Below, piece by piece: positions 1 to 64,000 of a stretch of DNA of 64,000 bases. Under the pieces are notes generated by a model. It ran no database searches. It was not told where the DNA came from and saw only the letters and a list, made by a program, of their open reading frames with translations. Source of the stretch: Pectobacterium polonicum (GTDB taxonomy: Bacteria; Pseudomonadota; Gammaproteobacteria; Enterobacterales; Enterobacteriaceae); NCBI RefSeq assembly GCF_005497185.1, contig NZ_RJTN01000004.1:186001-250000 (forward strand). Direction: 5' to 3'. Numbering within the stretch: the stretch's first letter is position 1; each line of letters starts with the position of its first letter. The translations under genes and the position numbers were made by a program.

Positions 1-696
1 TACGACGGCCGTGGGCAATGGCGCTTGCGTGACGGCGAACAGCAAACGCTGCCTGCTGATTGCTACGGCGAGTGCATCGTTGAACAAGGGATTAATTTTT
101 CTGGCGAAGTCTCATTGATTGGCGCCCGTAATGTACACGGCAAATGCGTGTTCTATCCGCTAACGCATAATCTGCATCAGGATGGCATTCTGCGCACCAG
201 CGTGGCTTTCCCTCAGCCCGACCCGCAGTTGCAACAGCAGGCTGAGCAGATGCTGTCCGCGATTATGAATGCGCTAGGCTATGTTGGCGTGATGGCGATG
301 GAATGCTTTATTGTCGGCGACCACCTGCTCATTAACGAACTGGCACCACGCGTACACAATAGCGGACACTGGACGCAAAATGGCGCATCGATCGGCCAGT
401 TTGAGCTCCACCTGCGCGCCATTCTGGATCTGCCGCTGCCAGTACCGGTCGTCGAAACCCCTTCAGTGATGGTCAATTTGATCGGAACCGATGTGAATAT
501 CGACTGGCTGGCGCTGCCGCTGGTGCATCTGCACTGGTATGAGAAAGAGGTTCGCCCTGGCCGCAAAGTAGGACACCTCAATCTACCGTCGTCGGACACC
601 GCACAATTGCAGCACACACTGCAATCGCTGGCGCCTCTCTTACCAGAGGAATACCACAGCGGCCTGGCGTGGGCAGAAGAAAAACTCACAGCCTGA
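1..696 (+). CDS. purK: N5-carboxyaminoimidazole ribonucleotide synthase, 3' part
   Basis: The reading frame is open from base 1 (YDGRGQWRLR...), so this is the C-terminal 231 residues of an ATP-grasp enzyme of about 355 residues; the N-terminus lies outside the window. PurK converts AIR, bicarbonate and ATP to N5-CAIR in purine synthesis, with PurE acting next. Visible ATP-grasp features are GYDGRG-like glycine-rich sequence, the metal-binding segment around ECFI...LINELAPRVHNSGH, and the C-terminal domain ending LAWAEEKLTA. Recognition is by strong resemblance to E. coli PurK. A purE gene would be expected just upstream but is not visible. Confidence 0.95.
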   Translation, partial: YDGRGQWRLRDGEQQTLPADCYGECIVEQGINFSGEVSLIGARNVHGKCVFYPLTHNLHQDGILRTSVAFPQPDPQLQQQAEQMLSAIMNALGYVGVMAMECFIVGDHLLINELAPRVHNSGHWTQNGASIGQFELHLRAILDLPLPVPVVETPSVMVNLIGTDVNIDWLALPLVHLHWYEKEVRPGRKVGHLNLPSSDTAQLQHTLQSLAPLLPEEYHSGLAWAEEKLTA

Positions 697-708
697 CGAT
701 CGGCGGCT

Positions 709-740
709 GTTATCCGGCAGATTGCGATCTGCCGGATAAC
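709..740. terminator. Perfect hairpin after purK
   Basis: A perfect 12-bp stem (GTTATCCGGCAG pairing with CTGCCGGATAAC) with an 8-nt loop begins 13 bases after the purK stop. There is no downstream T-run, so it may be an mRNA-stabilising 3' end or a Rho-linked terminator rather than a classical intrinsic terminator. Confidence 0.5.
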
Positions 741-1163
741 GCTCATTAGAGCACGACGCGATGGGATGTAAAGGTAGGAACGAGATCGCCAGTCTCCCCC
801 AAAAGAGAAAAACCATCATTACGCGTGACATCAGAAAATTTGCGTTTATTATTTCACCTGCCTTTTATTTTATTTACTGTTCGTTTTTTATCACTCGGTA
901 ATTAAATAAAGTATCAATAACGAGCCGTTAAAAATATTTAAAATAAAGTATCATTATTGATATTTTAATTTGCGCGGAAATTTATTAAAATATTCCCCGT
1001 CAATTCATTTCTGTGATCGCCTCAATATTATTCGCTGACCACCACGATATAGAATGCCGCCACAAAACAGTATTGACCTGTTGACATAATTAGCAATATG
1101 TCTTGTTCGTTTTTTAAACTCTGTAACGGCAAGTTGCCGATACTGTAATTTTTATACCTAAAT
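741..1163. other. AT-rich intergenic region upstream of sdaC with a direct repeat
   Basis: No gene is seen here. The stretch at about 830-1110 is very AT-rich. The 13-mer AAATAAAGTATCA occurs twice in the same orientation, at 904-916 and 941-953 (37 bp apart), and TATCAATAA/TTATTGATA form an inverted pair. Such sequence could bind a global regulator; Lrp is an inference, because serine deaminase genes belong to the Lrp regulon in E. coli. A possible promoter (TTGACC near 1073, ATATGT about 17 bp on) lies before the repeat element. Confidence 0.35.
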
Positions 1164-1412
1164 ATACCCTAAATAATTCGAGTTGCGTGACAAAACGTGA
1201 GCGTTTTAAACAACGCTCTGCGGACAGGGCCGGATTGCCTTGTAACGCGGCAACTAAGCGAATCCCCAGGAGTTTACTCAGGTAAGTGACTGGAGTGAGT
1301 AAAGACAAATCGGCTAAGCCGATTTGAACGCCGCTTGCGGCGGCCCTTCGGGCGAGGCCCGAGATGAGCCGAGTATTGCCAACGCACAAGCAGCTTGAAG
1401 TATGACGGGTAT
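1164..1412 (+). repeat. Family 1 intergenic repeat, longest copy (249 bp)
   Basis: It starts ATACCCTAAATAATTCGAGT and ends CTTGAAGTATGACGGGTAT, which are imperfect inverted repeats of each other. Internal modules include GCGTTTTAAACAACGC, GGAGTTTACTCAGGTAAGTG, a CCCTTCGGGCGAGGCC hairpin and CCAACGCACAAGCAGC. The same ends and modules recur at 2784, 5025, 11457, 38200 and 55989. The element ends 40 bp before the sdaC start. A 115-codon minus-strand frame across it is repeat-derived and not called as a gene. Confidence 0.85.
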
Positions 1413-1451
1413 AAACGGGTATTAATGTGTTCACCGAGGAGAAACCATTAA

Positions 1452-2741
1452 ATGAGCACAATTCAAGATAGCAGCCACGTGTTAGAACAGGCTTCTGGAT
1501 GGCGTAAAAGCGATACCGTCTGGATGCTCGGCCTCTATGGCACAGCCATCGGCGCTGGCGTGTTATTCTTACCCATCAATGCTGGCATCGGTGGTTTAAT
1601 TCCGTTAATTATCATGGCACTGATTGCCTTCCCGATGACGTATTATTCTCACCGTGCATTATGCCGTTTTGTATTATCCGGCAAGAAAGGTGGCGAAGAT
1701 ATTACCGAAGTCGTTGAAGAACATTTCGGCGTTGGTGCAGGTAAATTAATCACTTTGCTTTATTTTTTCGCTATTTATCCGATCCTATTAGTTTATAGCG
1801 TTGCTATCACCAATACGGTAGATAGCTTTATTACTCACCAATTGCACTTACCTTCTCCACCGCGTGCCGTGCTGTCATTAATATTGATCCTTGGGTTGAT
1901 GTTTATTGTCCGTTTCGGTGAAGCGATGATCGTTAAGGCAATGAGTATTCTGGTTTATCCTTTTGTTGCCGTGCTGATGCTACTGGCGCTTTATTTAATT
2001 CCTAACTGGAATACCTCTGTTTTCGAAAACATTTCTTTGAGTTCCAGCGTAACGGGCAACGGTCTGTTAGCAACATTATGGCTGGCTATTCCGGTGATGG
2101 TTTTCTCCTTCAACCACTCGCCAATCATCTCCTCTTTCGCCGTTGCCAAGCGTAAAGAATATGGCGATGACGCAGAGAAAAAATGTTCACGCATCCTGTC
2201 TTATAGCCACATCATGATGGTGATGACCGTGATGTTCTTTGTCTTCAGCTGCGTACTGAGCCTTTCTCCGGCTGAGCTGATGGAAGCGAAAGCACAGAAT
2301 ATTTCTATTTTGTCCTATCTGGCGAACCACTTTAACAATCCGGTCATCGGCTATCTGGCACCGGTTATTGCTACTATCGCGATCTCTAAATCCTTCCTGG
2401 GTCACTACCTGGGCGCTGGCGAGGGTTTTAACGGCATGATCGTGAAAACGCTACGTAGCAGAGGCAAAACCATTTCCCACACCAAACTGAACCGCATCAC
2501 AGCGCTGTTCATGCTGATCACCACCTGGATTGTTGCGACCAAGAACCCAAGCATTTTGGGTATGATCGAAACATTGGGTGGTCCGATTATCGCCTGCTTG
2601 CTGTTCCTGATGCCGATGTACGCTATCCAGAAAGTTCCAGCGATGAAGAAGTACAGCGGCCACATCAGTAACGTCTTTGTTACCCTGATGGGACTGATCG
2701 CTATTTCCGCCATTGTTTACAGCCTGCGCGATCTGCTGTAA
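1452..2741 (+). CDS. sdaC: Serine:H+ symporter SdaC
   Basis: This 429-residue inner-membrane transporter of the HAAAP (hydroxy/aromatic amino acid permease) family imports L-serine with protons. It has about 11 hydrophobic segments, and hallmark stretches such as [20 protein letters not shown] near residue 26 and [10 protein letters not shown] near the C-terminus match E. coli SdaC very closely. The start ATG follows a GAGGAGAAA ribosome site. It is followed by sdaB, the serine deaminase, so the pair forms an uptake-and-deamination unit. A family 1 repeat lies upstream and another between it and sdaB. TdcC is the nearest alternative; the similarity favours SdaC. Confidence 0.95.
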
Positions 2742-2783
2742 GCCCCCGACACTACTTTAACGCCGGCACGTTATTTTCTAGCC

Positions 2784-2964
2784 ATACCCTAAATAATTCG
2801 AGTTGCAGGACAAATCGGTCTTAGACCGATTTGAACAGTGCTAGCACTGACCCGAAGGGTGAACCTCATTTATGAGGTTCATCAATCCCCAGGAGCTTAC
2901 TCAAGTAAGTGACTGGGGTGAGTGGGGAAGCCAACGCACATACGGCTTGAAGTATGACGGGTAT
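2784..2964 (+). repeat. Family 1 repeat between sdaC and sdaB (181 bp)
   Basis: It runs from ATACCCTAAATAATTCGAGT to GCTTGAAGTATGACGGGTAT. Internally it carries CGGTCTTAGACCG, a CCGAAGGGTGAACC module, and the CAGGAGCTTACTCAAGTAAG module seen in the 1164 copy. It ends 27 bp before the sdaB ATG, and one of its frames is open into sdaB, producing a spurious 40-residue N-terminal extension. Confidence 0.85.
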
Positions 2965-2991
2965 GCGGCGTTTTTTTTCAAGGAAATCGCA

Positions 2992-4359
2992 ATGGTCAGC
3001 GTATTTGATATCTTCAAAATCGGTATCGGCCCGTCCAGTTCTCATACTGTCGGCCCAATGAAAGCGGGTAAAATGTTCACCGACGATCTGGTGAATCGCG
3101 CGCTTATCTCATCGGTGACACGCATTGTCGTGGATATTTACGGTTCGCTCTCCCTGACGGGGAAAGGGCACCACACCGATATCGCCATCATCATGGGGCT
3201 TGCGGGTAACCTGCCAGATAACGTAAACATCGATAGTATTCCGGCGTTTATTCAACAGGTGAAAGACTCTCAGCGCCTGCCGATGCTCAACGGTCAGTAT
3301 GAGGTCAGCTTCCCGCTGGAATCTTCTCTGCGCTTCCAGCCGGAGAACCTGCCGCTGCATGAAAACGGCATGACCATTCGCGCCTATAACCAGCAAGAGC
3401 TGGTGTATAGCAAAACGTATTACTCCATCGGAGGCGGATTCGTCGTCGACCAGGAAAATTTCGGCAAACCCAATCTGGCAGAGGAAAGTGCGCCCTATCC
3501 ATTCTTTTCTGCCCAGAAATTACTGCAACATTGTCACGATCACTGCCTGTCGTTATCCGCCATCGTCCTGAAAAATGAGATTGCGATGCATGGGCGGGAA
3601 GCACTTGAGCACTATTTTGCTGACGTGTGGAAAACCATGCAGGACTGCATGCATCGCGGTATGAATACCGAAGGCGTGTTGCCAGGGCCATTGCGCGTCC
3701 CCCGCCGTGCATCGGCGCTGCATCGCCTATTGTTCATCAACGATCGTTTCTCTAACGATCCGATGGATGCGATGGACTGGGTTAACATGTTCGCGATGGC
3801 CGTGTCGGAAGAGAATGCGGCTGGCGGACGCGTCGTTACGGCACCGACGAACGGTGCATGCGGTATTATCCCCGCCGTACTGGCCTATTACGATCGCTAC
3901 GTTCAACCCGTCACCCCAGAATCTTACCTGCGTTACTTTCTGGCATCCGGCGCTATCGGCATGCTCTACAAAATGAACGCATCTATTTCTGGGGCTGAAG
4001 TTGGCTGTCAGGGAGAAGTTGGCGTGGCCTGTTCGATGGCCGCAGCGGGTCTGGCTGAGCTACTTGGCGCCAACCCGGAACAGGTGTGCATCGCCGCAGA
4101 AATCGGCATGGAGCATAATCTGGGGCTGACATGCGACCCGGTAGCGGGTCAGGTTCAGGTACCGTGTATTGAGCGTAACGCTATCGCCTCCGTGAAGGCG
4201 ATCAATGCCGCAAGAATGGCAATGCGCCGTACCAGCGAGCCACGCGTATCGCTCGATAAGGTGATTGAAACCATGTATGAAACAGGCAAAGACATGAACG
4301 CCAAGTACCGTGAAACGTCTCGCGGTGGGTTGGCGATTAAAGTCGTGCTGTGCGAATGA
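2992..4359 (+). CDS. sdaB: L-serine ammonia-lyase (serine deaminase)
   Basis: This 455-residue iron-sulfur L-serine dehydratase converts L-serine to pyruvate and ammonia. The start ATG (MVSVFDIFKIGIG) follows an AAGGAAATC ribosome site and gives exactly the E. coli SdaB length. The frame is open further upstream, but that part is repeat sequence. The N-terminal domain has GIGPSSSHTVGPMKAG. The C-terminal catalytic domain has the cysteines expected for the 4Fe-4S cluster in VGCQGEVGVAC and LTCDPVAGQVQVPC, plus SGAEVG and NGACGI segments. It pairs with sdaC upstream. SdaA is the alternative paralogue; adjacency to sdaC favours SdaB. Confidence 0.93.
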   Translation: MVSVFDIFKIGIGPSSSHTVGPMKAGKMFTDDLVNRALISSVTRIVVDIYGSLSLTGKGHHTDIAIIMGLAGNLPDNVNIDSIPAFIQQVKDSQRLPMLNGQYEVSFPLESSLRFQPENLPLHENGMTIRAYNQQELVYSKTYYSIGGGFVVDQENFGKPNLAEESAPYPFFSAQKLLQHCHDHCLSLSAIVLKNEIAMHGREALEHYFADVWKTMQDCMHRGMNTEGVLPGPLRVPRRASALHRLLFINDRFSNDPMDAMDWVNMFAMAVSEENAAGGRVVTAPTNGACGIIPAVLAYYDRYVQPVTPESYLRYFLASGAIGMLYKMNASISGAEVGCQGEVGVACSMAAAGLAELLGANPEQVCIAAEIGMEHNLGLTCDPVAGQVQVPCIERNAIASVKAINAARMAMRRTSEPRVSLDKVIETMYETGKDMNAKYRETSRGGLAIKVVLCE

Positions 4360-4370
4360 TCAAACTGGCC

Positions 4371-4406
4371 TTGTCGCGTTAAATGCCAGGCAGCTTAACG
4401 CGACAA
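4371..4406. terminator. Hairpin between sdaB and a convergent regulator gene
   Basis: A perfect stem of about 12 bp (TTGTCGCGTTAA pairing with TTAACGCGACAA) has a 12-nt loop and lies between two convergent genes. No immediate T-run follows on the plus strand, so its role as a terminator is likely but not proven. Confidence 0.5.
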
Positions 4407-4434
4407 TCGGGGTTAATGCATTTGTATTAACCCT

Positions 4435-4872
4435 TTATTTTTTATCACGTTCCGGCAGCGACCAGACAATATTATTTTCAGCCGCCGCGATGTACCAGTC
4501 CACCGTGCTGTTAGCTGGCTTCTTGATGTTTTCATGTTTGGCGAGCGCTTTGGCAGGAAACGTCGCTGCTTTCTTCCTGATACGCAGCGGCGTCTGTTTT
4601 TTCTCACCGCTGATCTGCGCATGAAAAGATTCGACTTCCGCATCGAAGAGCACACCTTCAATCTGATGCAGACGGTTCAACCCACGTAGAATAGAGAGCA
4701 GGCTGCTGAGCGTAATGGATTCGCCCATTTCAGCCCGTTTAATCGTTGCAATCCCCAGCCCCGCACGCTCAGCGAGATCGACCTGTGATAAACGCTGCTG
4801 GATTCTGGCATCTTTTATTCTCCGGCACAGTTCGGTAATAATTTCGCCTTCGTTCATGGTGCTGAATTTCAT
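4435..4872 (-). CDS. XRE-family helix-turn-helix regulator
   Basis: This is a predicted 145-residue cytoplasmic DNA-binding protein. Residues about 12-65 form a lambda-repressor-like HTH (RLSQVDLAERAGLGIATIKRAE, then SITLSSLLSILRGLN). The remainder is basic and lysine-rich (KKQTPLRIRKKAATFPAKALAKHENIKK) with a C-terminal tail containing WYIAAAENNIVW. I do not recognise a named orthologue. The start is uncertain: ATG at 4872 (MKFSTMNEG), a GTG 12 bases earlier at 4884, or ATG at 4857. It is not paired with an obvious toxin and sits convergent to sdaB beside an AT-rich accessory stretch. Confidence 0.75.
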   Translation of the reverse strand: MKFSTMNEGEIITELCRRIKDARIQQRLSQVDLAERAGLGIATIKRAEMGESITLSSLLSILRGLNRLHQIEGVLFDAEVESFHAQISGEKKQTPLRIRKKAATFPAKALAKHENIKKPANSTVDWYIAAAENNIVWSLPERDKK

Positions 4873-5024
4873 TTTACCCGCCACTTACCAGAGTCATAAA
4901 ATTGCGCGCATTTTATCATCAATTTTTCAAATGGCACGGATAATTGATGAACGGTAGCCATAATTTTTTTATGGCCTGATGGGACTATGCACATCCCACC
5001 AGCCTGACCGTCAATACGGGTTAT

Positions 5025-5149
<125 letters not shown>

Positions 5150-5387
5150 ATTTAATAGAAACGATTAAGTAATATAATAATTAAAACCACTAATAAACAA
5201 TGAAGAAGACAGAAAATTTAAAATAATCAAATAAAAACAATAAACTAAAAAACAACCGATAATTAACAAAATAAAAAAGAAGACAAATACATTAAGTACG
5301 ATAAACTTTGTTCTATATTCACGCGATTGTACTGCATAACGATGCTCTACTATTGAATCTCACTCTCACAGGAAAGGAACCTCCATA
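5150..5387. other. Extremely A-rich leader region
   Basis: About 150 bases (5160-5310) are nearly all A and T, with many A-tracts, very different from neighbouring sequence. No ORF is supported. It could be an H-NS-bound silencer region upstream of the 5388 gene; this is inference from composition. A plausible ribosome site (GGAAAGGAACC) lies just before 5388. Confidence 0.4.
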
Positions 5388-5852
5388 ATGAGCATTACCA
5401 GCCTTAATGGTATCACTCATTACTCAGCCCCCTCAGTGAACCGTAAAGAACCAGCGGAAAACGCATTTTCACTCGCTGGCGACACGTCAAAGTCAACCCT
5501 CCATTCTGTTTCTGCCAATACCCCCTCAACGATTCAGCCAAGCAAACGTTATGACTTTTCCAATATGACGCCACAAGAAGCGATTGACGCAACAAAAGAA
5601 TTTACGGCCTCCGGCGATATGTCATTTGAAGAAAGCCTGGAAATTGGTATGGCGGCGCTGCTTATTTTGCATCCTCCGCTTGACGATGTCGCCCCCGCCG
5701 ACCCCAACCAGAAAATCAATTTTATCCAAATGCTCAAAAACGGGATAAGTGGTTCACTGTCACGCGGTGAGCACTTACATGCGGAACAGCAAAAGGCGGT
5801 ATTAGACAAATTAGTACAACTCAGTTACACACCGATTAGCGTGAAAGCATAA
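5388..5852 (+). CDS. Hypothetical protein, 154 aa
   Basis: I do not recognise this family. The first 55 residues are rich in Ser, Thr, Asn and Pro and look disordered (SVSANTPSTIQPSK). After that come a helical segment (MTPQEAIDATKEFT), a short hydrophobic helix (LEIGMAALLIL) and a polar helical C-terminus (EHLHAEQQKAVLDKLVQLSYT). There is no signal peptide, cysteine or full membrane span. The start has a good ribosome site. A disordered Ser/Thr-rich N-terminus without signal peptide is also typical of type III secreted proteins, but nothing else here supports that. The A-rich leader suggests an acquired gene. Confidence 0.7.
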   Translation: MSITSLNGITHYSAPSVNRKEPAENAFSLAGDTSKSTLHSVSANTPSTIQPSKRYDFSNMTPQEAIDATKEFTASGDMSFEESLEIGMAALLILHPPLDDVAPADPNQKINFIQMLKNGISGSLSRGEHLHAEQQKAVLDKLVQLSYTPISVKA

Positions 5853-5857
5853 TAAAA

Positions 5858-5886
5858 AGCAGGCTCTCTTTTTGGGAGAGCCTGCT
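5858..5886 (-). terminator. Intrinsic terminator for the minus-strand secreted-protein gene
   Basis: An 11-bp perfect stem (AGCAGGCTCTC pairing with GAGAGCCTGCT) has a 7-nt loop. The minus-strand read continues into TTTTTATT, giving a classical terminator for the gene ending at 5899. It may also stop the convergent 5388 gene, although the plus-strand side lacks a T-run. Confidence 0.8.
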
Positions 5887-5898
5887 GAAAATATGGCG

Positions 5899-6462
5899 TT
5901 ATCGAATATTCAGTGAAGTGCCAAGCGTTCTAAAAGGAGGATTAGTAGAAGTGGATTGATAGCGGAAATTGCCAGACTGCATGCCATCGCCATTGAAATA
6001 AACCATCCATCCTACATAAGTCGCCCCAACGGGGCATGATTCGCTGTAATTACCACGAACAATACAAACGCCATTAACCTGATAGGATTTCTTGTCTAGA
6101 CCACCAACCGAAGCAAAACGATGGTTCCCATAACCGACTTCCAGCACCGCAATGCGCAGTTGTGCCCCACCATGGTCCTGAGCCGTTATCGATTTATTTG
6201 GGCCAATATATTCCCAGGCTCCACCATTCTGTGTTGATGCCACGGCGTAGACATAGACAGAACTCAATGCAGGCGCTGGCGCACGAAGAGGTTTATAGTC
6301 CTGAGAAGAGGATTCATTTGCAGATGTTGGGTTCTCCAGAAGCGGAGAATCAAATGCGGTAATTGCTTCCGCCACGGGCTCTTCAATATCCTGAGAATAA
6401 GCTGGAAATACAGCGCTAACCAGCATACTGAAGGCAAATCCAATATATATTTTCTTTCTCAT
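5899..6462 (-). CDS. Secreted protein, possibly DUF4879/YolA-like
   Basis: This is a 187-residue exported protein. The start at 6462 (MRKKIYIGFAFSMLVSAVFPAYSQ) gives a clean Sec signal peptide with likely cleavage after AYS; an in-frame ATG at 6477 would add MELLR. After a Pro/Ser-rich linker to about residue 75 comes a compact beta-rich domain: APALSSVYVYAVAS, QLRIAVLEVGYGNH, then a cysteine pair in GVCIVRGNYSESC and VYFNGDGMQSGNF. The domain recalls the YolA/DUF4879 family, but I recognise this only loosely. Its role is unknown. It is isolated, flanked by AT-rich DNA, with its own terminator at 5858-5886. Confidence 0.75.
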   Translation of the reverse strand: MRKKIYIGFAFSMLVSAVFPAYSQDIEEPVAEAITAFDSPLLENPTSANESSSQDYKPLRAPAPALSSVYVYAVASTQNGGAWEYIGPNKSITAQDHGGAQLRIAVLEVGYGNHRFASVGGLDKKSYQVNGVCIVRGNYSESCPVGATYVGWMVYFNGDGMQSGNFRYQSTSTNPPFRTLGTSLNIR

Positions 6463-6625
6463 CCTGAGTAATTCCATTTAAATACAGCCAATCGCTGTAC
6501 ATAAACTATGAATCAAAATGTTATTTTTTCCAGTAATTAAATCACAATAAAATAAAAATATTTAAATTAGATAAAAATGATTGCTCAGTTATTTATTATT
6601 TATAATAAAACTGACCGAATTTATA

Positions 6626-6670
6626 ATATCACCACCATTTATAATAAAATTATATGCATGGTGATGATAT
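6626..6670. other. Long-loop inverted repeat downstream of pstB
   Basis: ATATCACCACCAT at 6626 pairs with ATGGTGATGATAT ending at 6670 with one mismatch and an 18-19-nt AT-rich loop. It follows pstB on the minus strand and may be its transcript end. The surrounding 6478-6690 is AT-rich and gene-free. Confidence 0.35.
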
Positions 6671-6690
6671 TGTATTATTTGAATAATAAC

Positions 6691-7506
6691 CTAACCAAAG
6701 CGTCCGGTAATATAATCTTCTGTGCGGCGCTGCATCGGCGAAGTAAATAAATCATCCGTGCAGTTGTACTCAATTAATTTACCCTGATTGATAAACGCGG
6801 TGTAATCTGACACACGAGCCGCCTGCTGCATATTGTGGGTCACTAATACCAGCGTAAAGTGCTGTTTTAGCGTTCCCATCAGTTCCTCGACAATCAGCGT
6901 CGAAATCGGATCGAGCGCAGAGGTTGGCTCATCTAGCAGCAGCACTTCCGGTTCAATGGCGATAGCGCGAGCGATCACCAAACGCTGCTGCTGTCCGCTG
7001 GATAACGTGAGCGCGTTGTCACTTAGCCGATCCTTTACTTCGTGCCATAGTGCCGCTGCCCGCAGCGCACGCTCAACGGCATCATCCAGTACGCGACGAT
7101 CGCGCAGCCCCTGTAATCTCAGGCCATAAATCACATTTTCATAGATCGACTTGGGAAACGGATTAGGACGCTGAAAAACCATACCGATGCGGCGACGTAA
7201 CACGGCAACATCCAACTGGGGGTCGTTAATTGGCATACCGTTCAGCCTGATATCACCTTCGGTACGGCAGTCATCCACCAGATCGTTCATGCGATTAAAA
7301 CAGCGTAATAGCGTGGATTTGCCACAGCCAGACGGCCCAATCAGCGCCGTGACCTGATTCTTCGGAATGCGAATCGAAATATCGTTCAATGCCTGTTTAT
7401 TGCCATAGTACAGATTCAGATGTTCCACGGTTAACGTCGTCTGTTCATCACTCAGCTGATGAACATCAGGCAGCGGTACCATCTCCTTTTGTGTCATAAA
7501 TCCCAT
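6691..7506 (-). CDS. pstB: Phosphate ABC transporter ATP-binding protein
   Basis: This 271-residue cytoplasmic ATPase energises phosphate uptake. Motifs in order: Walker [11 protein letters not shown]-loop VFQRPNPFP, signature LSSGQQQRL (serine where LSGGQ is usual), Walker [13 protein letters not shown], and the switch histidine in VTHNMQQA. The PstB-type stretch [13 protein letters not shown] is present. It is the last gene of pstC-pstA-pstB, 15 bases after pstA. No phoU follows and no pstS precedes. The start is ambiguous between the first Met and MTQKEM four codons on. Confidence 0.93.
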
Positions 7507-7521
7507 AACTTCATCCTACTT

Positions 7522-9174
7522 TCAGAGTGATAACGAACGGTATTTCTCACGCAAAACATGGCGAATCCCAATTGCAGCAAGGTTCAACCCGACAACAATC
7601 AATACCAGCAGCAGCGCGGTGATATACACCAGCGGCCTTGCCGCTTCCACATCCGGGCTTTGAAATGCCAGATCGTAGATTTGGAACCCCAGATGCATAA
7701 ATTTTCGCTCAAGATGCAGATAAGGGAAAATGTCATCAATCGGTAAGACGGGCACCGACTTCACCACGCCGACTAGCATCAGCGGCGCGGTTTCCCCTGC
7801 GGCACGTGCCACCGCGAGGATCAACCCCGTCATCATTGCGGGAACTGCCATCGGCAAGACAACGTGCCACAGCGTTTCGGCTTTGGTTGCCCCCAGCGCT
7901 AACGAACCGTGGCGCACAGACATCGGAATCCGTGACAACCCTTCCTCCGTCGCCACAATCACCACTGGCAGCGTTAGCAATGCCAGCGTCAACGACGCCC
8001 ACAGCAACCCCGGCGTACCAAATGTCGGGTTCGGCAACGCTTCAGAATAGAACAGTTGATCCAACGTGCCGCCGATGAGATAAACAAAAAAACCTAATCC
8101 GAATACACCGTAAACAATCGACGGCACACCCGCCAGATTAACCACCGCAATCCGCACCCAGCGCGTTAAACTGTTTTTTCCTGCATATTCATGTAGATAA
8201 ACCGCAGCGATCACCCCCAGTGGCATCACGACAATGGACATCAGCACCACCATTAATACCGTACCAAAAATGGCAGGGAAAAGTTGCCCCGCGCTGTTAC
8301 TGTCCGGCGAGTAGTGCATCAGCATGTATTTCGCCTGATAGCCCCAATGGCGGGCTTTTTCCCACAAGCTCATTGCATTAGGATACCAGACCTGCTCAAT
8401 GTCTTTGAGCGGGATAAGATGGACGCTACCGTTCGCATCCCGTAACTGCACAGTATCGCGATTAATATCCAGATTGAGTGCGGTTAACTGGCGCGATAGC
8501 TCATCAAAGCGACGTTGCAGTTCAATACGTTCTGCCTGAAGACGGGCTAGCGCCTGATTGTCCAGCGTCTTTGCCTGCTGTCGCTTTTTCTCTTCCAGCC
8601 GTAGCGTCTCAAACTGCTGGTTGATCTTTGCCATCTCGCCCATGCGGATTGTCTGCGTCTTCGCGAGCAATCCCTGCACCTGCTCGACGCGATGCTGTAG
8701 GGTTGCGGAGAGATTCGTCGCCACTAGCGGTTGCTCTCCCTCCAGCATCCCGGCCAGATAACCGTAGGCGGTGCCATTATTGGTTCGCTTTAACACCAGA
8801 ATGTCGGCTGGCTTATCAAAGCGAACAACGTCGCGGGACAGCAGCGTGCGAAAGCTTTGCCCATGAATTTCACGTTGGCCAATTTTGATCAAATAGCGGG
8901 TTTCTTCCTTACCCTTACCAGACGAAGACGCTAAATTGGCCTGTTGCAACTGCAAAGGCGAAAGCGTCTGCTCGGCATAAATTTCCCCCATCAACGCACG
9001 TTGCACACCCTGCTCAGGCTGTAACGTCAGTAGCCAGACGGGCTGCGGCCACAAATAACGCATTCCCTGCCCCGCCAACAGCACGATAATCGCTAGCATG
9101 GCCAACAGGCTGATAGAAATTGATGATGCAGTCAGCCACACCCACGGCCTTCCTGAACGGAACCAGCGCTTCAC
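7522..9174 (-). CDS. pstA: Phosphate ABC transporter permease PstA, large form
   Basis: This 550-residue inner-membrane permease is almost twice the size of E. coli PstA (296). A first membrane segment at about 14-36 is followed by a periplasmic region of about 260 residues with a long predicted coiled coil at about 165-235 (charged, RLEEKKRQQAKTLDNQALARLQAE). The core permease follows with about five spans and the coupling motif GATKAETLWHVVLP...AVARAAGETAPL. This long form is known from Vibrio and Pseudomonas Pst systems. The ATG overlaps the pstC stop (ATGA), indicating translational coupling. Confidence 0.92.
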   Translation of the reverse strand: MKRWFRSGRPWVWLTASSISISLLAMLAIIVLLAGQGMRYLWPQPVWLLTLQPEQGVQRALMGEIYAEQTLSPLQLQQANLASSSGKGKEETRYLIKIGQREIHGQSFRTLLSRDVVRFDKPADILVLKRTNNGTAYGYLAGMLEGEQPLVATNLSATLQHRVEQVQGLLAKTQTIRMGEMAKINQQFETLRLEEKKRQQAKTLDNQALARLQAERIELQRRFDELSRQLTALNLDINRDTVQLRDANGSVHLIPLKDIEQVWYPNAMSLWEKARHWGYQAKYMLMHYSPDSNSAGQLFPAIFGTVLMVVLMSIVVMPLGVIAAVYLHEYAGKNSLTRWVRIAVVNLAGVPSIVYGVFGLGFFVYLIGGTLDQLFYSEALPNPTFGTPGLLWASLTLALLTLPVVIVATEEGLSRIPMSVRHGSLALGATKAETLWHVVLPMAVPAMMTGLILAVARAAGETAPLMLVGVVKSVPVLPIDDIFPYLHLERKFMHLGFQIYDLAFQSPDVEAARPLVYITALLLVLIVVGLNLAAIGIRHVLREKYRSLSL

Positions 9175-11339
9175 GCGTTTTCTCCTTCATCACGATAACG
9201 TTGGCGCAAACGCTGCCGGATAGTTTCAGCCAGCGTATTCACGATGAACGTGAAAACAAACAGCGTGAGTGCCGTTAAAAACAGCACCCGATAGTGACCG
9301 CTGTTCGTTACAGCTTCCGGCATTTCAATGGCAATATTCGCTGCCAGAGAACGTAACCCCTGAAGCAGACCTTCATCCATAATCGGCGTGTTGCCCGTCG
9401 CCATCAGTACGATCATGGTTTCCCCCACGGCGCGGCCAAAACTCAACATCAACGCGGCAAAAATGCCGGCGCTGGCTGACGGCAGTACAACGCGCCACAA
9501 GGTTTGCCACGCCGTTGCCCCCAGCGCCAACGATCCCTGACTTAAACGCGTCGGCACGCTGAACAGCGCATCTTCTGCCAGCGAAAAAATCAGCGGAATC
9601 AACGCAAAGCCAAGCGCAACGCCCGCCACCAGCGTATTACGTTGGGCAAAATCGTCACCCAACCATTGGTATAGCGGCTGCCCCAATAGCGCTATTTCGA
9701 TATGCGGCGCGGCCCAACAGCCAACCACGAACGTCAACAAAATGGCGGGAGTGAGAAATAGTGCGTCCCAGCCCACAGGGAAACGGGTACGCCAGCGTGT
9801 CGGCAGGCACTCAACCAACCAGCCACAGCCGAGCACGACCAGCATCCATAACACCGGCATGACCAGAATAGCGGACAAATACGTCGCAAAATGCGGTGCC
9901 AGCCAGATGGCCGCAATCAGGCCGACGACGACTGTCGGCAGCGCGCCCATGATCTCCAGCGTGGGTTTAATCCAGCGGCGCAGTGTCGGAGACATAAAGC
10001 AGGCGGTGTAAATCGCGGCAGACAGCGCCAGCGGCGTGGCAAACAACATGGCGTAAATCGCCGCTTTCATGGTGCCCAGCATCAGCGGCATCATGCTGAA
10101 TTTGGCCTGATAGCTATCATCCGCAGACGTGGATTGCCAGATATAAGCCGGTTCCGGGTAGTTCTCATACCACAGCTTTTGCCACAGCCCGCGCCAGCCA
10201 ATATCGGGATACGGATTATCAACCTGGTAGCGATGCCAACTCTGTGCCGTTTCAATCAGCATGGCAGAACCACGCGGCGAAAATGCCATCCCCTGCGCCT
10301 GTGCTGGCAATGTCTGCGTCAGCAACGCATGTGATTGTTTACTGGCAAACAGTGACAGCTCACCTTGTGTATTTAATGTGGCAAATACGCGCCGCTGCGC
10401 CTCTGTTGCCAGCAACACCGATTCCCCAGCAACGTGCGGAAACTGACGCGTCTCTGTCAGCCTGGCACCCTTTTCACTCGGGACATCAAACCACTGGCTA
10501 ATCCGCCCGTCAGCGGCCTGCACCAGCAACGAACGTCCACCGGACAACAGCGCCAGATGCAGGGGTTCCGCCAGTTGCAATTGCCGTTCTTCACGCAGCG
10601 TCAGCGTATTTGCTCCCACTTGCCACCACGTTAACGTATTTCCGCGGAGCAAATACACGTGCTGCCCGTCTGGCGTCAGCAGTAGTTGGCTAATGGTACC
10701 GGTTGGAAGCGGAATAGATGCCCGTCGCCGCACGCCGTTCTCATCAACATCGGCAATAATCAGTGCATTTTCCTGACCAATCGCAGCAGTAACAACACGT
10801 TTTTCGCCCACAGCCGCTATCGCCAGGTGACGCAGTGGCTGCGCGGGTAGCCCCAGTGAATACGCCTGTTCACCCAGCGGATATATCCAGGCAGGAGAAC
10901 GGTTTTCCGTCTGCGACAATGCAGGTTGAACAAAAAGCAAACGGCCATCAGGTTGGCTCAAGGCATAAATCTGTCGCTCGCCCTGACTTTGCGCCAGCAA
11001 ACTCAGGGCAGGAACCAGTTGAATGCGCAACATAGGCTGATTTTCCGCAAATGGAATAAACTCACCATATCCCTGAGCGTCGATACGAAACCCGATTTGC
11101 CCATTGTCGCTGAGTCCCAATGCCAGCGAAGGTTCCGCACTGTGGCGTTGAACCGTTTTTTGCCCGTTGATCGAAGGGGACAGGAACAGCGGCGTCACCA
11201 CATACAGTAGATAGAAGAAGATCAACAACAGCATCGCTAGCACCAGCAGCCCGCTGCCCGCAACAATGCGGTGCACCAAACGATCTACCCACGCTCGTCG
11301 ACGATCCCGATACTGTAATGTGCTGCCTGTTTTGACCAT
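9171..11339 (-). CDS. pstC: Phosphate ABC transporter permease PstC, large form
   Basis: This 722-residue permease is the partner of PstA. One N-terminal span (about 30-55) precedes a beta-rich periplasmic domain to about residue 400 with repeated blade-like segments (LLTPDGQHVYLLRGNTLTWW, SGGRSLLVQAADGRISQW) resembling a WD40/beta-propeller. About six spans carry the coupling motif GATAWQTLWRVVLPSASAG and SFGRAVGETMIVLMATGN. E. coli PstC is about 319 residues, so the periplasmic domain is an addition of this subtype. It is first in its operon, divergent from ppk, which links phosphate import to polyphosphate synthesis. Confidence 0.92.
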   Translation of the reverse strand: MVKTGSTLQYRDRRRAWVDRLVHRIVAGSGLLVLAMLLLIFFYLLYVVTPLFLSPSINGQKTVQRHSAEPSLALGLSDNGQIGFRIDAQGYGEFIPFAENQPMLRIQLVPALSLLAQSQGERQIYALSQPDGRLLFVQPALSQTENRSPAWIYPLGEQAYSLGLPAQPLRHLAIAAVGEKRVVTAAIGQENALIIADVDENGVRRRASIPLPTGTISQLLLTPDGQHVYLLRGNTLTWWQVGANTLTLREERQLQLAEPLHLALLSGGRSLLVQAADGRISQWFDVPSEKGARLTETRQFPHVAGESVLLATEAQRRVFATLNTQGELSLFASKQSHALLTQTLPAQAQGMAFSPRGSAMLIETAQSWHRYQVDNPYPDIGWRGLWQKLWYENYPEPAYIWQSTSADDSYQAKFSMMPLMLGTMKAAIYAMLFATPLALSAAIYTACFMSPTLRRWIKPTLEIMGALPTVVVGLIAAIWLAPHFATYLSAILVMPVLWMLVVLGCGWLVECLPTRWRTRFPVGWDALFLTPAILLTFVVGCWAAPHIEIALLGQPLYQWLGDDFAQRNTLVAGVALGFALIPLIFSLAEDALFSVPTRLSQGSLALGATAWQTLWRVVLPSASAGIFAALMLSFGRAVGETMIVLMATGNTPIMDEGLLQGLRSLAANIAIEMPEAVTNSGHYRVLFLTALTLFVFTFIVNTLAETIRQRLRQRYRDEGENA

Positions 11340-11456
11340 TATTCTCGCCGTTAAAATGAAGTCGCCAGAGTCGTGTTGCTAACGTATTGCGGGTAGCATA
11401 TGTTGCCTTTACGCCCATAATATGACAATGGTAAGTCTGTCTATGAATTAGATTTT

Positions 11457-11598
11457 ATACCCTAAATAGTTCCAGCCGTATGACAAAGCGTTAGCGTTTT
11501 GAGCAACGCTTTAACGTTGCCCCTTTAGGGCGAGGCCTAGGATGGGCCGAGTATTTTGGGGTAGCCAACGTACAGACGGCTCGAAATATGACGGGTAT
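11457..11598 (+). repeat. Family 1 repeat between pstC and ppk (142 bp)
   Basis: It starts ATACCCTAAATAGTTCCAG and ends CTCGAAATATGACGGGTAT. It contains the GCGTTTTGAGCAACGC and CCCTTTAGGGCGAGGCC hairpin modules. It occupies most of the divergent pstC/ppk promoter region, ending 98 bp before the ppk ATG. Confidence 0.85.
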
Positions 11599-11625
11599 CG
11601 TCATCAACACGCCATAATGTTGTTG

Positions 11626-11651
11626 TACCCTATCCTCACAGAGGAAGGGTA
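11626..11651 (+). other. Inverted repeat in the ppk leader
   Basis: TACCCTATCCTC and GAGGAAGGGTA are nearly perfect inverted repeats separated by 3 bases, 45 bp before the ppk start. It could fold as a 5' UTR hairpin or be a dimeric protein site. Function unknown. Confidence 0.35.
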
Positions 11652-11696
11652 TGAATATTGGATGAACCTTCAGTACATGAGTTGAGCGGAGTGACA

Positions 11697-13769
11697 ATGG
11701 GTCAGGACAAACTCTATATAGAGAAAGAATTAAGTTGGTTATCCTTTAATGAGCGAGTGCTTCAGGAAGCAGCAGATAAAAGCAATCCGTTAATCGAACG
11801 CATGCGCTTTCTTGGCATTTACTCCAGCAACCTTGATGAATTTTATAAAGTCCGTTTTGCCGATTTGAAAAGACGCATTCTGATTAACGAAGAACAAGGT
11901 CTGGACGGCAATCTACGGCATCTTTTAGGCAAAATTCAGGCGCGTGTACTCAAAACCGATCAACTCTTTGACAGCTTGTATAACGAACTGCTGTTGGAGA
12001 TGGCGCGGAACCAGATTTTTCTGGTCAACGAGCGTCAGGTTTCCCCGAATCAGCAGGAGTGGCTAAGGGACTACTTCCGGCAATATCTACGCCCACACAT
12101 CACGCCAATACTTATCTTTGACGAAACCAACCTGGTGGAGTTCCTGAAAGATAACTACACCTACCTTGCCGTCGAAATTATTCGTGGCGATGAGATCAGT
12201 TATGCCCTGCTGGAAATCCCTTCGGATAAAATACCGCGTTTCGTCAACCTGCCAGCGGAAGCGCCACGCCGCCGTAAGACCATGATCCTCATCGATAACA
12301 TCCTGCGTTACTGTCTGGATGATATCTTCAAGGGTTTCTTTGATTATGATGCGCTGAACGCGTATTCCATGAAAATGACACGCGATGCGGAATACGATTT
12401 GGTTACGGAAATGGAATCCAGCCTGCTGGAGCTGATGTCTTCCAGCCTAAAGCAGCGCCTGACCGCCGAACCGGTGAGATTCGTCTATCAGCGCGATATG
12501 CCGGACGCAATGGTCGCCATGTTACTTGAAAAACTGGGGATCTCTTCCTATGACTCCGTGATCCCCGGCGGGCGTTATCATAATTTCAAAGACTTTATTT
12601 CTTTCCCGAACGTCGGACGCGCCAATCTGGTCAACAAACCGTTGCCGCGCCTGCGACACACCGGGTTCAACCATTTTCGCAACGGCTTTGATGCGATCCG
12701 CGAACGTGACATCCTGCTCTATTATCCGTACCACACCTTCGAGCACGTATTGGAACTGCTGCGACAAGCCTCGTTCGATCCCAGCGTGCTGTCCATTAAA
12801 ATCAATATTTACCGCGTCGCCAAAGACTCACGCATCATTACCTCAATGATCCATGCGGCGCATAACGGTAAGAAAGTGACAGTGGTCGTGGAACTACAGG
12901 CGCGCTTTGACGAAGAGGCCAACATCCATTGGGCGAAACGCCTGACGGAAGCTGGCGTGCACGTCATTTTCTCGGTGCCTGGGCTGAAAATTCACGCCAA
13001 GCTGTTTCTGATTTCCCGCCGCGAAGGGGAAAATATCGTGCGTTACGCACACATCGGCACCGGTAACTTCAACGAGAAAACCGCCCGTCTGTATACCGAC
13101 TACTCGCTGCTGACCGCCGATGAACGCATTACCAACGAAGTGCGTCGCGTCTTCAACTTCATTGAAAACCCTTACCGTCCGGTCAGTTTTGAACACCTGC
13201 TGGTGTCACCTCAAAACTCCCGCGACAAACTTTACCAACTGATCGATACCGAGATCGAAAATGCGCTGGCGAATCGTGATGCAGGCATTACGCTTAAGGT
13301 AAATAATCTGGTGGATAAAGGGCTGGCGGAAAAGCTGTATCAGGCTTCGTCTGCGGGCGTGAAGATTAATCTGCTGGTACGCGGCATGTGTTCATTGATT
13401 CCTAATTTGCCGGGGATCAGCGACAATATTCAGGTCATCAGTATCCTTGACCGTTATCTGGAACACGATCGGGTGTATGTCTTCAACAACGGCGGAGACA
13501 AAAAAGTCTACCTCTCTTCCGCAGACTGGATGACACGCAACATTGATTATCGCATTGAAGTGGCAGTGGAAATCCTTGATCCCATTTTGAAGAACCGCGT
13601 ACTGGAAACGCTGGATATCCTGTTCAGCGACACGGTGAAAGCCCGCGTCATTGATAAAGAGTCGAGCAACCGCTATGTATCACGTGGCAACAAGCGTAAA
13701 GTACGCGCGCAAAATGCCATTTACGACTACATCAAGGCGTTGGAGCAACCTGGAGATAAGCCTGAATAA
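11697..13769 (+). CDS. ppk: Polyphosphate kinase 1
   Basis: This 690-residue enzyme makes polyphosphate from ATP reversibly and is membrane-associated in E. coli. The start is [22 protein letters not shown] after a GCGGAG ribosome site; 13 in-frame codons upstream are discarded by match to E. coli Ppk. The order of N-domain, head domain and two C-terminal phospholipase-D-like domains fits. Active-site histidines lie in [11 protein letters not shown] and [21 protein letters not shown]. The stop overlaps the ppx start (TAATG), so kinase and exopolyphosphatase are co-translated. The neighbour on the other strand is the pst operon. Confidence 0.97.
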
Positions 13770-15304
13770 TGCCGTTAACGAACAATGAAAAAACCGAGAT
13801 GAAGCCTCAAGAATTCGCGGCTATCGACCTGGGCTCCAATAGTTTTCACATGGTGATCGCACGCGTGGTAAACGGTGCGCTTCAGGTGTTGGGGCGTTTA
13901 AAACAGCGGGTACATCTGGCCGATGGGCTGGACAACAAAAGTGTGCTCAGTGAAGAAGCGATTCAACGCGGCCTAAGCTGTCTGGCGCTGTTTGCTGAAC
14001 GTTTGCAAGGCTTCCCCGCGGTTAACGTTTCTATCGTCGGAACGCACGCGCTGCGTCAGGCGGTCAACGCGCAGGAATTTTTGCGCCGTGCAGCAGATAT
14101 CATCCCCTATCCGATAGAGATCATTTCCGGTCATGAAGAAGCTCGCCTGATTTTTATGGGCGTGGAGCATACACAGCCGGAAAAAGGCCGCAAACTGGTT
14201 ATCGATATCGGTGGTGGTTCTACCGAACTGGTTATCGGTGAGGATTTCGAACCGATGCTGGTAGAAAGCCGTCGAATGGGTTGTGTCAGCTTCGCACAGC
14301 AATTTTTCCCCAATGGTGAGATCAGCGAAGCCAATTTCAAGCGCGCCAGGCTGGCTGCGGCGCAGAAGCTGGAAACGCTGTCCTGGGAGTACCGCATATA
14401 CGGCTGGAAATTCGCCCTCGGTGCGTCTGGAACGATCAAAGCCACACACGAGATTCTGGTAGAAATGGGGGAAAAAGACGGCCTGATTACCCCCGAGCGG
14501 CTGGAAATGTTACGCGCGCAGATTTTGCAATTTAAGCACTTCAAATCGCTGAGCCTACCGGGGCTATCTGAAGATCGGCAGTCGGTACTGGTGCCCGGTC
14601 TGGCGATTTTGTGTGGTATTTTCGATGCGCTGGCGATCAAAGAATTACGCCTGTCTGATGGCGCGCTGCGCGAAGGCGTGCTGTACGAAATGGAAGGCCG
14701 TTTCCGCCATCAGGATATTCGTATCCGTACTGCACAAAGCCTGGCAACCCATTACAATATCGACCGTGAGCAGGCACGACGCGTGCGGGAAACCACGCAA
14801 CAGCTTTATGCGCAATGGGCAGAGCAAAACCCTAGCCTGGTGCATCCACAGCTTGAGGCCATCTTAAACTGGGCTTCCATGCTGCATGAAGTCGGATTGG
14901 GCATTAACCACAGCGGCATGCACCGCCATTCCGCCTACATTCTGCAAAATACCAACTTGCCCGGTTTCAATCAGGAACAACAGCTTGTGCTATCAATGAT
15001 CGTACGGCTGCATCGTAAGGCCATCAAGCTGGAAGAGTTGCCACGACTGAATCTGTTTAAAAAGAAACAGTATTTGCCGCTGGTACAATTGCTACGTCTT
15101 GCCACGCTGTTAAACAACCAGCGGCAGGCAACGACGACGCCAGAATCATTGCAATTACATACCGATGATAATTACTGGACGCTGACGTTCCCGCACGACT
15201 TTTTTACCAATAACACGTTGGTACAGCTCGATCTGGAACGTGAACAGGAATATTGGCAGGACGTCACCGGCTGGAAGCTGATGATTGAGGAAGAGAAAGC
15301 CTGA
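13769..15304 (+). CDS. ppx: Exopolyphosphatase
   Basis: This 511-residue enzyme removes terminal phosphate from polyphosphate. The ASKHA-fold motifs are [15 protein letters not shown] at about 19 and [14 protein letters not shown] at about 145, with GASGTIKA later. A C-terminal HD-like helical domain ([22 protein letters not shown]) is characteristic of the proteobacterial Ppx/GppA family. It is directly coupled to ppk by a one-base overlap. In E. coli yfgF follows; here the next genes are a YjfB-family gene and hipAB instead. GppA is the paralogue; linkage to ppk settles Ppx. Confidence 0.95.
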
Positions 15305-15399
15305 TTACCGAAGGTATTGCGCAAGAAATCTGGCGCGCATTCGGCACCATAATAAGGCGAAATAGCACCACCACGTTGGCGGGTTTATTCTGGTTAACA

Positions 15400-15426
15400 T
15401 AAAGTTAGCCAGAATGAGGCCGATAC
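15400..15426 (+). promoter_or_regulatory. FliA (sigma-28) flagellar promoter
   Basis: TAAAGTTA at 15400-15407, an 11-base spacer and GCCGATAC at 15419-15426 match the enterobacterial FliA consensus (TAAAGTTT-N11-GCCGATAA) at 14 of 16 positions with exact spacing. Predicted transcription starts near 15433, about 100 bases before the YjfB-family gene. Confidence 0.8.
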
Positions 15427-15535
15427 CAAATTGATGGCTGATGAGAATTTTCACCAACATCGTGCAACCTCGGTGGAAAGGCGCGCTTCCTTTTCATACC
15501 GGATAGTAATCCAACTCAACGTTAAGGAGAGTAAA

Positions 15536-15724
15536 ATGGATGTATCACAGATTGCATCATTCGCAACCGACCTCAGCAGCCTGCGCACCAGCAGTGAGGC
15601 CAGTACGCTTGTGATGAAAAAAGCGCTAGACAGCCAAGAGGCTGTTGCTTTAGGTATTTTGCAAGCCTTACCCCCACTGCCAGCAAACCCGGCAATTGGG
15701 CGTAACGTCAATACCACGGCGTAA
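15536..15724 (+). CDS. YjfB-family putative motility protein
   Basis: A 62-residue protein starting MDVSQIASFATDLSS after a TAAGGAGAG ribosome site; the frame is open 105 bases further up but without a plausible start. Features are an N-terminal amphipathic helix, a helix with VMKKALDSQEAVALGILQAL, and a short Pro-rich tail (PPLPANPAIG). This is the layout of the small YjfB family, annotated as putative motility proteins. The FliA promoter upstream gives independent support for a flagellar or chemotaxis-linked role. It has its own terminator. It replaces the region where E. coli has yfgF. Confidence 0.8.
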   Translation: MDVSQIASFATDLSSLRTSSEASTLVMKKALDSQEAVALGILQALPPLPANPAIGRNVNTTA

Positions 15725-15748
15725 TTCCTGAACGATGCCACATACTCG

Positions 15749-15774
15749 CGCCCCATCTGGGGCGTTTTTTATTT
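15749..15774 (+). terminator. Intrinsic terminator of the YjfB-family gene
   Basis: CGCCCC and GGGGCG pair around a 4-base loop, followed by TTTTTTATTT. It isolates the flagellar-type transcript from the hip operon downstream. Confidence 0.85.
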
Positions 15775-15801
15775 GTACTATTTCTTCTATAACAAACATG
15801 C

Positions 15802-15839
15802 CACCTTAGTTTGAGCAATATATTGCTCAAACTAAGGTG
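15802..15839. promoter_or_regulatory. hip operator O1, 38-bp perfect palindrome
   Basis: A perfect 38-bp palindrome. Its 20-bp core TTGAGCAATATATTGCTCAA (15811-15830) is repeated exactly at O3. The centre is at 15820.5, 41 bp from O2. It is a probable binding site for the HTH protein encoded by the second gene of the operon. Confidence 0.8.
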
Positions 15840-15852
15840 AATTTCTCAAAAA

Positions 15853-15870
15853 TGAGTAAAATATTGCTCA
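15853..15870. promoter_or_regulatory. hip operator O2, degenerate copy
   Basis: TGAGTAAAATATTGCTCA matches the 18-bp core of O1 and O3 with two mismatches in the left half. The centre is at 15861.5, exactly 41 bp from both O1 and O3. It overlaps a candidate -35 (TTGCTC, 15864-15869), whose 18-bp-spaced -10 is CATAAT (15888-15893). Confidence 0.7.
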
Positions 15871-15891
15871 AAAAAAAGTAAACATGCCATA

Positions 15892-15913
15892 ATTGAGCAA
15901 TATATTGCTCAAT
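15892..15913. promoter_or_regulatory. hip operator O3, 22-bp perfect palindrome
   Basis: It contains the same 20-bp core as O1 (15893-15912), centred at 15902.5. It lies 12 bp before the hipA ATG and covers the expected transcription start, so occupation should block initiation. Confidence 0.8.
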
Positions 15914-15924
15914 ATGGATCAGTG

Positions 15925-17256
15925 ATGCCTACCATACAAATTTTCCATAATCATCAGTGGTATGATGCTGCCGAGCTAGACATTCCCACTCCTTTAGCGG
16001 GACAGAATGGGTTATCCTGCCTTGGTTATGACTTTGATTATGCCGCCAGTTGGTTAGGTAAAAATGACCATCGCAGTTGTAGTATCAATTTGCCCGTAGA
16101 AATGATGGAAACCTATCGTTCTAAGCCTTGGTTCACTTTTTTGGATGACATTATCCCTTCTGGGGCAAGTCGGCGCTATTGGGTCAATAAATTAGAAATA
16201 GGTCATTTACCCGCTAATGAGCAAGATTATGTCCTGTTGGTTCATGGAACCATTGCCCCTATTGGCAATATACGTATCAAAGAATCACTCCCTTCTTCAC
16301 TAAGTACCCAACAACTACAGAAAATACGTTTCAGTGTGCAAGACGTCGCCGATCGCAATAGTGACTTTATCGAGTACGCACAGCAGCGTGGCGCTGCCGG
16401 AGGTGGGGCAACCGGAGCTGGAGGAGAAGCCCCCAAATTATTACTCCGTTGTTCAGATAACGATGAAATTTGGATAGATCCTTTTCAGGACGATCTCTCT
16501 ACTCAGGACATGCACTATCTGGTGAAATTTCCCAGAGGGCCACGCAGCCCAGTTGATTGCGATATTTTGCGCGCAGAATATTATTTTTATCATGAGCTCA
16601 CATTACTGGGGATGGAGACGATCAACCTCGAAGGTATGCGATTAATTGAAGGGGAGCATTATCCTTCCTTGTGGCTACCTCGTTTTGATGTCGACTACAT
16701 AGACGGGAGAAAAACACTACATGGAATGGAGTCTATCTATTCTCTGCTGAAAAAACCGGCGGGAAGCTACCTTAATCATTTCACTGTTATTCAAAGGATC
16801 ATTGACACGATCGCTCCTCCTACTGGCAATCATGCGCCGCAACGTCGTGAATTAGTTATTGAAATGGTCAAGCGCGACATGCTGAATATCATTTTTGGCA
16901 ATTCAGATAACCACGGACGTAACACGTCGCTCATTAAGCGCCCGCAAGGAATATGGCTTGCTCCTATTTATGATTTTGCCCCTATGAAAGCTGACCCTGA
17001 AGGCATAGCAAGAACCACACAGTGGGGCTCACCTTACGAAGAGGGCGGGAGAATCGATTGGTTCGCTATTGCTAACGCGCTCTCTTCTTTCATTGATCCT
17101 GAAGATTTAATTCATGAATTAAGCACGACCGCACGTCAGCTCATCGGCCTTAAATCTCGTCTTATCGAACGCGGCGTTCCACAGCGCATTATCGCTATGC
17201 CAGTCATGGCGTTTGATTACATTGATGAAAAACTCGCAACATGGCAATTATTATGA
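15925..17256 (+). CDS. hipA: HipA-family serine/threonine kinase toxin
   Basis: A 443-residue HipA-like kinase, normal full length. E. coli HipA phosphorylates glutamyl-tRNA synthetase; the target here is unknown. Visible parts are a Gly-rich loop (GAAGGGATGAGGEAPK, about 151-167), an ATP-binding lysine region HYLVKFPRG, the catalytic loop FGNSDNHGRNTSL and the metal-binding YDFAPM. All key residues appear intact. The ATG at 15925 follows an in-frame GTG at 15922. Unlike E. coli, the toxin gene precedes the antitoxin gene and overlaps it. AT-richer codon use than ppk/ppx suggests acquisition. Confidence 0.9.
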   Translation: MPTIQIFHNHQWYDAAELDIPTPLAGQNGLSCLGYDFDYAASWLGKNDHRSCSINLPVEMMETYRSKPWFTFLDDIIPSGASRRYWVNKLEIGHLPANEQDYVLLVHGTIAPIGNIRIKESLPSSLSTQQLQKIRFSVQDVADRNSDFIEYAQQRGAAGGGATGAGGEAPKLLLRCSDNDEIWIDPFQDDLSTQDMHYLVKFPRGPRSPVDCDILRAEYYFYHELTLLGMETINLEGMRLIEGEHYPSLWLPRFDVDYIDGRKTLHGMESIYSLLKKPAGSYLNHFTVIQRIIDTIAPPTGNHAPQRRELVIEMVKRDMLNIIFGNSDNHGRNTSLIKRPQGIWLAPIYDFAPMKADPEGIARTTQWGSPYEEGGRIDWFAIANALSSFIDPEDLIHELSTTARQLIGLKSRLIERGVPQRIIAMPVMAFDYIDEKLATWQLL

Positions 17257-17570
17257 AAAACCTGTCTTCTTCTGAACGTGATGCGCTACTCGCCCATTTA
17301 CTCACAGAGTTTTTCAATGAGCGGCTCTCTATAGGTGGACTACTTCACAAATTGAGAAAGGACGTTTTCGGTATGTCACAGGAGCAGTACGCCACATTGG
17401 TAGAAGTGAGCCGCCGTACTTTATCTGATATTGAAAAAGATCGCGGTAGCCAATCCATCATGCTCTTAAATCGAGTATTCAGACCATTAGGTTTAAAAGT
17501 CGGCTTGCTCCCGCGTAGCACTCACTTAATGTATGATCTGCTGGAAAAAGGCAACCATAGCAAAAACTAA
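17253..17570 (+). CDS. hipB: HipB-like antitoxin and repressor
   Basis: A 105-residue protein with an XRE HTH at about residues 30-80 (GMSQEQYATLVEVSRRTLSDIEKDRGSQS) and a short C-terminal tail. The ATG at 17253 overlaps the hipA stop as ATGA; an in-frame ATG at 17241 would add MAII. HipB-type proteins bind and neutralise the HipA kinase and repress the operon through palindromic operators; the three palindromes upstream of hipA fit. Because it is the second gene, antitoxin synthesis depends on translation through hipA unless an internal promoter exists. Confidence 0.87.
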   Translation: MKNLSSSERDALLAHLLTEFFNERLSIGGLLHKLRKDVFGMSQEQYATLVEVSRRTLSDIEKDRGSQSIMLLNRVFRPLGLKVGLLPRSTHLMYDLLEKGNHSKN

Positions 17571-17639
17571 AATCATTATAAAAATAAATACTTACTATGC
17601 TAAAACCAAATCTGCCCTCACCTTTTTCACTGCGGCAGA

Positions 17640-17667
17640 TTGACCTAGGCTACTGCTTGTGTATAAA
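17640..17667 (+). promoter_or_regulatory. Sigma-70 promoter for yfgG
   Basis: TTGACC (17640-17645) and TATAAA (17662-17667) are separated by 16 bp, about 45 bp before the yfgG start codon. It gives yfgG a transcript independent of hipAB. Confidence 0.6.
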
Positions 17668-17710
17668 TAAACAACAGCGAATGTTCGCTTTCACAGAGGA
17701 TTTACTGGTA

Positions 17711-17926
17711 ATGTCCACGCTTACCCACAAACGACGATTATCGATACGCCCACGACGAAGTGGCTCTCGTATCGCTCGTGCTGTTTTACTCATCAGTTTC
17801 ATTATTCTTTTAGGTCGTTTTGCCTACTCCACTATCACCGCGTTTGCCCATCATCAAGACAAACAGCAGCAACGTGCTGAACAGCTACTGCCTCCTACCA
17901 ACGTGCTCATTAATCAGAAAGAGTAA
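17711..17926 (+). CDS. yfgG: YfgG-like small membrane protein (DUF2633)
   Basis: A 71-residue protein: a basic N-terminus (HKRRLSIRPRRSGSRIARA), one membrane span (VLLISFIILLGRFAYSTI) and a polar tail with HHQDKQQQRAEQ. It matches E. coli YfgG in size, in the VLLISFI...GRF.YS span and in the HHQ motif. E. coli YfgG lies close downstream of ppx and has been linked to nickel and cobalt tolerance (from memory). The start at MSTLTHKRR follows AGAGGATTT. The location after ppx, with hipAB and a YjfB gene between, suggests these were inserted. Confidence 0.8.
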   Translation: MSTLTHKRRLSIRPRRSGSRIARAVLLISFIILLGRFAYSTITAFAHHQDKQQQRAEQLLPPTNVLINQKE

Positions 17927-18040
17927 CGCTTAGCTAAAGCCGTTTCTTATATTGCCTCGTTAGGCTTTATTGCCTTTGTATTTTCGCGCCCGTTTTTCGC
18001 ACCAGCACGCGTTGCCCATTCGGCTTATGTCGCACAAATA

Positions 18041-18077
18041 AAAAAACGGCAGTGCGAATCTTCGCAGCCACCGTTTT
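18041..18077 (-). terminator. Intrinsic terminator of ohr
   Basis: On the minus strand a hairpin built from AAAACGG...TGCGAA and TTCGCA...CCGTTTT ends in a run of seven Ts, 30 bases after the ohr stop. Confidence 0.75.
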
Positions 18078-18107
18078 CAACTCTCAATAATTCACATCAA
18101 ACCGGGC

Positions 18108-18533
18108 TTAGACGATAGTCAAGGTCACATCAATGTTGCCACGCGTTGCATTGGAGTAAGGACAAACGATATGGGCTTTCTGCACCAGATCTTCAGCCAC
18201 GGCACGATCCAAACCTGGCAGTGAAATTTTCAGTTCAACTTCAATACCAAACCCTGTAGGGATGGCACCAATGCCTACGCTACCGTTTACCGTTGTATCA
18301 GCTGGTACGGCGATTTTCTCACGTGCACCGACAAACTTCATTGCCCCAAGGAAACAGGCAGAATAGCCAGCAGCAAACAGCTGCTCTGGGTTAGTCCCCT
18401 CACCGCCTGCACCGCCCAGTTCACGTGGCGTCGTCAATTTGATATCAACTGCATTATCGGAAGATACCGCGCGGCCATCACGACCACCCGTGGCCTGAGC
18501 ATGAGCAACGTATAATACTTTTTCAATAGACAT
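18108..18533 (-). CDS. ohr: Organic hydroperoxide resistance protein Ohr
   Basis: A 141-residue Ohr/OsmC-fold thiol peroxidase that reduces organic and fatty-acid hydroperoxides. The two catalytic cysteines are in YSACFLGAM (about 60) and [13 protein letters not shown] (about 124), and the ATGGRDGRA and [14 protein letters not shown] segments are typical. It is transcribed in the same direction as the MarR-family gene upstream, with its own promoter region sharing sequence with that of the regulator. YfmR-type and OsmC paralogues are less similar. Confidence 0.95.
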
Positions 18534-18580
18534 AATGTGACTCCAGATAGTTAAGGAAATAGGGATGCTGCTGTTATTTC

Positions 18581-18605
18581 ATTTAAATAGCAAAAAATTA
18601 AATCG
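18581..18605. promoter_or_regulatory. Candidate OhrR operator upstream of ohr
   Basis: The AT-rich segment here, read on the minus strand, begins CGATTTAAT and continues to TTGCTATTTAAAT. The region in front of ohrR (19199-19219) contains CGATTTAATATTGCATTAAA. The shared CGATTTAAT...TTGC...TTAAAT pattern at both genes suggests one regulator, presumably the adjacent MarR-family protein. Confidence 0.5.
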
Positions 18606-18692
18606 TACACTACTTAGTTGAGTAAAAATAAATGACTTAAAAACATGATGCTACCTAACAAATCTTACGATGTGCATAGAACAGGCACGTGT

Positions 18693-19142
18693 TTAAAGAT
18701 GTCCGATCAGGCTCTTACGCAGCATCTCGAGATCTTTTTTGATCGTCTGTAACTGTTCGAGATGACATTCCGTCGCACAAAACACACTTTCAGGAATCGC
18801 TCGCGCCTGTTGCTGAAGGGCATGACCTGCTTCGGTTAATCCGATCAGTACCTGACGCTCATCTTCCGTACCTCGGTTACGTACCACCAGCCCTGCGCTT
18901 TGTAAGCGCTTGAGCAATGGCGTTAGCGTAGCGGAATCCAAATACAGCCGCTCGCCCAACTCAGATACCGTCAATCCATCTCGTTCCCACAAAACCAACA
19001 TCACTAGATATTGGGGGTAGGTCAGGTTTAGTTCAGACAGTAAACGGCGATACAGCTTATTCATTGCCAGATTGGCAGAATACAGTGCGAAGCATAGCTG
19101 TCCATCCAGTTTATAAGCGTTATCGTTCATCGTCTCTGCCAT
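18693..19142 (-). CDS. ohrR: MarR-family peroxide sensor OhrR
   Basis: A 149-residue MarR-family winged-helix repressor. The reactive cysteine of OhrR proteins is present in [19 protein letters not shown] (Cys about 17). The winged helix spans about 55-105 ([30 protein letters not shown], then [11 protein letters not shown]). Extra cysteines (VFCATEC, about 123-127) fit a two-Cys OhrR. It sits 160 bp upstream of ohr on the same strand; each gene has its own AT-rich promoter with a shared motif, consistent with autorepression and peroxide-induced release. Confidence 0.92.
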
Positions 19143-19198
19143 CGGTATCTATTGCGTTTCTGACACTGACTTTACATCGCCCAAAACTAAATAGCAAA

Positions 19199-19219
19199 CG
19201 ATTTAATATTGCATTAAAT
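19199..19219. promoter_or_regulatory. Candidate OhrR autoregulatory operator
   Basis: CGATTTAATATTGCATTAAA lies 57 bp upstream of the ohrR start. It shares its half-sites with the sequence upstream of ohr; adjacent AAATAGCAAA (19190-19199) also occurs at 18586-18595. Confidence 0.45.
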
Positions 19220-19361
19220 AAAAATCATCCTGAAAAACACGTTCGCCTTGTATCAGCTCGTTTTTCAGACTGCGATTCGCCAGTAATCCTATTCTTAATC
19301 TACTGATTTTGCGCTACGTTTAATAAAAGATGGATAAAAAACAGACCGAGCATAAAACATT

Positions 19362-20840
19362 ATGTCAAGTGTAAAAAAACTTACCGACCTCCGGCGTCGT
19401 ATCTCCCTTCTGCTATTAGAAAATAAAGAGCTGGTTGAAGACATCATCAATCGGCAGCCCCCTATCACAGAGCATGATGAAACCACGTTAAGCGACAAAA
19501 CGGTCTTAAGTAATAAAACCAAGCTGCGTGAAAAAAGTATTCTGCTCGATCAAACCGCAGAAATCAGCGAACTGATCGTCAATTTACATGCTGCTGACCT
19601 GGCCGATTTGCTGGAATCGTTACCACAGGATGAACGCCTGGCGCTCTGGCGGCTTATCCCCATAGCGAAACGCGGCCACGTTTTGATTGAGGCCTCAGAC
19701 AGTATTTCCGACGATCTGATCGGCGATATGCAGGATAAGGAAATTCTCAGGGCAGTTCGGGTACTGGATGTGGATGAACAGGCGCAATTATCTCGCCTTG
19801 TCCCCCGCCATTTGCTGGGCCGAATACTGACCTCACTTGAGCCGAAACAGCGCGCGCAGCTACGAGCCGCCATCAACTATGATGAAGATTGCCTCGGCCA
19901 CATGATGGATTTCAAACTCATCACCGTGCGCGCCGACGTCACGCTCGCAGCCGTACAACGCTATCTGCGCTACCGCAAAACCATTCCTGAATCTACCGAT
20001 AAGCTGTTCGTGACCGATCGCAAAAACACGCTGATCGGCGAGTTATCGCTGGCGAGTATCCTACTCCATTCGCCTCATGCCTTGGTGACTGATGTGATGG
20101 ATGCTCAGCCGCTGAGATTTCAGCCTGAAGATAAAGTCGAAGAGGCCGCTGGCGCCTTTGAGCGTTATAACTTAATTTCTAGCGCCGTCGTGGACAGCAA
20201 AGGCAAGCTAATGGGACGCCTGACGATTGAAGATATCGTCGATGTCGTAAACCGGGAAAGTGATAGTAACCTGCGGCGTTCTGGGGGGTTAACACCTTCT
20301 GAAGATGTCTACGCGCCTGTATATAAGTCGTTCCGCAATCGCTGGGCGTGGCTGGCGATCAACCTTTGTACCGCGCTCATTGCCTCCCGGGTCATTGGTC
20401 TATTTGAGCACACATTATCGCATTTGGTGGCGCTTGCGACGCTCATGCCGATTGTTGCCGGCATCGGCGGAAATACGGGTAACCAGACAATCACCATGAT
20501 TGTACGCGCACTGGCGTTGCATCAACTTGAGCACGGTAAAAAATCGTATCTACTGCTCAAAGAATTAGGCGTTGCGCTGGTAAATGGGGTGATATGGGGC
20601 ACGATCATGGGCGTGGTGACCTTCCTGCTCTATGGCAGCCCCGCGATGGGTGGCGTGATGATGCTGGCAATCCTGCTGAATTTACTGCTCGCCGCGCTGA
20701 TGGGTGTCGCGATTCCGCTGGTTATGATGAAGCTTGGACGCGACCCGGCCATCGGTTCCAGCGTGATGATTACGGCAATCACCGACACTGGCGGCTTCTT
20801 TATCTTTCTTGGACTAGCAACGCTGTTCCTGTTGCCTTGA
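19362..20840 (+). CDS. mgtE: Magnesium transporter MgtE
   Basis: A 492-residue Mg2+ channel. Domains in order: an N-terminal helical domain with an unusual lysine-rich insert near residues 45-65 (LSDKTVLSNKTKLREKS); the MgtE N superfamily domain (LHAADLADLLESLPQDERLALWRLI); a tandem CBS pair (LITVRADVTLA...; VTDVMDAQPLRFQPEDKVEEAAGAFERYNL); a plug helix; and five membrane spans with the family motif PIVAGIGGNTGNQ at about 366 and the final ITDTGGFFIFLGLA. Aspartates of the pore are present. No M-box leader is evident. It is monocistronic. Confidence 0.93.
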   Translation: MSSVKKLTDLRRRISLLLLENKELVEDIINRQPPITEHDETTLSDKTVLSNKTKLREKSILLDQTAEISELIVNLHAADLADLLESLPQDERLALWRLIPIAKRGHVLIEASDSISDDLIGDMQDKEILRAVRVLDVDEQAQLSRLVPRHLLGRILTSLEPKQRAQLRAAINYDEDCLGHMMDFKLITVRADVTLAAVQRYLRYRKTIPESTDKLFVTDRKNTLIGELSLASILLHSPHALVTDVMDAQPLRFQPEDKVEEAAGAFERYNLISSAVVDSKGKLMGRLTIEDIVDVVNRESDSNLRRSGGLTPSEDVYAPVYKSFRNRWAWLAINLCTALIASRVIGLFEHTLSHLVALATLMPIVAGIGGNTGNQTITMIVRALALHQLEHGKKSYLLLKELGVALVNGVIWGTIMGVVTFLLYGSPAMGGVMMLAILLNLLLAALMGVAIPLVMMKLGRDPAIGSSVMITAITDTGGFFIFLGLATLFLLP

Positions 20841-20859
20841 TAAAAGGGCCAGAATTAAC

Positions 20860-20876
20860 ATTAATGATTCATTAAT
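20860..20876. promoter_or_regulatory. Inverted repeat upstream of hicA
   Basis: ATTAATG, 3 bases, CATTAAT is a perfect inverted repeat 20 bp after the mgtE stop and 80 bp before hicA. It may be an operator for the HicAB complex or HicB; nothing distinguishes it from a chance AT palindrome. Confidence 0.3.
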
Positions 20877-20955
20877 AAACATATAAGTTGTCATTTTATA
20901 CAAATAAGTTAGTGTAGTTATAGGGTGAAAACTGAGCAACGTGGCGGGATGCCAA

Positions 20956-21138
20956 ATGAAATATTCTGAATTCAGACGCTGGCTTCTGCAACAAGGAGCA
21001 GAATTCACTAAAGCATCGGGAGGTGGGAGCCACCTTAAAGTTAAATTAAACGGAAAGGCATCCGTTCTGCCTTTTCATGGCGCAAAAGAAATACCTGAGC
21101 CTCTTCGTAAGAAAATTATGAAAGATTTGGGACTATGA
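20956..21138 (+). CDS. hicA: HicA mRNA interferase toxin
   Basis: A 60-residue double-stranded-RNA-binding-fold toxin that cleaves mRNA. MKYSEFRRWLLQQGAEF, the catalytic-histidine motif SGGGSHLKVKL and the end IPEPLRKKIMKDLGL are the canonical HicA plan. The ATG at 20956 is chosen over the upstream GTG at 20941, which adds only MAGCQ. The antitoxin hicB follows after an unusually long 164-bp gap. Confidence 0.93.
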   Translation: MKYSEFRRWLLQQGAEFTKASGGGSHLKVKLNGKASVLPFHGAKEIPEPLRKKIMKDLGL

Positions 21139-21302
21139 TACTTAAGGCTTACCAGCTAATTTGGCTATCTCATATACCAAAATTTCTGTAAATTCAGCGA
21201 ATTGGTTAGAAGAACCACTAATATGATTACGTCGATACCACTATAATCTATGTAAGTGCGATTCTCGTTACATCGGGGGAAACCCCATTTAGAGGTAAAA
21301 GT

Positions 21303-21740
21303 ATGTTCAACTATCCCGTAAAACTGGAACTCGACGAAGCAACCGGACAATACGTGGTTTCTTGCCGCGATTTGCCATTAATGAACTCGGTTGGTGACTC
21401 CGTTGACTCAGCCCTTCTGGAATCTGTTGACGGAATTGTTACCGCCATAGCCATCGAAATTGAAGAACGCCGCCCTGTTCCTTACGCTAGCGCGCCAATA
21501 GCAGGAGAGCACGTTGTCACGATCCCAGTATTAGTGACGATGAAGGCTGCATTACATAATGCAATGATTGAAACAGGAACGCGTAAAGCTGAACTTGCCA
21601 GACGGTTAGGCCAAAAAGGTCCGCAAATTGATCGCCTTTTGGACGTTGAACATTCATCAAAAGTTGAAACGATCGAGTTAGCTCTGCGCCAGCTTAACCG
21701 TGACGTTAATGTTTCTATTTCTCCACAGGCTCGACAATAA
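21303..21740 (+). CDS. hicB: HicB antitoxin with C-terminal HTH
   Basis: A 145-residue protein. The N-terminal partly degraded RNase-H-like HicB domain (YPVKLELDEATGQYVVSCRDLP, then SVDGIVTAIAIEIEERRPVP) binds HicA. The C-terminal HTH (about 95-140: GTRKAELARRLGQKGPQIDRLLDVEHSS) binds DNA. A good ribosome site (AGAGGTAAAAGT) precedes it. The 164-bp gap from hicA holds a TATAAT at 21242-21247, so hicB may have its own promoter, which would raise antitoxin relative to toxin. A terminator follows. Confidence 0.92.
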   Translation: MFNYPVKLELDEATGQYVVSCRDLPLMNSVGDSVDSALLESVDGIVTAIAIEIEERRPVPYASAPIAGEHVVTIPVLVTMKAALHNAMIETGTRKAELARRLGQKGPQIDRLLDVEHSSKVETIELALRQLNRDVNVSISPQARQ

Positions 21741-21744
21741 ACTG

Positions 21745-21769
21745 AAAAGGTGAGGTTTCCCTCACCTTT
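21745..21769. terminator. Bidirectional terminator between hicB and galK
   Basis: AAAGGTGAG and CTCACCTTT pair perfectly around a 7-base loop between two convergent genes; the minus-strand side ends in TTTTC and the plus-strand side in TTTCCC. Confidence 0.65.
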
Positions 21770-21781
21770 CCCAGCCTAAAC

Positions 21782-22945
21782 TTAACTCACACGCCCAGCC
21801 CCATCAGATGCCTGGCACAGATAGATTGACGGCTGAAGCCCGGTGCGCGCCGGATATTCACGCTCGATTACCTGTTTGACTTCATCAGTCAGCGCCGAGG
21901 GGATCAGGGCAACAATACAGCCACCGAAACCGCCACCGGTCATGCGTACCCCGCCGCGCTCACCGACATAATCCTGAATCAACGTGACCAATGTATCGAT
22001 CGGCGGTACGGTAATTTCAAAATCGTCACGCATGGAAACATGCGATTCTGCCATCAGCGTAAACAAGCGGTGGGCATCCTGACGCGCCAGCGCATCGGCT
22101 GCTTCCAACGTGCGGCGATTCTCGGTAATGACGTGCCGCGCACGACGTACCGCCACCGGGTCCAGCCCCTCGATTCCCGCCTCAAACTGTGACAGGGATA
22201 CATCACGCAGCGCTTTAACGTTAAAGTGACGCGCCGCCGCTTCACACTGCTGGCGGCGCGTGTTGTATTCACTGTCCACCAGCCCACGGCGCACGTTGGA
22301 ATTCACGATCAGCACATCGACACCGTCGAGCATGCGCACAGAACGCCCTTCCAAAGAGCGGCAGTCGATCAACAGCGCCTGACCGGCACGTCCTTGAGCA
22401 GAAATAAACTGATCCATAATACCGCAGCTACAGCCGACAAAATGGTTTTCCGCCTGCTGACCGTTTAACGCCACATCCAACTGGCTGATATCCAGATTAT
22501 TCAATTCCTTGAACGTCTGCCCAATCGCCACTTCCAGCGAAGCCGAAGAACTCAGCCCGGCACCGGAAGGCACATTCCCAGAGACCACCATATCCATGCC
22601 GCTAAGCGGCAGGCCACGCGCCAGCAAAAACTTCACCGTTCCGCGGATATAGTTGGCCCAGAGATATTCCGGGTGAGGCACTATTTCTTTAGCAAGATCA
22701 AATTCATCCTGCTGATTGTCATAGTCCACCGCCACCACCCGCACGATGCCGTCCTGACGTACCGCCGCGCTGGCAACCGTCTGATAATCGATAGCGCAAG
22801 GCAAAACAAAACCGTCATTATAATCGGTGTGCTCACCAATCAGGTTAACCCGGCCAGGAGCCTGAATAGCCGCGTGCGGCGCATAGCCAAATAATCGGAC
22901 AAAAACAGACTCAGTTAACTGACGTAGAGAATCAATACGGCTCAT
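21782..22945 (-). CDS. galK: Galactokinase
   Basis: A 387-residue GHMP kinase that phosphorylates galactose at C1. Signature [24 protein letters not shown] near residue 29, ATP loop [18 protein letters not shown] near 121, and [13 protein letters not shown] near 335 are all intact. It lies 9 bases after galT, forming galTK. galE and galM, which accompany them in E. coli, are not in this window. It uses galactose released by GanB from the nearby gan cluster. Confidence 0.97.
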
Positions 22946-22954
22946 AAAATGACC

Positions 22955-23995
22955 TCAAATTTGCTCACTAAAATGGATATCGCTCACGCTGCGTAAGCGT
23001 TCAGCGGCCTGTTCTGCCGTCAGATCACGCTGTGCTTCAGCCAGCATTTCATAGCCAACCATAAATTTTCGCACGCTGGCGGAACGTAATAACGGGGGAT
23101 AAAAATGGGCATGCAGTTGCCAGTGCTGGATGTCGTCACCCTTAAACGGTGCGCCATGCCACCCCATCGAATAGGGAAATGAACACTGAAACAGATTGTC
23201 GTAACGGCTGGTCAGTTTTTTCAGTATCAACGCCAAATCGTCACGCTGAATGTCATTTAGCTGTGGCAATCGCTGCACTGCAAACTTGGGCAGTACCAGC
23301 GTTTCAAACGGCCACGACGCCCAGTAAGGGACAACGGCTAACCAGTGTTCGGTTTCCACCACAATGCGTGAACCGTCAGACTGCTCTCGCTGAACGTAGT
23401 CCAGCAATAATGGCGAGCCATGGCGAGTAAAATAGTCACGCTGCTGTTCATCCTCACGCAGCACTTCGTTCGGTAAAAAATCATTAGCCCAAACTTGCCC
23501 GTGTGGGTGCGGATTAGAACACCCCATCATCGTGCCTTTATTCTCAAACACCTGCACCCACGGATAGCGCTTACCCAATTCCTCGGTTTGATCGCTCCAC
23601 GTATCGATCACGGCTTTCAGTGCTGGCAGCGAAAGCTGTGGCAGGCTTTTACTGTGATCGGGAGAAAAACAGATCACACGGCTTACTCCACGGGCTTGCT
23701 GCACGCGGAACAACTCGTCATCCCCCGAGGGAGCCTCCGGCGTGTCTTCCATCAGTGCCGAAAAGTCATTGGTAAACACAAAGGTGCTCTGATAGTGCGG
23801 ATTGATATCGCCCGTAATACGTTTATTGCCCGCACACAGATAGCAGGTCGGATCGTAAGGCGGCGGCGTGGCGCGGTCGGGTTCATCCTGCTGGCCTTGC
23901 CAAGGGCGCTTGGCACGGTGTGGAGAAACCAAAATCCACTCGCCTTTAAGTGGATTAAAACGACGATGCGGATGTTCAGTTGGCTCAAACTGCAT
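22955..23995 (-). CDS. galT: Galactose-1-phosphate uridylyltransferase
   Basis: A 346-residue Leloir-pathway enzyme that exchanges galactose-1-phosphate with UDP-glucose. The catalytic HPH triad is in [12 protein letters not shown] at about residue 165, and the zinc/structural site [13 protein letters not shown] is at about 52. It begins 20-odd bases after an intergenic region with GalR-type operators at 24135 and 24223 and a possible CRP site, shared with the divergent repressor gene. Family length and motifs match E. coli GalT. Confidence 0.97.
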
Positions 23996-24134
23996 TAGCT
24001 ACTCCTCAATACAAAATACGAATTCGGTACAGCAGTGGTAGCCATCCGCAGCCAATTGTAAGGCGCTAACAGCCTGTCAGCAGTCTGGAAAAAGCGTTTA
24101 AAAAGACAGTAAACCTAACCAGAAAATCCCGTTA

Positions 24135-24150
24135 ATGTAATCAGTTTCAC
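24135..24150. promoter_or_regulatory. GalR-type operator near galT
   Basis: ATGTAATCAGTTTCAC matches the GalR/GalS consensus GTGTAANCGNTTACAC with three mismatches. It lies 140 bp upstream of galT. Confidence 0.5.
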
Positions 24151-24222
24151 CCTAAGCTATGGATAAAATAGCTGTAATAATGCTGAATACAGATAGACTG
24201 CTATCGTTTAGCCACCGCATAG

Positions 24223-24238
24223 GTGTAATCGGTTACCC
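24223..24238. promoter_or_regulatory. GalR-type operator in the galT/repressor intergenic region
   Basis: GTGTAATCGGTTACCC matches the GalR/GalS consensus at all but one of its fixed positions. It could serve both galTK and the divergent repressor gene; its distance of 73 bp from the weaker site would permit looping, which is inference. Confidence 0.7.
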
Positions 24239-24289
24239 TAAATTTAAACCTCAGGATGGTATTTTGGAAGAGAGAAATAGCCGATGATT

Positions 24290-24305
24290 GTTGATAGCGA
24301 TCACA
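24290..24305. promoter_or_regulatory. Possible CRP site
   Basis: GTTGA-N6-TCACA has a perfect right half-site and a partial left half. It lies upstream of the repressor gene. Confidence 0.35.
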
Positions 24306-24460
24306 TAAGTACGGTCTGGATCAAAAAGGAAAGCAGGTCGGGTAGGTAACATCCTCCAAAAACCTGTACATTTATCAATATAAGTAATCGATTTTTTCTT
24401 TTAACTTGTGCGTTAGGCTGCGGTCCGCCTCACCACGCATTTGACCGTTCAGGAATGCCA

Positions 24461-25471
24461 ATGGCCACAATAAAGGATGTTGCTCGTCTATCAGGTGTAT
24501 CAGTCGCTACGGTTTCGCGCGTCATCAATAATTCGCCCAAAGCCAGTACGGCCTCAAGGGAAGCCGTACACAAGGCTATGGCGGAGCTGCAATACCATCC
24601 GAATGCCAATGCCAGAGCGCTTGCACACCAAAGTGCAGAGACAATGGGGCTGGTCGTTGCGGATGTGTCCGATCCCTTTTTCGGGACAATGGTCAAATCT
24701 GTCGAACAAATTGCACAGGCAACCGGCAACTTCCTGCTAATTGGTAACGGCTACCACAATGCCGAACAGGAAAAGAAAGCCATTGAACAGCTGATTCGCC
24801 ACCGCTGTGCGGGGCTGATCGTACATGCAAAAATGCTTTCAGATGAGGAACTGGCGGCGCTGATGAGCCACATTCCTGATATGGTGCTCATTAACCGCAC
24901 CTTACCAGGTTATGAACACCGCTGCGTTGCGCTTGACGATCGCTATGGTTCTTGGCTGGCAACACGTCATTTGATTCAGGAAGGCCATCAGAAGATCGGT
25001 TTTCTTTGTTCCAACCACCAAATTTCCGACTCCACCGACCGCCTACAAGGCTATATGGATGCACTGCAAGAGCACGGCATCGCACGGGATGAGCGCCTCA
25101 TTGCCCGCGCCTCACCGGACGAAGTGGGCGGCGAGTCCGCCATGACGGAACTCTTGAGTCGCGGTGGTAATATGACCGCGGTGGTGTGCTACAACGACTC
25201 CATGGCAGCAGGTGCCCTTTCCGTCCTGAGTGATAACAGCATCAGCGTACCGCAGGATATGTCGGTGGTAGGGTTTGATGACGTATTGATCGCTCGTTAC
25301 CTCCGCCCTCGCCTGACCACCGTGCACTATCCGGTTTCCGCCATGGCCATTCAGGCGGCAGAATTAGCTATCGCGTTATCCCACGGTAAACAGCTCAGCG
25401 AAACGACGAATATGTTTAGCCCGACGCTGGTACGCCGCCATTCTGTTAGCCCTCCGGCTCGTAAGAAGTAA
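24461..25471 (+). CDS. LacI/GalR-family repressor of galactose/galactan genes
   Basis: A 336-residue LacI-family regulator starting MATIKDVARLSGVSVATVSRVIN after AGGA; an ATG two codons upstream lacks spacing. The N-terminal HTH and hinge (NPNANARALA-like) precede a periplasmic-binding-protein sugar domain (LVVADVSDPFFGTMVKSVEQ, VLINRTLPGYEHRCVALDD, IGFDDVLIARY-like). It is very similar to E. coli GalS/GalR, ending TLVRRHSV. Lying between galTK and ganL, it is the obvious local repressor and is probably what Dickeya work calls GanR. GalR-type sites occur before galT, ganL and ganE. Confidence 0.88.
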   Translation: MATIKDVARLSGVSVATVSRVINNSPKASTASREAVHKAMAELQYHPNANARALAHQSAETMGLVVADVSDPFFGTMVKSVEQIAQATGNFLLIGNGYHNAEQEKKAIEQLIRHRCAGLIVHAKMLSDEELAALMSHIPDMVLINRTLPGYEHRCVALDDRYGSWLATRHLIQEGHQKIGFLCSNHQISDSTDRLQGYMDALQEHGIARDERLIARASPDEVGGESAMTELLSRGGNMTAVVCYNDSMAAGALSVLSDNSISVPQDMSVVGFDDVLIARYLRPRLTTVHYPVSAMAIQAAELAIALSHGKQLSETTNMFSPTLVRRHSVSPPARKK

Positions 25472-25480
25472 CTGCTATCG

Positions 25481-25522
25481 CACTGCTTGCCTGATATGAT
25501 CCTTCATATCAGGCAAGCAGTG
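25481..25522. terminator. Perfect 18-bp-stem hairpin after the repressor gene
   Basis: CACTGCTTGCCTGATATG and its exact complement flank a 6-base loop, 9 bases after the stop. No T-run follows, so it may protect the 3' end or act as a Rho-independent-like stop of low efficiency. Confidence 0.6.
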
Positions 25523-25656
25523 ACATCATTACCCTTCCGCACTCACACGTTTGTTCTTTACTTCTCTTGCCAACCCCTCTTTCACTCTTTTCCAGAAACA
25601 TTTCCGATTCTGACATAAAAAAATTTTATGCTGCATTTGAGGCTCACGAACAAAAT

Positions 25657-25672
25657 GTGTAACCAATTACAC
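25657..25672. promoter_or_regulatory. GalR-type operator upstream of ganL
   Basis: GTGTAACCAATTACAC fits the GalR consensus except one central base. Extra half-sites GTTACAC (25676) and GTGTAA/GTGTAAC (25747, 25760) follow. Confidence 0.65.
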
Positions 25673-25777
25673 GCCGTTACACAGCGAATAACATCAGATA
25701 AAACCTAATAAATCGCCTAAAACCAGTCTGTATCATCGTTAAATTAGTGTAATTTTTGGTGTAACTCTTTTGTATTT

Positions 25778-25793
25778 TGTGAGAACAATCATG
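25778..25793. promoter_or_regulatory. Candidate CRP site upstream of ganL
   Basis: TGTGA-N6-TCATG has a perfect left half-site and three of five right bases. It lies about 120 bp upstream of the ganL start, consistent with catabolite control. Confidence 0.45.
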
Positions 25794-25910
25794 TCATGCG
25801 TTATTTTATTCCCCCATAATCCTTCGCCATGAGTGGAAACGTTTTACCTCCGTTCACGTCATGTTATTTGGAACATCCACATTCTTACCCGAATAAGCGA
25901 AAGGTATATT

Positions 25911-27230
25911 ATGAAAAGAAAACTGCTGACGACATCCATTGCGCTGAGTTTGGCAATGCTGGCAACTCCTTCTTATTCTGTTGATTTTTCAGGATACTTC
26001 CGTTCTGGCGTGGGTGTATCAAACCACGGGAAACAACAGACAGCCGATAAGAACTATGTGGGAAGATTAGGTAACGAAGATGACACCTACGGCGAAATTC
26101 AATTAGGGCAGCAGCTGTATAACGAAAATGGGAAAACGTTTTACTTCGACAGTATGATTTCCATGTTTTCCAACGGCTCGAACGATAATGAAACCACCAA
26201 GGATGACGATGCCGAGTTTGGTTTGCGCCAGTTGAATCTTCAGGCGAAAGGCTTTGTGCCAGGGCTGCCGGATGCCACGGTCTGGGCGGGGAAACGCTAC
26301 TATCAGCGCCATGACTTGCACATCATCGATACCAAATACTGGAACATCTCCGGTGCCGGTGCCGGGATCGAAAACGTCAAGGCTGGTGAAGGCGCGTTCT
26401 CTTTTGCCTGGATACGTGCCGATGCCGAAAACATGAGCGTTAACTGTAGCAACAGCGTTAATAGTCAGGAATGTACGTCCAGGCAAGATACCTACAACGA
26501 TCTGAATATCAACTATCTGGATGCACGCTATGCGGGCTGGAAACCGTGGGACGGCGCGTGGACGGAGTTCGGTATCTCCTACGCGATGCCAAATGAAGCG
26601 GACACGCAGAAAAACATCTTCATCGTCTCACCCGAGGAAGGGGGCGGGAAATTCGATCCTAAAGACTCGATGATGATTACGGCTGAACTCAGCCAGTACT
26701 TCTCCGGCCTCAAGTCCAACCAGAAACTGGTGCTGCAATACGCCGATAAAGGACTGGCGCACAACATGGTCGATCAGGGCGGCGGCTGGTATGACGTCTG
26801 GAACATCAATAGCAGCGCCAAAGGCTACCGCGTCATTCAGGCTGGTGACCTGCCGATCACCGATAATATTTCCCTTAGCCATGTTTTGACCTACGGTAAA
26901 GCAGATGAAATCAGCCGCTGGCGCGACAGCACAGAATTATTGTCTGCGGTCGGTCGCGGCCAATATGCCTGGACCAAAAACCAGAAAACCTATCTGGAAG
27001 CCGGCGCGTATCAAAAAACAGATAGTTGGAAAGCCGGTACAGAAACCAAATACAGCGGCCAAAAATACACGCTGGCCCACGCCTTCAGCGCCGATATTCC
27101 TATGCTGACACGCCCAGAACTGCGCTTCTTCGTTTCTTATCTGAACGGTGGAAATGAAAATAAAAACCGCTTCAACGACGATCGCAGCAATTCAGTGAAC
27201 GTCGGTATTCAGGCAGAAGCCTGGTGGTAA
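25911..27230 (+). CDS. ganL: Oligogalactan-specific outer-membrane porin (LamB family)
   Basis: A 439-residue maltoporin-family channel. The start at MKRKLLTTS follows GAAAGG; 26 upstream in-frame codons are ignored. The signal peptide ([19 protein letters not shown]) precedes [20 protein letters not shown], the typical LamB N-terminus, then alternating strands with [19 protein letters not shown], the LamB loop region, and a final aromatic strand ending GIQAEAWW. It is expected to admit oligogalactans released from pectin side chains. Name by analogy to Dickeya GanL. It has GalR and CRP candidate sites upstream and an intrinsic terminator downstream. Confidence 0.85.
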
Positions 27231-27283
27231 TACTGCACTAACCCTCAGCTCGACGGGCTCATCATTCCCGTCGGGCGTTTCCC

Positions 27284-27310
27284 AAAAGGCTTTCTACGGA
27301 AAGCCTTTTT
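27284..27310 (+). terminator. Intrinsic terminator of ganL
   Basis: GGCTTTC and GAAAGCC pair around TACG, preceded by AAAA and followed by TTTTT. A tetraloop, 7-11-bp stem and T-run give a strong terminator. Confidence 0.9.
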
Positions 27311-27356
27311 CTGTTGCGGATGGTATCCGCTATAAAATTTTCACTGTTTTTTATAC

Positions 27357-27602
27357 CAGCGTAAAAAATCGCGCTGAGGTGTGCATGACTGCCGGATGAG
27401 CGGCATGGACGCCGCGAAAGCCTGCGCCGCGTCTGGAACGCGTCTCAGGTGATCCGATCAGCAGGCATGCATACCGAAGGAACCGCGCAGCGGCGATATT
27501 CACGCCGAAAAGCCAGTGGTCAAGGCGCTGCGGCGATTGAGCGCGCCTTGTCGGGCGTGTAACGATGTTGCAGAGAAATAAGATGCCTAACACGCACGAA
27601 AC
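27357..27602 (+). repeat. Family 2 intergenic repeat, copy A (246 bp)
   Basis: It starts CAGCGTAAAAAAT and ends CACGCACGAAAC. Internal shared blocks are GGATGAGCGGCATGGACGCC, CGCGAAAGCCTGCGCCGCGT, GGAACCGCGCAGCGGC, ACGCCGAAAAGCCAG and TTGTCGGGCGTG. It is related to copies at 36778, 47419 and 47735. It lies between convergent ganL and ganK. Confidence 0.8.
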
Positions 27603-27665
27603 ACTTACACCGCATCAGCATAAAGAAAAACAGTTTCTACAATAGGCCGTAGACAGCGGCAGCAA

Positions 27666-27692
27666 AACCAGCGCCCGCTAAGGGCGCTGGTT
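27666..27692 (-). terminator. Terminator of ganK
   Basis: AACCAGCGCCC and GGGCGCTGGTT pair around a 5-base loop; on the minus strand a TTTT stretch follows. It lies 50 bp past the ganK stop. Confidence 0.7.
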
Positions 27693-27741
27693 ATGTTTAG
27701 AAGGGATTTTGGCTATTGAGATGCAGCGATGCAGTCGCTTA

Positions 27742-28824
27742 CTACTCACTGATACGCAGGCCATCGGCGTTGAACACCAGACAGTTATTCGGGGAGAAGA
27801 ACACCTCAATGTGTTCATAGGGTTTAAAAGCACTGTCGCCCGCCAGCAGCAGTTTGAAGTTATCAATGCCACAGCATTGGCCGAACAGGTAGGTGCTGTT
27901 ACCTAAACGTTCGACGACTTCGCAGCCGAATGACAGGCGAATCCCCTCACCTTCCGGTGACACGTGTTCTGGTCGTAGTCCCAGCGTAATCGTACTCCCA
28001 GCGCTCAGCTCACTGGTGCGCACCGGCAGTTCAAGCTGTAACTGCTCGGCGATATTTACCGTCAGGCTATCCGGCGTCCAGTCGATAACCTGCGCAGGTA
28101 AGAAGTTCATTTTTGGCGAGCCGATGAACCCTGCCACAAACTGGTTAACCGGATGATAGTAAAGCTCCATCGGCGATCCAACCTGCTCGACTTTGCCATA
28201 ATTCATGACCACAATTTTGTCGGCTAGCGTCATGGCCTCGACCTGATCGTGCGTTACGTAGATCATGGTCGTTTTCAATTCCTGATGCAGCTTGGCAATA
28301 TGCAACCGCATATCCACGCGCAACTCAGCATCAAGGTTCGACAGCGGTTCATCAAACAGGAACACTTTCGGATTACGCACGATAGCACGCCCTATCGCCA
28401 CACGCTGACGCTGGCCGCCTGACAACTCTTTCGGCTTGCGCTCCAACAGGTGAGACAGTTGCAGCGTCTTCGCCACCATCTCGATCTGGTGCTTAATCTG
28501 GTCTTTAGGGACGCCATTAACGCGCAGACCGTAGCCCATATTCTCGGCGACGGTCATGTGCGGGTATAGCGCATAAGATTGGAACACCATGGCAACACCA
28601 CGATGAGCGGGGGCGACATCATTCACTACCGCATCATCAATCATGATTTCACCGCCCGTGACATCTTCCAGCCCGGCAATCATTCTTAGCAACGTCGACT
28701 TACCGCAGCCAGACGGCCCAACAAAAACGGCGAACTCTCCATCTGCAATCGTCAGATTCACATCGTGAAGCGTAATCGTTTTGCCAAAATGCTTACTCAC
28801 TTTATCCAACTGGATCGACGCCAT
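27742..28824 (-). CDS. ganK: Oligogalactan ABC transporter ATPase
   Basis: A 360-residue MalK/MsmX-type ATPase. Walker [11 protein letters not shown]-loop [13 protein letters not shown], signature [15 protein letters not shown], Walker [17 protein letters not shown] and [13 protein letters not shown] are intact. The C-terminal TOBE/OB regulatory domain (about 240-360) includes [10 protein letters not shown] and [14 protein letters not shown]. It is divergent from ganEFG, which encode the binding protein and permeases but no ATPase, so GanK completes that transporter. The shared 489-bp intergenic region holds several GalR-type operators. Confidence 0.9.
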
Positions 28825-28983
28825 AACGGTAACCTCTTGATAATTTTGCTTTTAAGGATATAAGCGCTGAGTCACAACGGCCCAGTGGTCGTCTACTCAA
28901 AATGGCTCGGCAGCCCTTCCAGACGTATCAGCATCCGGCCAGGCTTACCTGCACGCTGGTCATAATCGCAATATAACAGCATG

Positions 28984-28999
28984 GTGTAACCGTTTGCAC
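28984..28999. promoter_or_regulatory. GalR-type operator between ganK and ganE
   Basis: GTGTAACCGTTTGCAC matches the GalR consensus at all but one fixed position. It is 160 bp upstream of ganK and 315 bp from ganE. Confidence 0.7.
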
Positions 29000-29089
29000 A
29001 AACAGGGGGTTACTTTTGTGCATAAGATCACAGCCTTTACATGTTTCACTGGCAGACGTGGCGCACTCTGCTTAATGTAATCGCCACTG

Positions 29090-29104
29090 GTGTAACCGTT
29101 ACCC
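29090..29104. promoter_or_regulatory. GalR-like half-sites with 1-bp shorter spacing
   Basis: GTGTAACCGTTACCC contains the symmetrical core GTAAC-C-GTTAC. It resembles a GalR operator with the two halves one base closer. Confidence 0.4.
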
Positions 29105-29208
29105 TACTTTGTGGAAAATGCACAATAAAGCATCACGCGCCACACAGCGACGATCACCACACAACGCGTACGGTTAGATGCCTCATTTCCTGCTGTGTAC
29201 TGCCGTGT

Positions 29209-29224
29209 GGTGTAACGTTACACC
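29209..29224. promoter_or_regulatory. Perfect palindrome upstream of ganE
   Basis: GGTGTAACGTTACACC is a perfect 16-bp palindrome made of GalR-type half-sites with the central 2 bp missing, 90 bp upstream of the ganE ATG. It may be an operator with altered spacing. Confidence 0.5.
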
Positions 29225-29313
29225 CACACCGCACAGAGACGCCAAAAACGGCGAAAGCGGAAAGTACGTGACGATCTCCTACCATGATTGGCCCACCAGG
29301 GCTTTGAGGACTA

Positions 29314-30549
29314 ATGATGAAAATGAAAACGCTGACTACCGTCATTATGATTTCACTGGGTATCACCGGCGTGCTCAGCAAATCAGCGCTGGCAGCCGAC
29401 AAAGAACTTCTGGTATGGGAAGATATCAAGAAATCAGACGGCATTGCCGATGCGATAAAAGCCTTTGAAAAACAAAATAATGTCAAAATCAAAGTGCTGG
29501 AAACACCTTACGCCCAGCAGATTGAGAAACTCCGTCTGGATGGCCCTGCGGGGATCGGCCCAGATGTGATAGTGATGCCACACGATCAGGTTGGCACCGC
29601 TGTGGTTCAGGGGTTAATTAGCGAATTGAAGCTGGATCAGACGTTCCTGTCGAGTTTCACTAAACCAGCACTGGAAGCACAAACCTACAACGGTAAGCTG
29701 TACGGCGTGCCGAAAGCGGTCGAAACCACCGTGCTGGTGTACAACAAAGATCTGATGCCACAGCCGCCGGAAAAATTCGACGACCTGTTTGCCTTCTCCA
29801 AACAACAACGTGCCGAAGGTCGCTATGGTTTGTTGGCGAAATTTGATGAGATTTATTACGCCTATGGCGTCATCGCCGGGATGGGTGGCTACATTTTCGG
29901 GCAGAACAGCAACGGTTCACCGAACGTAAAAGACATCGGTCTGGATAAACAAGCCACCATCGATGCCGTCAACTACATCAAGAAATTCTATGCAGATGGC
30001 CTGTTCCCGCCGGGCATCGTCGGTGAAACTGGCGCTAACGCCATCGACTCCCTGTTTACCGAGAAAAAAGCCGCTGCCGTGATTACCGGCCCGTGGGCGT
30101 TCCAGCCGTACAAAAACGCGGGCGTAAACTATGGCGTCGCCCCACTTCCGCTGCTGCCAAACGGCGAGCATCCGCGTTCGCTGCTGGGCGTGAAAGGCTA
30201 CAGCATCTCCACCTACTCCAAAAACAAAGAGCTGGCGCAGAAATTCATCGAATTCATCAATCAGCCTGAGTACGCCAAAATTCGCTTCCAGTTAACTGGC
30301 GAAATCCCACCGATCGCAGCGCTGGTTGACGATCCGCTGATTAAGGATGACGAAAAATCCCGTGCTGTCGCAATCCAGTCTGGCTATGCCGTTCCTATGC
30401 CGAGCGTACCGGAAATGCAGGAAGTCTGGACGCCAGCCAACAGCGCGTTGCAATTGAGCGTGACGGGCAAGCAGGACACCAAAGCGGCATTGGAATCCGC
30501 CGTGAAGGTAATAAAAATGCAGATCGAAGCTAACCACAGTAACCAGTAA
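29314..30549 (+). CDS. ganE: Oligogalactan-binding periplasmic protein (MalE-like)
   Basis: A 411-residue family 1 extracellular solute-binding protein. A signal peptide (MMKMKTLTTVIMISLGITGVLSKSALA) with AxA cleavage precedes ADKELLVWEDIKKSDGIADAIKAFEKQN. MalE-like segments YAQQIEKLRLDGPAGIGPDVIVMPHDQVG, VPKAVETTVLVYNKDL and FTEKKAAAVITGPWAF are clear. The start follows TGAGGACTA. It heads ganEFG-ganA-ganB and delivers oligogalactans to GanFG. A hairpin follows it, probably making binding protein more abundant than the permeases. Confidence 0.88.
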   Translation: MMKMKTLTTVIMISLGITGVLSKSALAADKELLVWEDIKKSDGIADAIKAFEKQNNVKIKVLETPYAQQIEKLRLDGPAGIGPDVIVMPHDQVGTAVVQGLISELKLDQTFLSSFTKPALEAQTYNGKLYGVPKAVETTVLVYNKDLMPQPPEKFDDLFAFSKQQRAEGRYGLLAKFDEIYYAYGVIAGMGGYIFGQNSNGSPNVKDIGLDKQATIDAVNYIKKFYADGLFPPGIVGETGANAIDSLFTEKKAAAVITGPWAFQPYKNAGVNYGVAPLPLLPNGEHPRSLLGVKGYSISTYSKNKELAQKFIEFINQPEYAKIRFQLTGEIPPIAALVDDPLIKDDEKSRAVAIQSGYAVPMPSVPEMQEVWTPANSALQLSVTGKQDTKAALESAVKVIKMQIEANHSNQ

Positions 30550-30572
30550 ACCACTGCTCCACCGTGGGTCAA

Positions 30573-30626
30573 CATGGGTTCCCCCTGTTTATCCCCACTA
30601 GATATCGGGATGCGGGGATACCCATG
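30573..30626 (+). terminator. Intercistronic hairpin/attenuator between ganE and ganF
   Basis: Outer stem CATGGGT (30573) with ACCCATG (30620-30626), inner stem ATCCCC with GGGGAT, then TTTTTAAG. The T-run suggests partial termination, as between malE and malF type genes where binding protein must exceed permease. Confidence 0.6.
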
Positions 30627-30649
30627 TTTTTAAGAAAATGGAGGTAGAT

Positions 30650-31954
30650 GTGACCGTCAACGCCAGCGGCCTTACGCCACAAGAAAGAGGACGTCGCCAC
30701 GCCAGAACAGCGGTATTGCTGGCGATCGTCCCCGGACTCGGACAGATGTATAATCGCCAGTTCGTCAAAGGCGCGCTTTTCTTTATCGTCATGGTTTGCT
30801 TCATCGGCATATTCCATGATTTCCTGCAAAACGGCGCTTGGGGACTTATCACGCTGGGCACCGAGCTGCCGCGCGATCACTCTATTTTTCTGTTGGCAAA
30901 AGGCATTATTAGTGTGATCGTCGCCGCCTTTGGCGTCGGCGTTTACTATTTGAGCCTGCGCGATGCTTACGTGTGCGGTGCTAGGCGTGATAGAGGCCTA
31001 CCGTTGAACAGCGTGAAGAAGCAATATCAGATGCTGCTGAGCGAAGGCTTCCCTTATCTGATGATTACGCCTGGCTTCATCCTGTTGGTCTTTGTCGTGG
31101 TTTTCCCGATTATTTTCGGCTTTTCCATTGCCTTTACCAATTACAACCTCTACCACACGCCGCCCGCCAAGCTGGTCGACTGGGTGGGGATGACAAATTT
31201 CATCAACATTTTCCGGCTCGATCTCTGGCGCTCTACGTTTTTTGACGTGCTGCAATGGACGGTAATTTGGACGCTGATTGCGACCACACTCCAGTGCGCC
31301 GTGGGCATCCTGCTGGCGATTTTGGTGAACCAGAAGGGCCTGCGTTTCAAGCCGCTGATCCGCACCATCCTGATCCTGCCGTGGGCAGTGCCGGGCTTTG
31401 TCACCATTCTGGTCTTCGCGGGGATGTTTAACGAAACATTTGGCGTGATTAATAACGGTATTCTGGCCGCGCTGGGGATTGAGCCTAAAGCGTGGATGAC
31501 CGATCCATTCTGGACCAAAACCGCGCTGATCCTGATGCAAACCTGGTTAGGCTTCCCGTTTGTGTTCGCCATGACGACGGGCGTATTGCAGGCTATTCCT
31601 GACGATTTGTACGAAGCCGCAACCATTGACGGTGCCAGCAGTTGGTACAAGCTGACCACCATCACGCTGCCGCTGGTACTCTACTCCATTGCGCCGATCA
31701 TCATCACGCAGTACACGTTCAACTTTAATAACTTCAACATCATCTATCTGTTCAACAACGGTGGACCGGCGGTGATCGGCTCCAACGCAGGTGGAACGGA
31801 CATTCTGGTGTCCTGGATTTATAAGTTGACCATGTCTTCTTCCCAATATGCGATCGCAGCCAGCATCACCATTCTGCTGTCGATTTTTGTCGTGGGAATC
31901 GCGCTGTGGCAGTTCCGCGCCACCAATTCCTTCAAACAAGACAACATGGCATAG
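30650..31954 (+). CDS. ganF: Oligogalactan ABC permease (MalF-like)
   Basis: A 434-residue inner-membrane permease. The start is decided by the ribosome site: GGAGG at 30640-30644 sits 5 bases before GTG at 30650 (MTVNASGLTPQERGRRH); the ATG at 30638 would place the ribosome site inside the gene. An N-terminal paired-span extension (VPGLGQMYNRQFVKGALFF) precedes the MalF-type permease core with the EAA loop EAATIDGASSWYKLTTITLPL. It partners GanG and GanK. The gap to ganG is 12 bp. Confidence 0.88.
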   Translation: MTVNASGLTPQERGRRHARTAVLLAIVPGLGQMYNRQFVKGALFFIVMVCFIGIFHDFLQNGAWGLITLGTELPRDHSIFLLAKGIISVIVAAFGVGVYYLSLRDAYVCGARRDRGLPLNSVKKQYQMLLSEGFPYLMITPGFILLVFVVVFPIIFGFSIAFTNYNLYHTPPAKLVDWVGMTNFINIFRLDLWRSTFFDVLQWTVIWTLIATTLQCAVGILLAILVNQKGLRFKPLIRTILILPWAVPGFVTILVFAGMFNETFGVINNGILAALGIEPKAWMTDPFWTKTALILMQTWLGFPFVFAMTTGVLQAIPDDLYEAATIDGASSWYKLTTITLPLVLYSIAPIIITQYTFNFNNFNIIYLFNNGGPAVIGSNAGGTDILVSWIYKLTMSSSQYAIAASITILLSIFVVGIALWQFRATNSFKQDNMA

Positions 31955-31966
31955 GAAAGCGCGCAG

Positions 31967-32815
31967 ATGAAAAAGCACAGCGTTAAACGCCAAAATTTTA
32001 TCAAACTCGGCCTGACCTACCTGCTGCTGACGATTGTGGCCGTCATTATTATTTACCCGCTGATCTGGACGGTAGGTGCATCATTAAATCCCGGCAGCAG
32101 CCTGCTCAACACCTCAATCATCCCGGATAACTTCTCCTTCATTCACTATGAGGAGCTGTTCAACGGCCAGATTGACTATGCCGCCTGGTACTGGAACTCG
32201 ATGAAAATCAGCTTCCTGACCATGATTCTGACACTCATCAGCGTCAGCTTCACCGCGTATTCCTTCTCGCGCTTCCGCTTTCGCGGCCGCCAGAATGGGC
32301 TGATGCTGTTTTTGCTATTGCAGATGATTCCACAGTTCTCCGCGCTGATCGCCATCTTCGTACTGGCGCAGATGCTAGGGCTGGTGAACAGCCATATTGC
32401 GCTGGTGCTGGTTTACGTCGGCGGCATGATCCCGATGAATACCTATCTGATGAAAGGCTATCTGGATGCCATTCCGAAAGATCTGGATGAGTCCGCGCGT
32501 ATGGACGGCGCGGGCAACTTCCGCATCTTTATCGAGATCATTATGCCGCTGTCCAAACCGATCATCGCGGTGATCGCCCTGTTCTCGTTTACCGGCCCGC
32601 TAGGCGACTTCATTCTCTCCAGCACCATCCTGCGCACGCCGGATCAGTACACGCTACCTATCGGGCTTTATAACCTGGTCGCACAGAAAATGGGCGCTAG
32701 CTACACCACCTACGCCGCCGGAGCCGTGCTGATCGCGGTACCGGTCGCCATTCTTTATCTTTCATTGCAAAAGTACTTTGTCTCCGGCCTGACCTCAGGC
32801 GGAACCAAAGGGTAA
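31967..32815 (+). CDS. ganG: Oligogalactan ABC permease (MalG-like)
   Basis: A 282-residue MalG-type permease with six predicted spans. The EAA coupling loop is DESARMDGAGNFRIFIEIIMPLSKP; the MalG-style C-terminus ends YFVSGLTSGGTKG. The periplasmic segment NTSIIPDNFSFIHYEELF is typical of the subfamily. It starts after AGGAAAGCGC 12 bp past ganF and is followed 35 bp later by ganA. Together with GanE, GanF and GanK it imports galactan oligomers. Confidence 0.9.
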   Translation: MKKHSVKRQNFIKLGLTYLLLTIVAVIIIYPLIWTVGASLNPGSSLLNTSIIPDNFSFIHYEELFNGQIDYAAWYWNSMKISFLTMILTLISVSFTAYSFSRFRFRGRQNGLMLFLLLQMIPQFSALIAIFVLAQMLGLVNSHIALVLVYVGGMIPMNTYLMKGYLDAIPKDLDESARMDGAGNFRIFIEIIMPLSKPIIAVIALFSFTGPLGDFILSSTILRTPDQYTLPIGLYNLVAQKMGASYTTYAAGAVLIAVPVAILYLSLQKYFVSGLTSGGTKG

Positions 32816-32850
32816 TAACTCAACATCTGTACCTATTCCAGGAACGTAAA

Positions 32851-34065
32851 ATGAAAATGAAAAAACGCGTACTGATGGCCGCCATGCTGGCAACTGGCCT
32901 GTTGACCTTCTCCCTGCCGCAAACCCTGTATGCCGCAGAGAATGTGACGATCAATAAGTTGACGAACGTCCCTGCCGACTTCATTAAAGGCGCAGATATT
33001 TCCATGCTGAACGAGGTGGAAAAGCACGGCGGAAAATTTTATGACGAACATGGCAAACAGAAAGACGCCATGCTGATTCTGAAAGAGAACGGGATTAACT
33101 ATATCCGCCTGCGCATCTGGAACGATCCGAAAGATGCGGCAGGCAACGGCTATGGCGGCGGCAACAACGATCTGGCCACCACGCTGGCGCTGGCTAAACG
33201 CGCCAAAGCTAACGGTATGAAAGTGCTGCTGGATTTTCACTACAGCGATTTCTGGACCGATCCGGCTCACCAAAACAAGCCCAAAGCCTGGTCTGGCCTA
33301 AACGTGGAACAGCTCACCACTGCCGTACATGACTACACCAAAGCCACTATTAGCGAATTTCAGAAAGCGGGCATCATGCCAGATATGGTGCAGATCGGTA
33401 ACGAACTGAACGGCGGGATGCTGTGGCCGGAAGGAAAAAGTTGGGGTCAGGGTGGCGGCGAATTCGATCGCCTCGCAGCGATGCTGAAAGCCGGTATTCA
33501 GGGAGTGAAGGACGTACAGGGCGCGAATAACGTCAAAATCATGCTGCATCTGGCGGAAGGCACCAAAAACGACACCTTTATCTGGTGGTTCGATGAAATC
33601 GTCAAACGTAATGTCCCGTTCGATGTCATCGGCGCCTCGTTCTACACCTACTGGAACGGCCCCATCAGCGCGTTGCAGTACAACATGAACGACGTCACCA
33701 AACGCTACAATAAAGACATCATCGTGGTTGAAGCCGCCTATGCTTACACGCTAGAAAACTGCGATAACGCGGAAAACAGCTTCCAGCAAAAAGAGCTGGA
33801 TGCAGGCGGCTACCCCGCTTCCGTTCAGGGTCAGGCCAATTACCTGCATGACCTGATGCAAAGCGTCATCAACGTCCCCAATCAGCGTGGTAAAGGCGTC
33901 TTCTATTGGGAGCCCATCTGGCTGCCTACCCCCGGCGCAACCTGGGCCACGAAAGCGGGTATGAAATACAACAACGACGAATGGAAAGAAGGCAACGCGC
34001 GGGAAAACCAAGCGCTGTTCGACTGCAAAGGCAACGTACTGCCTTCCATCAGAGCGTTTAAGTAA
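32851..34065 (+). CDS. ganA: Endo-beta-1,4-galactanase, GH53
   Basis: A 404-residue exported glycosidase that cuts beta-1,4-galactan side chains of pectin. The signal peptide (MKMKKRVLMAAMLATGLLTFSLPQTLYA) is followed by the GH53 barrel: DFIKGADISMLNEVEKHG, NYIRLRIWNDP, VLLDFHYSDFWTDPAHQNKP. The acid/base glutamate is in QIGNELNGGMLWPEG (about 188) and the nucleophile in IIVVEAAYAYT (about 294). No secretion domain beyond the signal is seen, so a periplasmic location like Dickeya GanA is likely. Confidence 0.94.
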   Translation: MKMKKRVLMAAMLATGLLTFSLPQTLYAAENVTINKLTNVPADFIKGADISMLNEVEKHGGKFYDEHGKQKDAMLILKENGINYIRLRIWNDPKDAAGNGYGGGNNDLATTLALAKRAKANGMKVLLDFHYSDFWTDPAHQNKPKAWSGLNVEQLTTAVHDYTKATISEFQKAGIMPDMVQIGNELNGGMLWPEGKSWGQGGGEFDRLAAMLKAGIQGVKDVQGANNVKIMLHLAEGTKNDTFIWWFDEIVKRNVPFDVIGASFYTYWNGPISALQYNMNDVTKRYNKDIIVVEAAYAYTLENCDNAENSFQQKELDAGGYPASVQGQANYLHDLMQSVINVPNQRGKGVFYWEPIWLPTPGATWATKAGMKYNNDEWKEGNARENQALFDCKGNVLPSIRAFK

Positions 34066-34111
34066 GTCGTAAACCGTATTCAACGCATCGACAACCGTTT
34101 AGGAGAGAACG

Positions 34112-36172
34112 ATGTTCAAATTTCCCCCGCTAAGCAGCAAGGTGCCTGTTCTACTGCATGGCGCAGACTATAACCCTGACCAATGGCTGGACGACCCAGA
34201 GGTTCTGGAAAAAGACATTGAGATGATGAAGCAGACCCAGTGCAACGTCATGTCCGTGGGGATTTTCAGCTGGTCTGGGCTTGAACCAGAAGAAGGTCGC
34301 TACGAATTTGGCTGGCTGGACGGCATCCTCGATACATTGTATGCCAATGGGGTCTTCGTTTTTCTGGCAACACCCAGCGGTGCCCGCCCGGCCTGGCTAT
34401 CGCAGAAATATCCTGACGTGCTGCGCGTGGGCAGCAACCGCGTACGGGCGCTGCACGGCGGTCGCCACAACCATTGCCTAAGCTCGCCGAACTATCGCGA
34501 AAAAGTAAAACAGATGAACACCCAGTTGGCAAAACGCTACTCGCACCATCCTGCGGTGATCGGCTGGCATATTTCTAACGAATACAGCGGCGAGTGCCAC
34601 TGCGATACCTGCCGCAGTACCTTCCAAAGCTGGCTAAAAGCACGCTACGGCACGATAGACGCGTTGAATAAAGCGTGGTGGAGCACCTTCTGGAGCCATA
34701 CCTATACCGACTGGTCACAGTTAGAACCCCCGTCGCCCATCGGTGAAGTATCCATCCACGGTCTGAATTTGGACTGGAAACGCTTTAACACCTCACAGGT
34801 CAGCGATTTCTGTGCCGCAGAAATCGTACCGCTCAAAGCCGAAAATCCGTCTCTGCCAACCACGACGAACTTCATGGAATACTTCTATGATTACGACTAC
34901 TGGCAGTTGGCAAAGGTGATCGACTTCATCTCCTGGGACAGCTACCCGCTGTGGCACAACGCGGAAGATGACTGCACGCTGGGTGCCTATACCGCGATGT
35001 ATCACGATCTGATGCGCACGCTGAAAGGTGGCAAGCCCTTCTACCTGATGGAGTCAACGCCAAGCCTGACCAACTGGCAGCCGATCAGCAAGCTGAAAAA
35101 GCCGGGTATGCATATCCTGTCTTCGCTTCAGGCCGTCGCACACGGTTCCGACTCCGTGCAGTATTTCCAGTGGCGTAAAAGCCGCGGTTCCGTTGAGAAG
35201 TTCCACGGTGCCGTCGTCGATCATGTCGGGCATATCAACACCCGCGTTGGGCGAGAAGTGCAGGAGCTGGGTGACATCCTTAACAAACTCGCACCGGTGG
35301 CAGGCAGTCGGGTTGACGCCAAAGTCGCCATTATTTTCGACTGGGAAAGCCGCTGGGCGATGGACAACGCCCAAGGGCCGCGCAATGCGGGGCTGTTCTA
35401 TGAGAAAACCGTCACCGAACACTATCGGACATTCTGGGAACAGGGCGTGGCAGTGGACATCATCAACGCCGATGTCGACCTCAGCGGCTATCAGGTCGTC
35501 ATTGCACCAATGCTTTACATGGTGCGCGATGGCTTTGCCGAACGTGTCGATGCCTTCGTCAAACAAGGTGGCCGCTTCGTCACCACCTATTGGTCTGGCG
35601 TCGTCAACGAAACCGATCTCTGCCACCAAAACGGTTTCCCTGGCCCGCTTCGCCCTATCATGGGGATCTGGGCGGAAGAAATCGACGGACTGTACGATCA
35701 TGAAAGCAACAGCATCAGCGGTCTGGACGGCAATGAGCAACGTCTGGTCGGGCCGTATCAGGTCACGCAGCTGTGCGAACTGATTCATCTGGAAGGCGCG
35801 CGGGCGCTGGCGACCTATGACAGCGATTTCTATGCCGGACGCCCGGCCGTTACGGTCAATGATTACGGCAAAGGACAGGCTTACTACATCGCATCGCGCA
35901 ACGATCTCACCTTCCAGCGGGATTTCTTCACCACGCTGATACAAACGCTGGATCTACCGCGTGCGCTACCGACCGACCTGCCTTACGGCATTGTCGCTCA
36001 TCGTCGTGATGACGGGGAAAGCGAGTTTATCTTCGTACAGAATTACACGGCAACACAGCAGCAAATTACGCTGCCTACCGCCTACGAAGAAATGACCACG
36101 GGTAGCACGCTTTCAGGGACTATCGACCTGTCAGGCTACGGCTGCCGGATTCTACGCCGCGCATTACAGTAA
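34112..36172 (+). CDS. ganB: Beta-galactosidase, GH42
   Basis: A 686-residue cytoplasmic GH42 enzyme that hydrolyses imported galacto-oligosaccharides. It starts MFKFPPLSSKVPVLLHGADYNPDQW. The acid/base glutamate is in GWHISNEYSGECHCDTC, followed by the zinc-binding cysteine cluster of the family. The nucleophile is in PFYLMESTPSLTNWQP. The trimerisation domain (VDIINADVDLSGYQVVIAPMLYMV) and C-terminal beta domain follow. It is the last gene of the ganEFGAB series and feeds galactose to GalK and GalT encoded 12 kb away. Confidence 0.95.
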   Translation: MFKFPPLSSKVPVLLHGADYNPDQWLDDPEVLEKDIEMMKQTQCNVMSVGIFSWSGLEPEEGRYEFGWLDGILDTLYANGVFVFLATPSGARPAWLSQKYPDVLRVGSNRVRALHGGRHNHCLSSPNYREKVKQMNTQLAKRYSHHPAVIGWHISNEYSGECHCDTCRSTFQSWLKARYGTIDALNKAWWSTFWSHTYTDWSQLEPPSPIGEVSIHGLNLDWKRFNTSQVSDFCAAEIVPLKAENPSLPTTTNFMEYFYDYDYWQLAKVIDFISWDSYPLWHNAEDDCTLGAYTAMYHDLMRTLKGGKPFYLMESTPSLTNWQPISKLKKPGMHILSSLQAVAHGSDSVQYFQWRKSRGSVEKFHGAVVDHVGHINTRVGREVQELGDILNKLAPVAGSRVDAKVAIIFDWESRWAMDNAQGPRNAGLFYEKTVTEHYRTFWEQGVAVDIINADVDLSGYQVVIAPMLYMVRDGFAERVDAFVKQGGRFVTTYWSGVVNETDLCHQNGFPGPLRPIMGIWAEEIDGLYDHESNSISGLDGNEQRLVGPYQVTQLCELIHLEGARALATYDSDFYAGRPAVTVNDYGKGQAYYIASRNDLTFQRDFFTTLIQTLDLPRALPTDLPYGIVAHRRDDGESEFIFVQNYTATQQQITLPTAYEEMTTGSTLSGTIDLSGYGCRILRRALQ

Positions 36173-36326
36173 GGGTTCATGCTGGTCAGTTAAGCATCGC
36201 AATACTGGTGGGGCAACGGTGATGGGGATTTCGACGAAACCTCATCGCCGTGTGTCGCCTAACAGTAATGCCAGATGAGCGGCATTATCATACGCACGCT
36301 GATAAACAAACGAAGAGGTGACTACG
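36173..36326 (+). other. Two hairpins between ganB and the PTS IIB gene
   Basis: A long imperfect hairpin spans about 36213-36252 (CGGTGATGGGG...CCTCATCGCCG), followed by TAATGCC/GGCATTA at 36270-36288. Neither has a T-run. They may separate the gan transcript from the next gene. Confidence 0.4.
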
Positions 36327-36668
36327 ATGGGCAAGATTCACAATTTTCGGAAATTGTTCGCATCAATGTTGGGTAAGCAAATTACCGAGATTGAAATCGC
36401 TTCACCGCTAGACAAAGAAAACTTGCAGCAACTGGTAACCGCCTTTGGCGGCAAAGAAAATATTGTCAGTCTGGATGCCTGCATCACCCGCCTGCGGGTC
36501 GAAGTTCACAGCCTGCGTCTGGTCAACAGCGACAGTCTGCAAAAGCTGGGCGCTATCGGCGTGATTATTGTCGGCCATCAGGTGCAGGCGATTTTCGGCA
36601 CGCAATCGGATAACCTGCGGCGCGAACTCGCCGCCTGGTTTGAGGATGATGGCGCAGAAGCGCGGTAG
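36327..36668 (+). CDS. Orphan PTS EIIB domain protein, glucose family
   Basis: A 113-residue single-domain protein. Residues about 28-105 form a glucose-family IIB domain with the phosphocysteine in NIVSLDACITRLRVEV, then LGAIGVIIVGHQVQAIFGTQSDNLRRE, closely resembling the C-terminal IIB of E. coli PtsG. The start is MGKIHNFRKLF after AAGAGG. No IIC or IIA partner is present nearby. It may phosphorylate-sense or pair with a IIC encoded elsewhere; linkage to galactan genes is only positional. Confidence 0.85.
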   Translation: MGKIHNFRKLFASMLGKQITEIEIASPLDKENLQQLVTAFGGKENIVSLDACITRLRVEVHSLRLVNSDSLQKLGAIGVIIVGHQVQAIFGTQSDNLRRELAAWFEDDGAEAR

Positions 36669-36777
36669 CGGTTTTAAATCTGCTCGGTCGCTATTTCTTA
36701 GCCACATTTTTATGCCACTATTGAAGCAGTTTCGTACGCGATAAATGTTGTAAATGTATGAGTACCTTGCCGTTATC

Positions 36778-37093
36778 TGGCGTAAAAAATTATGCAGCGG
36801 TGAGCTTGGCCGCCGAGTGAGCGACAGGACGTCGCGAAAACCAGTGCCGCGTCGGACAAAAACGTCAGAGACGTTTTTGAACAGCACTTGTGCTGGCCCG
36901 AAGGGCGAGCCCCGTTTATGGGGCGAGTAAACGTGTCGCAAGCGGTCCTCTAAGCCTGATACCGACGATGGCACCGCGTAAGCGGCATAATTCCCGCCAA
37001 AAGCCGGGGTTCATAGGGGGCTGGCGTAGCCCCCTATGTCGGGCGCGTGCTACAAGGTAGCATGAAAATAACGGTATTATCGCGCACGAAACC
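36778..37093 (+). repeat. Family 2 repeat, copy B with internal insertion (316 bp)
   Basis: It runs from TGGCGTAAAAAATTATGC to GCGCACGAAACC. Shared blocks are CGCGAAAACCAGTGCCGCGT, GGCACCGCGTAAGCGGC, CCCGCCAAAAGCCGGGG and GTCGGGCGCGTG. Compared with other copies it has an extra segment at about 36858-36945 (AAACGTCAGAGACGTTTTTG, CCCGAAGGGCGAGCCCCG) that resembles family 1 internal modules, suggesting recombination between the two families. Confidence 0.8.
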
Positions 37094-37149
37094 ATCTTCA
37101 CGCCCGCATAAAAATGCAACGAAAATACCGCTGCAAAGATAGCAATTTC

Positions 37150-38115
37150 CTAATAGCGACTCGCCCGATCCAACAGCTCAATATCTTCTGCTGGCAGCAC
37201 CAGCCGCGTGGCACTCGCCAATTCGGCGACCTGTTCCAGCGACGTCGCACTGGCGATCGGGGCTGTAATACTCGGACGTGCGATCAGCCAGGCCAGCGCG
37301 ACCTGCGATGGCGTCGTTTGATGCGCATTCGCCACGCTATCCAGCGCTTCCAAAATAGTGCGGCCACGCTCGTTCAGGTATTTTTCCACTACGCCCTGCC
37401 CGCGTGCGCTTTTCGACGCATCCTTCGGCTGACGATACTTGCCTGACAGAAACCCGCTGGCCAGCGAATAGTAGCTAATAACGCCAACCCCTTGCTCACG
37501 CACCAGCGGCTCTAGCGCGGCCTCATAACCCTGCCGATCGTACAAATTGTATTCCGGTTGCAGGGTTTCATACCGTGCCAGATGGTTGGTTTTGCTGACT
37601 TTCAGCGCTTCAGCCAGACGCGTTGCGCTGTAGTTGGACGCGCCAATCGCGCGTACCTTACCCTCTTTAATCAGCGTATCAAACGCGGCCAGCGTTTCTT
37701 CCAACGGCGTTTCTTTGTCGTCAGTATGTGCCTGATAGAGATCGATGTAGTCGGTTTGCAAGCGCTGTAATGAGGCCTCGACCGCCTGTCGAATATAGCT
37801 AGCAGACAGCCCTTTCTTACCCTCGCCCAACTCCATGCCGACTTTGGTGGCAATAATCACCTTGTCACGCTGGCCGCTTTTTTTCAGCCAGTCGCCGATG
37901 ATGGTTTCAGATTCACCGCCCTGATTACCGGGTGCCCAGCGCGAATAAACATCGGCGGTATCAATGAAATTCAGCCCGTGCGCCAACAGCGCATCCAGCA
38001 GGCTGAACGACGTCGATTCGTCAACCGTCCAGCCAAAGACATTACCGCCGAAAGAAAAAGGTGGAACCACGATCCCAGAACGTCCAAGCTCACGTGTGGT
38101 ATCTGATACTGACAT
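37150..38115 (-). CDS. Aldo/keto reductase
   Basis: A 321-residue NADPH-dependent TIM-barrel oxidoreductase. The catalytic tetrad is seen as Asp and Tyr in FIDTADVYSRW, Lys in IIATKVGM and His in LYQAHTDDKETP. The nucleotide-binding end is IASATSLEQVAEL. The start at MSVSDTTRELG is fixed by an AGGAGAG ribosome site; a GTG two codons earlier lacks one. Its substrate cannot be told from sequence. It stands alone, with repeats on both sides. Confidence 0.9.
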   Translation of the reverse strand: MSVSDTTRELGRSGIVVPPFSFGGNVFGWTVDESTSFSLLDALLAHGLNFIDTADVYSRWAPGNQGGESETIIGDWLKKSGQRDKVIIATKVGMELGEGKKGLSASYIRQAVEASLQRLQTDYIDLYQAHTDDKETPLEETLAAFDTLIKEGKVRAIGASNYSATRLAEALKVSKTNHLARYETLQPEYNLYDRQGYEAALEPLVREQGVGVISYYSLASGFLSGKYRQPKDASKSARGQGVVEKYLNERGRTILEALDSVANAHQTTPSQVALAWLIARPSITAPIASATSLEQVAELASATRLVLPAEDIELLDRASRY

Positions 38116-38199
38116 AATCACTCTCCTTTTGAATCATGCAGAAAACATCATAAACAGACTCGCCAATCGGCAATGCAAAGCGTGGCGGAGCAAATTTCT

Positions 38200-38279
38200 C
38201 TACCCTAAATAATTCGAGTTTCAGGACAAAACGTTAGCGTTTTGAACAACGCACATGCAACCTGAAGTATGACGGGTAT
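38200..38279 (+). repeat. Family 1 repeat, minimal copy (80 bp)
   Basis: TACCCTAAATAATTCGAGTT, then GCGTTTTGAACAACGC and finally CTGAAGTATGACGGGTAT. It is the smallest form, with internal modules deleted. It lies 170 bp upstream of nupC; the intervening DNA shows no gene. Confidence 0.85.
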
Positions 38280-38450
38280 GTGGAATAAGAATAATGAATG
38301 AACAGAAAGACCCAAATAACGAGACGTAGCATTTAGTTTAGATAAAATCCCAAGGTATAATTGTTTTTTTGCGTTCTTCCTCTCATTTTTAGTGCACGCG
38401 TTACATAAAATGACGTGGAAAATTTGGCCTGCCTCATATTCGGAGCACAC

Positions 38451-39647
38451 ATGTCCTTGTCCCATATCGCGCAATTTGTTCTGGCGCTGGTTGTTGTTAC
38501 GGCGCTGTCGCTACTCGTCTGCCGCGATCGTAAAAGCATTCGTATTCGTTTTATTATTCAGCTACTCGTCATCGAAATTCTGCTCGCCTATTTCTTCCTG
38601 TACTCAAACGTTGGGTTAGGTGTGGTCAAAGGGTTCGCAGCAGTCTTCGACAAATTACTCGGATTTGCAGGCCAGGGGACGGACTTCGTATTCGGTGACA
38701 TGGTGAATAGTGAGAAGAACCTGATTTCCTTCTTCTTCAAAGTACTCTGCCCTATCGTCTTCATTTCTGCGCTGATCGGTATTCTGCAATACATTAAAGT
38801 GCTGCCAATCATCATCCGCGCCATTGGTACAGTGCTGTCCAAAGTGAACGGTATGGGCAAGCTGGAATCCTTTAACGCAGTCAGTTCACTGATTCTTGGT
38901 CAGTCCGAAAACTTCATTGCCTATAAAGATATTCTGGGCAAGATGTCTGAAAAACGCATGTACACCATGGCCGCTACCGCGATGTCCACCGTGTCGATGT
39001 CCATCGTCGGTGCGTATATGTCTATGCTGGATGCCAAATTCGTTGTTGCTGCGCTGATTCTGAACATGTTCAGTACCTTCATCGTGCTGTCGCTGATTAA
39101 CCCTTACAAAGTCGGTGAAGAGCCGGAATTGCAGTTGGGTAATCTGCATGAAAACCAGAGCTTCTTTGAAATGCTGGGCGAATACATTCTGGCAGGCTTT
39201 AAAGTTGCCGTGATCGTGGCAGCCATGTTGATTGGTTTCATTGCACTGATTGCCGCAGTCAACGCGATTTTCAGCGCCATTTTTGGCATCAGCTTCCAGG
39301 AAGTCCTTGGCTACGCGTTCTACCCGTTCGCCTGGATCATGGGTATCCCGTCTCATGAAGCGCTTCAGGTTGGTAGTATCATGGCAACCAAACTGGTTTC
39401 TAACGAATTTGTCGCGATGCTGGAACTGCAAAAAGTGGCAGGCGAGCTGTCTCCACGCAGCGTGGGTATCTTGTCTGTGTTCCTGGTGTCCTTCGCCAAT
39501 TTCTCGTCTATCGGTATTATTGCGGGCGCGATTAAAGGCCTGAATGAGCAACAAGGTAACGTGGTTTCCCGTTTCGGCCTGAAGCTGGTTTACGGATCCA
39601 CGCTGGTGAGCATCCTTTCCGCGTCTATCGCGGGTCTGGTGCTGTAA
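38451..39647 (+). CDS. nupC: Nucleoside:H+ symporter NupC
   Basis: A 398-residue concentrative nucleoside transporter. It starts [20 protein letters not shown] after GGAG, with 12 in-frame upstream codons discarded. Core motifs [43 protein letters not shown] and [26 protein letters not shown] are nearly identical to E. coli NupC. It is a monocistronic inner-membrane protein with a strong terminator. NupG is unrelated and NupX is a less similar alternative. Confidence 0.94.
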
Positions 39648-39679
39648 CCCTTCATCAGGTTATAAAATCCTTATCCCAG

Positions 39680-39710
39680 TCCGGCAGTCTTACACTGCCG
39701 GATTTTTTTT
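39680..39710 (+). terminator. Intrinsic terminator of nupC
   Basis: CCGGCAGT and ACTGCCGG pair around CTTAC, followed by ATTTTTTTT. Confidence 0.92.
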
Positions 39711-39816
39711 CCTACAAACCCTGACACATCTTCCATATTTCCTTCATTTTTGTCCGGCATCCCCTGTTTAAACTAGTAAAATACGGCCATTGGTCCAATA
39801 ACACGCTGAGTATGAC

Positions 39817-39851
39817 AGCTAACGCACATGCAGCGTGAAGTATGACGGGTA
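39817..39851 (+). repeat. Family 1 repeat, right-end fragment
   Basis: AGCTAACGCACATGCAGCG followed by TGAAGTATGACGGGTA is the right terminus only. It lies 43 bp upstream of the mdtA start, inside its leader. Confidence 0.7.
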
Positions 39852-39893
39852 GATCGTGCTTCCCGCGCAACCTGGAGAGAGTAATCCACCACT

Positions 39894-41126
39894 ATGAATG
39901 CTAAACGTATCCGAGGCCTGCTGGTACTTGCTGCTGTTATTGCTATTGCCGTACTGATCTGGCGCCACTTTACCCAGACACCGCCTACTGCCCCCGGCAA
40001 AAGTGAACAGCACGCCGCCCGTACGTCAAATTCGGGTAGCAGCAGTGGTGGTGGGCGTAGAGCGGCCATGCGCACGCTGGCTCCCGTACAGGCTGCGCTG
40101 ACGCAATCCGCCTCCGTACCTTATTATCTCTCCGGTTTAGGCACCGTAACGGCGGCCAACACCGTGACGCTACGCAGCCGGGTGAACGGGCAACTGATGG
40201 CACTTCACTTTCAGGAGGGACAACAGGTTAAGGCGGGCGATCTGCTGGCAGAAATCGACCCCCGTCCGTTTCAGGTTGAACTGACGCAGGCACAGGGGCA
40301 GTTGGCAAAAGATCGGGCCGTACTGGCTAACGCTCAGCAGGATTTAGCACGCTATCAGCAACTGGTGAAAACCAACCTGATCTCCCGTCAGGAACTGGAT
40401 ACGCAGATCGCCGCCGTGCGTCAGGCGGAAGGCACATTAAAAGCCGATGACGGTGCCGTAGCCAGCGCACAGCTCCAGTTGGATTACAGCAAAATTACCG
40501 CCCCTATCAGCGGTCGGATCGGTTTAAAACAGGTCGATGTGGGGAATTACATCACCAGCGGCGACACCAATGGCATTGTCGTGATTACACAGACGTACCC
40601 TATCGATGTCGTCTTTACCGTACCGGAAGCGGAAATTTCCACCATCATTAGCGCGCAGAAATCAGGTCAGCCGCCCGTGGTAGAAGCCTGGGATCGCGCC
40701 AATCAGAAGAAACTCTCGCAGGGTAGCCTGCTCAGTATGGATAACCAGATCGACACCACCACGGGTACGATCAAGCTCAAGGCGCGTTTTGACAATCTGG
40801 ATGATGCCCTGTTCCCGAATCAGTTTGTGAATATCCGCATGAAGGTCGATACGCTGCAAAACGCCGTCGTCGCCCCCTCCGCTGCGGTACAAATGGGCAA
40901 TGAAGGCCGCTTCGTCTGGATTTTGAATGATAAGAACGAGGTCAGTAAGCGTCAGGTCACAACCAGCATTCAGTACGGCCAGTTGGTCGTAGTCACTGCC
41001 GGACTGGATGCCGACGTTAAGGTTGTCACTGACGGCATCGACCGTCTGACTGAAGGAACCAAAGTGGAAGTCGTTCCCTCTACGCTAACGGAGAAAACAC
41101 CTGCCATCACTGGGGAGAAATCCTGA
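39894..41126 (+). CDS. mdtA: RND efflux periplasmic adaptor MdtA
   Basis: A 410-residue membrane-fusion protein with an N-terminal membrane anchor ([16 protein letters not shown]), a Ser/Gly-rich linker ([12 protein letters not shown]), a lipoyl half-motif ([30 protein letters not shown]), a coiled-coil hairpin (about 125-190) and a beta-barrel domain ([15 protein letters not shown]...). It links MdtBC to an outer-membrane TolC-like channel. The stop overlaps the mdtB ATG. A distant GGAGAGA lies 13 bp upstream. The operon is normally BaeR-activated. Confidence 0.95.
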
Positions 41127-44100
41127 TGCAGGATACCGTTCCAGCCAGCGGCGGCGGGCCGTCACGCCTGTTTATTCTACGCCCCGTCGCGACTACGTTG
41201 TTGATGTTCGCCATTCTGTTGGCCGGTATCATTGGCTATCGGGCACTGCCCGTTTCCGCGCTGCCTGAGGTTGATTATCCGACGATTCAGGTTGTTACCC
41301 TGTATCCGGGGGCCAGCCCCGACGTGGTGACCTCGGCGATTACCGCGCCGCTGGAACGGCAGTTCGGCCAGATGTCCGGGCTAAAACAGATGTCGACACA
41401 GAGCGCAGGCGGCGCATCCGTCATCACGCTTCAGTTCCAGCTTGAGCTGTCGCTGGATGTCGCGGAGCAGGATGTACAGGCCGCCATTAATGCAGCCAGC
41501 AATCTGTTGCCAAGCGATCTGCCCTATCCACCCACTTACAGCAAAGTGAACCCGGCTGACCCGCCAATTATGACGCTAGCCGTCACCTCCACCGCGATGT
41601 CGATGACGCAAGTGCAGGACATAGTGGACAACCGGATCGCGCAAAAAATTTCGCAGGTCGCTGGTGTCGGGCTGGTGTCGTTAGCCGGTGGCCAACGGCC
41701 CGCCGTGCGGGTAAGGCTAAACGCGCCGGCGCTGGCGGCTTACGGCCTGACCAGCGAAACCATTCGCACCGCGATTACCGCCGCCAACGTGAATTCCGCC
41801 AAGGGGAGTCTGGATGGTCCGACACGCTCAGTGACGCTCTCCGCCAACGACCAGATGAAATCTGTTGATGATTACCGCAAGCTGATTGTTGCATGGAAAA
41901 ACGGCGCACCGGTAAGGCTTCAGGATGTCGCCACGATTGAGCAAGCCGCCGAGAATATTCATCTCGGTGCCTGGGCGAATCGGCAGCAGGCAATCATTAT
42001 CAACGTTCAGCGCCAGCCAGGTGCCAACGTCATCACGACCACGGACAGCATTAACAAGATGCTGCCCGCGTTAAAAGCTAGCCTGCCAAACGCCGTCGAG
42101 GTCACCACGCTGACCGACCGCACCACCAGCATTCGCGCCTCCGTAAAAGACGTCCAGTTCGAGTTACTGCTGGCTATCGCACTGGTTGTGATGGTGATTT
42201 ACCTGTTTTTGCGTAACGCCGTTGCCACACTGATCCCGAGCATCGCCGTGCCGCTGTCGCTGATCGGCACCTTTGCCGCCATGTATTTCCTCGGTTTTTC
42301 TATCAATAACCTGACGTTAATGGCGCTCACTATCGCTACTGGCTTCGTGGTAGATGATGCCATTGTGGTGATCGAAAACATCGCCCGATATATCGAAAAA
42401 GGGGAAAAACCGCTTAACGCCGCGCTGAAAGGGGCGGGAGAAATCGGCTTCACCATTATTTCCCTGACCTTCTCACTCATCGCCGTACTGATCCCGCTGC
42501 TGTTTATGGGTGATATCGTCGGACGCTTGTTCCGCGAGTTTGCCGTGACGCTAGCGGTATCGATTCTGATTTCTGCCGTCGTGTCGCTCACGCTCACCCC
42601 GATGATGTGCGCACGGATGCTGAGCCATCAGTCGCTGAGTAAACAGAACCGTTTTACGCGTGCCAGCGAGCGTTTCTTCACCCGTCTGATCAATGTCTAC
42701 GGCGTCTGGCTACGCAAAGTACTCAATCATCCGTGGCTAACGCTCAGCGTCGCACTGGGTACGCTGTTGCTCACTATCCTGCTCTATATCTGGATTCCGA
42801 AGGGTTTCTTCCCGCTACAGGATAACGGCATTATTCAGGGTACAGTACAGGCACCGCAGACGGTTTCGTTCAGCAATATGGCTGACCGCCAACAGCGCGT
42901 CGCGTCCATTATCATGAAGGACCCTGCGGTAGAGAGCGTTTCCTCGTATGTCGGCGTCGATGGGACGAATGCTGCGCTGAACAGCGGTCGACTGCAAATC
43001 AACCTGAAACCGCTCAGTGAACGTAGTGAGCGTATTCAGGCGATCATCAGTCGCCTGCAACAGCAAACTGCCCAGATTCCCGGTATTCAACTGTATCTGC
43101 AACCGGTGCAGGATCTCACCATCGACACCCAGATTAGCCGCACGCAATATCAGTTTACGTTGCAGGCAATGTCGCTGGATGAACTGAGCGTCTGGGTGCC
43201 GAAGCTGATGACCGAACTGAAAAAGCTACCGCAGCTAGAGGATGTCAGCAGCGACTGGCAAGACGGTGCCGCAGTCGCCTACGTCAACGTGAACCGCGAC
43301 AGCGCCAGCCGTCTGGGCATCACCATGTCTCAGGTCGATAGCGCGCTGTACAATGCCTTTGGTCAGCGACTGGTTTCCACCATCTATACGCAGGCCAGCC
43401 AGTACCGCGTGGTGCTGGAACACGATACGACCAACAACACTGGTCTGGACGCATTGAACGACGTGCGCCTCATCAGCAGCGACGGCGGCACAATTCCACT
43501 CAGCAGCATCGCCACGATTGAAGAGCGTCAGGGACCGCTGGCGATCAACCATATCGACCAGTTCCCCTCGACGACGATCTCTTTCAACGTCGCCAGCGGC
43601 TATGCTCTAGGCGAAGCGGTTGATGCCATCACGCTGGCTGAACAACAGCTGAATCTGCCCGCGGATATCACCACTCGTTTTCAGGGCAGTACGCTGGCGT
43701 TCCAGTCGGCGCTGAGCAGCACCGTGTGGCTCATCGTGGCGGCGATTGTTGCGATGTACATTGTGCTCGGCGTGCTGTACGAAAGCTTTATTCATCCGAT
43801 CACCATCTTGTCTACACTGCCAACGGCGGGCGTCGGTGCGCTGCTGGCGCTCATGATGGCGGGGAATGAGCTGGATGTGATCGCCATTATCGGGATCATC
43901 TTGCTCATCGGGATCGTGAAGAAAAACGCCATCATGATGATCGACTTCGCGCTAGCGGCGGAGCGAGAACAGGAGATGACACCGTATGACGCCATTTATC
44001 AGGCCTGTCTGCTGCGTTTTCGACCGATTCTGATGACCACGATGGCCGCCCTACTCAGTGCGTTACCGTTGATGCTGAGCACTGGCGTCGGCGCGGAACT

Positions 44101-44248
44101 GCGTCAGCCGCTAGGAGTCTGTATGGTCGGTGGCCTGATCATGAGCCAGATTCTGACGCTGTTTACCACACCGGTAATTTACCTGCTGTTTGACCGTCTG
44201 GCGGCGCGCTTTCGTCGTGCACCGCGTCAGGAGGAAGAAATCGAGTGA
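41126..44248 (+). CDS. mdtB: RND efflux pump subunit MdtB
   Basis: A 1040-residue inner-membrane RND transporter with 12 spans and two large periplasmic loops. Motifs include [19 protein letters not shown] at the N-terminus, the TM4 proton-relay [21 protein letters not shown] and [20 protein letters not shown]. MdtB forms a heterotrimer with MdtC; both are encoded in one translationally coupled set (ATGA-type overlap at mdtA, GTGA at mdtC). Novobiocin and bile salts are E. coli substrates. Confidence 0.95.
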
Positions 44249-47200
44249 AGTTCTTCGCCCTGTTCATCCACCGCCCCGTCGCCACCCTGCTGTTGACGTT
44301 GGCCATCGCGCTCTGTGGCGTATTAGGTTTCCGCCTGTTGCCCGTATCCCCGCTGCCACAGGTGGATTTCCCGGTGATCTCGGTCAGCGCCTCACTGCCC
44401 GGCGCATCACCGGAAACCATGGCCTCTGCCGTCGCGACGCCGCTGGAACGTGCGCTCGGCAGGATCGCGGGCGTCAACGAAATGACGTCCACCAGCTCAC
44501 TCGGCAGTACGCGCGTCATTCTGGTGTTTAACCTCGACAGGGATATCAACGGCGCGGCGCGTGATGTTCAGGCGGCCATCAACGCCGCGCAGAACCTGCT
44601 GCCGTCCGGTATGTCCAACCGCCCGACTTACCGTAAGGTCAACCCATCCGACGCACCGATCATGATTCTGACGCTGACCTCGGACACCTACAGCCAGGGT
44701 CAACTGTACGATTTCGCGTCCACCCAGTTGTCACAGAAAATCTCTCAGATGGAAGGCGTTGGCGATGTCTCCATCGGCGGAAGTTCGCTCCCCGCCGTGC
44801 GCGTGGCACTGAATCCGGTGGCGTTATTTAACCAAGGCATTTCCCTGGATGACGTACGACAGACCATCGCACAGGCAAATGTGCGCCGACCGCTGGGGAA
44901 TGTGGAAAACAGTCAGAAAAGTTGGCAGATACAAACCAACGATGAGCTCAAAACTGCCGATGCTTACGCACCGCTGATTATCCACTACAACAACGGCGCC
45001 GCCGTTCGCCTGAGCGACGTCGCCACGGTGGAAGATTCCGTGCAAAACGCGCGCAATGCAGGGATGGCGAACGCGAAGCCTGCCATTCTGGTGATGATTC
45101 GCCGCGCGCCGGATGCCAACATTATCACCACGGTAGACAACATCCGTGCCGCAATGCCGGAACTGCGCGCCAGCCTGCCTGCCGAAATACAGTTGGATGT
45201 CGCACAGGATCGTTCCCCCACTATTCGCGCCTCGCTGGCGGAAGTGGAGCAATCACTGATTATCGCCGTCGCACTGGTGATTCTGGTCGTCTTCCTGTTC
45301 TTACGCTCCGGGCGGGCAACCGCTATTCCGGCACTAGCCGTTCCCGTGTCACTCATTGGCACCTTTGCTGCCATGTACCTGTGCGGCTTCAGCCTGAATA
45401 ACCTGTCGTTGATGGCGCTCACCATTGCTACGGGTTTCGTGGTGGATGATGCCATCGTGGTATTGGAAAATATTTCCCGCCACATCGAAGCGGGCATGAA
45501 GCCGCTCCAGGCATCGCTTCAGGGGGTGAGAGAAGTGGGGTTCACCGTTTTATCGATGAGTCTGTCGCTGGTGGCGGTGTTCATCCCGCTGCTGTTGATG
45601 GACGGCCTGCCGGGGCGACTATTCCGTGAATTCGCCGTGACGCTGTCAGTGGCGATCATGATTTCCCTGCTGATCTCGCTCACGCTAACCCCCATGCTGT
45701 GCGCACGACTGCTACGTGCCGTGCCCAAACGCAGCCAGCCACGCACACGGGGTTTTAACCGTGTATTGCTCGCCATGCAACAAGGCTACGGGCGATCGCT
45801 GAAGTGGGTGCTCAACCATGCACGCTGGGTTTTGTTGCTCTTGCTGGGAACCATCGCACTTAACGTCTGGCTGTACATCAGTATTCCGAAGACTTTTTTC
45901 CCGGAACAGGATACGGGCAGGCTGATGGGCTTTATTCAGGCCGACCAGAGTATTTCTTTTCAGGCCATGACGGTGAAGCTCCAGAATTTCATGACCATTG
46001 TCAGCAGCGATCCTGCGGTGGATAACGTGAACGGGTTTACGGGGGGATCGCGCACCAACAGCGGCTCGATGTTTATTTCGCTTAAGCCGCTATCCGAGCG
46101 CGATGTATCGGCACAGCAGGTCATTAGTCGTCTGCGCGTCAAGCTGGCAAAAGAACCCGGTGCCAATCTGTTTTTAATGCCGGTGCAGGATATCCGTATC
46201 GGCGGGCGGGAATCGAGCGCCGGGTATCAGTACACGCTGCTGTCTGATGATTTGAGCGAACTGCGTACCTGGGAGCCAAAGATCCGTGCCGCTTTCAGTA
46301 AACTGCCTGAACTGGCCGATGTGAACTCCGATCAGCAGGATAAAGGTGCAGAAATGGCGTTAACCTACGATCGTGATGCGATGGCACAGTTGGGCATCAA
46401 CGTCTCTGCCGCTAATGCATTGCTTAATAATGCCTTCGGCCAGCGTCAGATTTCGACCATTTATCAGCCGTTAAACCAGTACAAGGTCGTGATGGAAGTC
46501 GACGACGCCTACACGCAGGATGTCAGTTCACTGAACAAGATGTTCGTCATCAATAACGAAGGTAAACCCATCCCACTTTCTTATTTCGCCAGTTGGAAGC
46601 CGATCAACGCGCCGCTGTCGGTAAACCATCAGGGGCTATCTGCCGCTTCAACCATCTCTTTTAACCTGCCAGAAGGCACCGATCTTTCCACGGCGACGGC
46701 GGCGGTAGAAAGAACCATGACGTCACTGGGTGTGCCGTCCTCGGTACGCGGTCAGTTCTCCGGTACGGCGCAGGCGTTCCAGCAATCACAGTCTTCCCAG
46801 CTGTTGCTGATTCTGGCGGCGATTATCACGGTGTATATCGTGCTGGGCGTGCTGTATGAAAGCTATGTGCATCCACTGACGATTCTGTCTACCCTGCCCT
46901 CTGCGGGCGTAGGTGCACTACTGGCGCTGGAGTGGTTTGGCGTACCGTTTAGTCTGGTGGCGCTGATTGGGATCATGCTATTGATTGGGATCGTGAAGAA
47001 GAACGCGATCATGATGGTGGATTTCGCGCTGGTGGCACAGCGCAGCGGCGGGTTGAGCGCACAGGACGCCATTTTTCAGGCCTGCCTGCTGCGTTTCCGC
47101 CCGATTATGATGACCACATTAGCCGCTTTGTTTGGCGCACTGCCGCTGGTGCTAACCAGCGGTGACGGTGCAGAGTTGCGTCAACCGCTCGGCATCACGA

Positions 47201-47325
47201 TTGTCGGCGGACTGGTGATGAGCCAGATCCTTACGCTGTATACCACTCCGGTGGTGTATCTGTTTTTCGACAAACTGAGGAATATTCGGCGCAAAGCCCC
47301 ACGAGAACTGGAAGCGAATTCCTAG
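44245..47325 (+). CDS. mdtC: RND efflux pump subunit MdtC
   Basis: A 1026-residue RND transporter, shorter than MdtB as in E. coli. The GTG start overlaps the mdtB stop (GTGA). It starts [26 protein letters not shown] and carries [21 protein letters not shown] and [20 protein letters not shown]. In E. coli mdtD follows at once; here a 745-bp gap with family 2 repeats intervenes. Confidence 0.95.
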
Positions 47326-47418
47326 TGCGAAAAAACTCTCGGATGAGCGGCAGGATTTGTCACTATCATAACTGGACATGAGTAACGATAAGACCTAATA
47401 ACATGTTATTTCTAGAGA

Positions 47419-47669
47419 GGTTTCGTGCGCTTAACGTTCACTGTTTTTCTAATAGCGCCCAGAACGCGCCCGACCAAGGGCGGCTCAATTGCCGTCGCCC
47501 TTGGAACCCTGGCTTTTGGCGCTAAATTGTACCGCTACGCGGTGCCTTCGCCGAAAGCCGTCTCTTTACGGGCCGCCAGTGCCGCGCCGGGAGCGCGTCA
47601 CTGTCTTTCGTGGCGTCCATGCCACTCACCCGTGAGCCAGCTTCCGTCTCAGTACAATTTTTTACGCCA
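47419..47669 (-). repeat. Family 2 repeat, copy C, inverted (251 bp)
   Basis: It begins GGTTTCGTGCGCTTAAC and ends AATTTTTTACGCCA, the reverse complement of the other copies' termini. Internal blocks read in reverse: CGACCAAGGGCGGC, TGGCTTTTGGCGC, CCGCTACGCGGTGCCTTCG and GTCTTTCGTGGCGTCCATG. The 105-codon plus-strand frame over it is repeat-derived. Confidence 0.8.
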
Positions 47670-47692
47670 GGAAAAAATGTTAAGCACACGAA
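47670..47692 (+). repeat. Family 2 right-end fragment
   Basis: An orphan end AAAAATGTTAAGCACACGAA directly abuts copy C, indicating a nested or deleted third insertion between copies C and D. Confidence 0.55.
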
Positions 47693-47734
47693 GTGACAGA
47701 AAAGAAATATATAGCTCGCAACGAACTCCCGCCT

Positions 47735-47982
47735 TGGCGTAAATGATGCTGAGGAGGAGATGATCTCTCGGATGAGCGGCAGGACGCCGCGAAAACCGCT
47801 GCCGCGTCGGGAACGCGTCAGCGGCGGTCCGAACAGGAGAGCATTGACGACGAAGGAACCGCGAAGCGGCATCATTTCCCGCCAAACAGCCTGGGTTCAC
47901 AGGGCGGCGGCGACTGAGCGCCCCTGTGTCGTGCGCATACGGAAAGCATGCAGAGAAAAACAAATGTTAAGCGCACGAAACC
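47735..47982 (+). repeat. Family 2 repeat, copy D (248 bp)
   Basis: It runs from TGGCGTAAATGATGC to GTTAAGCGCACGAAACC with GGATGAGCGGCAGGACGCCG, AACCGCTGCCGCGTCGGG, GGAACCGCGAAGCGGC and TTCCCGCCAAACAGCC. It ends 89 bp before mdtD. Confidence 0.8.
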
Positions 47983-48070
47983 TCGCCAAAAGAACAAGTT
48001 ACACAATCAGGTGTCGGCATATGTATTCACCAGCTATCCATCTATCACTTAATCAGGGGGAATCTTAAAC

Positions 48071-49471
48071 ATGATGAATTCCGCCTCTGTCCGCTGGCAG
48101 CTTTGGATTGTTGCCTTTGGCTTTTTTATGCAGACGCTGGATACCACCATCGTGAATACCGCATTGCCTTCAATGGCCGCGAGCCTGAATGAAAGCCCGC
48201 TGCATATGCATTCGGTGATTGTTTCCTATGTGCTGACCGTCGCGGTGATGTTGCCCGCCAGCGGCTGGCTGGCGGATCGTATCGGCGTGAAAAACATCTT
48301 TTTTGCCGCGATTCTACTGTTTACGCTGGGGTCGCTGCTGTGCGCCCGTTCAGAAACGTTGGATGAGCTGCTGCTCTCCCGCGTGATTCAAGGCATTGGC
48401 GGTGCGATGATGGTGCCGGTAGGACGTCTGACGGTGATGAAGATCGTCCCGCGCGATCAGTATATGGCGGCAATGACCTTCGTGACGCTGCCCGGCCAGA
48501 TCGGCCCATTACTGGGGCCCGCGCTCGGCGGTTTTCTGGTGGAATACGCCAGCTGGCACTGGATTTTCCTTATCAACCTGCCGGTTGGCATGATCGGCGC
48601 GCTGGCAACCTGGTTTCTGATGCCCAATTACACCATGCAAACTCAGCGTTTCGATGTCAGCGGTTTCTTCTGGCTTGCCGTCGGTATGGCGACGCTGACG
48701 CTGGCGCTGGACGGTAACCGCAGTCTCGGCATTCCGCCGATTGCCATTTTCGCGTTGATTGCCATCGGACTCATCGCGCTATTGAGCTACTGGCTGCACG
48801 CTCGTCACAACGAACGGGCGCTGTTCAATCTGCGTCTGTTCGACACCCATACTTTTTCTATTGGCCTGACAGGCGGACTTCTGGCACGCATCGGCAGCGG
48901 CATGTTACCGTTTATGACACCGCTATTTTTACAATTAGGAATGGGGTTTTCCCCGTTTCATGCCGGGCTGATGATGGTGCCAATGGTGCTAGGTAGCATG
49001 GGAATGAAGCGGATCGTGGTACAAATCGTCAACCGATTCGACTACCGCCGCGTGCTGATAGTCTCCACGCTGCTGCTGGCACTGATCACGGCGCTGTTTG
49101 CGCTGGTCGCACTGATGCAATGGATTTGGATGATCCCGATTGTGCTGTTCTTCCTCGGTACGGTGAATGCTATTCGCTTCTCCACCATGAACACGCTGAC
49201 GCTGAAAGATCTGCCTGATTCCCTCGCCAGCGGCGGAAATAGCCTGCTGTCGATGACCATGCAGCTATCCACCAGCCTGGGGGTGAGCATCGCGGGTATT
49301 CTCTTAGGCATGTTTTCTCAACCGCACATCGCAGCAGAAAGTGGGGCAACCCACACGGTATTTCTCTACACCTATCTTAGCATGGTCGTCATCATCGCTC
49401 TGCCAGCGTTGATTTTTAATCGTGTCCCACCTGACACCGTAAAACAGTCAACGCTACCGCGTAAATCGTGA
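48071..49471 (+). CDS. mdtD: MFS transporter MdtD
   Basis: A 466-residue 14-span-type major facilitator of the DHA2 class. [20 protein letters not shown], the motif A loop [13 protein letters not shown] and the antiporter motif [34 protein letters not shown] are present. In E. coli it belongs to the mdtABCD-baeSR operon. Here a preceding 745-bp repeat-filled gap separates it from mdtC, but it is tightly linked to baeS (7 bp). A GGGGGA ribosome site lies 10 bp upstream. The substrate is not established. Confidence 0.92.
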
Positions 49472-49478
49472 GGTCGTT

Positions 49479-50846
49479 ATGAAATTCGGAATCACCGCCA
49501 AACTGTTTCTCGCGATTTTCGCCACCTGTATGCTGGTGCTGGTAACCATGCACTGGGGTGTGCGCGTCAGCTTTGAACGCGGCTTTATCGACTACATTAA
49601 GCGCGGCAATGAACAGCGGGTTATGCAGCTACGCGATGCGCTGGCAGAGCAATACCAGTTGCACGGCGATTGGTCATTCCTGCGCAATAATGAGCGTCTG
49701 GTGTTCAAGATGCTGCATGCGGTGGATCAGAACAGCGACACCGACAACAGCATGCAGGGATGGCGAGTGCGTCTTTGGGTGCTGGATAACAGTAAACGCA
49801 AACTGTTCGGATCGCCGGCACCAATACCCAATGAAGGTACCCGGCAGCCCATTCAGGTACAGAACCAGACCGTCGGCTGGATTGTCGCCTCACCCGTTGA
49901 ACGCCTGACCCGCAACGCCGACATCAGTTTCGATCAACAGCAACAGCGCACCAGTTGGCTGATTGTGGCGCTGTCGATGTTGCTGGCTATCATCGCCGCC
50001 TGGCTGACTGCACGTGGCCTTCTCGCCCCCGTTAAGCGACTGGTCAACGGCATGCACAGTTTAGCGTCGGGGGATTTCAGCACCCGCGTGACGGCAAGCT
50101 CGCATGATGAGCTGGGCAGGCTGGCACAGGATTTCAATCAGCTTGCCAACACGCTGGAAAAAAATGAACAGTCTCGCCGCGCGTTTATGGCCGATGTCTC
50201 CCACGAGCTGCGCACGCCGCTGGCAGTGCTGCGTGGCGAACTGGAAGCCTTGCAGGATGGTGTGCGCAAGCCCGACGCACACTCTCTGCATTCGCTTCAG
50301 TCGGAAGTCGCAACGCTCACCAAACTGGTAGACGATCTGCACCAGCTCACCTTGTCCGATCGCGGGGCGTTGGCCTACCGCAAAACGTCTGTAGACGTAG
50401 TGCAAACCCTGCATATTGCTATTGCTGCATTTCATGCACGTTTCCAAAAAAAGCAGATCGCGCTCACCACCGATTTACCCGATCAGGCTGGCGTTTTTGG
50501 TGACCCGGATCGGTTAAGCCAGTTATTTAATAATTTGCTGGAAAATAGCCTGCGCTATACCGATGAACAGGGTCAACTGACCATTTCACTGGTTCAGCGA
50601 CATAAACGCTGGGCGATTATCTGGCAGGACAGCGCTCCAGGCGTAACCGATGAGCAGCTCACACTGATTTTCGAGCGTTTCTATCGGGCGGAAAGCTCGC
50701 GCAACCGTGCCAGCGGTGGAGCAGGTCTGGGGCTGGCGATCTGCAATAATATCGTTGAGGCACATAGCGGACGGCTGTATGCTGAACATTCACCATTAGG
50801 GGGAGTGATGATTACCATTGAGCTTCCATCGCACGTTCCTGATTAA
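49479..50846 (+). CDS. baeS: Envelope-stress sensor histidine kinase BaeS
   Basis: A 455-residue sensor kinase. One membrane span at about 7-29, a periplasmic domain to about 155, a second span (LIVALSMLLAIIAAWLTARGLL), HAMP, H-box ADVSHELRTPLAVLRGELEAL, N-box FNNLLENSLRYTDE and G-box GGAGLGLAICNNIVEAHSG are in order. It responds to envelope-damaging and toxic compounds and phosphorylates BaeR, activating mdtABCD. It starts 7 bp after mdtD, with AGGTCGTT in front. Confidence 0.95.
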   Translation: MKFGITAKLFLAIFATCMLVLVTMHWGVRVSFERGFIDYIKRGNEQRVMQLRDALAEQYQLHGDWSFLRNNERLVFKMLHAVDQNSDTDNSMQGWRVRLWVLDNSKRKLFGSPAPIPNEGTRQPIQVQNQTVGWIVASPVERLTRNADISFDQQQQRTSWLIVALSMLLAIIAAWLTARGLLAPVKRLVNGMHSLASGDFSTRVTASSHDELGRLAQDFNQLANTLEKNEQSRRAFMADVSHELRTPLAVLRGELEALQDGVRKPDAHSLHSLQSEVATLTKLVDDLHQLTLSDRGALAYRKTSVDVVQTLHIAIAAFHARFQKKQIALTTDLPDQAGVFGDPDRLSQLFNNLLENSLRYTDEQGQLTISLVQRHKRWAIIWQDSAPGVTDEQLTLIFERFYRAESSRNRASGGAGLGLAICNNIVEAHSGRLYAEHSPLGGVMITIELPSHVPD

Positions 50847-50882
50847 ACGCCACGCTAAGCGAAACTGAAGATAAACAGATCT

Positions 50883-51611
50883 ATGACAACCGCACCCGAT
50901 TTCGCTATGACGTCACCGATTTTGATCGTCGAAGATGAGCCCAAGTTGGGGCAACTGCTGGTGGATTACCTTCAGGCCGCAGACTATGCCACGCACTGGC
51001 TGCCAAATGGTAATGATGTCGTTGAGTGGGTGCGACAGCATTCTCCTTCACTCATTCTGCTGGATTTAATGCTGCCGGGCTGTGACGGCCTGACCCTGTG
51101 TCGCACCATCCGCCAGTTTTCCAACGTGCCGATTATCATGGTCACCGCCCGCAGTGAAGAGATCGACCGCCTGCTGGGGCTGGAAATTGGTGCCGATGAC
51201 TATATTTGTAAGCCTTTCAGCCCGCGTGAAGTCGTCGTGCGCGTCAGAACGCTACTGCGCCGCTGCGGCTGGCAGAACGACGGTCTGAAAGCCGCAGAGA
51301 AAAACGAAACAGCGCTGTTGATTGATAAAAGCGGCTTTCAGGCCAGCTATCTGGGGCAGAACCTTGACCTGACACCTGCGGAATTTCGCCTGCTCAAGAC
51401 CCTCTCCACTGAACCGGGCAAAGTGTTTTCACGCGAGGCGCTGCTGGATAAGCTTTACGACGATTATCGTGTCGTGACCGATCGCACCATCGATAGCCAC
51501 ATCAAAAACCTGCGCCGTAAACTAGAACAGCTGGATGAAGAAACCTCATTTATCCGCACGGTGTACGGCATCGGCTATCGCTGGGAAGCCGCGCCCTGTA
51601 ATGAGGTGTAA
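50883..51611 (+). CDS. baeR: Response regulator BaeR
   Basis: A 242-residue OmpR/PhoB-type regulator. The receiver has [13 protein letters not shown], phospho-acceptor Asp in [13 protein letters not shown], and the Lys in [11 protein letters not shown]. The C-terminal winged helix has [52 protein letters not shown]. It lies 36 bp downstream of baeS. It should bind upstream of mdtA; I could not identify a convincing BaeR box there. Confidence 0.95.
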
Positions 51612-51632
51612 CGCCCACCGCCTTATGATGTT

Positions 51633-52286
51633 ATGGAGACCATGTTGAACGGACCCGATCCTGATAACCGCTACCCGATGGCCGGTTTCCCCCAAGTGTG
51701 TTTCATCAACAATGTTGTCACCAACCCGAATATTGAAATTGGCGACTACACCTATTATGACGATCCCGATGGTGAGGAAAATTTCGAGCAAAATGTGCTC
51801 TACCACTATCCGTTTCTCGGCGATAAATTAATCATCGGTAAGTTTTGCGCTATCGCGCGTGGCGCAAAATTTATCATGAACGGGGCTAATCATCGGCTTT
51901 CCGGCTTGTCTACCTACCCGTTTCAGATTTTTGGCAACGGTTGGGAAAAAGTAACGCCTAAGCCAGAAGATTTACCTTACAAAGGCGACACCGTGATCGG
52001 CAATGATGTCTGGATTGGCTATGACGCGCTGATCATGCCCGGTGTTCATATCGGAAATGGAGCCATTATTGCCTCACGCGCGGTGGTCACAGCTGATGTA
52101 CCCGCGTATACGGTCGTCGGCGGCAATCCGGCAAAAATCCTTAAAGCCCGTTTTGCGCCGGATGTCATCAATGCACTAGAAACGCTGAGCTGGTGGGACT
52201 GGCCGATAGAAAAAATCACACGCCATCTGGATATCATCGCTGCGGGTGATATTGACGCCCTGCAAGCCAGCCATCAGTCAGAATAA
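51633..52286 (+). CDS. CatB/Vat-family xenobiotic O-acetyltransferase
   Basis: A 217-residue left-handed beta-helix acetyltransferase. Hexapeptide repeats ([51 protein letters not shown]) and the catalytic-histidine segment [19 protein letters not shown] define the Vat/CatB class, which acetylates streptogramin A or chloramphenicol; chromosomal relatives often have no proven drug substrate. ATG at 51633 or the in-frame ATG at 51642 could start. It lies 21 bp after baeR and may be co-transcribed with baeSR. Confidence 0.88.
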
Positions 52287-52340
52287 CCGTCTTTCATTGC
52301 GCACCAATCCCTTTCCCACGAAGAAGAGGCTTTCACGATA

Positions 52341-52892
52341 ATGACTGCGCTATTTTCCGAAACCATCAAAATCGAAACACCTCGCCTACTGCTACGCCCG
52401 CTCTATCGTGATGATGCACCTGTACTGTTCGTTTTTATGTCCGATCCGGTCGTGATGCGTTTCTGGAATCACCCGCCCTGGCAGCACATCGAGCAGGCGC
52501 ATGACGCGATTGACGAATACTGGAGCGCGCTGTGCGCTGGGCAGTACATGAAGCTGGGTCTGGAAGTCAAAGCGAGCGGTGAACTGATCGGCACCTGCGT
52601 GCTGTTCAATCTTGAGATTGACTCTAAACGTGCAGAGATCGGCTACTGTCTGGCCGCAGCTGCACAAGGGAAAGGCTATATGGCGGAAGCACTCTCTGCC
52701 CTACGGGATTTTGCCTTTGAAACAGCGGGTCTGAGTCGGCTGGAAGCCGAAATCGATCCCCGTAATGTGGCTTCAGCCAAATCGCTGGAACGGCTGGGAT
52801 TCACGCAGGAAGGGTTATTAAGGCAGCGTTGGATCGTAGACGGCGACGTGTCTGATTCTGCGCTCTACGGCTTGCTGGCGGCTGAACGTTAA
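52341..52892 (+). CDS. GNAT N-acetyltransferase, RimJ/RimL type
   Basis: A 183-residue GNAT enzyme. ETPRLLLRPLYRDDAPVLFVFMSDP at the N-terminus, the acetyl-CoA loop AAAAQGKGYMAEALSALRDFAF (Q/RxxGxG/A variant) and NVASAKSLERLGFTQEGLLRQRW at the C-terminus are diagnostic of the RimJ/RimL group that acetylates protein N-termini or small amines. The ribosome site is GAAGAAGAGG. Substrate unknown. Confidence 0.88.
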   Translation: MTALFSETIKIETPRLLLRPLYRDDAPVLFVFMSDPVVMRFWNHPPWQHIEQAHDAIDEYWSALCAGQYMKLGLEVKASGELIGTCVLFNLEIDSKRAEIGYCLAAAAQGKGYMAEALSALRDFAFETAGLSRLEAEIDPRNVASAKSLERLGFTQEGLLRQRWIVDGDVSDSALYGLLAAER

Positions 52893-53141
52893 TCGCCTCT
52901 TTCGTATGCCAGTCAAAAATACTGTCCGACTTAATGAAAATTTTGTCATTTTTTCTTTTCCCACGGCTGTTACCATTTCAAGCCTACAATAATGACAGGT
53001 ATCCATCCGCATCATATGCGGGCACAGGTCACCTGCAACACCATTGATTTTTTAACGCCATTGATTTTGAAAACAACGGTTCTTCCAGGTAATTGTTCTT
53101 CAAAAGAATGGGGCTTAAAAACAATAGACAGGGGAAAATGT

Positions 53142-54101
53142 ATGTCAGGTTTAGTTGATGGCAAATGGGTTAACGGCGATGTCGCGGCAGAAGAGATCAA
53201 AAATGGCGCGTTCCACCGCGAAGAGACCAAATTTCGGCAAACCGAGCTGGTGCCAGAGGCTGGGCGTTACCAGCTTTTTGTTTCTTATCTCTGCCCGTGG
53301 GCATCGCGCACGCTGATTTTCCGTAAGCTGAAAGGGCTGGAGAACATCATTTCGCTCTCGATTGCCAACCCACGTATCGCCGATAACGGCTGGGAATTTG
53401 CCACGCCGCAGGATGCTGGCGAGCACGCGGGTGAGATTCACTATCTGCACCAGCTGTACACCGCCAGTGTACCGAACTATACCGGAAAGGTATCGGTGCC
53501 CGTGCTGTGGGATCGGGTAGAAGGCCGTATCGTGAACAACGAATCGGCGGATATCATCCGTATGCTGAACAGCGAATTTAACGATCTGACAGGCAACCAC
53601 CTCGATTTCTACCCGTCTGAACTGCACGGTGAGATCGACCGCTGGAACGAAACCGTGTACCACAACGTCAATAACGGCGTGTATAAGACCGGGTTCGCCA
53701 AAACGCAGGAACACTATAACGATGCGGTCGCCACGCTCTTCGCCACGCTGGACGAGCTGGACGATCATTTAGGCAGCCATCGTTACATGTTGGGCGATAC
53801 GCTGACCGAAGCCGACTGGCGTCTGTTTGTGACGCTGATACGTTTTGACGTGGCCTACCACGGCGCGTTCAAATGTAATCTGAAACGCATTGCCGACTAT
53901 CCGCACTTATCAAATTACCTGCGCGAACTGTATCAGTGGCCGGGCATCGCAGAGACGGTCAATATCGATCACATTAAAGCGGGCTATTACGGTATTGCCT
54001 GGCTGAACCCGACACAGATTGTGCCGGTTGGCCCACTGGTTGATTTATACCAGCCACACAACCGCGAAACCCTCAGCACATCCCGTATCGCCACGCGTTA
54101 A
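53142..54101 (+). CDS. yqjG: Glutathionyl-hydroquinone reductase
   Basis: A 319-residue Xi-class glutathione transferase that reduces glutathionyl-hydroquinones. The catalytic cysteine is in RYQLFVSYLCPWASRTLIFRKLKGLE; IANPRIADNGWEFA, VPVLWDRVEGRIVNNESADIIRMLN and DTLTEADWRLFVTLIRFD are hallmarks. The start at MSGLVDGKWVNG follows AGGGGAAAA; 50 upstream in-frame codons are discarded because they lack similarity. It matches E. coli YqjG in length (328). Confidence 0.92.
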   Translation: MSGLVDGKWVNGDVAAEEIKNGAFHREETKFRQTELVPEAGRYQLFVSYLCPWASRTLIFRKLKGLENIISLSIANPRIADNGWEFATPQDAGEHAGEIHYLHQLYTASVPNYTGKVSVPVLWDRVEGRIVNNESADIIRMLNSEFNDLTGNHLDFYPSELHGEIDRWNETVYHNVNNGVYKTGFAKTQEHYNDAVATLFATLDELDDHLGSHRYMLGDTLTEADWRLFVTLIRFDVAYHGAFKCNLKRIADYPHLSNYLRELYQWPGIAETVNIDHIKAGYYGIAWLNPTQIVPVGPLVDLYQPHNRETLSTSRIATR

Positions 54102-54114
54102 TACGGCGAGATCT

Positions 54115-54138
54115 GGCCTGCTCTGTTTATGGCAGGCC
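54115..54138 (+). terminator. Terminator of the yqjG-like gene
   Basis: GGCCTGC and GCAGGCC pair around a 10-base loop, followed by ATTCTTTATTT, 13 bases after the stop. Confidence 0.6.
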
Positions 54139-54295
54139 ATTCTTTATTTAGGTAAAACGATTGATTTACGTCAAACAATAGGCCCACTTTTCGTGTGTCG
54201 TCTACTGCAATTTCCCCCTATTAGCGCTAGAATCCTCCGCCTTTACTGTTCCCACCGCGGAGCAGCCTGACTTGTGATCAGAATCGAGAGATACC

Positions 54296-55657
54296 ATGTT
54301 TAAACCGGAACTGCTTTCTCCGGCCGGTACGCTGAAAAATATGCGCTACGCCTTTGCCTATGGCGCGGACGCGATTTATGCCGGTCAACCTCGCTACAGC
54401 CTGCGCGTGCGCAATAACGAATTCAACCATCAGACGCTGGCGCAAGCCATTAACGAAGCGCATGAACTGGGCAAGAAATTCTACGTGGTCGTTAACATCG
54501 CACCGCACAACGCCAAGCTGAAAACCTTCCTGCGTGACCTGCAACCCGTGATTGAAATGGGGCCAGATGCGCTGATCATGTCCGATCCGGGCTTGATTAT
54601 GCTGGTGCGCGAAAATTTCCCACAGATCGACATTCACCTTTCCGTTCAGGCCAACGCGGTCAACTGGGCGACGGTGAAATTCTGGCAGCAGATGGGGCTG
54701 ACGCGCGTGATTCTGTCCCGCGAGCTGTCGCTGGAAGAGATTGCAGAAATTCGCCAAAACGTGCCGGATATGGAACTGGAGATCTTCGTTCACGGTGCGC
54801 TGTGCATGGCCTACTCTGGCCGCTGCCTGCTGTCCGGCTACATCAATAAACGCGACCCGAATCAGGGCACCTGCACCAACGCCTGCCGCTGGGAATATAA
54901 GGTTCAGGAAGGCAAAGAGGATGACATCGGGAATATCGTTCATCAGCACGAGCCTATCGCGGTGAAAAACGTTGAGCCTGCGCTGGGCATCGGCGAACCG
55001 ACCGACAAAGTCTTTATGCTGGAGGAAAATATGCGCCCCGGCGAGTACATGAGCGCCTTTGAAGACGAGCACGGCACCTACATCATGAACTCCCGCGATC
55101 TGCGGGCGATCCAGCACGTTGAACGCCTGACGCAGATGCAGGTTCATTCGCTGAAAATCGAAGGCCGCACCAAGTCATTCTACTATTGCGCCCGTACCGC
55201 ACAGGTGTATCGCCGCGCCATCGACGATGCCGTCGCAGGCAAGCCGTTCGACCCAACATTGCTGGAAACGCTGGAAGGCTTAGCGCACCGTGGCTACACC
55301 GAAGGCTTCCTGCGCCGCCACGTGCATGAAGATTACCAGAACTACGACTACGGCTATTCCGTTTCCGATCGTCAGCAGTTTGTCGGTGAATTCACCGGCG
55401 TGCGCCGCGATGGGCTGGCGGAAGTCGAAGTGAAGAACAAATTTTCCTGCGGCGACAGTGTGGAAATGATGACGCCAAACGGCAACATTCAATTCACCAT
55501 CGAATCTATGCAGAATACCAAAGGCCAACCGACCGAGGTTGCGCCGGGTAACGGCCATATCGTTTATCTGCCGGTGCCGGATGATGTCTCGCTGGACTAC
55601 GCACTATTGCTACGTAATTTGCCGGGTACCACCACGCGTAATCCTAACGCGGAATAA
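54296..55657 (+). CDS. trhP: tRNA 5-hydroxyuridine synthesis protein TrhP (YegQ)
   Basis: A 453-residue U32-peptidase-family protein, the same length as E. coli YegQ and nearly identical across MFKPELLSPAGTLKNMRYAFAYGADAIYAGQPRYSLRVRN... (positions 1-40). The conserved cysteines for a possible Fe-S cluster are in HGALCMAYSGRCLLSGY and GTCTNACRWEY. TrhP makes 5-hydroxyuridine at the tRNA wobble position using prephenate. As in E. coli it is downstream of baeR and next to cyaR. Confidence 0.95.
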   Translation: MFKPELLSPAGTLKNMRYAFAYGADAIYAGQPRYSLRVRNNEFNHQTLAQAINEAHELGKKFYVVVNIAPHNAKLKTFLRDLQPVIEMGPDALIMSDPGLIMLVRENFPQIDIHLSVQANAVNWATVKFWQQMGLTRVILSRELSLEEIAEIRQNVPDMELEIFVHGALCMAYSGRCLLSGYINKRDPNQGTCTNACRWEYKVQEGKEDDIGNIVHQHEPIAVKNVEPALGIGEPTDKVFMLEENMRPGEYMSAFEDEHGTYIMNSRDLRAIQHVERLTQMQVHSLKIEGRTKSFYYCARTAQVYRRAIDDAVAGKPFDPTLLETLEGLAHRGYTEGFLRRHVHEDYQNYDYGYSVSDRQQFVGEFTGVRRDGLAEVEVKNKFSCGDSVEMMTPNGNIQFTIESMQNTKGQPTEVAPGNGHIVYLPVPDDVSLDYALLLRNLPGTTTRNPNAE

Positions 55658-55775
55658 ATCAGTCATATCGCCGGATGTCCTGATCGTCCGGCGATGCCTT
55701 CACAAGGCATTGCGTCCTCACGGTATGTCCCCCCATCATCACTCCTGCTCTGCCACAAATAAGTACGCTAATAGC

Positions 55776-55808
55776 CTGAGGTATCGTTACAAAGCTCAGG
55801 GTTTTTAA
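55776..55808 (+). terminator. Candidate terminator downstream of trhP
   Basis: CCTGAG...CTCAGG with a 16-base loop is followed by GTTTTTAAC. A further TCGCCGGA/TCCGGCGA hairpin is at about 55669-55697. Confidence 0.5.
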
Positions 55809-55814
55809 CGAATA

Positions 55815-55830
55815 TTAGAAACAGATCACA
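55815..55830. promoter_or_regulatory. CRP site of cyaR at -41.5
   Basis: TTAGA-N6-TCACA has a perfect right half and is centred between 55822 and 55823, exactly 41.5 bp upstream of the predicted cyaR start, the class II activation position. TAGTAT at 55852-55857 serves as -10. Confidence 0.7.
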
Positions 55831-55863
55831 TCAATTCGCCGGTCTTGTGGTTAGTATTGCGTC

Positions 55864-55957
55864 GCTGAGAAAACATAGAACGAAAAATAAGCGTAGTGAT
55901 ACTACTAGGAACCACCTCCTTGGCCAGCTCAATCTCCCTTGAGCTGGCTTTTCTTTT
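55864..55957 (+). ncRNA. cyaR: CyaR small regulatory RNA
   Basis: A Hfq-dependent trans-acting sRNA of about 94 nt. It starts GCTGAGAAAACATAGAACG, close to the 5' end of E. coli CyaR. It has the invariant single-stranded target-binding block AGGAACCACCTCCTTGGCC and a terminal hairpin (GCCAGCTCAA/TTGAGCTGGC with ATCTCCC loop) ending in TTTTCTTTTTC. In E. coli it is next to yegQ and represses ompX, luxS, nadE and others under CRP control. Recognised from sequence and context; not annotated by ORF methods. Confidence 0.92.
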
Positions 55958-55988
55958 TCTCTCGCTCACGCATTTTCCCACCGCATGT

Positions 55989-56069
55989 ATACCCTAAATA
56001 ATGAGGCCCACGACGGGCCGAGTATTTAAGCGCAGCCAACGCACATGCAACTTGAAGTATGACGGGTAT
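55989..56069 (+). repeat. Family 1 repeat, minimal copy (81 bp)
   Basis: ATACCCTAAATAATGAGGCC, then GACGGGCCGAGTATTTAAGC, then CAACGCACATGCAACTTG and AAGTATGACGGGTAT. It lies between cyaR and yegS. Confidence 0.85.
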
Positions 56070-56149
56070 ATTCACCGACTCTTCTGATTTCTACCTACCG
56101 ATTTAGTGTCTATTATTAATTTCACTATCCTGCTGAGGAGAATGAGGCC

Positions 56150-57049
56150 ATGGAAAAAAATCCGGTGACACTGCTGATTTTGAATGGAAAAAGCGCGGGC
56201 AATGAAGAACTCCGCGAAGCCATTGATGAGCTACGCAAAGACGGCTATACGCTGCATGTCCGCGTCACCTGGGAATACGGTGATGCGAAGCGCTACGTGG
56301 AAGAGGCGATCCAGCTCAACGCAGATAATGTGATCGCTGCCGGAGGCGATGGCACCGTCAATGAAGTCGCGGCGGCATTGGCGGTACAGCCGGAAGCAGT
56401 GCGTCCATGTCTCGGGATTGTACCGTTAGGCACGGCTAATGATTTCGCCACCAGCTGTCAGATTCCGATGGAAATGCACAACGCATTGACGTTGGCGATC
56501 AAAGGCCGCGCCACCGCCATTGATATCGCCAAGGTGAACGACAGTCATTACTTCATCAACATGGCGACAGGCGGATTCGCCACGCGTATTACCACGGAAA
56601 CGCCAGCCAAGATGAAGGCCGCGCTGGGGAGTGCTTCTTACGTGCTGCACGCGCTCTTTCGCATGGACATGCTGCAAGCCGAACGCTGTGAGATTCGCGG
56701 GCAGGATTTTCACTGGGAAGGCGATACGCTGGTTATCGCAGTGGGAAATGGTCGTCAGGCTGGTGGCGGGCAGCAGCTTTGCCCGGAAGCGCTAATCAAC
56801 GATGGGCTGCTGGAGCTGAGCGTGCTGTCGGCAACAGAGCTGCTGCCGAATATGTTGCAAGCCTGGTTTACCGGCAGCGAAAACCAGAACATGATTTCCG
56901 CTACCCTACCCTGGCTGGAGATTACTGCGCCAGACGATATGACGTTTAATCTGGACGGCGAACCGCTCACCGCCAAACGCTTCCGCATTGAGGTGCTTCC
57001 CGCAGCGATTCACTGTCGGCTACCGCCTCAGTGTTCACTGCTGGAATAG
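56150..57049 (+). CDS. yegS: Lipid kinase YegS
   Basis: A 299-residue diacylglycerol-kinase-like enzyme. [18 protein letters not shown] (nucleotide-binding loop), [15 protein letters not shown] (GGDGT motif) and [12 protein letters not shown] are hallmarks; the C-terminal beta sandwich ends in a domain with [18 protein letters not shown]. coli YegS phosphorylates phosphatidylglycerol in vitro. It has GAGGAGAATGAGG in front and follows the same synteny (yegQ, cyaR region, yegS). Confidence 0.95.
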
Positions 57050-57077
57050 CGGCGCGTTTCGACTATTCCTGTTTCGA

Positions 57078-57485
57078 TTATTCCCGCTTCAGGCGATTAC
57101 TGTTTGCCAGATACAGCGTCACCACCAGCAGCAGAATCGCCGCGGAATAAATCAGCGTATCCGACGGGCTTTTGTGATCGACAATAATCAGGCGAATGAT
57201 GGCCGTAATGCCGATGTAGATAAAATAGCGCAGCGGGAAGTGATAGCCGGACTGAAAATACTTCACGATCAGCGCAATGAACTCAAAATAAAGGAAATAG
57301 ATAACAATTCCTTCTATCAGCTGATAGGAGGAATCTTTCTCGTTGGAGATCAACAGCACCTTCGCCAAATGAAACGTTTCCTTGACTAAAAAAATCACCA
57401 GAATAGTTGCCAGCACCAGCAGGCCGATATTAAGTATCGTCTGAAGCGCCTTGGCAGCCATCGCACTACGAGCAGAACCTGCCAT
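57078..57485 (-). CDS. psiE: Phosphate-starvation-inducible protein PsiE
   Basis: A 135-residue inner-membrane protein with four predicted spans ([70 protein letters not shown]). The [31 protein letters not shown] segment is typical of PsiE. E. coli psiE is a PhoB-dependent gene; I found no convincing Pho box upstream here. It is convergent with yegS. The function is unknown. Confidence 0.9.
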
Positions 57486-57631
57486 ATGTTATCCCCACAT
57501 CCTATTTCACATTAACGCTAAGATTTCACAGCAAAGTAACCGGATGCCCCCGCACTGTCACGCCAAAATACGCTTAATTTAGTTTGAAATTACTGGCAAA
57601 TATGTCACGCAAAGTACAAGTCAATTTACTT

Positions 57632-57663
57632 ATACCCGTCAGACTTCAGGCTGCATGTGCGTT
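57632..57663 (-). repeat. Family 1 repeat, end fragment abutting thiD
   Basis: ATACCCGTCAGACTTCAGGC followed by TGCATGTGCGTT is the inverted right terminus. It stops exactly at the thiD stop codon, so the rest of the element is missing. Confidence 0.65.
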
Positions 57664-58467
57664 TTACCACCAGCGGTGGAAATGATGAACAGGGCCGATT
57701 CCTTGCCCAACCTCCAGCGTGTCGGCCTGCTGCAACGCCTTCTGTAAATAATCCTTCGCTACTTTGACCGTCTCACCCCATCTATCGTGACGTGGCCGCA
57801 GCGCCGCTAACGCGGCAGACAGCGTGCAGCCAGTGCCGTGCGTATGACGTGTATTCACACGCGGTGCGCTAAAGCGCAGCGGATCGGCCTGTCTGCTGAA
57901 CAGCCAGTCCGGGCTTTCCGCTTCGCTGAGGTGACCGCCTTTCATCAGCACCGCCTGACAGCCCATCGCCAGCAGCGCTTCCCCCTGCTCACGCATTTCC
58001 CGCTCGTTGGTGGCCGATGACGTATTCAGCAGCGCTGCGGCCTCCGGCAGGTTCGGCGTAATCAGGGAAACCAGCGGCAGCAGCTCACGACGGATCGACT
58101 CCACCGCCTCAGGAGCCAGTAGCGGATCGCCACTTTTCGCCAGCATCACGGTGTCCAGCACCACGAAAGGCACCGCGTAATGACGCAAACGCTCGGCAAC
58201 CGTTTCGACAATATCGGCCTGCGCCAGCATCCCAATCTTGGCGCTATCGATACGCACATCGCTCAACACGGAATCCAGCTGTGCCGCGACAAAATCTGGT
58301 TCAATCCGGTAGACGGACTGCACACCGCGCGTATTTTGCGCCACTAGCGCGGTAATGACCGACGTGCCGTAAGCACCCAGCGCAGAAAACGCTTTTAAAT
58401 CCGCCTGAATTCCCGCCCCACCGCTCGGATCGGTACCCGCAATCGTCAACGCATTGATACGTTTCAT
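57664..58467 (-). CDS. thiD: Hydroxymethylpyrimidine/phosphomethylpyrimidine kinase
   Basis: A 267-residue ribokinase-fold enzyme of thiamine synthesis, phosphorylating HMP then [31 protein letters not shown] fixes the start (the frame is open 52 codons upstream inside thiM). [19 protein letters not shown] is the anion-hole/ATP motif with GTGC. The ATG overlaps the thiM stop. It ends [12 protein letters not shown], where a family 1 repeat fragment abuts. Confidence 0.95.
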
Positions 58468-59258
58468 GCCAGATCCTCCACGCGCAGGGTATAAAGCCGA
58501 TCGAGAAAGCTGGGGATAAAGCTTCCCGTTCCTTGCGACGTCGAAGCTGCCTGCTGCCCCGCTAACGCCATGACATAACACGCCGCCGCCACGTGGGATA
58601 AGCGGTCCCCCTCCAGAGAACAAAAACCCGCCACCACCGCCGACAGCGCACAGCCCGTTCCAACCACCCGCGTCATCATGCTATCGCCGCCGGTTATCGC
58701 CATATTGCGCTCACCGTCCGTGACATAATCCACCACGCCAGTCACCGCAACAATCGTCCCCACTTGCCGCGCCAGCTCGCGTGCGGCAGGGAGCGCTGCC
58801 CGCGAATCATCAGCGCTATCCACGCCCCGCCCCTGTGCGGCTAAGCCCGCCAACGCCATGATTTCAGACGCATTGCCGCGGATCGCCGCCGGTTTCCATG
58901 CCAGTAATTCCCGGCAAAATTCGGTACGAAAGGTCAACCCGCCTACGGCAACCGGATCGAGCACCCACGGTTTCCCCGCTTGATGTGCGCGGCTTACCGC
59001 CGCCCGCATCGCCTCAGCGCGCGTGCGTTCCAGCGTTCCGACATTAATCAACAGCGCATCGGCCACCGCGCTAAACTGCGCAGCTTCTTCAGGATCGACC
59101 ACCATTGCAGGCGACGCATTCAGCGCTAGCAGCACATTAGCGGTAAAAGATTGCACCACGTCGTTGGTCAAACAGTGCACCAGCGGTGAAGCAGAACGAA
59201 ATTGGGTGAGCGATGTTGCTGCCTGAGCGGCAGAAAAGTCGGTGGGTCGAGTGTTCAT
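58464..59258 (-). CDS. thiM: Hydroxyethylthiazole kinase
   Basis: A 264-residue kinase that salvages hydroxyethylthiazole for thiamine. The start [14 protein letters not shown] is preferred to an upstream in-frame start 11 codons earlier. Motifs are [52 protein letters not shown] and [15 protein letters not shown]. With thiD it forms a two-gene salvage operon controlled by the upstream TPP riboswitch. Confidence 0.95.
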
Positions 59259-59307
59259 AGGTCTCCCAACCGGCGTGGAAGAAGGCGGCAACCGGTGGGC
59301 ATACCGT

Positions 59308-59385
59308 GACTTCCCTACGCTGGCATTATCCAGATCAGGTGGTACGGGTATTTCTCAGCCTTCACAAAGAAGGGCACCCCGAGTC
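59308..59385 (-). promoter_or_regulatory. TPP riboswitch (THI element) of thiMD
   Basis: On the minus strand the element reads ACTCGGGGTGCCCTTC, GGCTGAGAAATACCCG, ACCTGATCTGGATAATGCC and AGCGTAGGGAAGTC, all the conserved blocks of the thiamine pyrophosphate aptamer. It lies 50 bp before the thiM ATG and is expected to switch off translation when TPP binds. Confidence 0.95.
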
Positions 59386-59541
59386 ATTAAAAATCAAAAT
59401 GTTGCGATTAATGTTTTATTAATCTTAAATAAGGGTAATGCCAGCGGGAAGTATTGTAAATGGCAAAATCTGCTTTCATCGGGCCATATGTTACAGTTTA
59501 TATTTCAACCGAAAACTGCTTTTACCATATGGTAGGAACAG

Positions 59542-59566
59542 AAAAAGCTGGGTCTCCCCAGCTTCA
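59542..59566 (-). terminator. Intrinsic terminator of the Cas2-like gene
   Basis: On the minus strand AAGCTGGGG and CCCAGCTT pair around AGA and are followed by TTTCTG, 27 bp past the stop. Confidence 0.8.
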
Positions 59567-59592
59567 GGTTTCTACATCTCTGTTTAGAATGA

Positions 59593-59871
59593 TCATTTAA
59601 ACCACTTATCTTGTATGAACTTCAATACTTTAGAATCAATATTATAAGCATAAAATTTATTATGAGACGCATCTACAACAATCAACTTATCGTCATTATC
59701 CATCACAGCTTTCACTTTCCTAGCCGCATCTTCGGCAGAATAAATCGAGTTTACATACCAATTTGACTCTGTAACTTTTGCCCAATTTCCTAATGCTTTA
59801 ATAGCATCATGTATGGCAGGGTAATCTTTCGTTTTGATCAAATCGTAAGTAATAAATAAGTTATTAGCCAT
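59593..59871 (-). CDS. Small Cas2/VapD-like protein
   Basis: A 92-residue protein whose predicted pattern fits a ferredoxin-like fold as in Cas2 and VapD: beta-1 MANNLFITYDL with an Asp at about residue 9, helix DYPAIHDAIKALG, beta-2 WAKVTESNWYVNS, helix SAEDAARKVKAVMDN, beta-3 DKLIVVDAS and helix DSKVLKFIQDKW. I infer this from segment pattern, not a search. No CRISPR array is nearby. It has a GGAGA ribosome site and follows a 40-aa gene on the same strand with a terminator between. It may be a nuclease-like toxin. Confidence 0.6.
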   Translation of the reverse strand: MANNLFITYDLIKTKDYPAIHDAIKALGNWAKVTESNWYVNSIYSAEDAARKVKAVMDNDDKLIVVDASHNKFYAYNIDSKVLKFIQDKWFK

Positions 59872-59896
59872 TATATTTCTCCAGAGGTATAAACAG

Positions 59897-59921
59897 AAAA
59901 AGCGCCTAAATGGCGCTTTTT
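59897..59921. terminator. Symmetric terminator between the two module genes
   Basis: AAAAAGCGCC, TAAAT, GGCGCTTTTT is a perfect 10-bp stem with T-runs on both strands. It lies 26 bp before the Cas2-like start codon and after the 40-aa gene's stop, so it should attenuate the downstream gene. Confidence 0.88.
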
Positions 59922-59926
59922 AGATA

Positions 59927-60049
59927 TCACTTCTTCCCTTTCTTAGCTGGTGTCTTGATGGTTTCAACCACCGTTGTATTAGGATGTTTTTTTGCTTCAC
60001 TTACCGGGATAAACTGACCTGTTTTCGCATCACGACCGATTTTAGCCAT
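59927..60049 (-). CDS. 40-aa basic protein upstream of the Cas2-like gene
   Basis: The sequence begins MAKIGRDAKTGQFIPVSE and ends TPAKKGKK; 11 of 40 residues are basic. It has a good GGAGG ribosome site 7 bp before ATG. No membrane span or HTH is visible. It is below typical ORF length limits. It is the first gene of a two-gene set with the Cas2-like gene and lies behind a candidate LexA box. I recall similar small proteins in enterobacterial accessory DNA, without known function. It may be an antitoxin or a regulator. Confidence 0.7.
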   Translation of the reverse strand: MAKIGRDAKTGQFIPVSEAKKHPNTTVVETIKTPAKKGKK

Positions 60050-60127
60050 AGCTGGCCTCCAATTCAGAAGTATTGATGGGTGAATGCTTAGTTTTTAGCC
60101 TCTCAAGAATGCCCTACCCCAAACAGA

Positions 60128-60143
60128 CTGTCAATACATACAG
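60128..60143. promoter_or_regulatory. Candidate LexA (SOS) box
   Basis: CTGTCAATACATACAG satisfies CTGT-N8-ACAG, the core of the LexA operator (taCTGTatatatatACAGta). It lies 79 bp upstream of the 40-aa gene on the minus strand and overlaps a weak promoter-like pair (TTGTAA at 60161-60166, CTGTAT at 60138-60143, 17-bp spacer). It is 196 bp from the divergent dehydrogenase gene. Confidence 0.6.
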
Positions 60144-60338
60144 TGCACATATTGATATTTTTACAACAATAATGTCTATATATAGTTTTTAGCTGTGTAT
60201 GCATATGTAAAAAACCGGACACTCTTCTAGAATTTCCCCACACGACAAAAAATGAAAAACCCCAGGCACGTTGTGACATAGAGAAAAACGCCATAACCCT
60301 TTAGACTGGTTAATCAAACCCGTACTGAGGAGATTGTG

Positions 60339-61358
60339 ATGACGATAATCAAGAGTTATGCCGCACCGGAAGCAGGCGCAGCGCTGGAGTTGTATGAGTT
60401 TGATGCGGGTGAACTGCATGCGGAAGACGTCGAAGTCGTGGTTGATTACTGCGGCGTGTGCCATTCCGACCTGTCGATGATCGATAACGAATGGGGCATG
60501 TCGAGCTATCCGCTGGTTGCCGGGCATGAAGTGATTGGCCGTGTACACGCGTTGGGTGACGCGGCGAAGAACAAAGGATTAAAGATTGGGCAGCGCGTCG
60601 GCATTGGCTGGACGGCACGCAGTTGTGGGCATTGCGATGCCTGTATCAGCGGTAGCCAAACCAACTGTCAGCAAGGCAGCGTGCCAACGATTCTGAATAA
60701 AGGCGGTTTTGCCGATAAGATTCGTGCGAACTGGCAGTGGGCTATCCCGCTTCCTGATTCCATTGATATCGAATCGGCAGGTCCGCTACTGTGTGGCGGC
60801 ATCACCGTGTTCAAACCGCTGTTAATGCACCATGTCACGGCAACCAGCCGCGTCGGCGTGATCGGTATCGGCGGCCTGGGACATATCGCGATTAAGCTCC
60901 TGCACGCGATGGGTTGCGAAGTCACGGCGTTCAGCTCTAATTCGTCCAAAGAGCAGGAAGTATTGGCGATGGGTGCCGATAAGGTCGTCAACAGCCGCGA
61001 TCCGCAGGCGCTGACCGCGCTGGCAGGCCAGTTCGATCTCATTATCAACACCGTAAGCGTCGATCTGGAATGGCAACCCTACTTCAACGCGCTCGCCTAT
61101 AACGGGAAATTCCATACCGTCGGCGCGGTGATGAAGCCATTTAGCGTTCCGGCTTTTACACTTATCGCTGGCGATCGCAGCGTTTCTGGTTCTTCTACGG
61201 GTTCTCCGCATGAGCTGCGTTCTTTAATGAAACTCGCCACGCGTGCCAGCGTGAAACCGCAGACGGAACTGTTCCCAATGTCGAAAATCAACGATGCCAT
61301 CCAGCACGTGCGTGACGGAAAAGCCCGCTATCGCGTCGTGCTAAAAGCCGATTTTTAA
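60339..61358 (+). CDS. Zinc-dependent alcohol dehydrogenase (YahK/CAD-like)
   Basis: A 339-residue medium-chain dehydrogenase of the cinnamyl-alcohol type. Catalytic zinc ligands are in GVCHSDLS and AGHEVIGRV; the structural zinc set is [16 protein letters not shown]; the NADP loop is [20 protein letters not shown]. The ATG at 60339 follows GAGGAGATT, with a GTG one codon upstream. The family reduces diverse aldehydes, useful against plant-derived aldehydes (inference). It is divergent from the Cas2-like module. Confidence 0.9.
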
Positions 61359-61365
61359 TCGGTAA

Positions 61366-61396
61366 AGACGCCTGAGCGATCGGGCGTCTGCTTTTT
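61366..61396 (+). terminator. Intrinsic terminator of the YahK-like gene
   Basis: AGACGCC and GGCGTCT pair around a 10-base loop, followed by GCTTTTT. Confidence 0.8.
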
Positions 61397-61511
61397 ACAC
61401 ATTTGTCAGATTACCGTCATTCTCTGAACCACACCGCCCGGCACCACGCGACTGAATGTATTCAATAGGTTTCATGATAGGATTGGAAGGTGATGCAAGA
61501 GGAGATCCGCA

Positions 61512-62420
61512 ATGCCTTTTAAAGAGTATGACCACGACTTCATTGATAGAAATAAGAAGGCTTCCTCGTCAGTAAGGTTCTCCCTTTTATTGTCTGCGTT
61601 AATCATTATATTTAATCTCCTGTTCTTCAAGCACCGCGATTTTCAGGAGCAGTTGCACAATAATCCGGGGTCTTATACCGATTCGGTCGCGCTGGTTTTT
61701 CTTTTTTTTATCTTGTCATGCACCAGTAAAATCTCACTGAATCATACGTCAGCCTTATCCATCCGGCTCGGACTACATATCTGGATATGCTCAGCCACAT
61801 TTGACTTCATGGATGAGTTTATCTATCAACCCAAGCTAGTGGGGTACTATGTTGAGGATATGCTGAGAATTATTGGTATGTTTGGCGTCGGATTCGGTGT
61901 CTATACCCTGATACAACAAATCAATAATAAGTATGTCGAAGCCAGAATACAGTCATTCAGCGATGAACTTACGCAGCTCCCCAATCGCCGGTTTTTTATT
62001 AACGAATTAAAAAAACTCGAAGCGAAAACACCCTATTTATTTATCATCGACATCGATAACTTCAAAGTCATCAATGACAAATATGGGCATACGAAAGGCG
62101 ATGAAATATTAAGTAAATTCGGCCATATTCTTTCCCGTTTCGATAACAGTGAAGTCGTCGCAACCCGAATTGGTGGCGAAGAATTCGCGATTATTCTTTA
62201 TGCCGGAACACAGGATCGGGCAGAGAAGTTGGCGAGAGAAGTATTAAAAAACGCCAACAAAATCATTATTAAAAATAGGCATTATCTTTCTGTCAGCATT
62301 GGGGCAGGTAAAAAACAACCGCAGGAACCCACAGAACACTTTATGAAACGCGTGGATGTTGCACTTTATCAAGCCAAAAATACCGGCAAAGGCAAAGTGG
62401 AATGGGCCCTGGAGCCGTAA
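61512..62420 (+). CDS. Membrane diguanylate cyclase (GGDEF)
   Basis: A 302-residue protein. About four hydrophobic segments lie between residues 20 and 135 (SSVRFSLLLSALIIIFNLLFF, VALVFLFFILSCT, ...IGMFGVGFGVYTLI), then a GGDEF domain at about 145-300: DELTQLPNRRFF, IDIDNFKVINDKYGHTKGDEIL and active-site RIGGEEFAIIL. The signature has GGEEF, expected to be active. The allosteric I-site RxxD is absent at the usual position before GGEEF. It makes cyclic di-GMP. AGAGGAGATC precedes it. It stands alone. Confidence 0.9.
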   Translation: MPFKEYDHDFIDRNKKASSSVRFSLLLSALIIIFNLLFFKHRDFQEQLHNNPGSYTDSVALVFLFFILSCTSKISLNHTSALSIRLGLHIWICSATFDFMDEFIYQPKLVGYYVEDMLRIIGMFGVGFGVYTLIQQINNKYVEARIQSFSDELTQLPNRRFFINELKKLEAKTPYLFIIDIDNFKVINDKYGHTKGDEILSKFGHILSRFDNSEVVATRIGGEEFAIILYAGTQDRAEKLAREVLKNANKIIIKNRHYLSVSIGAGKKQPQEPTEHFMKRVDVALYQAKNTGKGKVEWALEP

Positions 62421-62653
62421 TCCAACGCAGCCTCATCCGATAACACGGCCGCACGGACGCGCCTCTCCCTAACTCATCATAAAAACTACTGTAAACAACA
62501 TTCCCGCTATAGAAAACCATCGATTAAATAGCCCATCATTTTGTAACAAAATTAAACGCTTCCTGATTAGTTAACTCGCTGACCTACGTATACTCTTTTA
62601 TAGGTAGAACAAAATACATTACCCCCACAACACATTCAGTAAAAGGAAGACGA

Positions 62654-63664
62654 ATGAAAGCAGCTATCGTTACGAAGGATCATTCCGTTGAGATTCAGGA
62701 CAAAAAACTACGTCCCCTCCAACACGGAGAGGCTCTGCTAAAAATGGAATGCTGTGGCGTGTGCCACACCGATCTGCACGTCAAAGACGGTGATTTTGGC
62801 GATGTGACTGGCATCACGCTCGGTCATGAAGGTATCGGTATTGTTAAAGAAGTCGGCCCAGGCGTGACATCACTGAAACCCGGCGATCGCGCTAGCGTAG
62901 CCTGGTTCTATCAGGGCTGTGGTCACTGCGAATACTGTAATAGCGGTAACGAAACGCTCTGTCGCACGGTGAAAAATGCAGGTTATTCCGTTGATGGTGG
63001 GATGGCGGAAGAATGCATCGTCGTTGCTGATTACGCGGTAAAAGTGCCGGATGGTTTGGATTCTGCCGCAGCCAGCAGCATTACCTGCGCTGGCGTGACA
63101 ACCTACAAAGCAGTGAAAATCTCGCAAATCAAACCAGGACAGTGGATTGCCATTTATGGTCTGGGCGGGTTGGGAAATTTGGCGCTGCAATACGCCAAGA
63201 ATGTCTTTAATGCCAAAGTCATCGCGATTGATGTGAATGACGCACAGTTGGCCTTTGCCAAAGAGGTCGGTGCAGACCTGATCATCAATCCAGCCAAAGA
63301 AGATGCCGCCAAGATCATTCAGGAAAAAGTGGGCGGCGCACATGCGACCGTGGTCACCGCTGTTGCACGCGCAGCGTTTAACTCTGCCGTGGATTCTGTT
63401 CGCGCGGGCGGACGCATTGTTGCCGTCGGCCTACCGCCGGAATCCATGGATCTGAACATTCCGCGTCTGGTGTTGGATGGTATTCAAGTATTGGGTTCGC
63501 TGGTCGGCACGCGTGAAGATCTGAAAGAAGCGTTCCAATTTGCGGCCGAAGGAAAAGTGAAACCGAAAGTCACTCGCCGTCCGCTAAAAGATATCAATGC
63601 CATTTTCGCTGAAATGAAAGGCGGGAAAATCACCGGCCGTATGGTGATCGATCTGTCACTGTAA
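62654..63664 (+). CDS. adhP: Alcohol dehydrogenase AdhP
   Basis: A 336-residue zinc, NAD-dependent ethanol-active dehydrogenase. It starts [19 protein letters not shown] after AAAAGGAAGA. Zinc ligands are in [17 protein letters not shown] and [13 protein letters not shown]; the structural set is [16 protein letters not shown]; the NAD loop is [14 protein letters not shown]. It is nearly identical in plan to E. coli AdhP (336 residues). A strong terminator follows. Confidence 0.94.
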
Positions 63665-63690
63665 ACGATAGTTAGCCAACAGGTATAAAC

Positions 63691-63719
63691 GGGATAGCAC
63701 TGCGCTATCCCATTTTTTA
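63691..63719 (+). terminator. Intrinsic terminator of adhP
   Basis: GGGATAGC and GCTATCCC pair around a 5-base loop, followed by ATTTTTTAT. Confidence 0.92.
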
Positions 63720-63723
63720 TATT

Positions 63724-64000
63724 TTAGCCAAGCGCTTGGGTATTACCGGGGCAAACAAGCTGCTTGCTTTTAATATGGTAAACCTCGACGTCAGGGCGTG
63801 TGAAAAAGGCAATTTCCCACGGGTTCTTGGTGACGAATTCATGGCGTACTTTTTCATAGAGCGGATTATCGCGCGCGATAATAAATGCTTCCCCTTCGAT
63901 AATGGTGTAGTTCCACTCGATGGCTCGCTCAAAGGTATAATGGCTGCGCTCATCCATCGCAAAAAAGCAGTGCGGATTACGTTTGAGCAACTGGGATTTA
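63724..64000 (-). CDS. Pyridoxamine 5'-phosphate oxidase family protein, 3' part
   Basis: The minus-strand frame is open to the window edge, so the N-terminus is missing. The visible 91 residues (KSQLLKRNPHCFFAMDERSH...FERAIEWNYTIIEGEAFII...VRHEFVTKNPWEIAFFTRPDVEVYHI) have the split-barrel flavin-binding pattern seen in PNPOx-like and nitroimidazole-resistance (NimA-type) proteins. The exact subfamily and cofactor are not determinable from this part. It is convergent with adhP. Confidence 0.7.
   Translation of the reverse strand, partial: KSQLLKRNPHCFFAMDERSHYTFERAIEWNYTIIEGEAFIIARDNPLYEKVRHEFVTKNPWEIAFFTRPDVEVYHIKSKQLVCPGNTQALG

Follow-up and report, generated by a model that had tools for sequence, protein, structure and literature searches.

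Why should three similar palindromes in front of a single operon lie at one and the same distance from each other, and what would hold them there? This question is raised by a stretch of 64,000 nucleotides from Pectobacterium polonicum (contig NZ_RJTN01000004.1, positions 186,001 to 250,000; the whole stretch is henceforth referred to as the window), in which the following dyads, none of them assigned to a strand, precede a hipA-hipB gene pair:

15802 to 15839, no strand: O1, a 38-bp perfect palindrome with its core dyad at 15811-15830 (TTGAGCAATATATTGCTCAA) and its centre at 15820.5
15852 to 15871, no strand: O2, an imperfect dyad (ATGAGTAAAATATTGCTCAA) with its centre at 15861.5
15892 to 15913, no strand: O3, a 22-bp perfect palindrome with its core at 15893-15912 and its centre at 15902.5

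The initial annotation had described these dyads from the sequence of the window, and we were able to reproduce its coordinates, namely the three centres with steps of 41 and 41 bp between them; measured from start to start, the 20-mers of O1, O2 and O3 are likewise 41 and 41 bp apart. The two arms of O1 (15802-15820 and 15821-15839) are 100% complementary and O3 is symmetrical throughout 15892-15913, so both are the perfect palindromes that had been claimed. The two mismatches ascribed to O2 hold for its 18-bp core, whereas the 20-mer, in which 7 of 10 pairs are symmetrical, has a third at the outermost pair. The operator consensus in the window is TTGAGCA-N6-TGCTCAA. With up to three mismatches allowed, the 20-mer was found three times in the window and in none of 100 shuffles, and the array of three dyads is thus real and far exceeds chance. 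At the same threshold, the 4.8-Mb genome contained one extra copy (C1:354928, two mismatches); it sits in a coding sequence that reads like a FecR-type gene and is probably a chance match rather than a true operator, and with just this one further copy a mobile-repeat origin of the operators was also rejected. The 18-bp operator core additionally occurs at one place in each of four viral contigs (L206-L209). O1 is longer in both Pectobacterium modules (38 bp in the window and 44 bp in Pectobacterium fontis, locus L015) than in nearly all relatives, and between these two modules three positions of its arms have changed on both sides together, with the symmetry kept. Such co-change might have arisen through templated repair of the palindrome, or the arms might serve a second function.

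The genes downstream of the array are arranged as follows:

15925 to 17256, plus strand: hipA (start at ATG 15925 or GTG 15922), encoding a HipA-like Ser/Thr kinase, the presumed toxin
17241 to 17570, plus strand: hipB (start at ATG 17241, with an inner ATG at 17253 possible), encoding a helix-turn-helix protein, the presumed antitoxin and repressor
15729 to 17597, no strand: the approximate extent of the hipAB module, which is absent here in seven other genomes of the genus that we compared

The gene order is reversed, with hipA first and hipB second, and the two genes overlap by 16 bases. HipA (443 residues) scored above the curated cut-offs of PF07804, the C-terminal HipA domain (74.4 bits, cut-off 30.5) and, narrowly, of PF13657, the N-terminal one (22.7 bits, cut-off 22.5), and the first 18 PDB matches of its structural model (pLDDT 89.3) were all HipA chains, from Shewanella and E. 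coli, with TM scores by query length of 0.63-0.69 at 14-16% identity; a PDB sequence search with HipA at an E-value of 0.01 gave no match. The blocks GGATGAGGEAPK, NSDNHGRN and YDFAPMK of HipA, which we take to be the kinase loop motifs, loop by loop, show little or no variation over 67 sequences. The helix-turn-helix proteins matched by the model of HipB (109 residues) include Legionella, Shewanella and E. coli HipB (best Foldseek E-value 0.009); in HipB of the window, helices are predicted at residues 10-25 and 94-106, on either side of the helix-turn-helix stretch at 31-83. The matches of the two models include chains of 4pu3, 4yg7, 4yg1 and 5k98, which are operator complexes by title. The scores for the Y4mF antitoxin family (TIGR03070; 36.6 bits, cut-off 71.65) and for YjjJ (HipH; NF007297; 33.8 bits, cut-off 401) were below the curated cut-offs. 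At all 87 loci the best hipB match starts no more than 12 bp upstream and 186 bp downstream of where the hipA match ends, and a hipA gene followed by a helix-turn-helix gene is annotated at 17 of 18 plasmid loci, the remaining one being without annotation at that place. We presume, from sequence and predicted fold, that the pair is a toxin-antitoxin module of reversed order. Within the genus hipA was present in two of 25 genomes, that of the window included, and in the seven other genomes compared the flanks are present at this site with the module missing; the hipAB module is patchy in the genus and was probably acquired. The nearest named relative found was Pectobacterium fontis (HipA 93%). 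In one genome (G153) a relative of hipA is split over two separate open frames (L012 and L013) and has probably decayed.

We next considered whether the spacing of the operators is a property of the window or of its relatives as a group. To this end, 86 upstream regions (that of the window, those of 79 of 80 named loci and six more) were searched for three similar dyads with both distances left free between 18 and 65 bp; L014, which looks like the P. fontis locus, and L085, which has no upstream DNA, were not counted and L012 and L013 were not scored. The steps were 41/41 in 53 loci, 41/42 in 16, 42/41 in four (42/41 being also the steps of P. fontis) and 42/42 in four; more rarely they were 41/40 (one locus), 40/41 (one locus) or other (seven loci). 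Both steps thus fell at 40-42 bp in 79 of the 86 loci, and 83 of the 86 beat all ten of their dinucleotide shuffles. A second scan, blind to spacing, relied on a motif derived from O3 alone and with the tested locus left out, the O3s being taken from arrays at 40-42 bp. It found exactly three sites in 74 of the 86 upstream regions, and the distances between adjacent sites were 41 (126 cases), 42 (30), 40 (two) or other (five), so that 158 of 163 lay at 40-42 bp; on 430 shuffled sequences, which preserve base composition only, it gave one adjacent pair in total. Two loci have four-site arrays, with steps of 41/41/41 (L047) and 42/41/42 (L082). The regular array of Hip autorepressor operators proposed in the initial annotation thus has comparative support from loci well beyond the window, and conservation of the spacing, on which that proposal had been made to depend, is borne out. 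The distance of exactly 41 bp is correct for the window, but across loci it is 41 or 42 and rarely 40.

The 79 arrays with both steps at 40-42 bp (78 of them distinct, as those of L006 and L035 are identical) carry 28 genus and 14 family labels, of which three genera and one family are placeholders; 74 are from Gammaproteobacteria and 40 from Halomonadaceae. Across them operator identity is 0.66, compared with about 36% for the spacers (0.355 and 0.359 vs 0.299 and 0.290 expected from composition). In contrast to the steps, the distance from O3 to the start of hipA wanders: its best 3-bp window (20-22) takes only 38 of the 79 arrays, and its standard deviation is 12.5, compared with 0.33 and 0.46 for the two steps, values that are bounded by the preselection of arrays at 40-42 bp. 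On a tree of 66 arrays at least eight and at least seven one-bp changes of the two steps were needed; these arrays were preselected for 40-42 bp, and the tree demonstrates only that the step varies by a base. Compared with the sequence, the pitch appears better conserved and, judged by these alignments, looks like the product of a constraint beyond inheritance alone.

Seven loci depart from 40-42 bp in at least one step (L007, L009, L010, L076, L077, L081 and L089). L009, L010 and L089 were not above their shuffles, L010 and L076 had 41/41 and 41/42, respectively, as their runner-up spacing, and L077, L081 and L089 have two motif sites each, the pair in L089 being 52 bp apart. L007 has apparently four sites upstream of hipA, at 41, 37 and 41 bp, with an operator of the ATGAAACCTATAGGTAACGT type. 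The predicted recognition helix of HipB reads SRR nearly clade-wide and SRK in L007-L011 and L089, in which the main motif finds just 0-2 sites. Helix type and operator type thus appear loosely linked; the link is loose because HipB of L082 also has SRK, yet its sites are still matched by the main motif.

Since O2 and O3 lie close to where a hip promoter would be expected, we considered whether promoter geometry could account for the layout. The relevant features are:

15885 to 15893, plus strand: probable extended -10 element, TGC CATAAT
15864 to 15869, plus strand: weak -35-like element, TTGCTC, in the right half of O2, with 3 of 6 consensus bases and not specially conserved
15748 to 15765, plus strand: terminator-like hairpin after a yjfB-like gene, which it separates from the array

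The A and T of the putative -10 occur at the equivalent place in 56 of 79 arrays for O3, compared with 12 for O2 and five for O1, and the extended TG is at this place in 20 of 79. The putative -10 and the O3 20-mer share one T, the last of the former and the first of the latter, and transcription is expected to start inside O3, as deduced from the predicted -10; the annotated overlap of O3 with the start point stands on this basis. Several similar dyads thus cover the predicted promoter of the hip operon itself. The overlap of O2 with a -35 is weakly supported: the TTGCTC hexamer, 18 bp from the -10, is poor, and TTG is rarer there (19 of 79 arrays) than at the equivalent place in O1 (36 of 79). 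A consensus promoter scan gave one match of 9/12 (15879-15906), below the 2.2 expected from shuffles.

We propose that HipB represses its own operon and that neighbouring HipB-HipA units touch at a fixed reach across O1 to O3, a reading in which we have reasonable though far from complete confidence. HipB dimers, probably loaded with HipA, would bind O1, O2 and O3; O3 would cover the edge of the -10 and the start point, with O2 just upstream of the -10, so that the promoter would be shut at O3. Units bound on adjacent sites would touch, most likely via HipA, and thereby hold the pitch of 41-42 bp; touching units would fill the sites cooperatively, and the complex would extend along the promoter as a regular chain. 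HipB as the binder is suggested by its place, its helix-turn-helix fold and the loose match between its helix and the operator. In the E. coli complex, HipA flanks HipB, and by analogy with this layout, and from its size, HipA would make the contact. A fixed reach suggests that neighbouring units are in contact, and we infer that this contact sets the pitch, with repression as the outcome; the cooperative wrapping or bridging by HipB and HipA suggested in the initial annotation is an interpretation of the same kind. Against the contact model, 7 of the 86 near loci are off-pitch and, among the further modules described below, 10 of 27 are without signal and two are otherwise spaced.

The operators could instead be bound independently by HipB, with the spacing inherited or set by the promoter and with no contact between units. 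O2 to O3 spans the likely promoter, whose geometry could fix that step, and the near relatives form one clade, in which the layout could be inherited; in addition, the accessible part of a study on Legionella raises the possibility that HipB fills its operators stepwise (PMC10653801). Yet the step from O1 to O2, which has no -10 in it, is conserved like that from O2 to O3, and TTG is not conserved at the supposed -35. The spacers have drifted to near composition-level identity and the distance from O3 to the start has wandered, and although one-bp changes of the steps did occur (at least eight and at least seven times), all but 5 of the 163 distances in the spacing-blind scan stay within 40-42 bp. 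Independent binding is, on this evidence, unlikely, and it is further opposed by the recurrence of the pitch with unrelated operator sequences.

This recurrence was seen among 27 further modules, some close and some remote, namely 18 plasmid loci picked for diversity from hit tables, with their own upstream DNA unseen beforehand, and nine of 20 loci of another set (five repeats and six fragments were left out). A signal above all 20 shuffles was obtained in 17 of the 27, at 40-44 bp in 15 and elsewhere in two, and none in ten; with each locus tested twice against 20 shuffles, about two or three of these are expected by chance, and the signals of L217, L222 and L237 were narrow. Two of the 15 (L229 and L230) duplicate arrays already counted (L054 and L021). 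Several of these modules have unrelated operators, among them TTGCAT..TTGCAA, with four sites at 42/42/42 (L238), GGTAG..CTACC at 41/42 (L240), CGGCAA..TTGCCG at 42 (L213), ACAA..TTGT at 42 (L214, Marinobacter salarius) and CCCTTATAGGGG at 42 (L223). Three loci scored apart from the 27 gave 42/42 (L097), a pair at 43 (L099) and 56/64 with 42/41 as runner-up (L098).

To determine if an even pitch, and placement on one face of the helix, extend to other Hip systems, we surveyed 97 loci obtained by general HipA_C searches, with first genes assigned by a simple rule and z computed from eight shuffles per locus, so that single rows are unsure. There were 40 strong triples, 28 of them even and 12 uneven, and no strong triple in the other 57 loci. 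The even steps were 27/27 in 11 loci, 28/28 in five, 28/27 in one, 30/29 in one and 49-51 in ten. Two further layouts were noticed: even steps of 49-50 bp with operators resembling TTTCCCGA-TCGGGAAA in one Hip group (for example L112, L124 and L126), and a 40/46-bp layout recurring in three genomes (L184, L196 and, weakly, L118). A HipA tree was built from 22 loci of the clade of the window, hand-picked and all with 41-42 arrays, and from those 38 of the 97 survey loci that were clearly labelled and had a protein of sufficient length. The 41-42 group came out as a single clade (SH-aLRT 100). On the tree, 10 changes of pitch label were required vs a shuffled mean of 31.8; as oddities, L152 carries the label 41-42 although it lies outside this clade, and the label 31 needs three changes.

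At 10.5 bp per turn, 27-28 bp correspond to 2.57-2.67 turns and 49-51 bp to 4.67-4.86. The turn fraction is 0.57-0.86 for steps of 27-28, 39, 49-51 and, in Legionella, 71 bp, while 31 and 41-42 bp are near whole turns. The annotated placement of all three operators on one face, about four turns apart, hence fits the clade of the window but is not a general rule, as arrays at 27-28 and 49-51 bp exist. An account by face alone was rejected, since 31 or 52 bp would serve equally well, and 31 is absent and 52 found once among the 163 distances; the 27-28 and 49-51 bp of other Hip clades also speak against it. Judging from the arrays compared here, fixed reach and not one-face placement is the general rule across Hip clades.

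A fixed reach could also be set by HipB alone, via dimer-dimer contact or DNA bending, with HipA as a passenger. The predicted helices on both sides of the helix-turn-helix stretch of HipB would suit such a contact. The gap of about 21 bp between 20-bp sites is, however, far for a protein of 109 residues, HipA is the larger part of the complex, and the pitch tracks HipA clades, though the tree test did not separate HipB from HipA; we regard this explanation as improbable. That the palindromes are RNA or DNA hairpins (terminators or cruciforms) rather than operators is hardly credible: O1 is perfect over 38 bp and scored terminator-like on the minus strand, and its 44-bp counterpart in P. fontis has co-changed at three arm positions on both sides, yet over the 79 arrays dyad symmetry around O1 fades past about 10 bp on each side and long arms are rare (L015, the window and partly L078), O2 of the window is imperfect, a start inside O3, as predicted from the -10, would place O1 and O2 outside the hip transcript, and a fixed-pitch layout of three sites is not terminator-like.

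Returning to contact between neighbouring HipB-HipA units, a broader form of this proposal is that a clade-specific contact of HipA or HipB fixes the operator pitch, outliving the turnover of operator sequences, and that arrays change by whole units; we put this forward tentatively, at a little short of an even chance. If it is true, each Hip clade would have its own pitch (27-28, 41-44, 49-51 bp and so on), arrays would grow and shrink like filaments, and contact of the toxin within the chain would make repression depend on how much inactive toxin is present. Where spacers and, further out, operators have changed, a distance that holds to within about a base would be a clean sign of protein-protein contact. 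Higher-order toxin-antitoxin complexes on DNA with the toxin as a structural part would bear on toxin release and persistence, the pitch offers a cheap and testable forecast of which insertions break repression, and promoter geometry would provide a way of sorting Hip systems.

In a literature search that did not extend to the main E. coli structure paper, we found no operator array of the hipAB group, no pitch surviving operator change and no clade-typical pitch, and the search returned no experiments on the Hip group of the window. The accessible parts of a review (PMC4803016) give no operator spacing, and those of a Microcystis toxin-antitoxin paper (PMC7935541) are irrelevant to it.

One of the closest known systems is E. 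coli K-12 hipBA, the operator motif of which is TATCC-N8-GGATA. It resembles the module described here in having a helix-turn-helix antitoxin of a HipA kinase and several dyads upstream of the operon, and differs in that hipB comes first and the operator sequence is another; a layout of this type, with TATCC-N8-GGATA operators and hipB first, was not found in the window. Its four sites are unevenly spaced, at 28/39/28 bp as counted (our scan gave 39/28 and 28/39), so that some Hip systems do without an even pitch. Solved Hip complexes include, by title, HipB with O1-O2 (4yg1), HipA-HipB with O2-O3 (5k98) and an autorepression promoter complex (4yg7). The accessible part of the Legionella paper cites E. 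coli HipB as cooperative and contrasts this with the possible intermediate occupancy of Legionella HipB (PMC10653801).

The HipBST system of Legionella pneumophila resembles the array of the window in layout: in the portion of the paper available, it has three evenly spaced operators, the spacing of which is retained by almost every species studied there, and HipB binds the operators in gel shifts to which HipT adds a further shift (PMC10653801). As described there, it differs in its gaps of 53 bp between 18-nt sites (71 bp from centre to centre, as summed here), its tripartite hipBST organization and its operator sequence, and was reported within Legionella (PMC10653801). Gene order is shared with the hipAB and hipEB modules described in 2021 by Gerdes et al. 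(PMC8262856), which likewise have the kinase gene first and the helix-turn-helix gene second; according to the accessible text, this order is found throughout clade IX and in part of each of clades VI and VII, and Table 1 has no experimentally analysed module for these clades (PMC8262856). The word "operator" occurs at three places in that text, none of them on operator spacing (PMC8262856). Overall, as far as the accessible parts of these two papers go, evenly spaced Hip operators are known in print from Legionella (PMC10653801) and the hipAB gene order from the survey of Gerdes et al. (PMC8262856).
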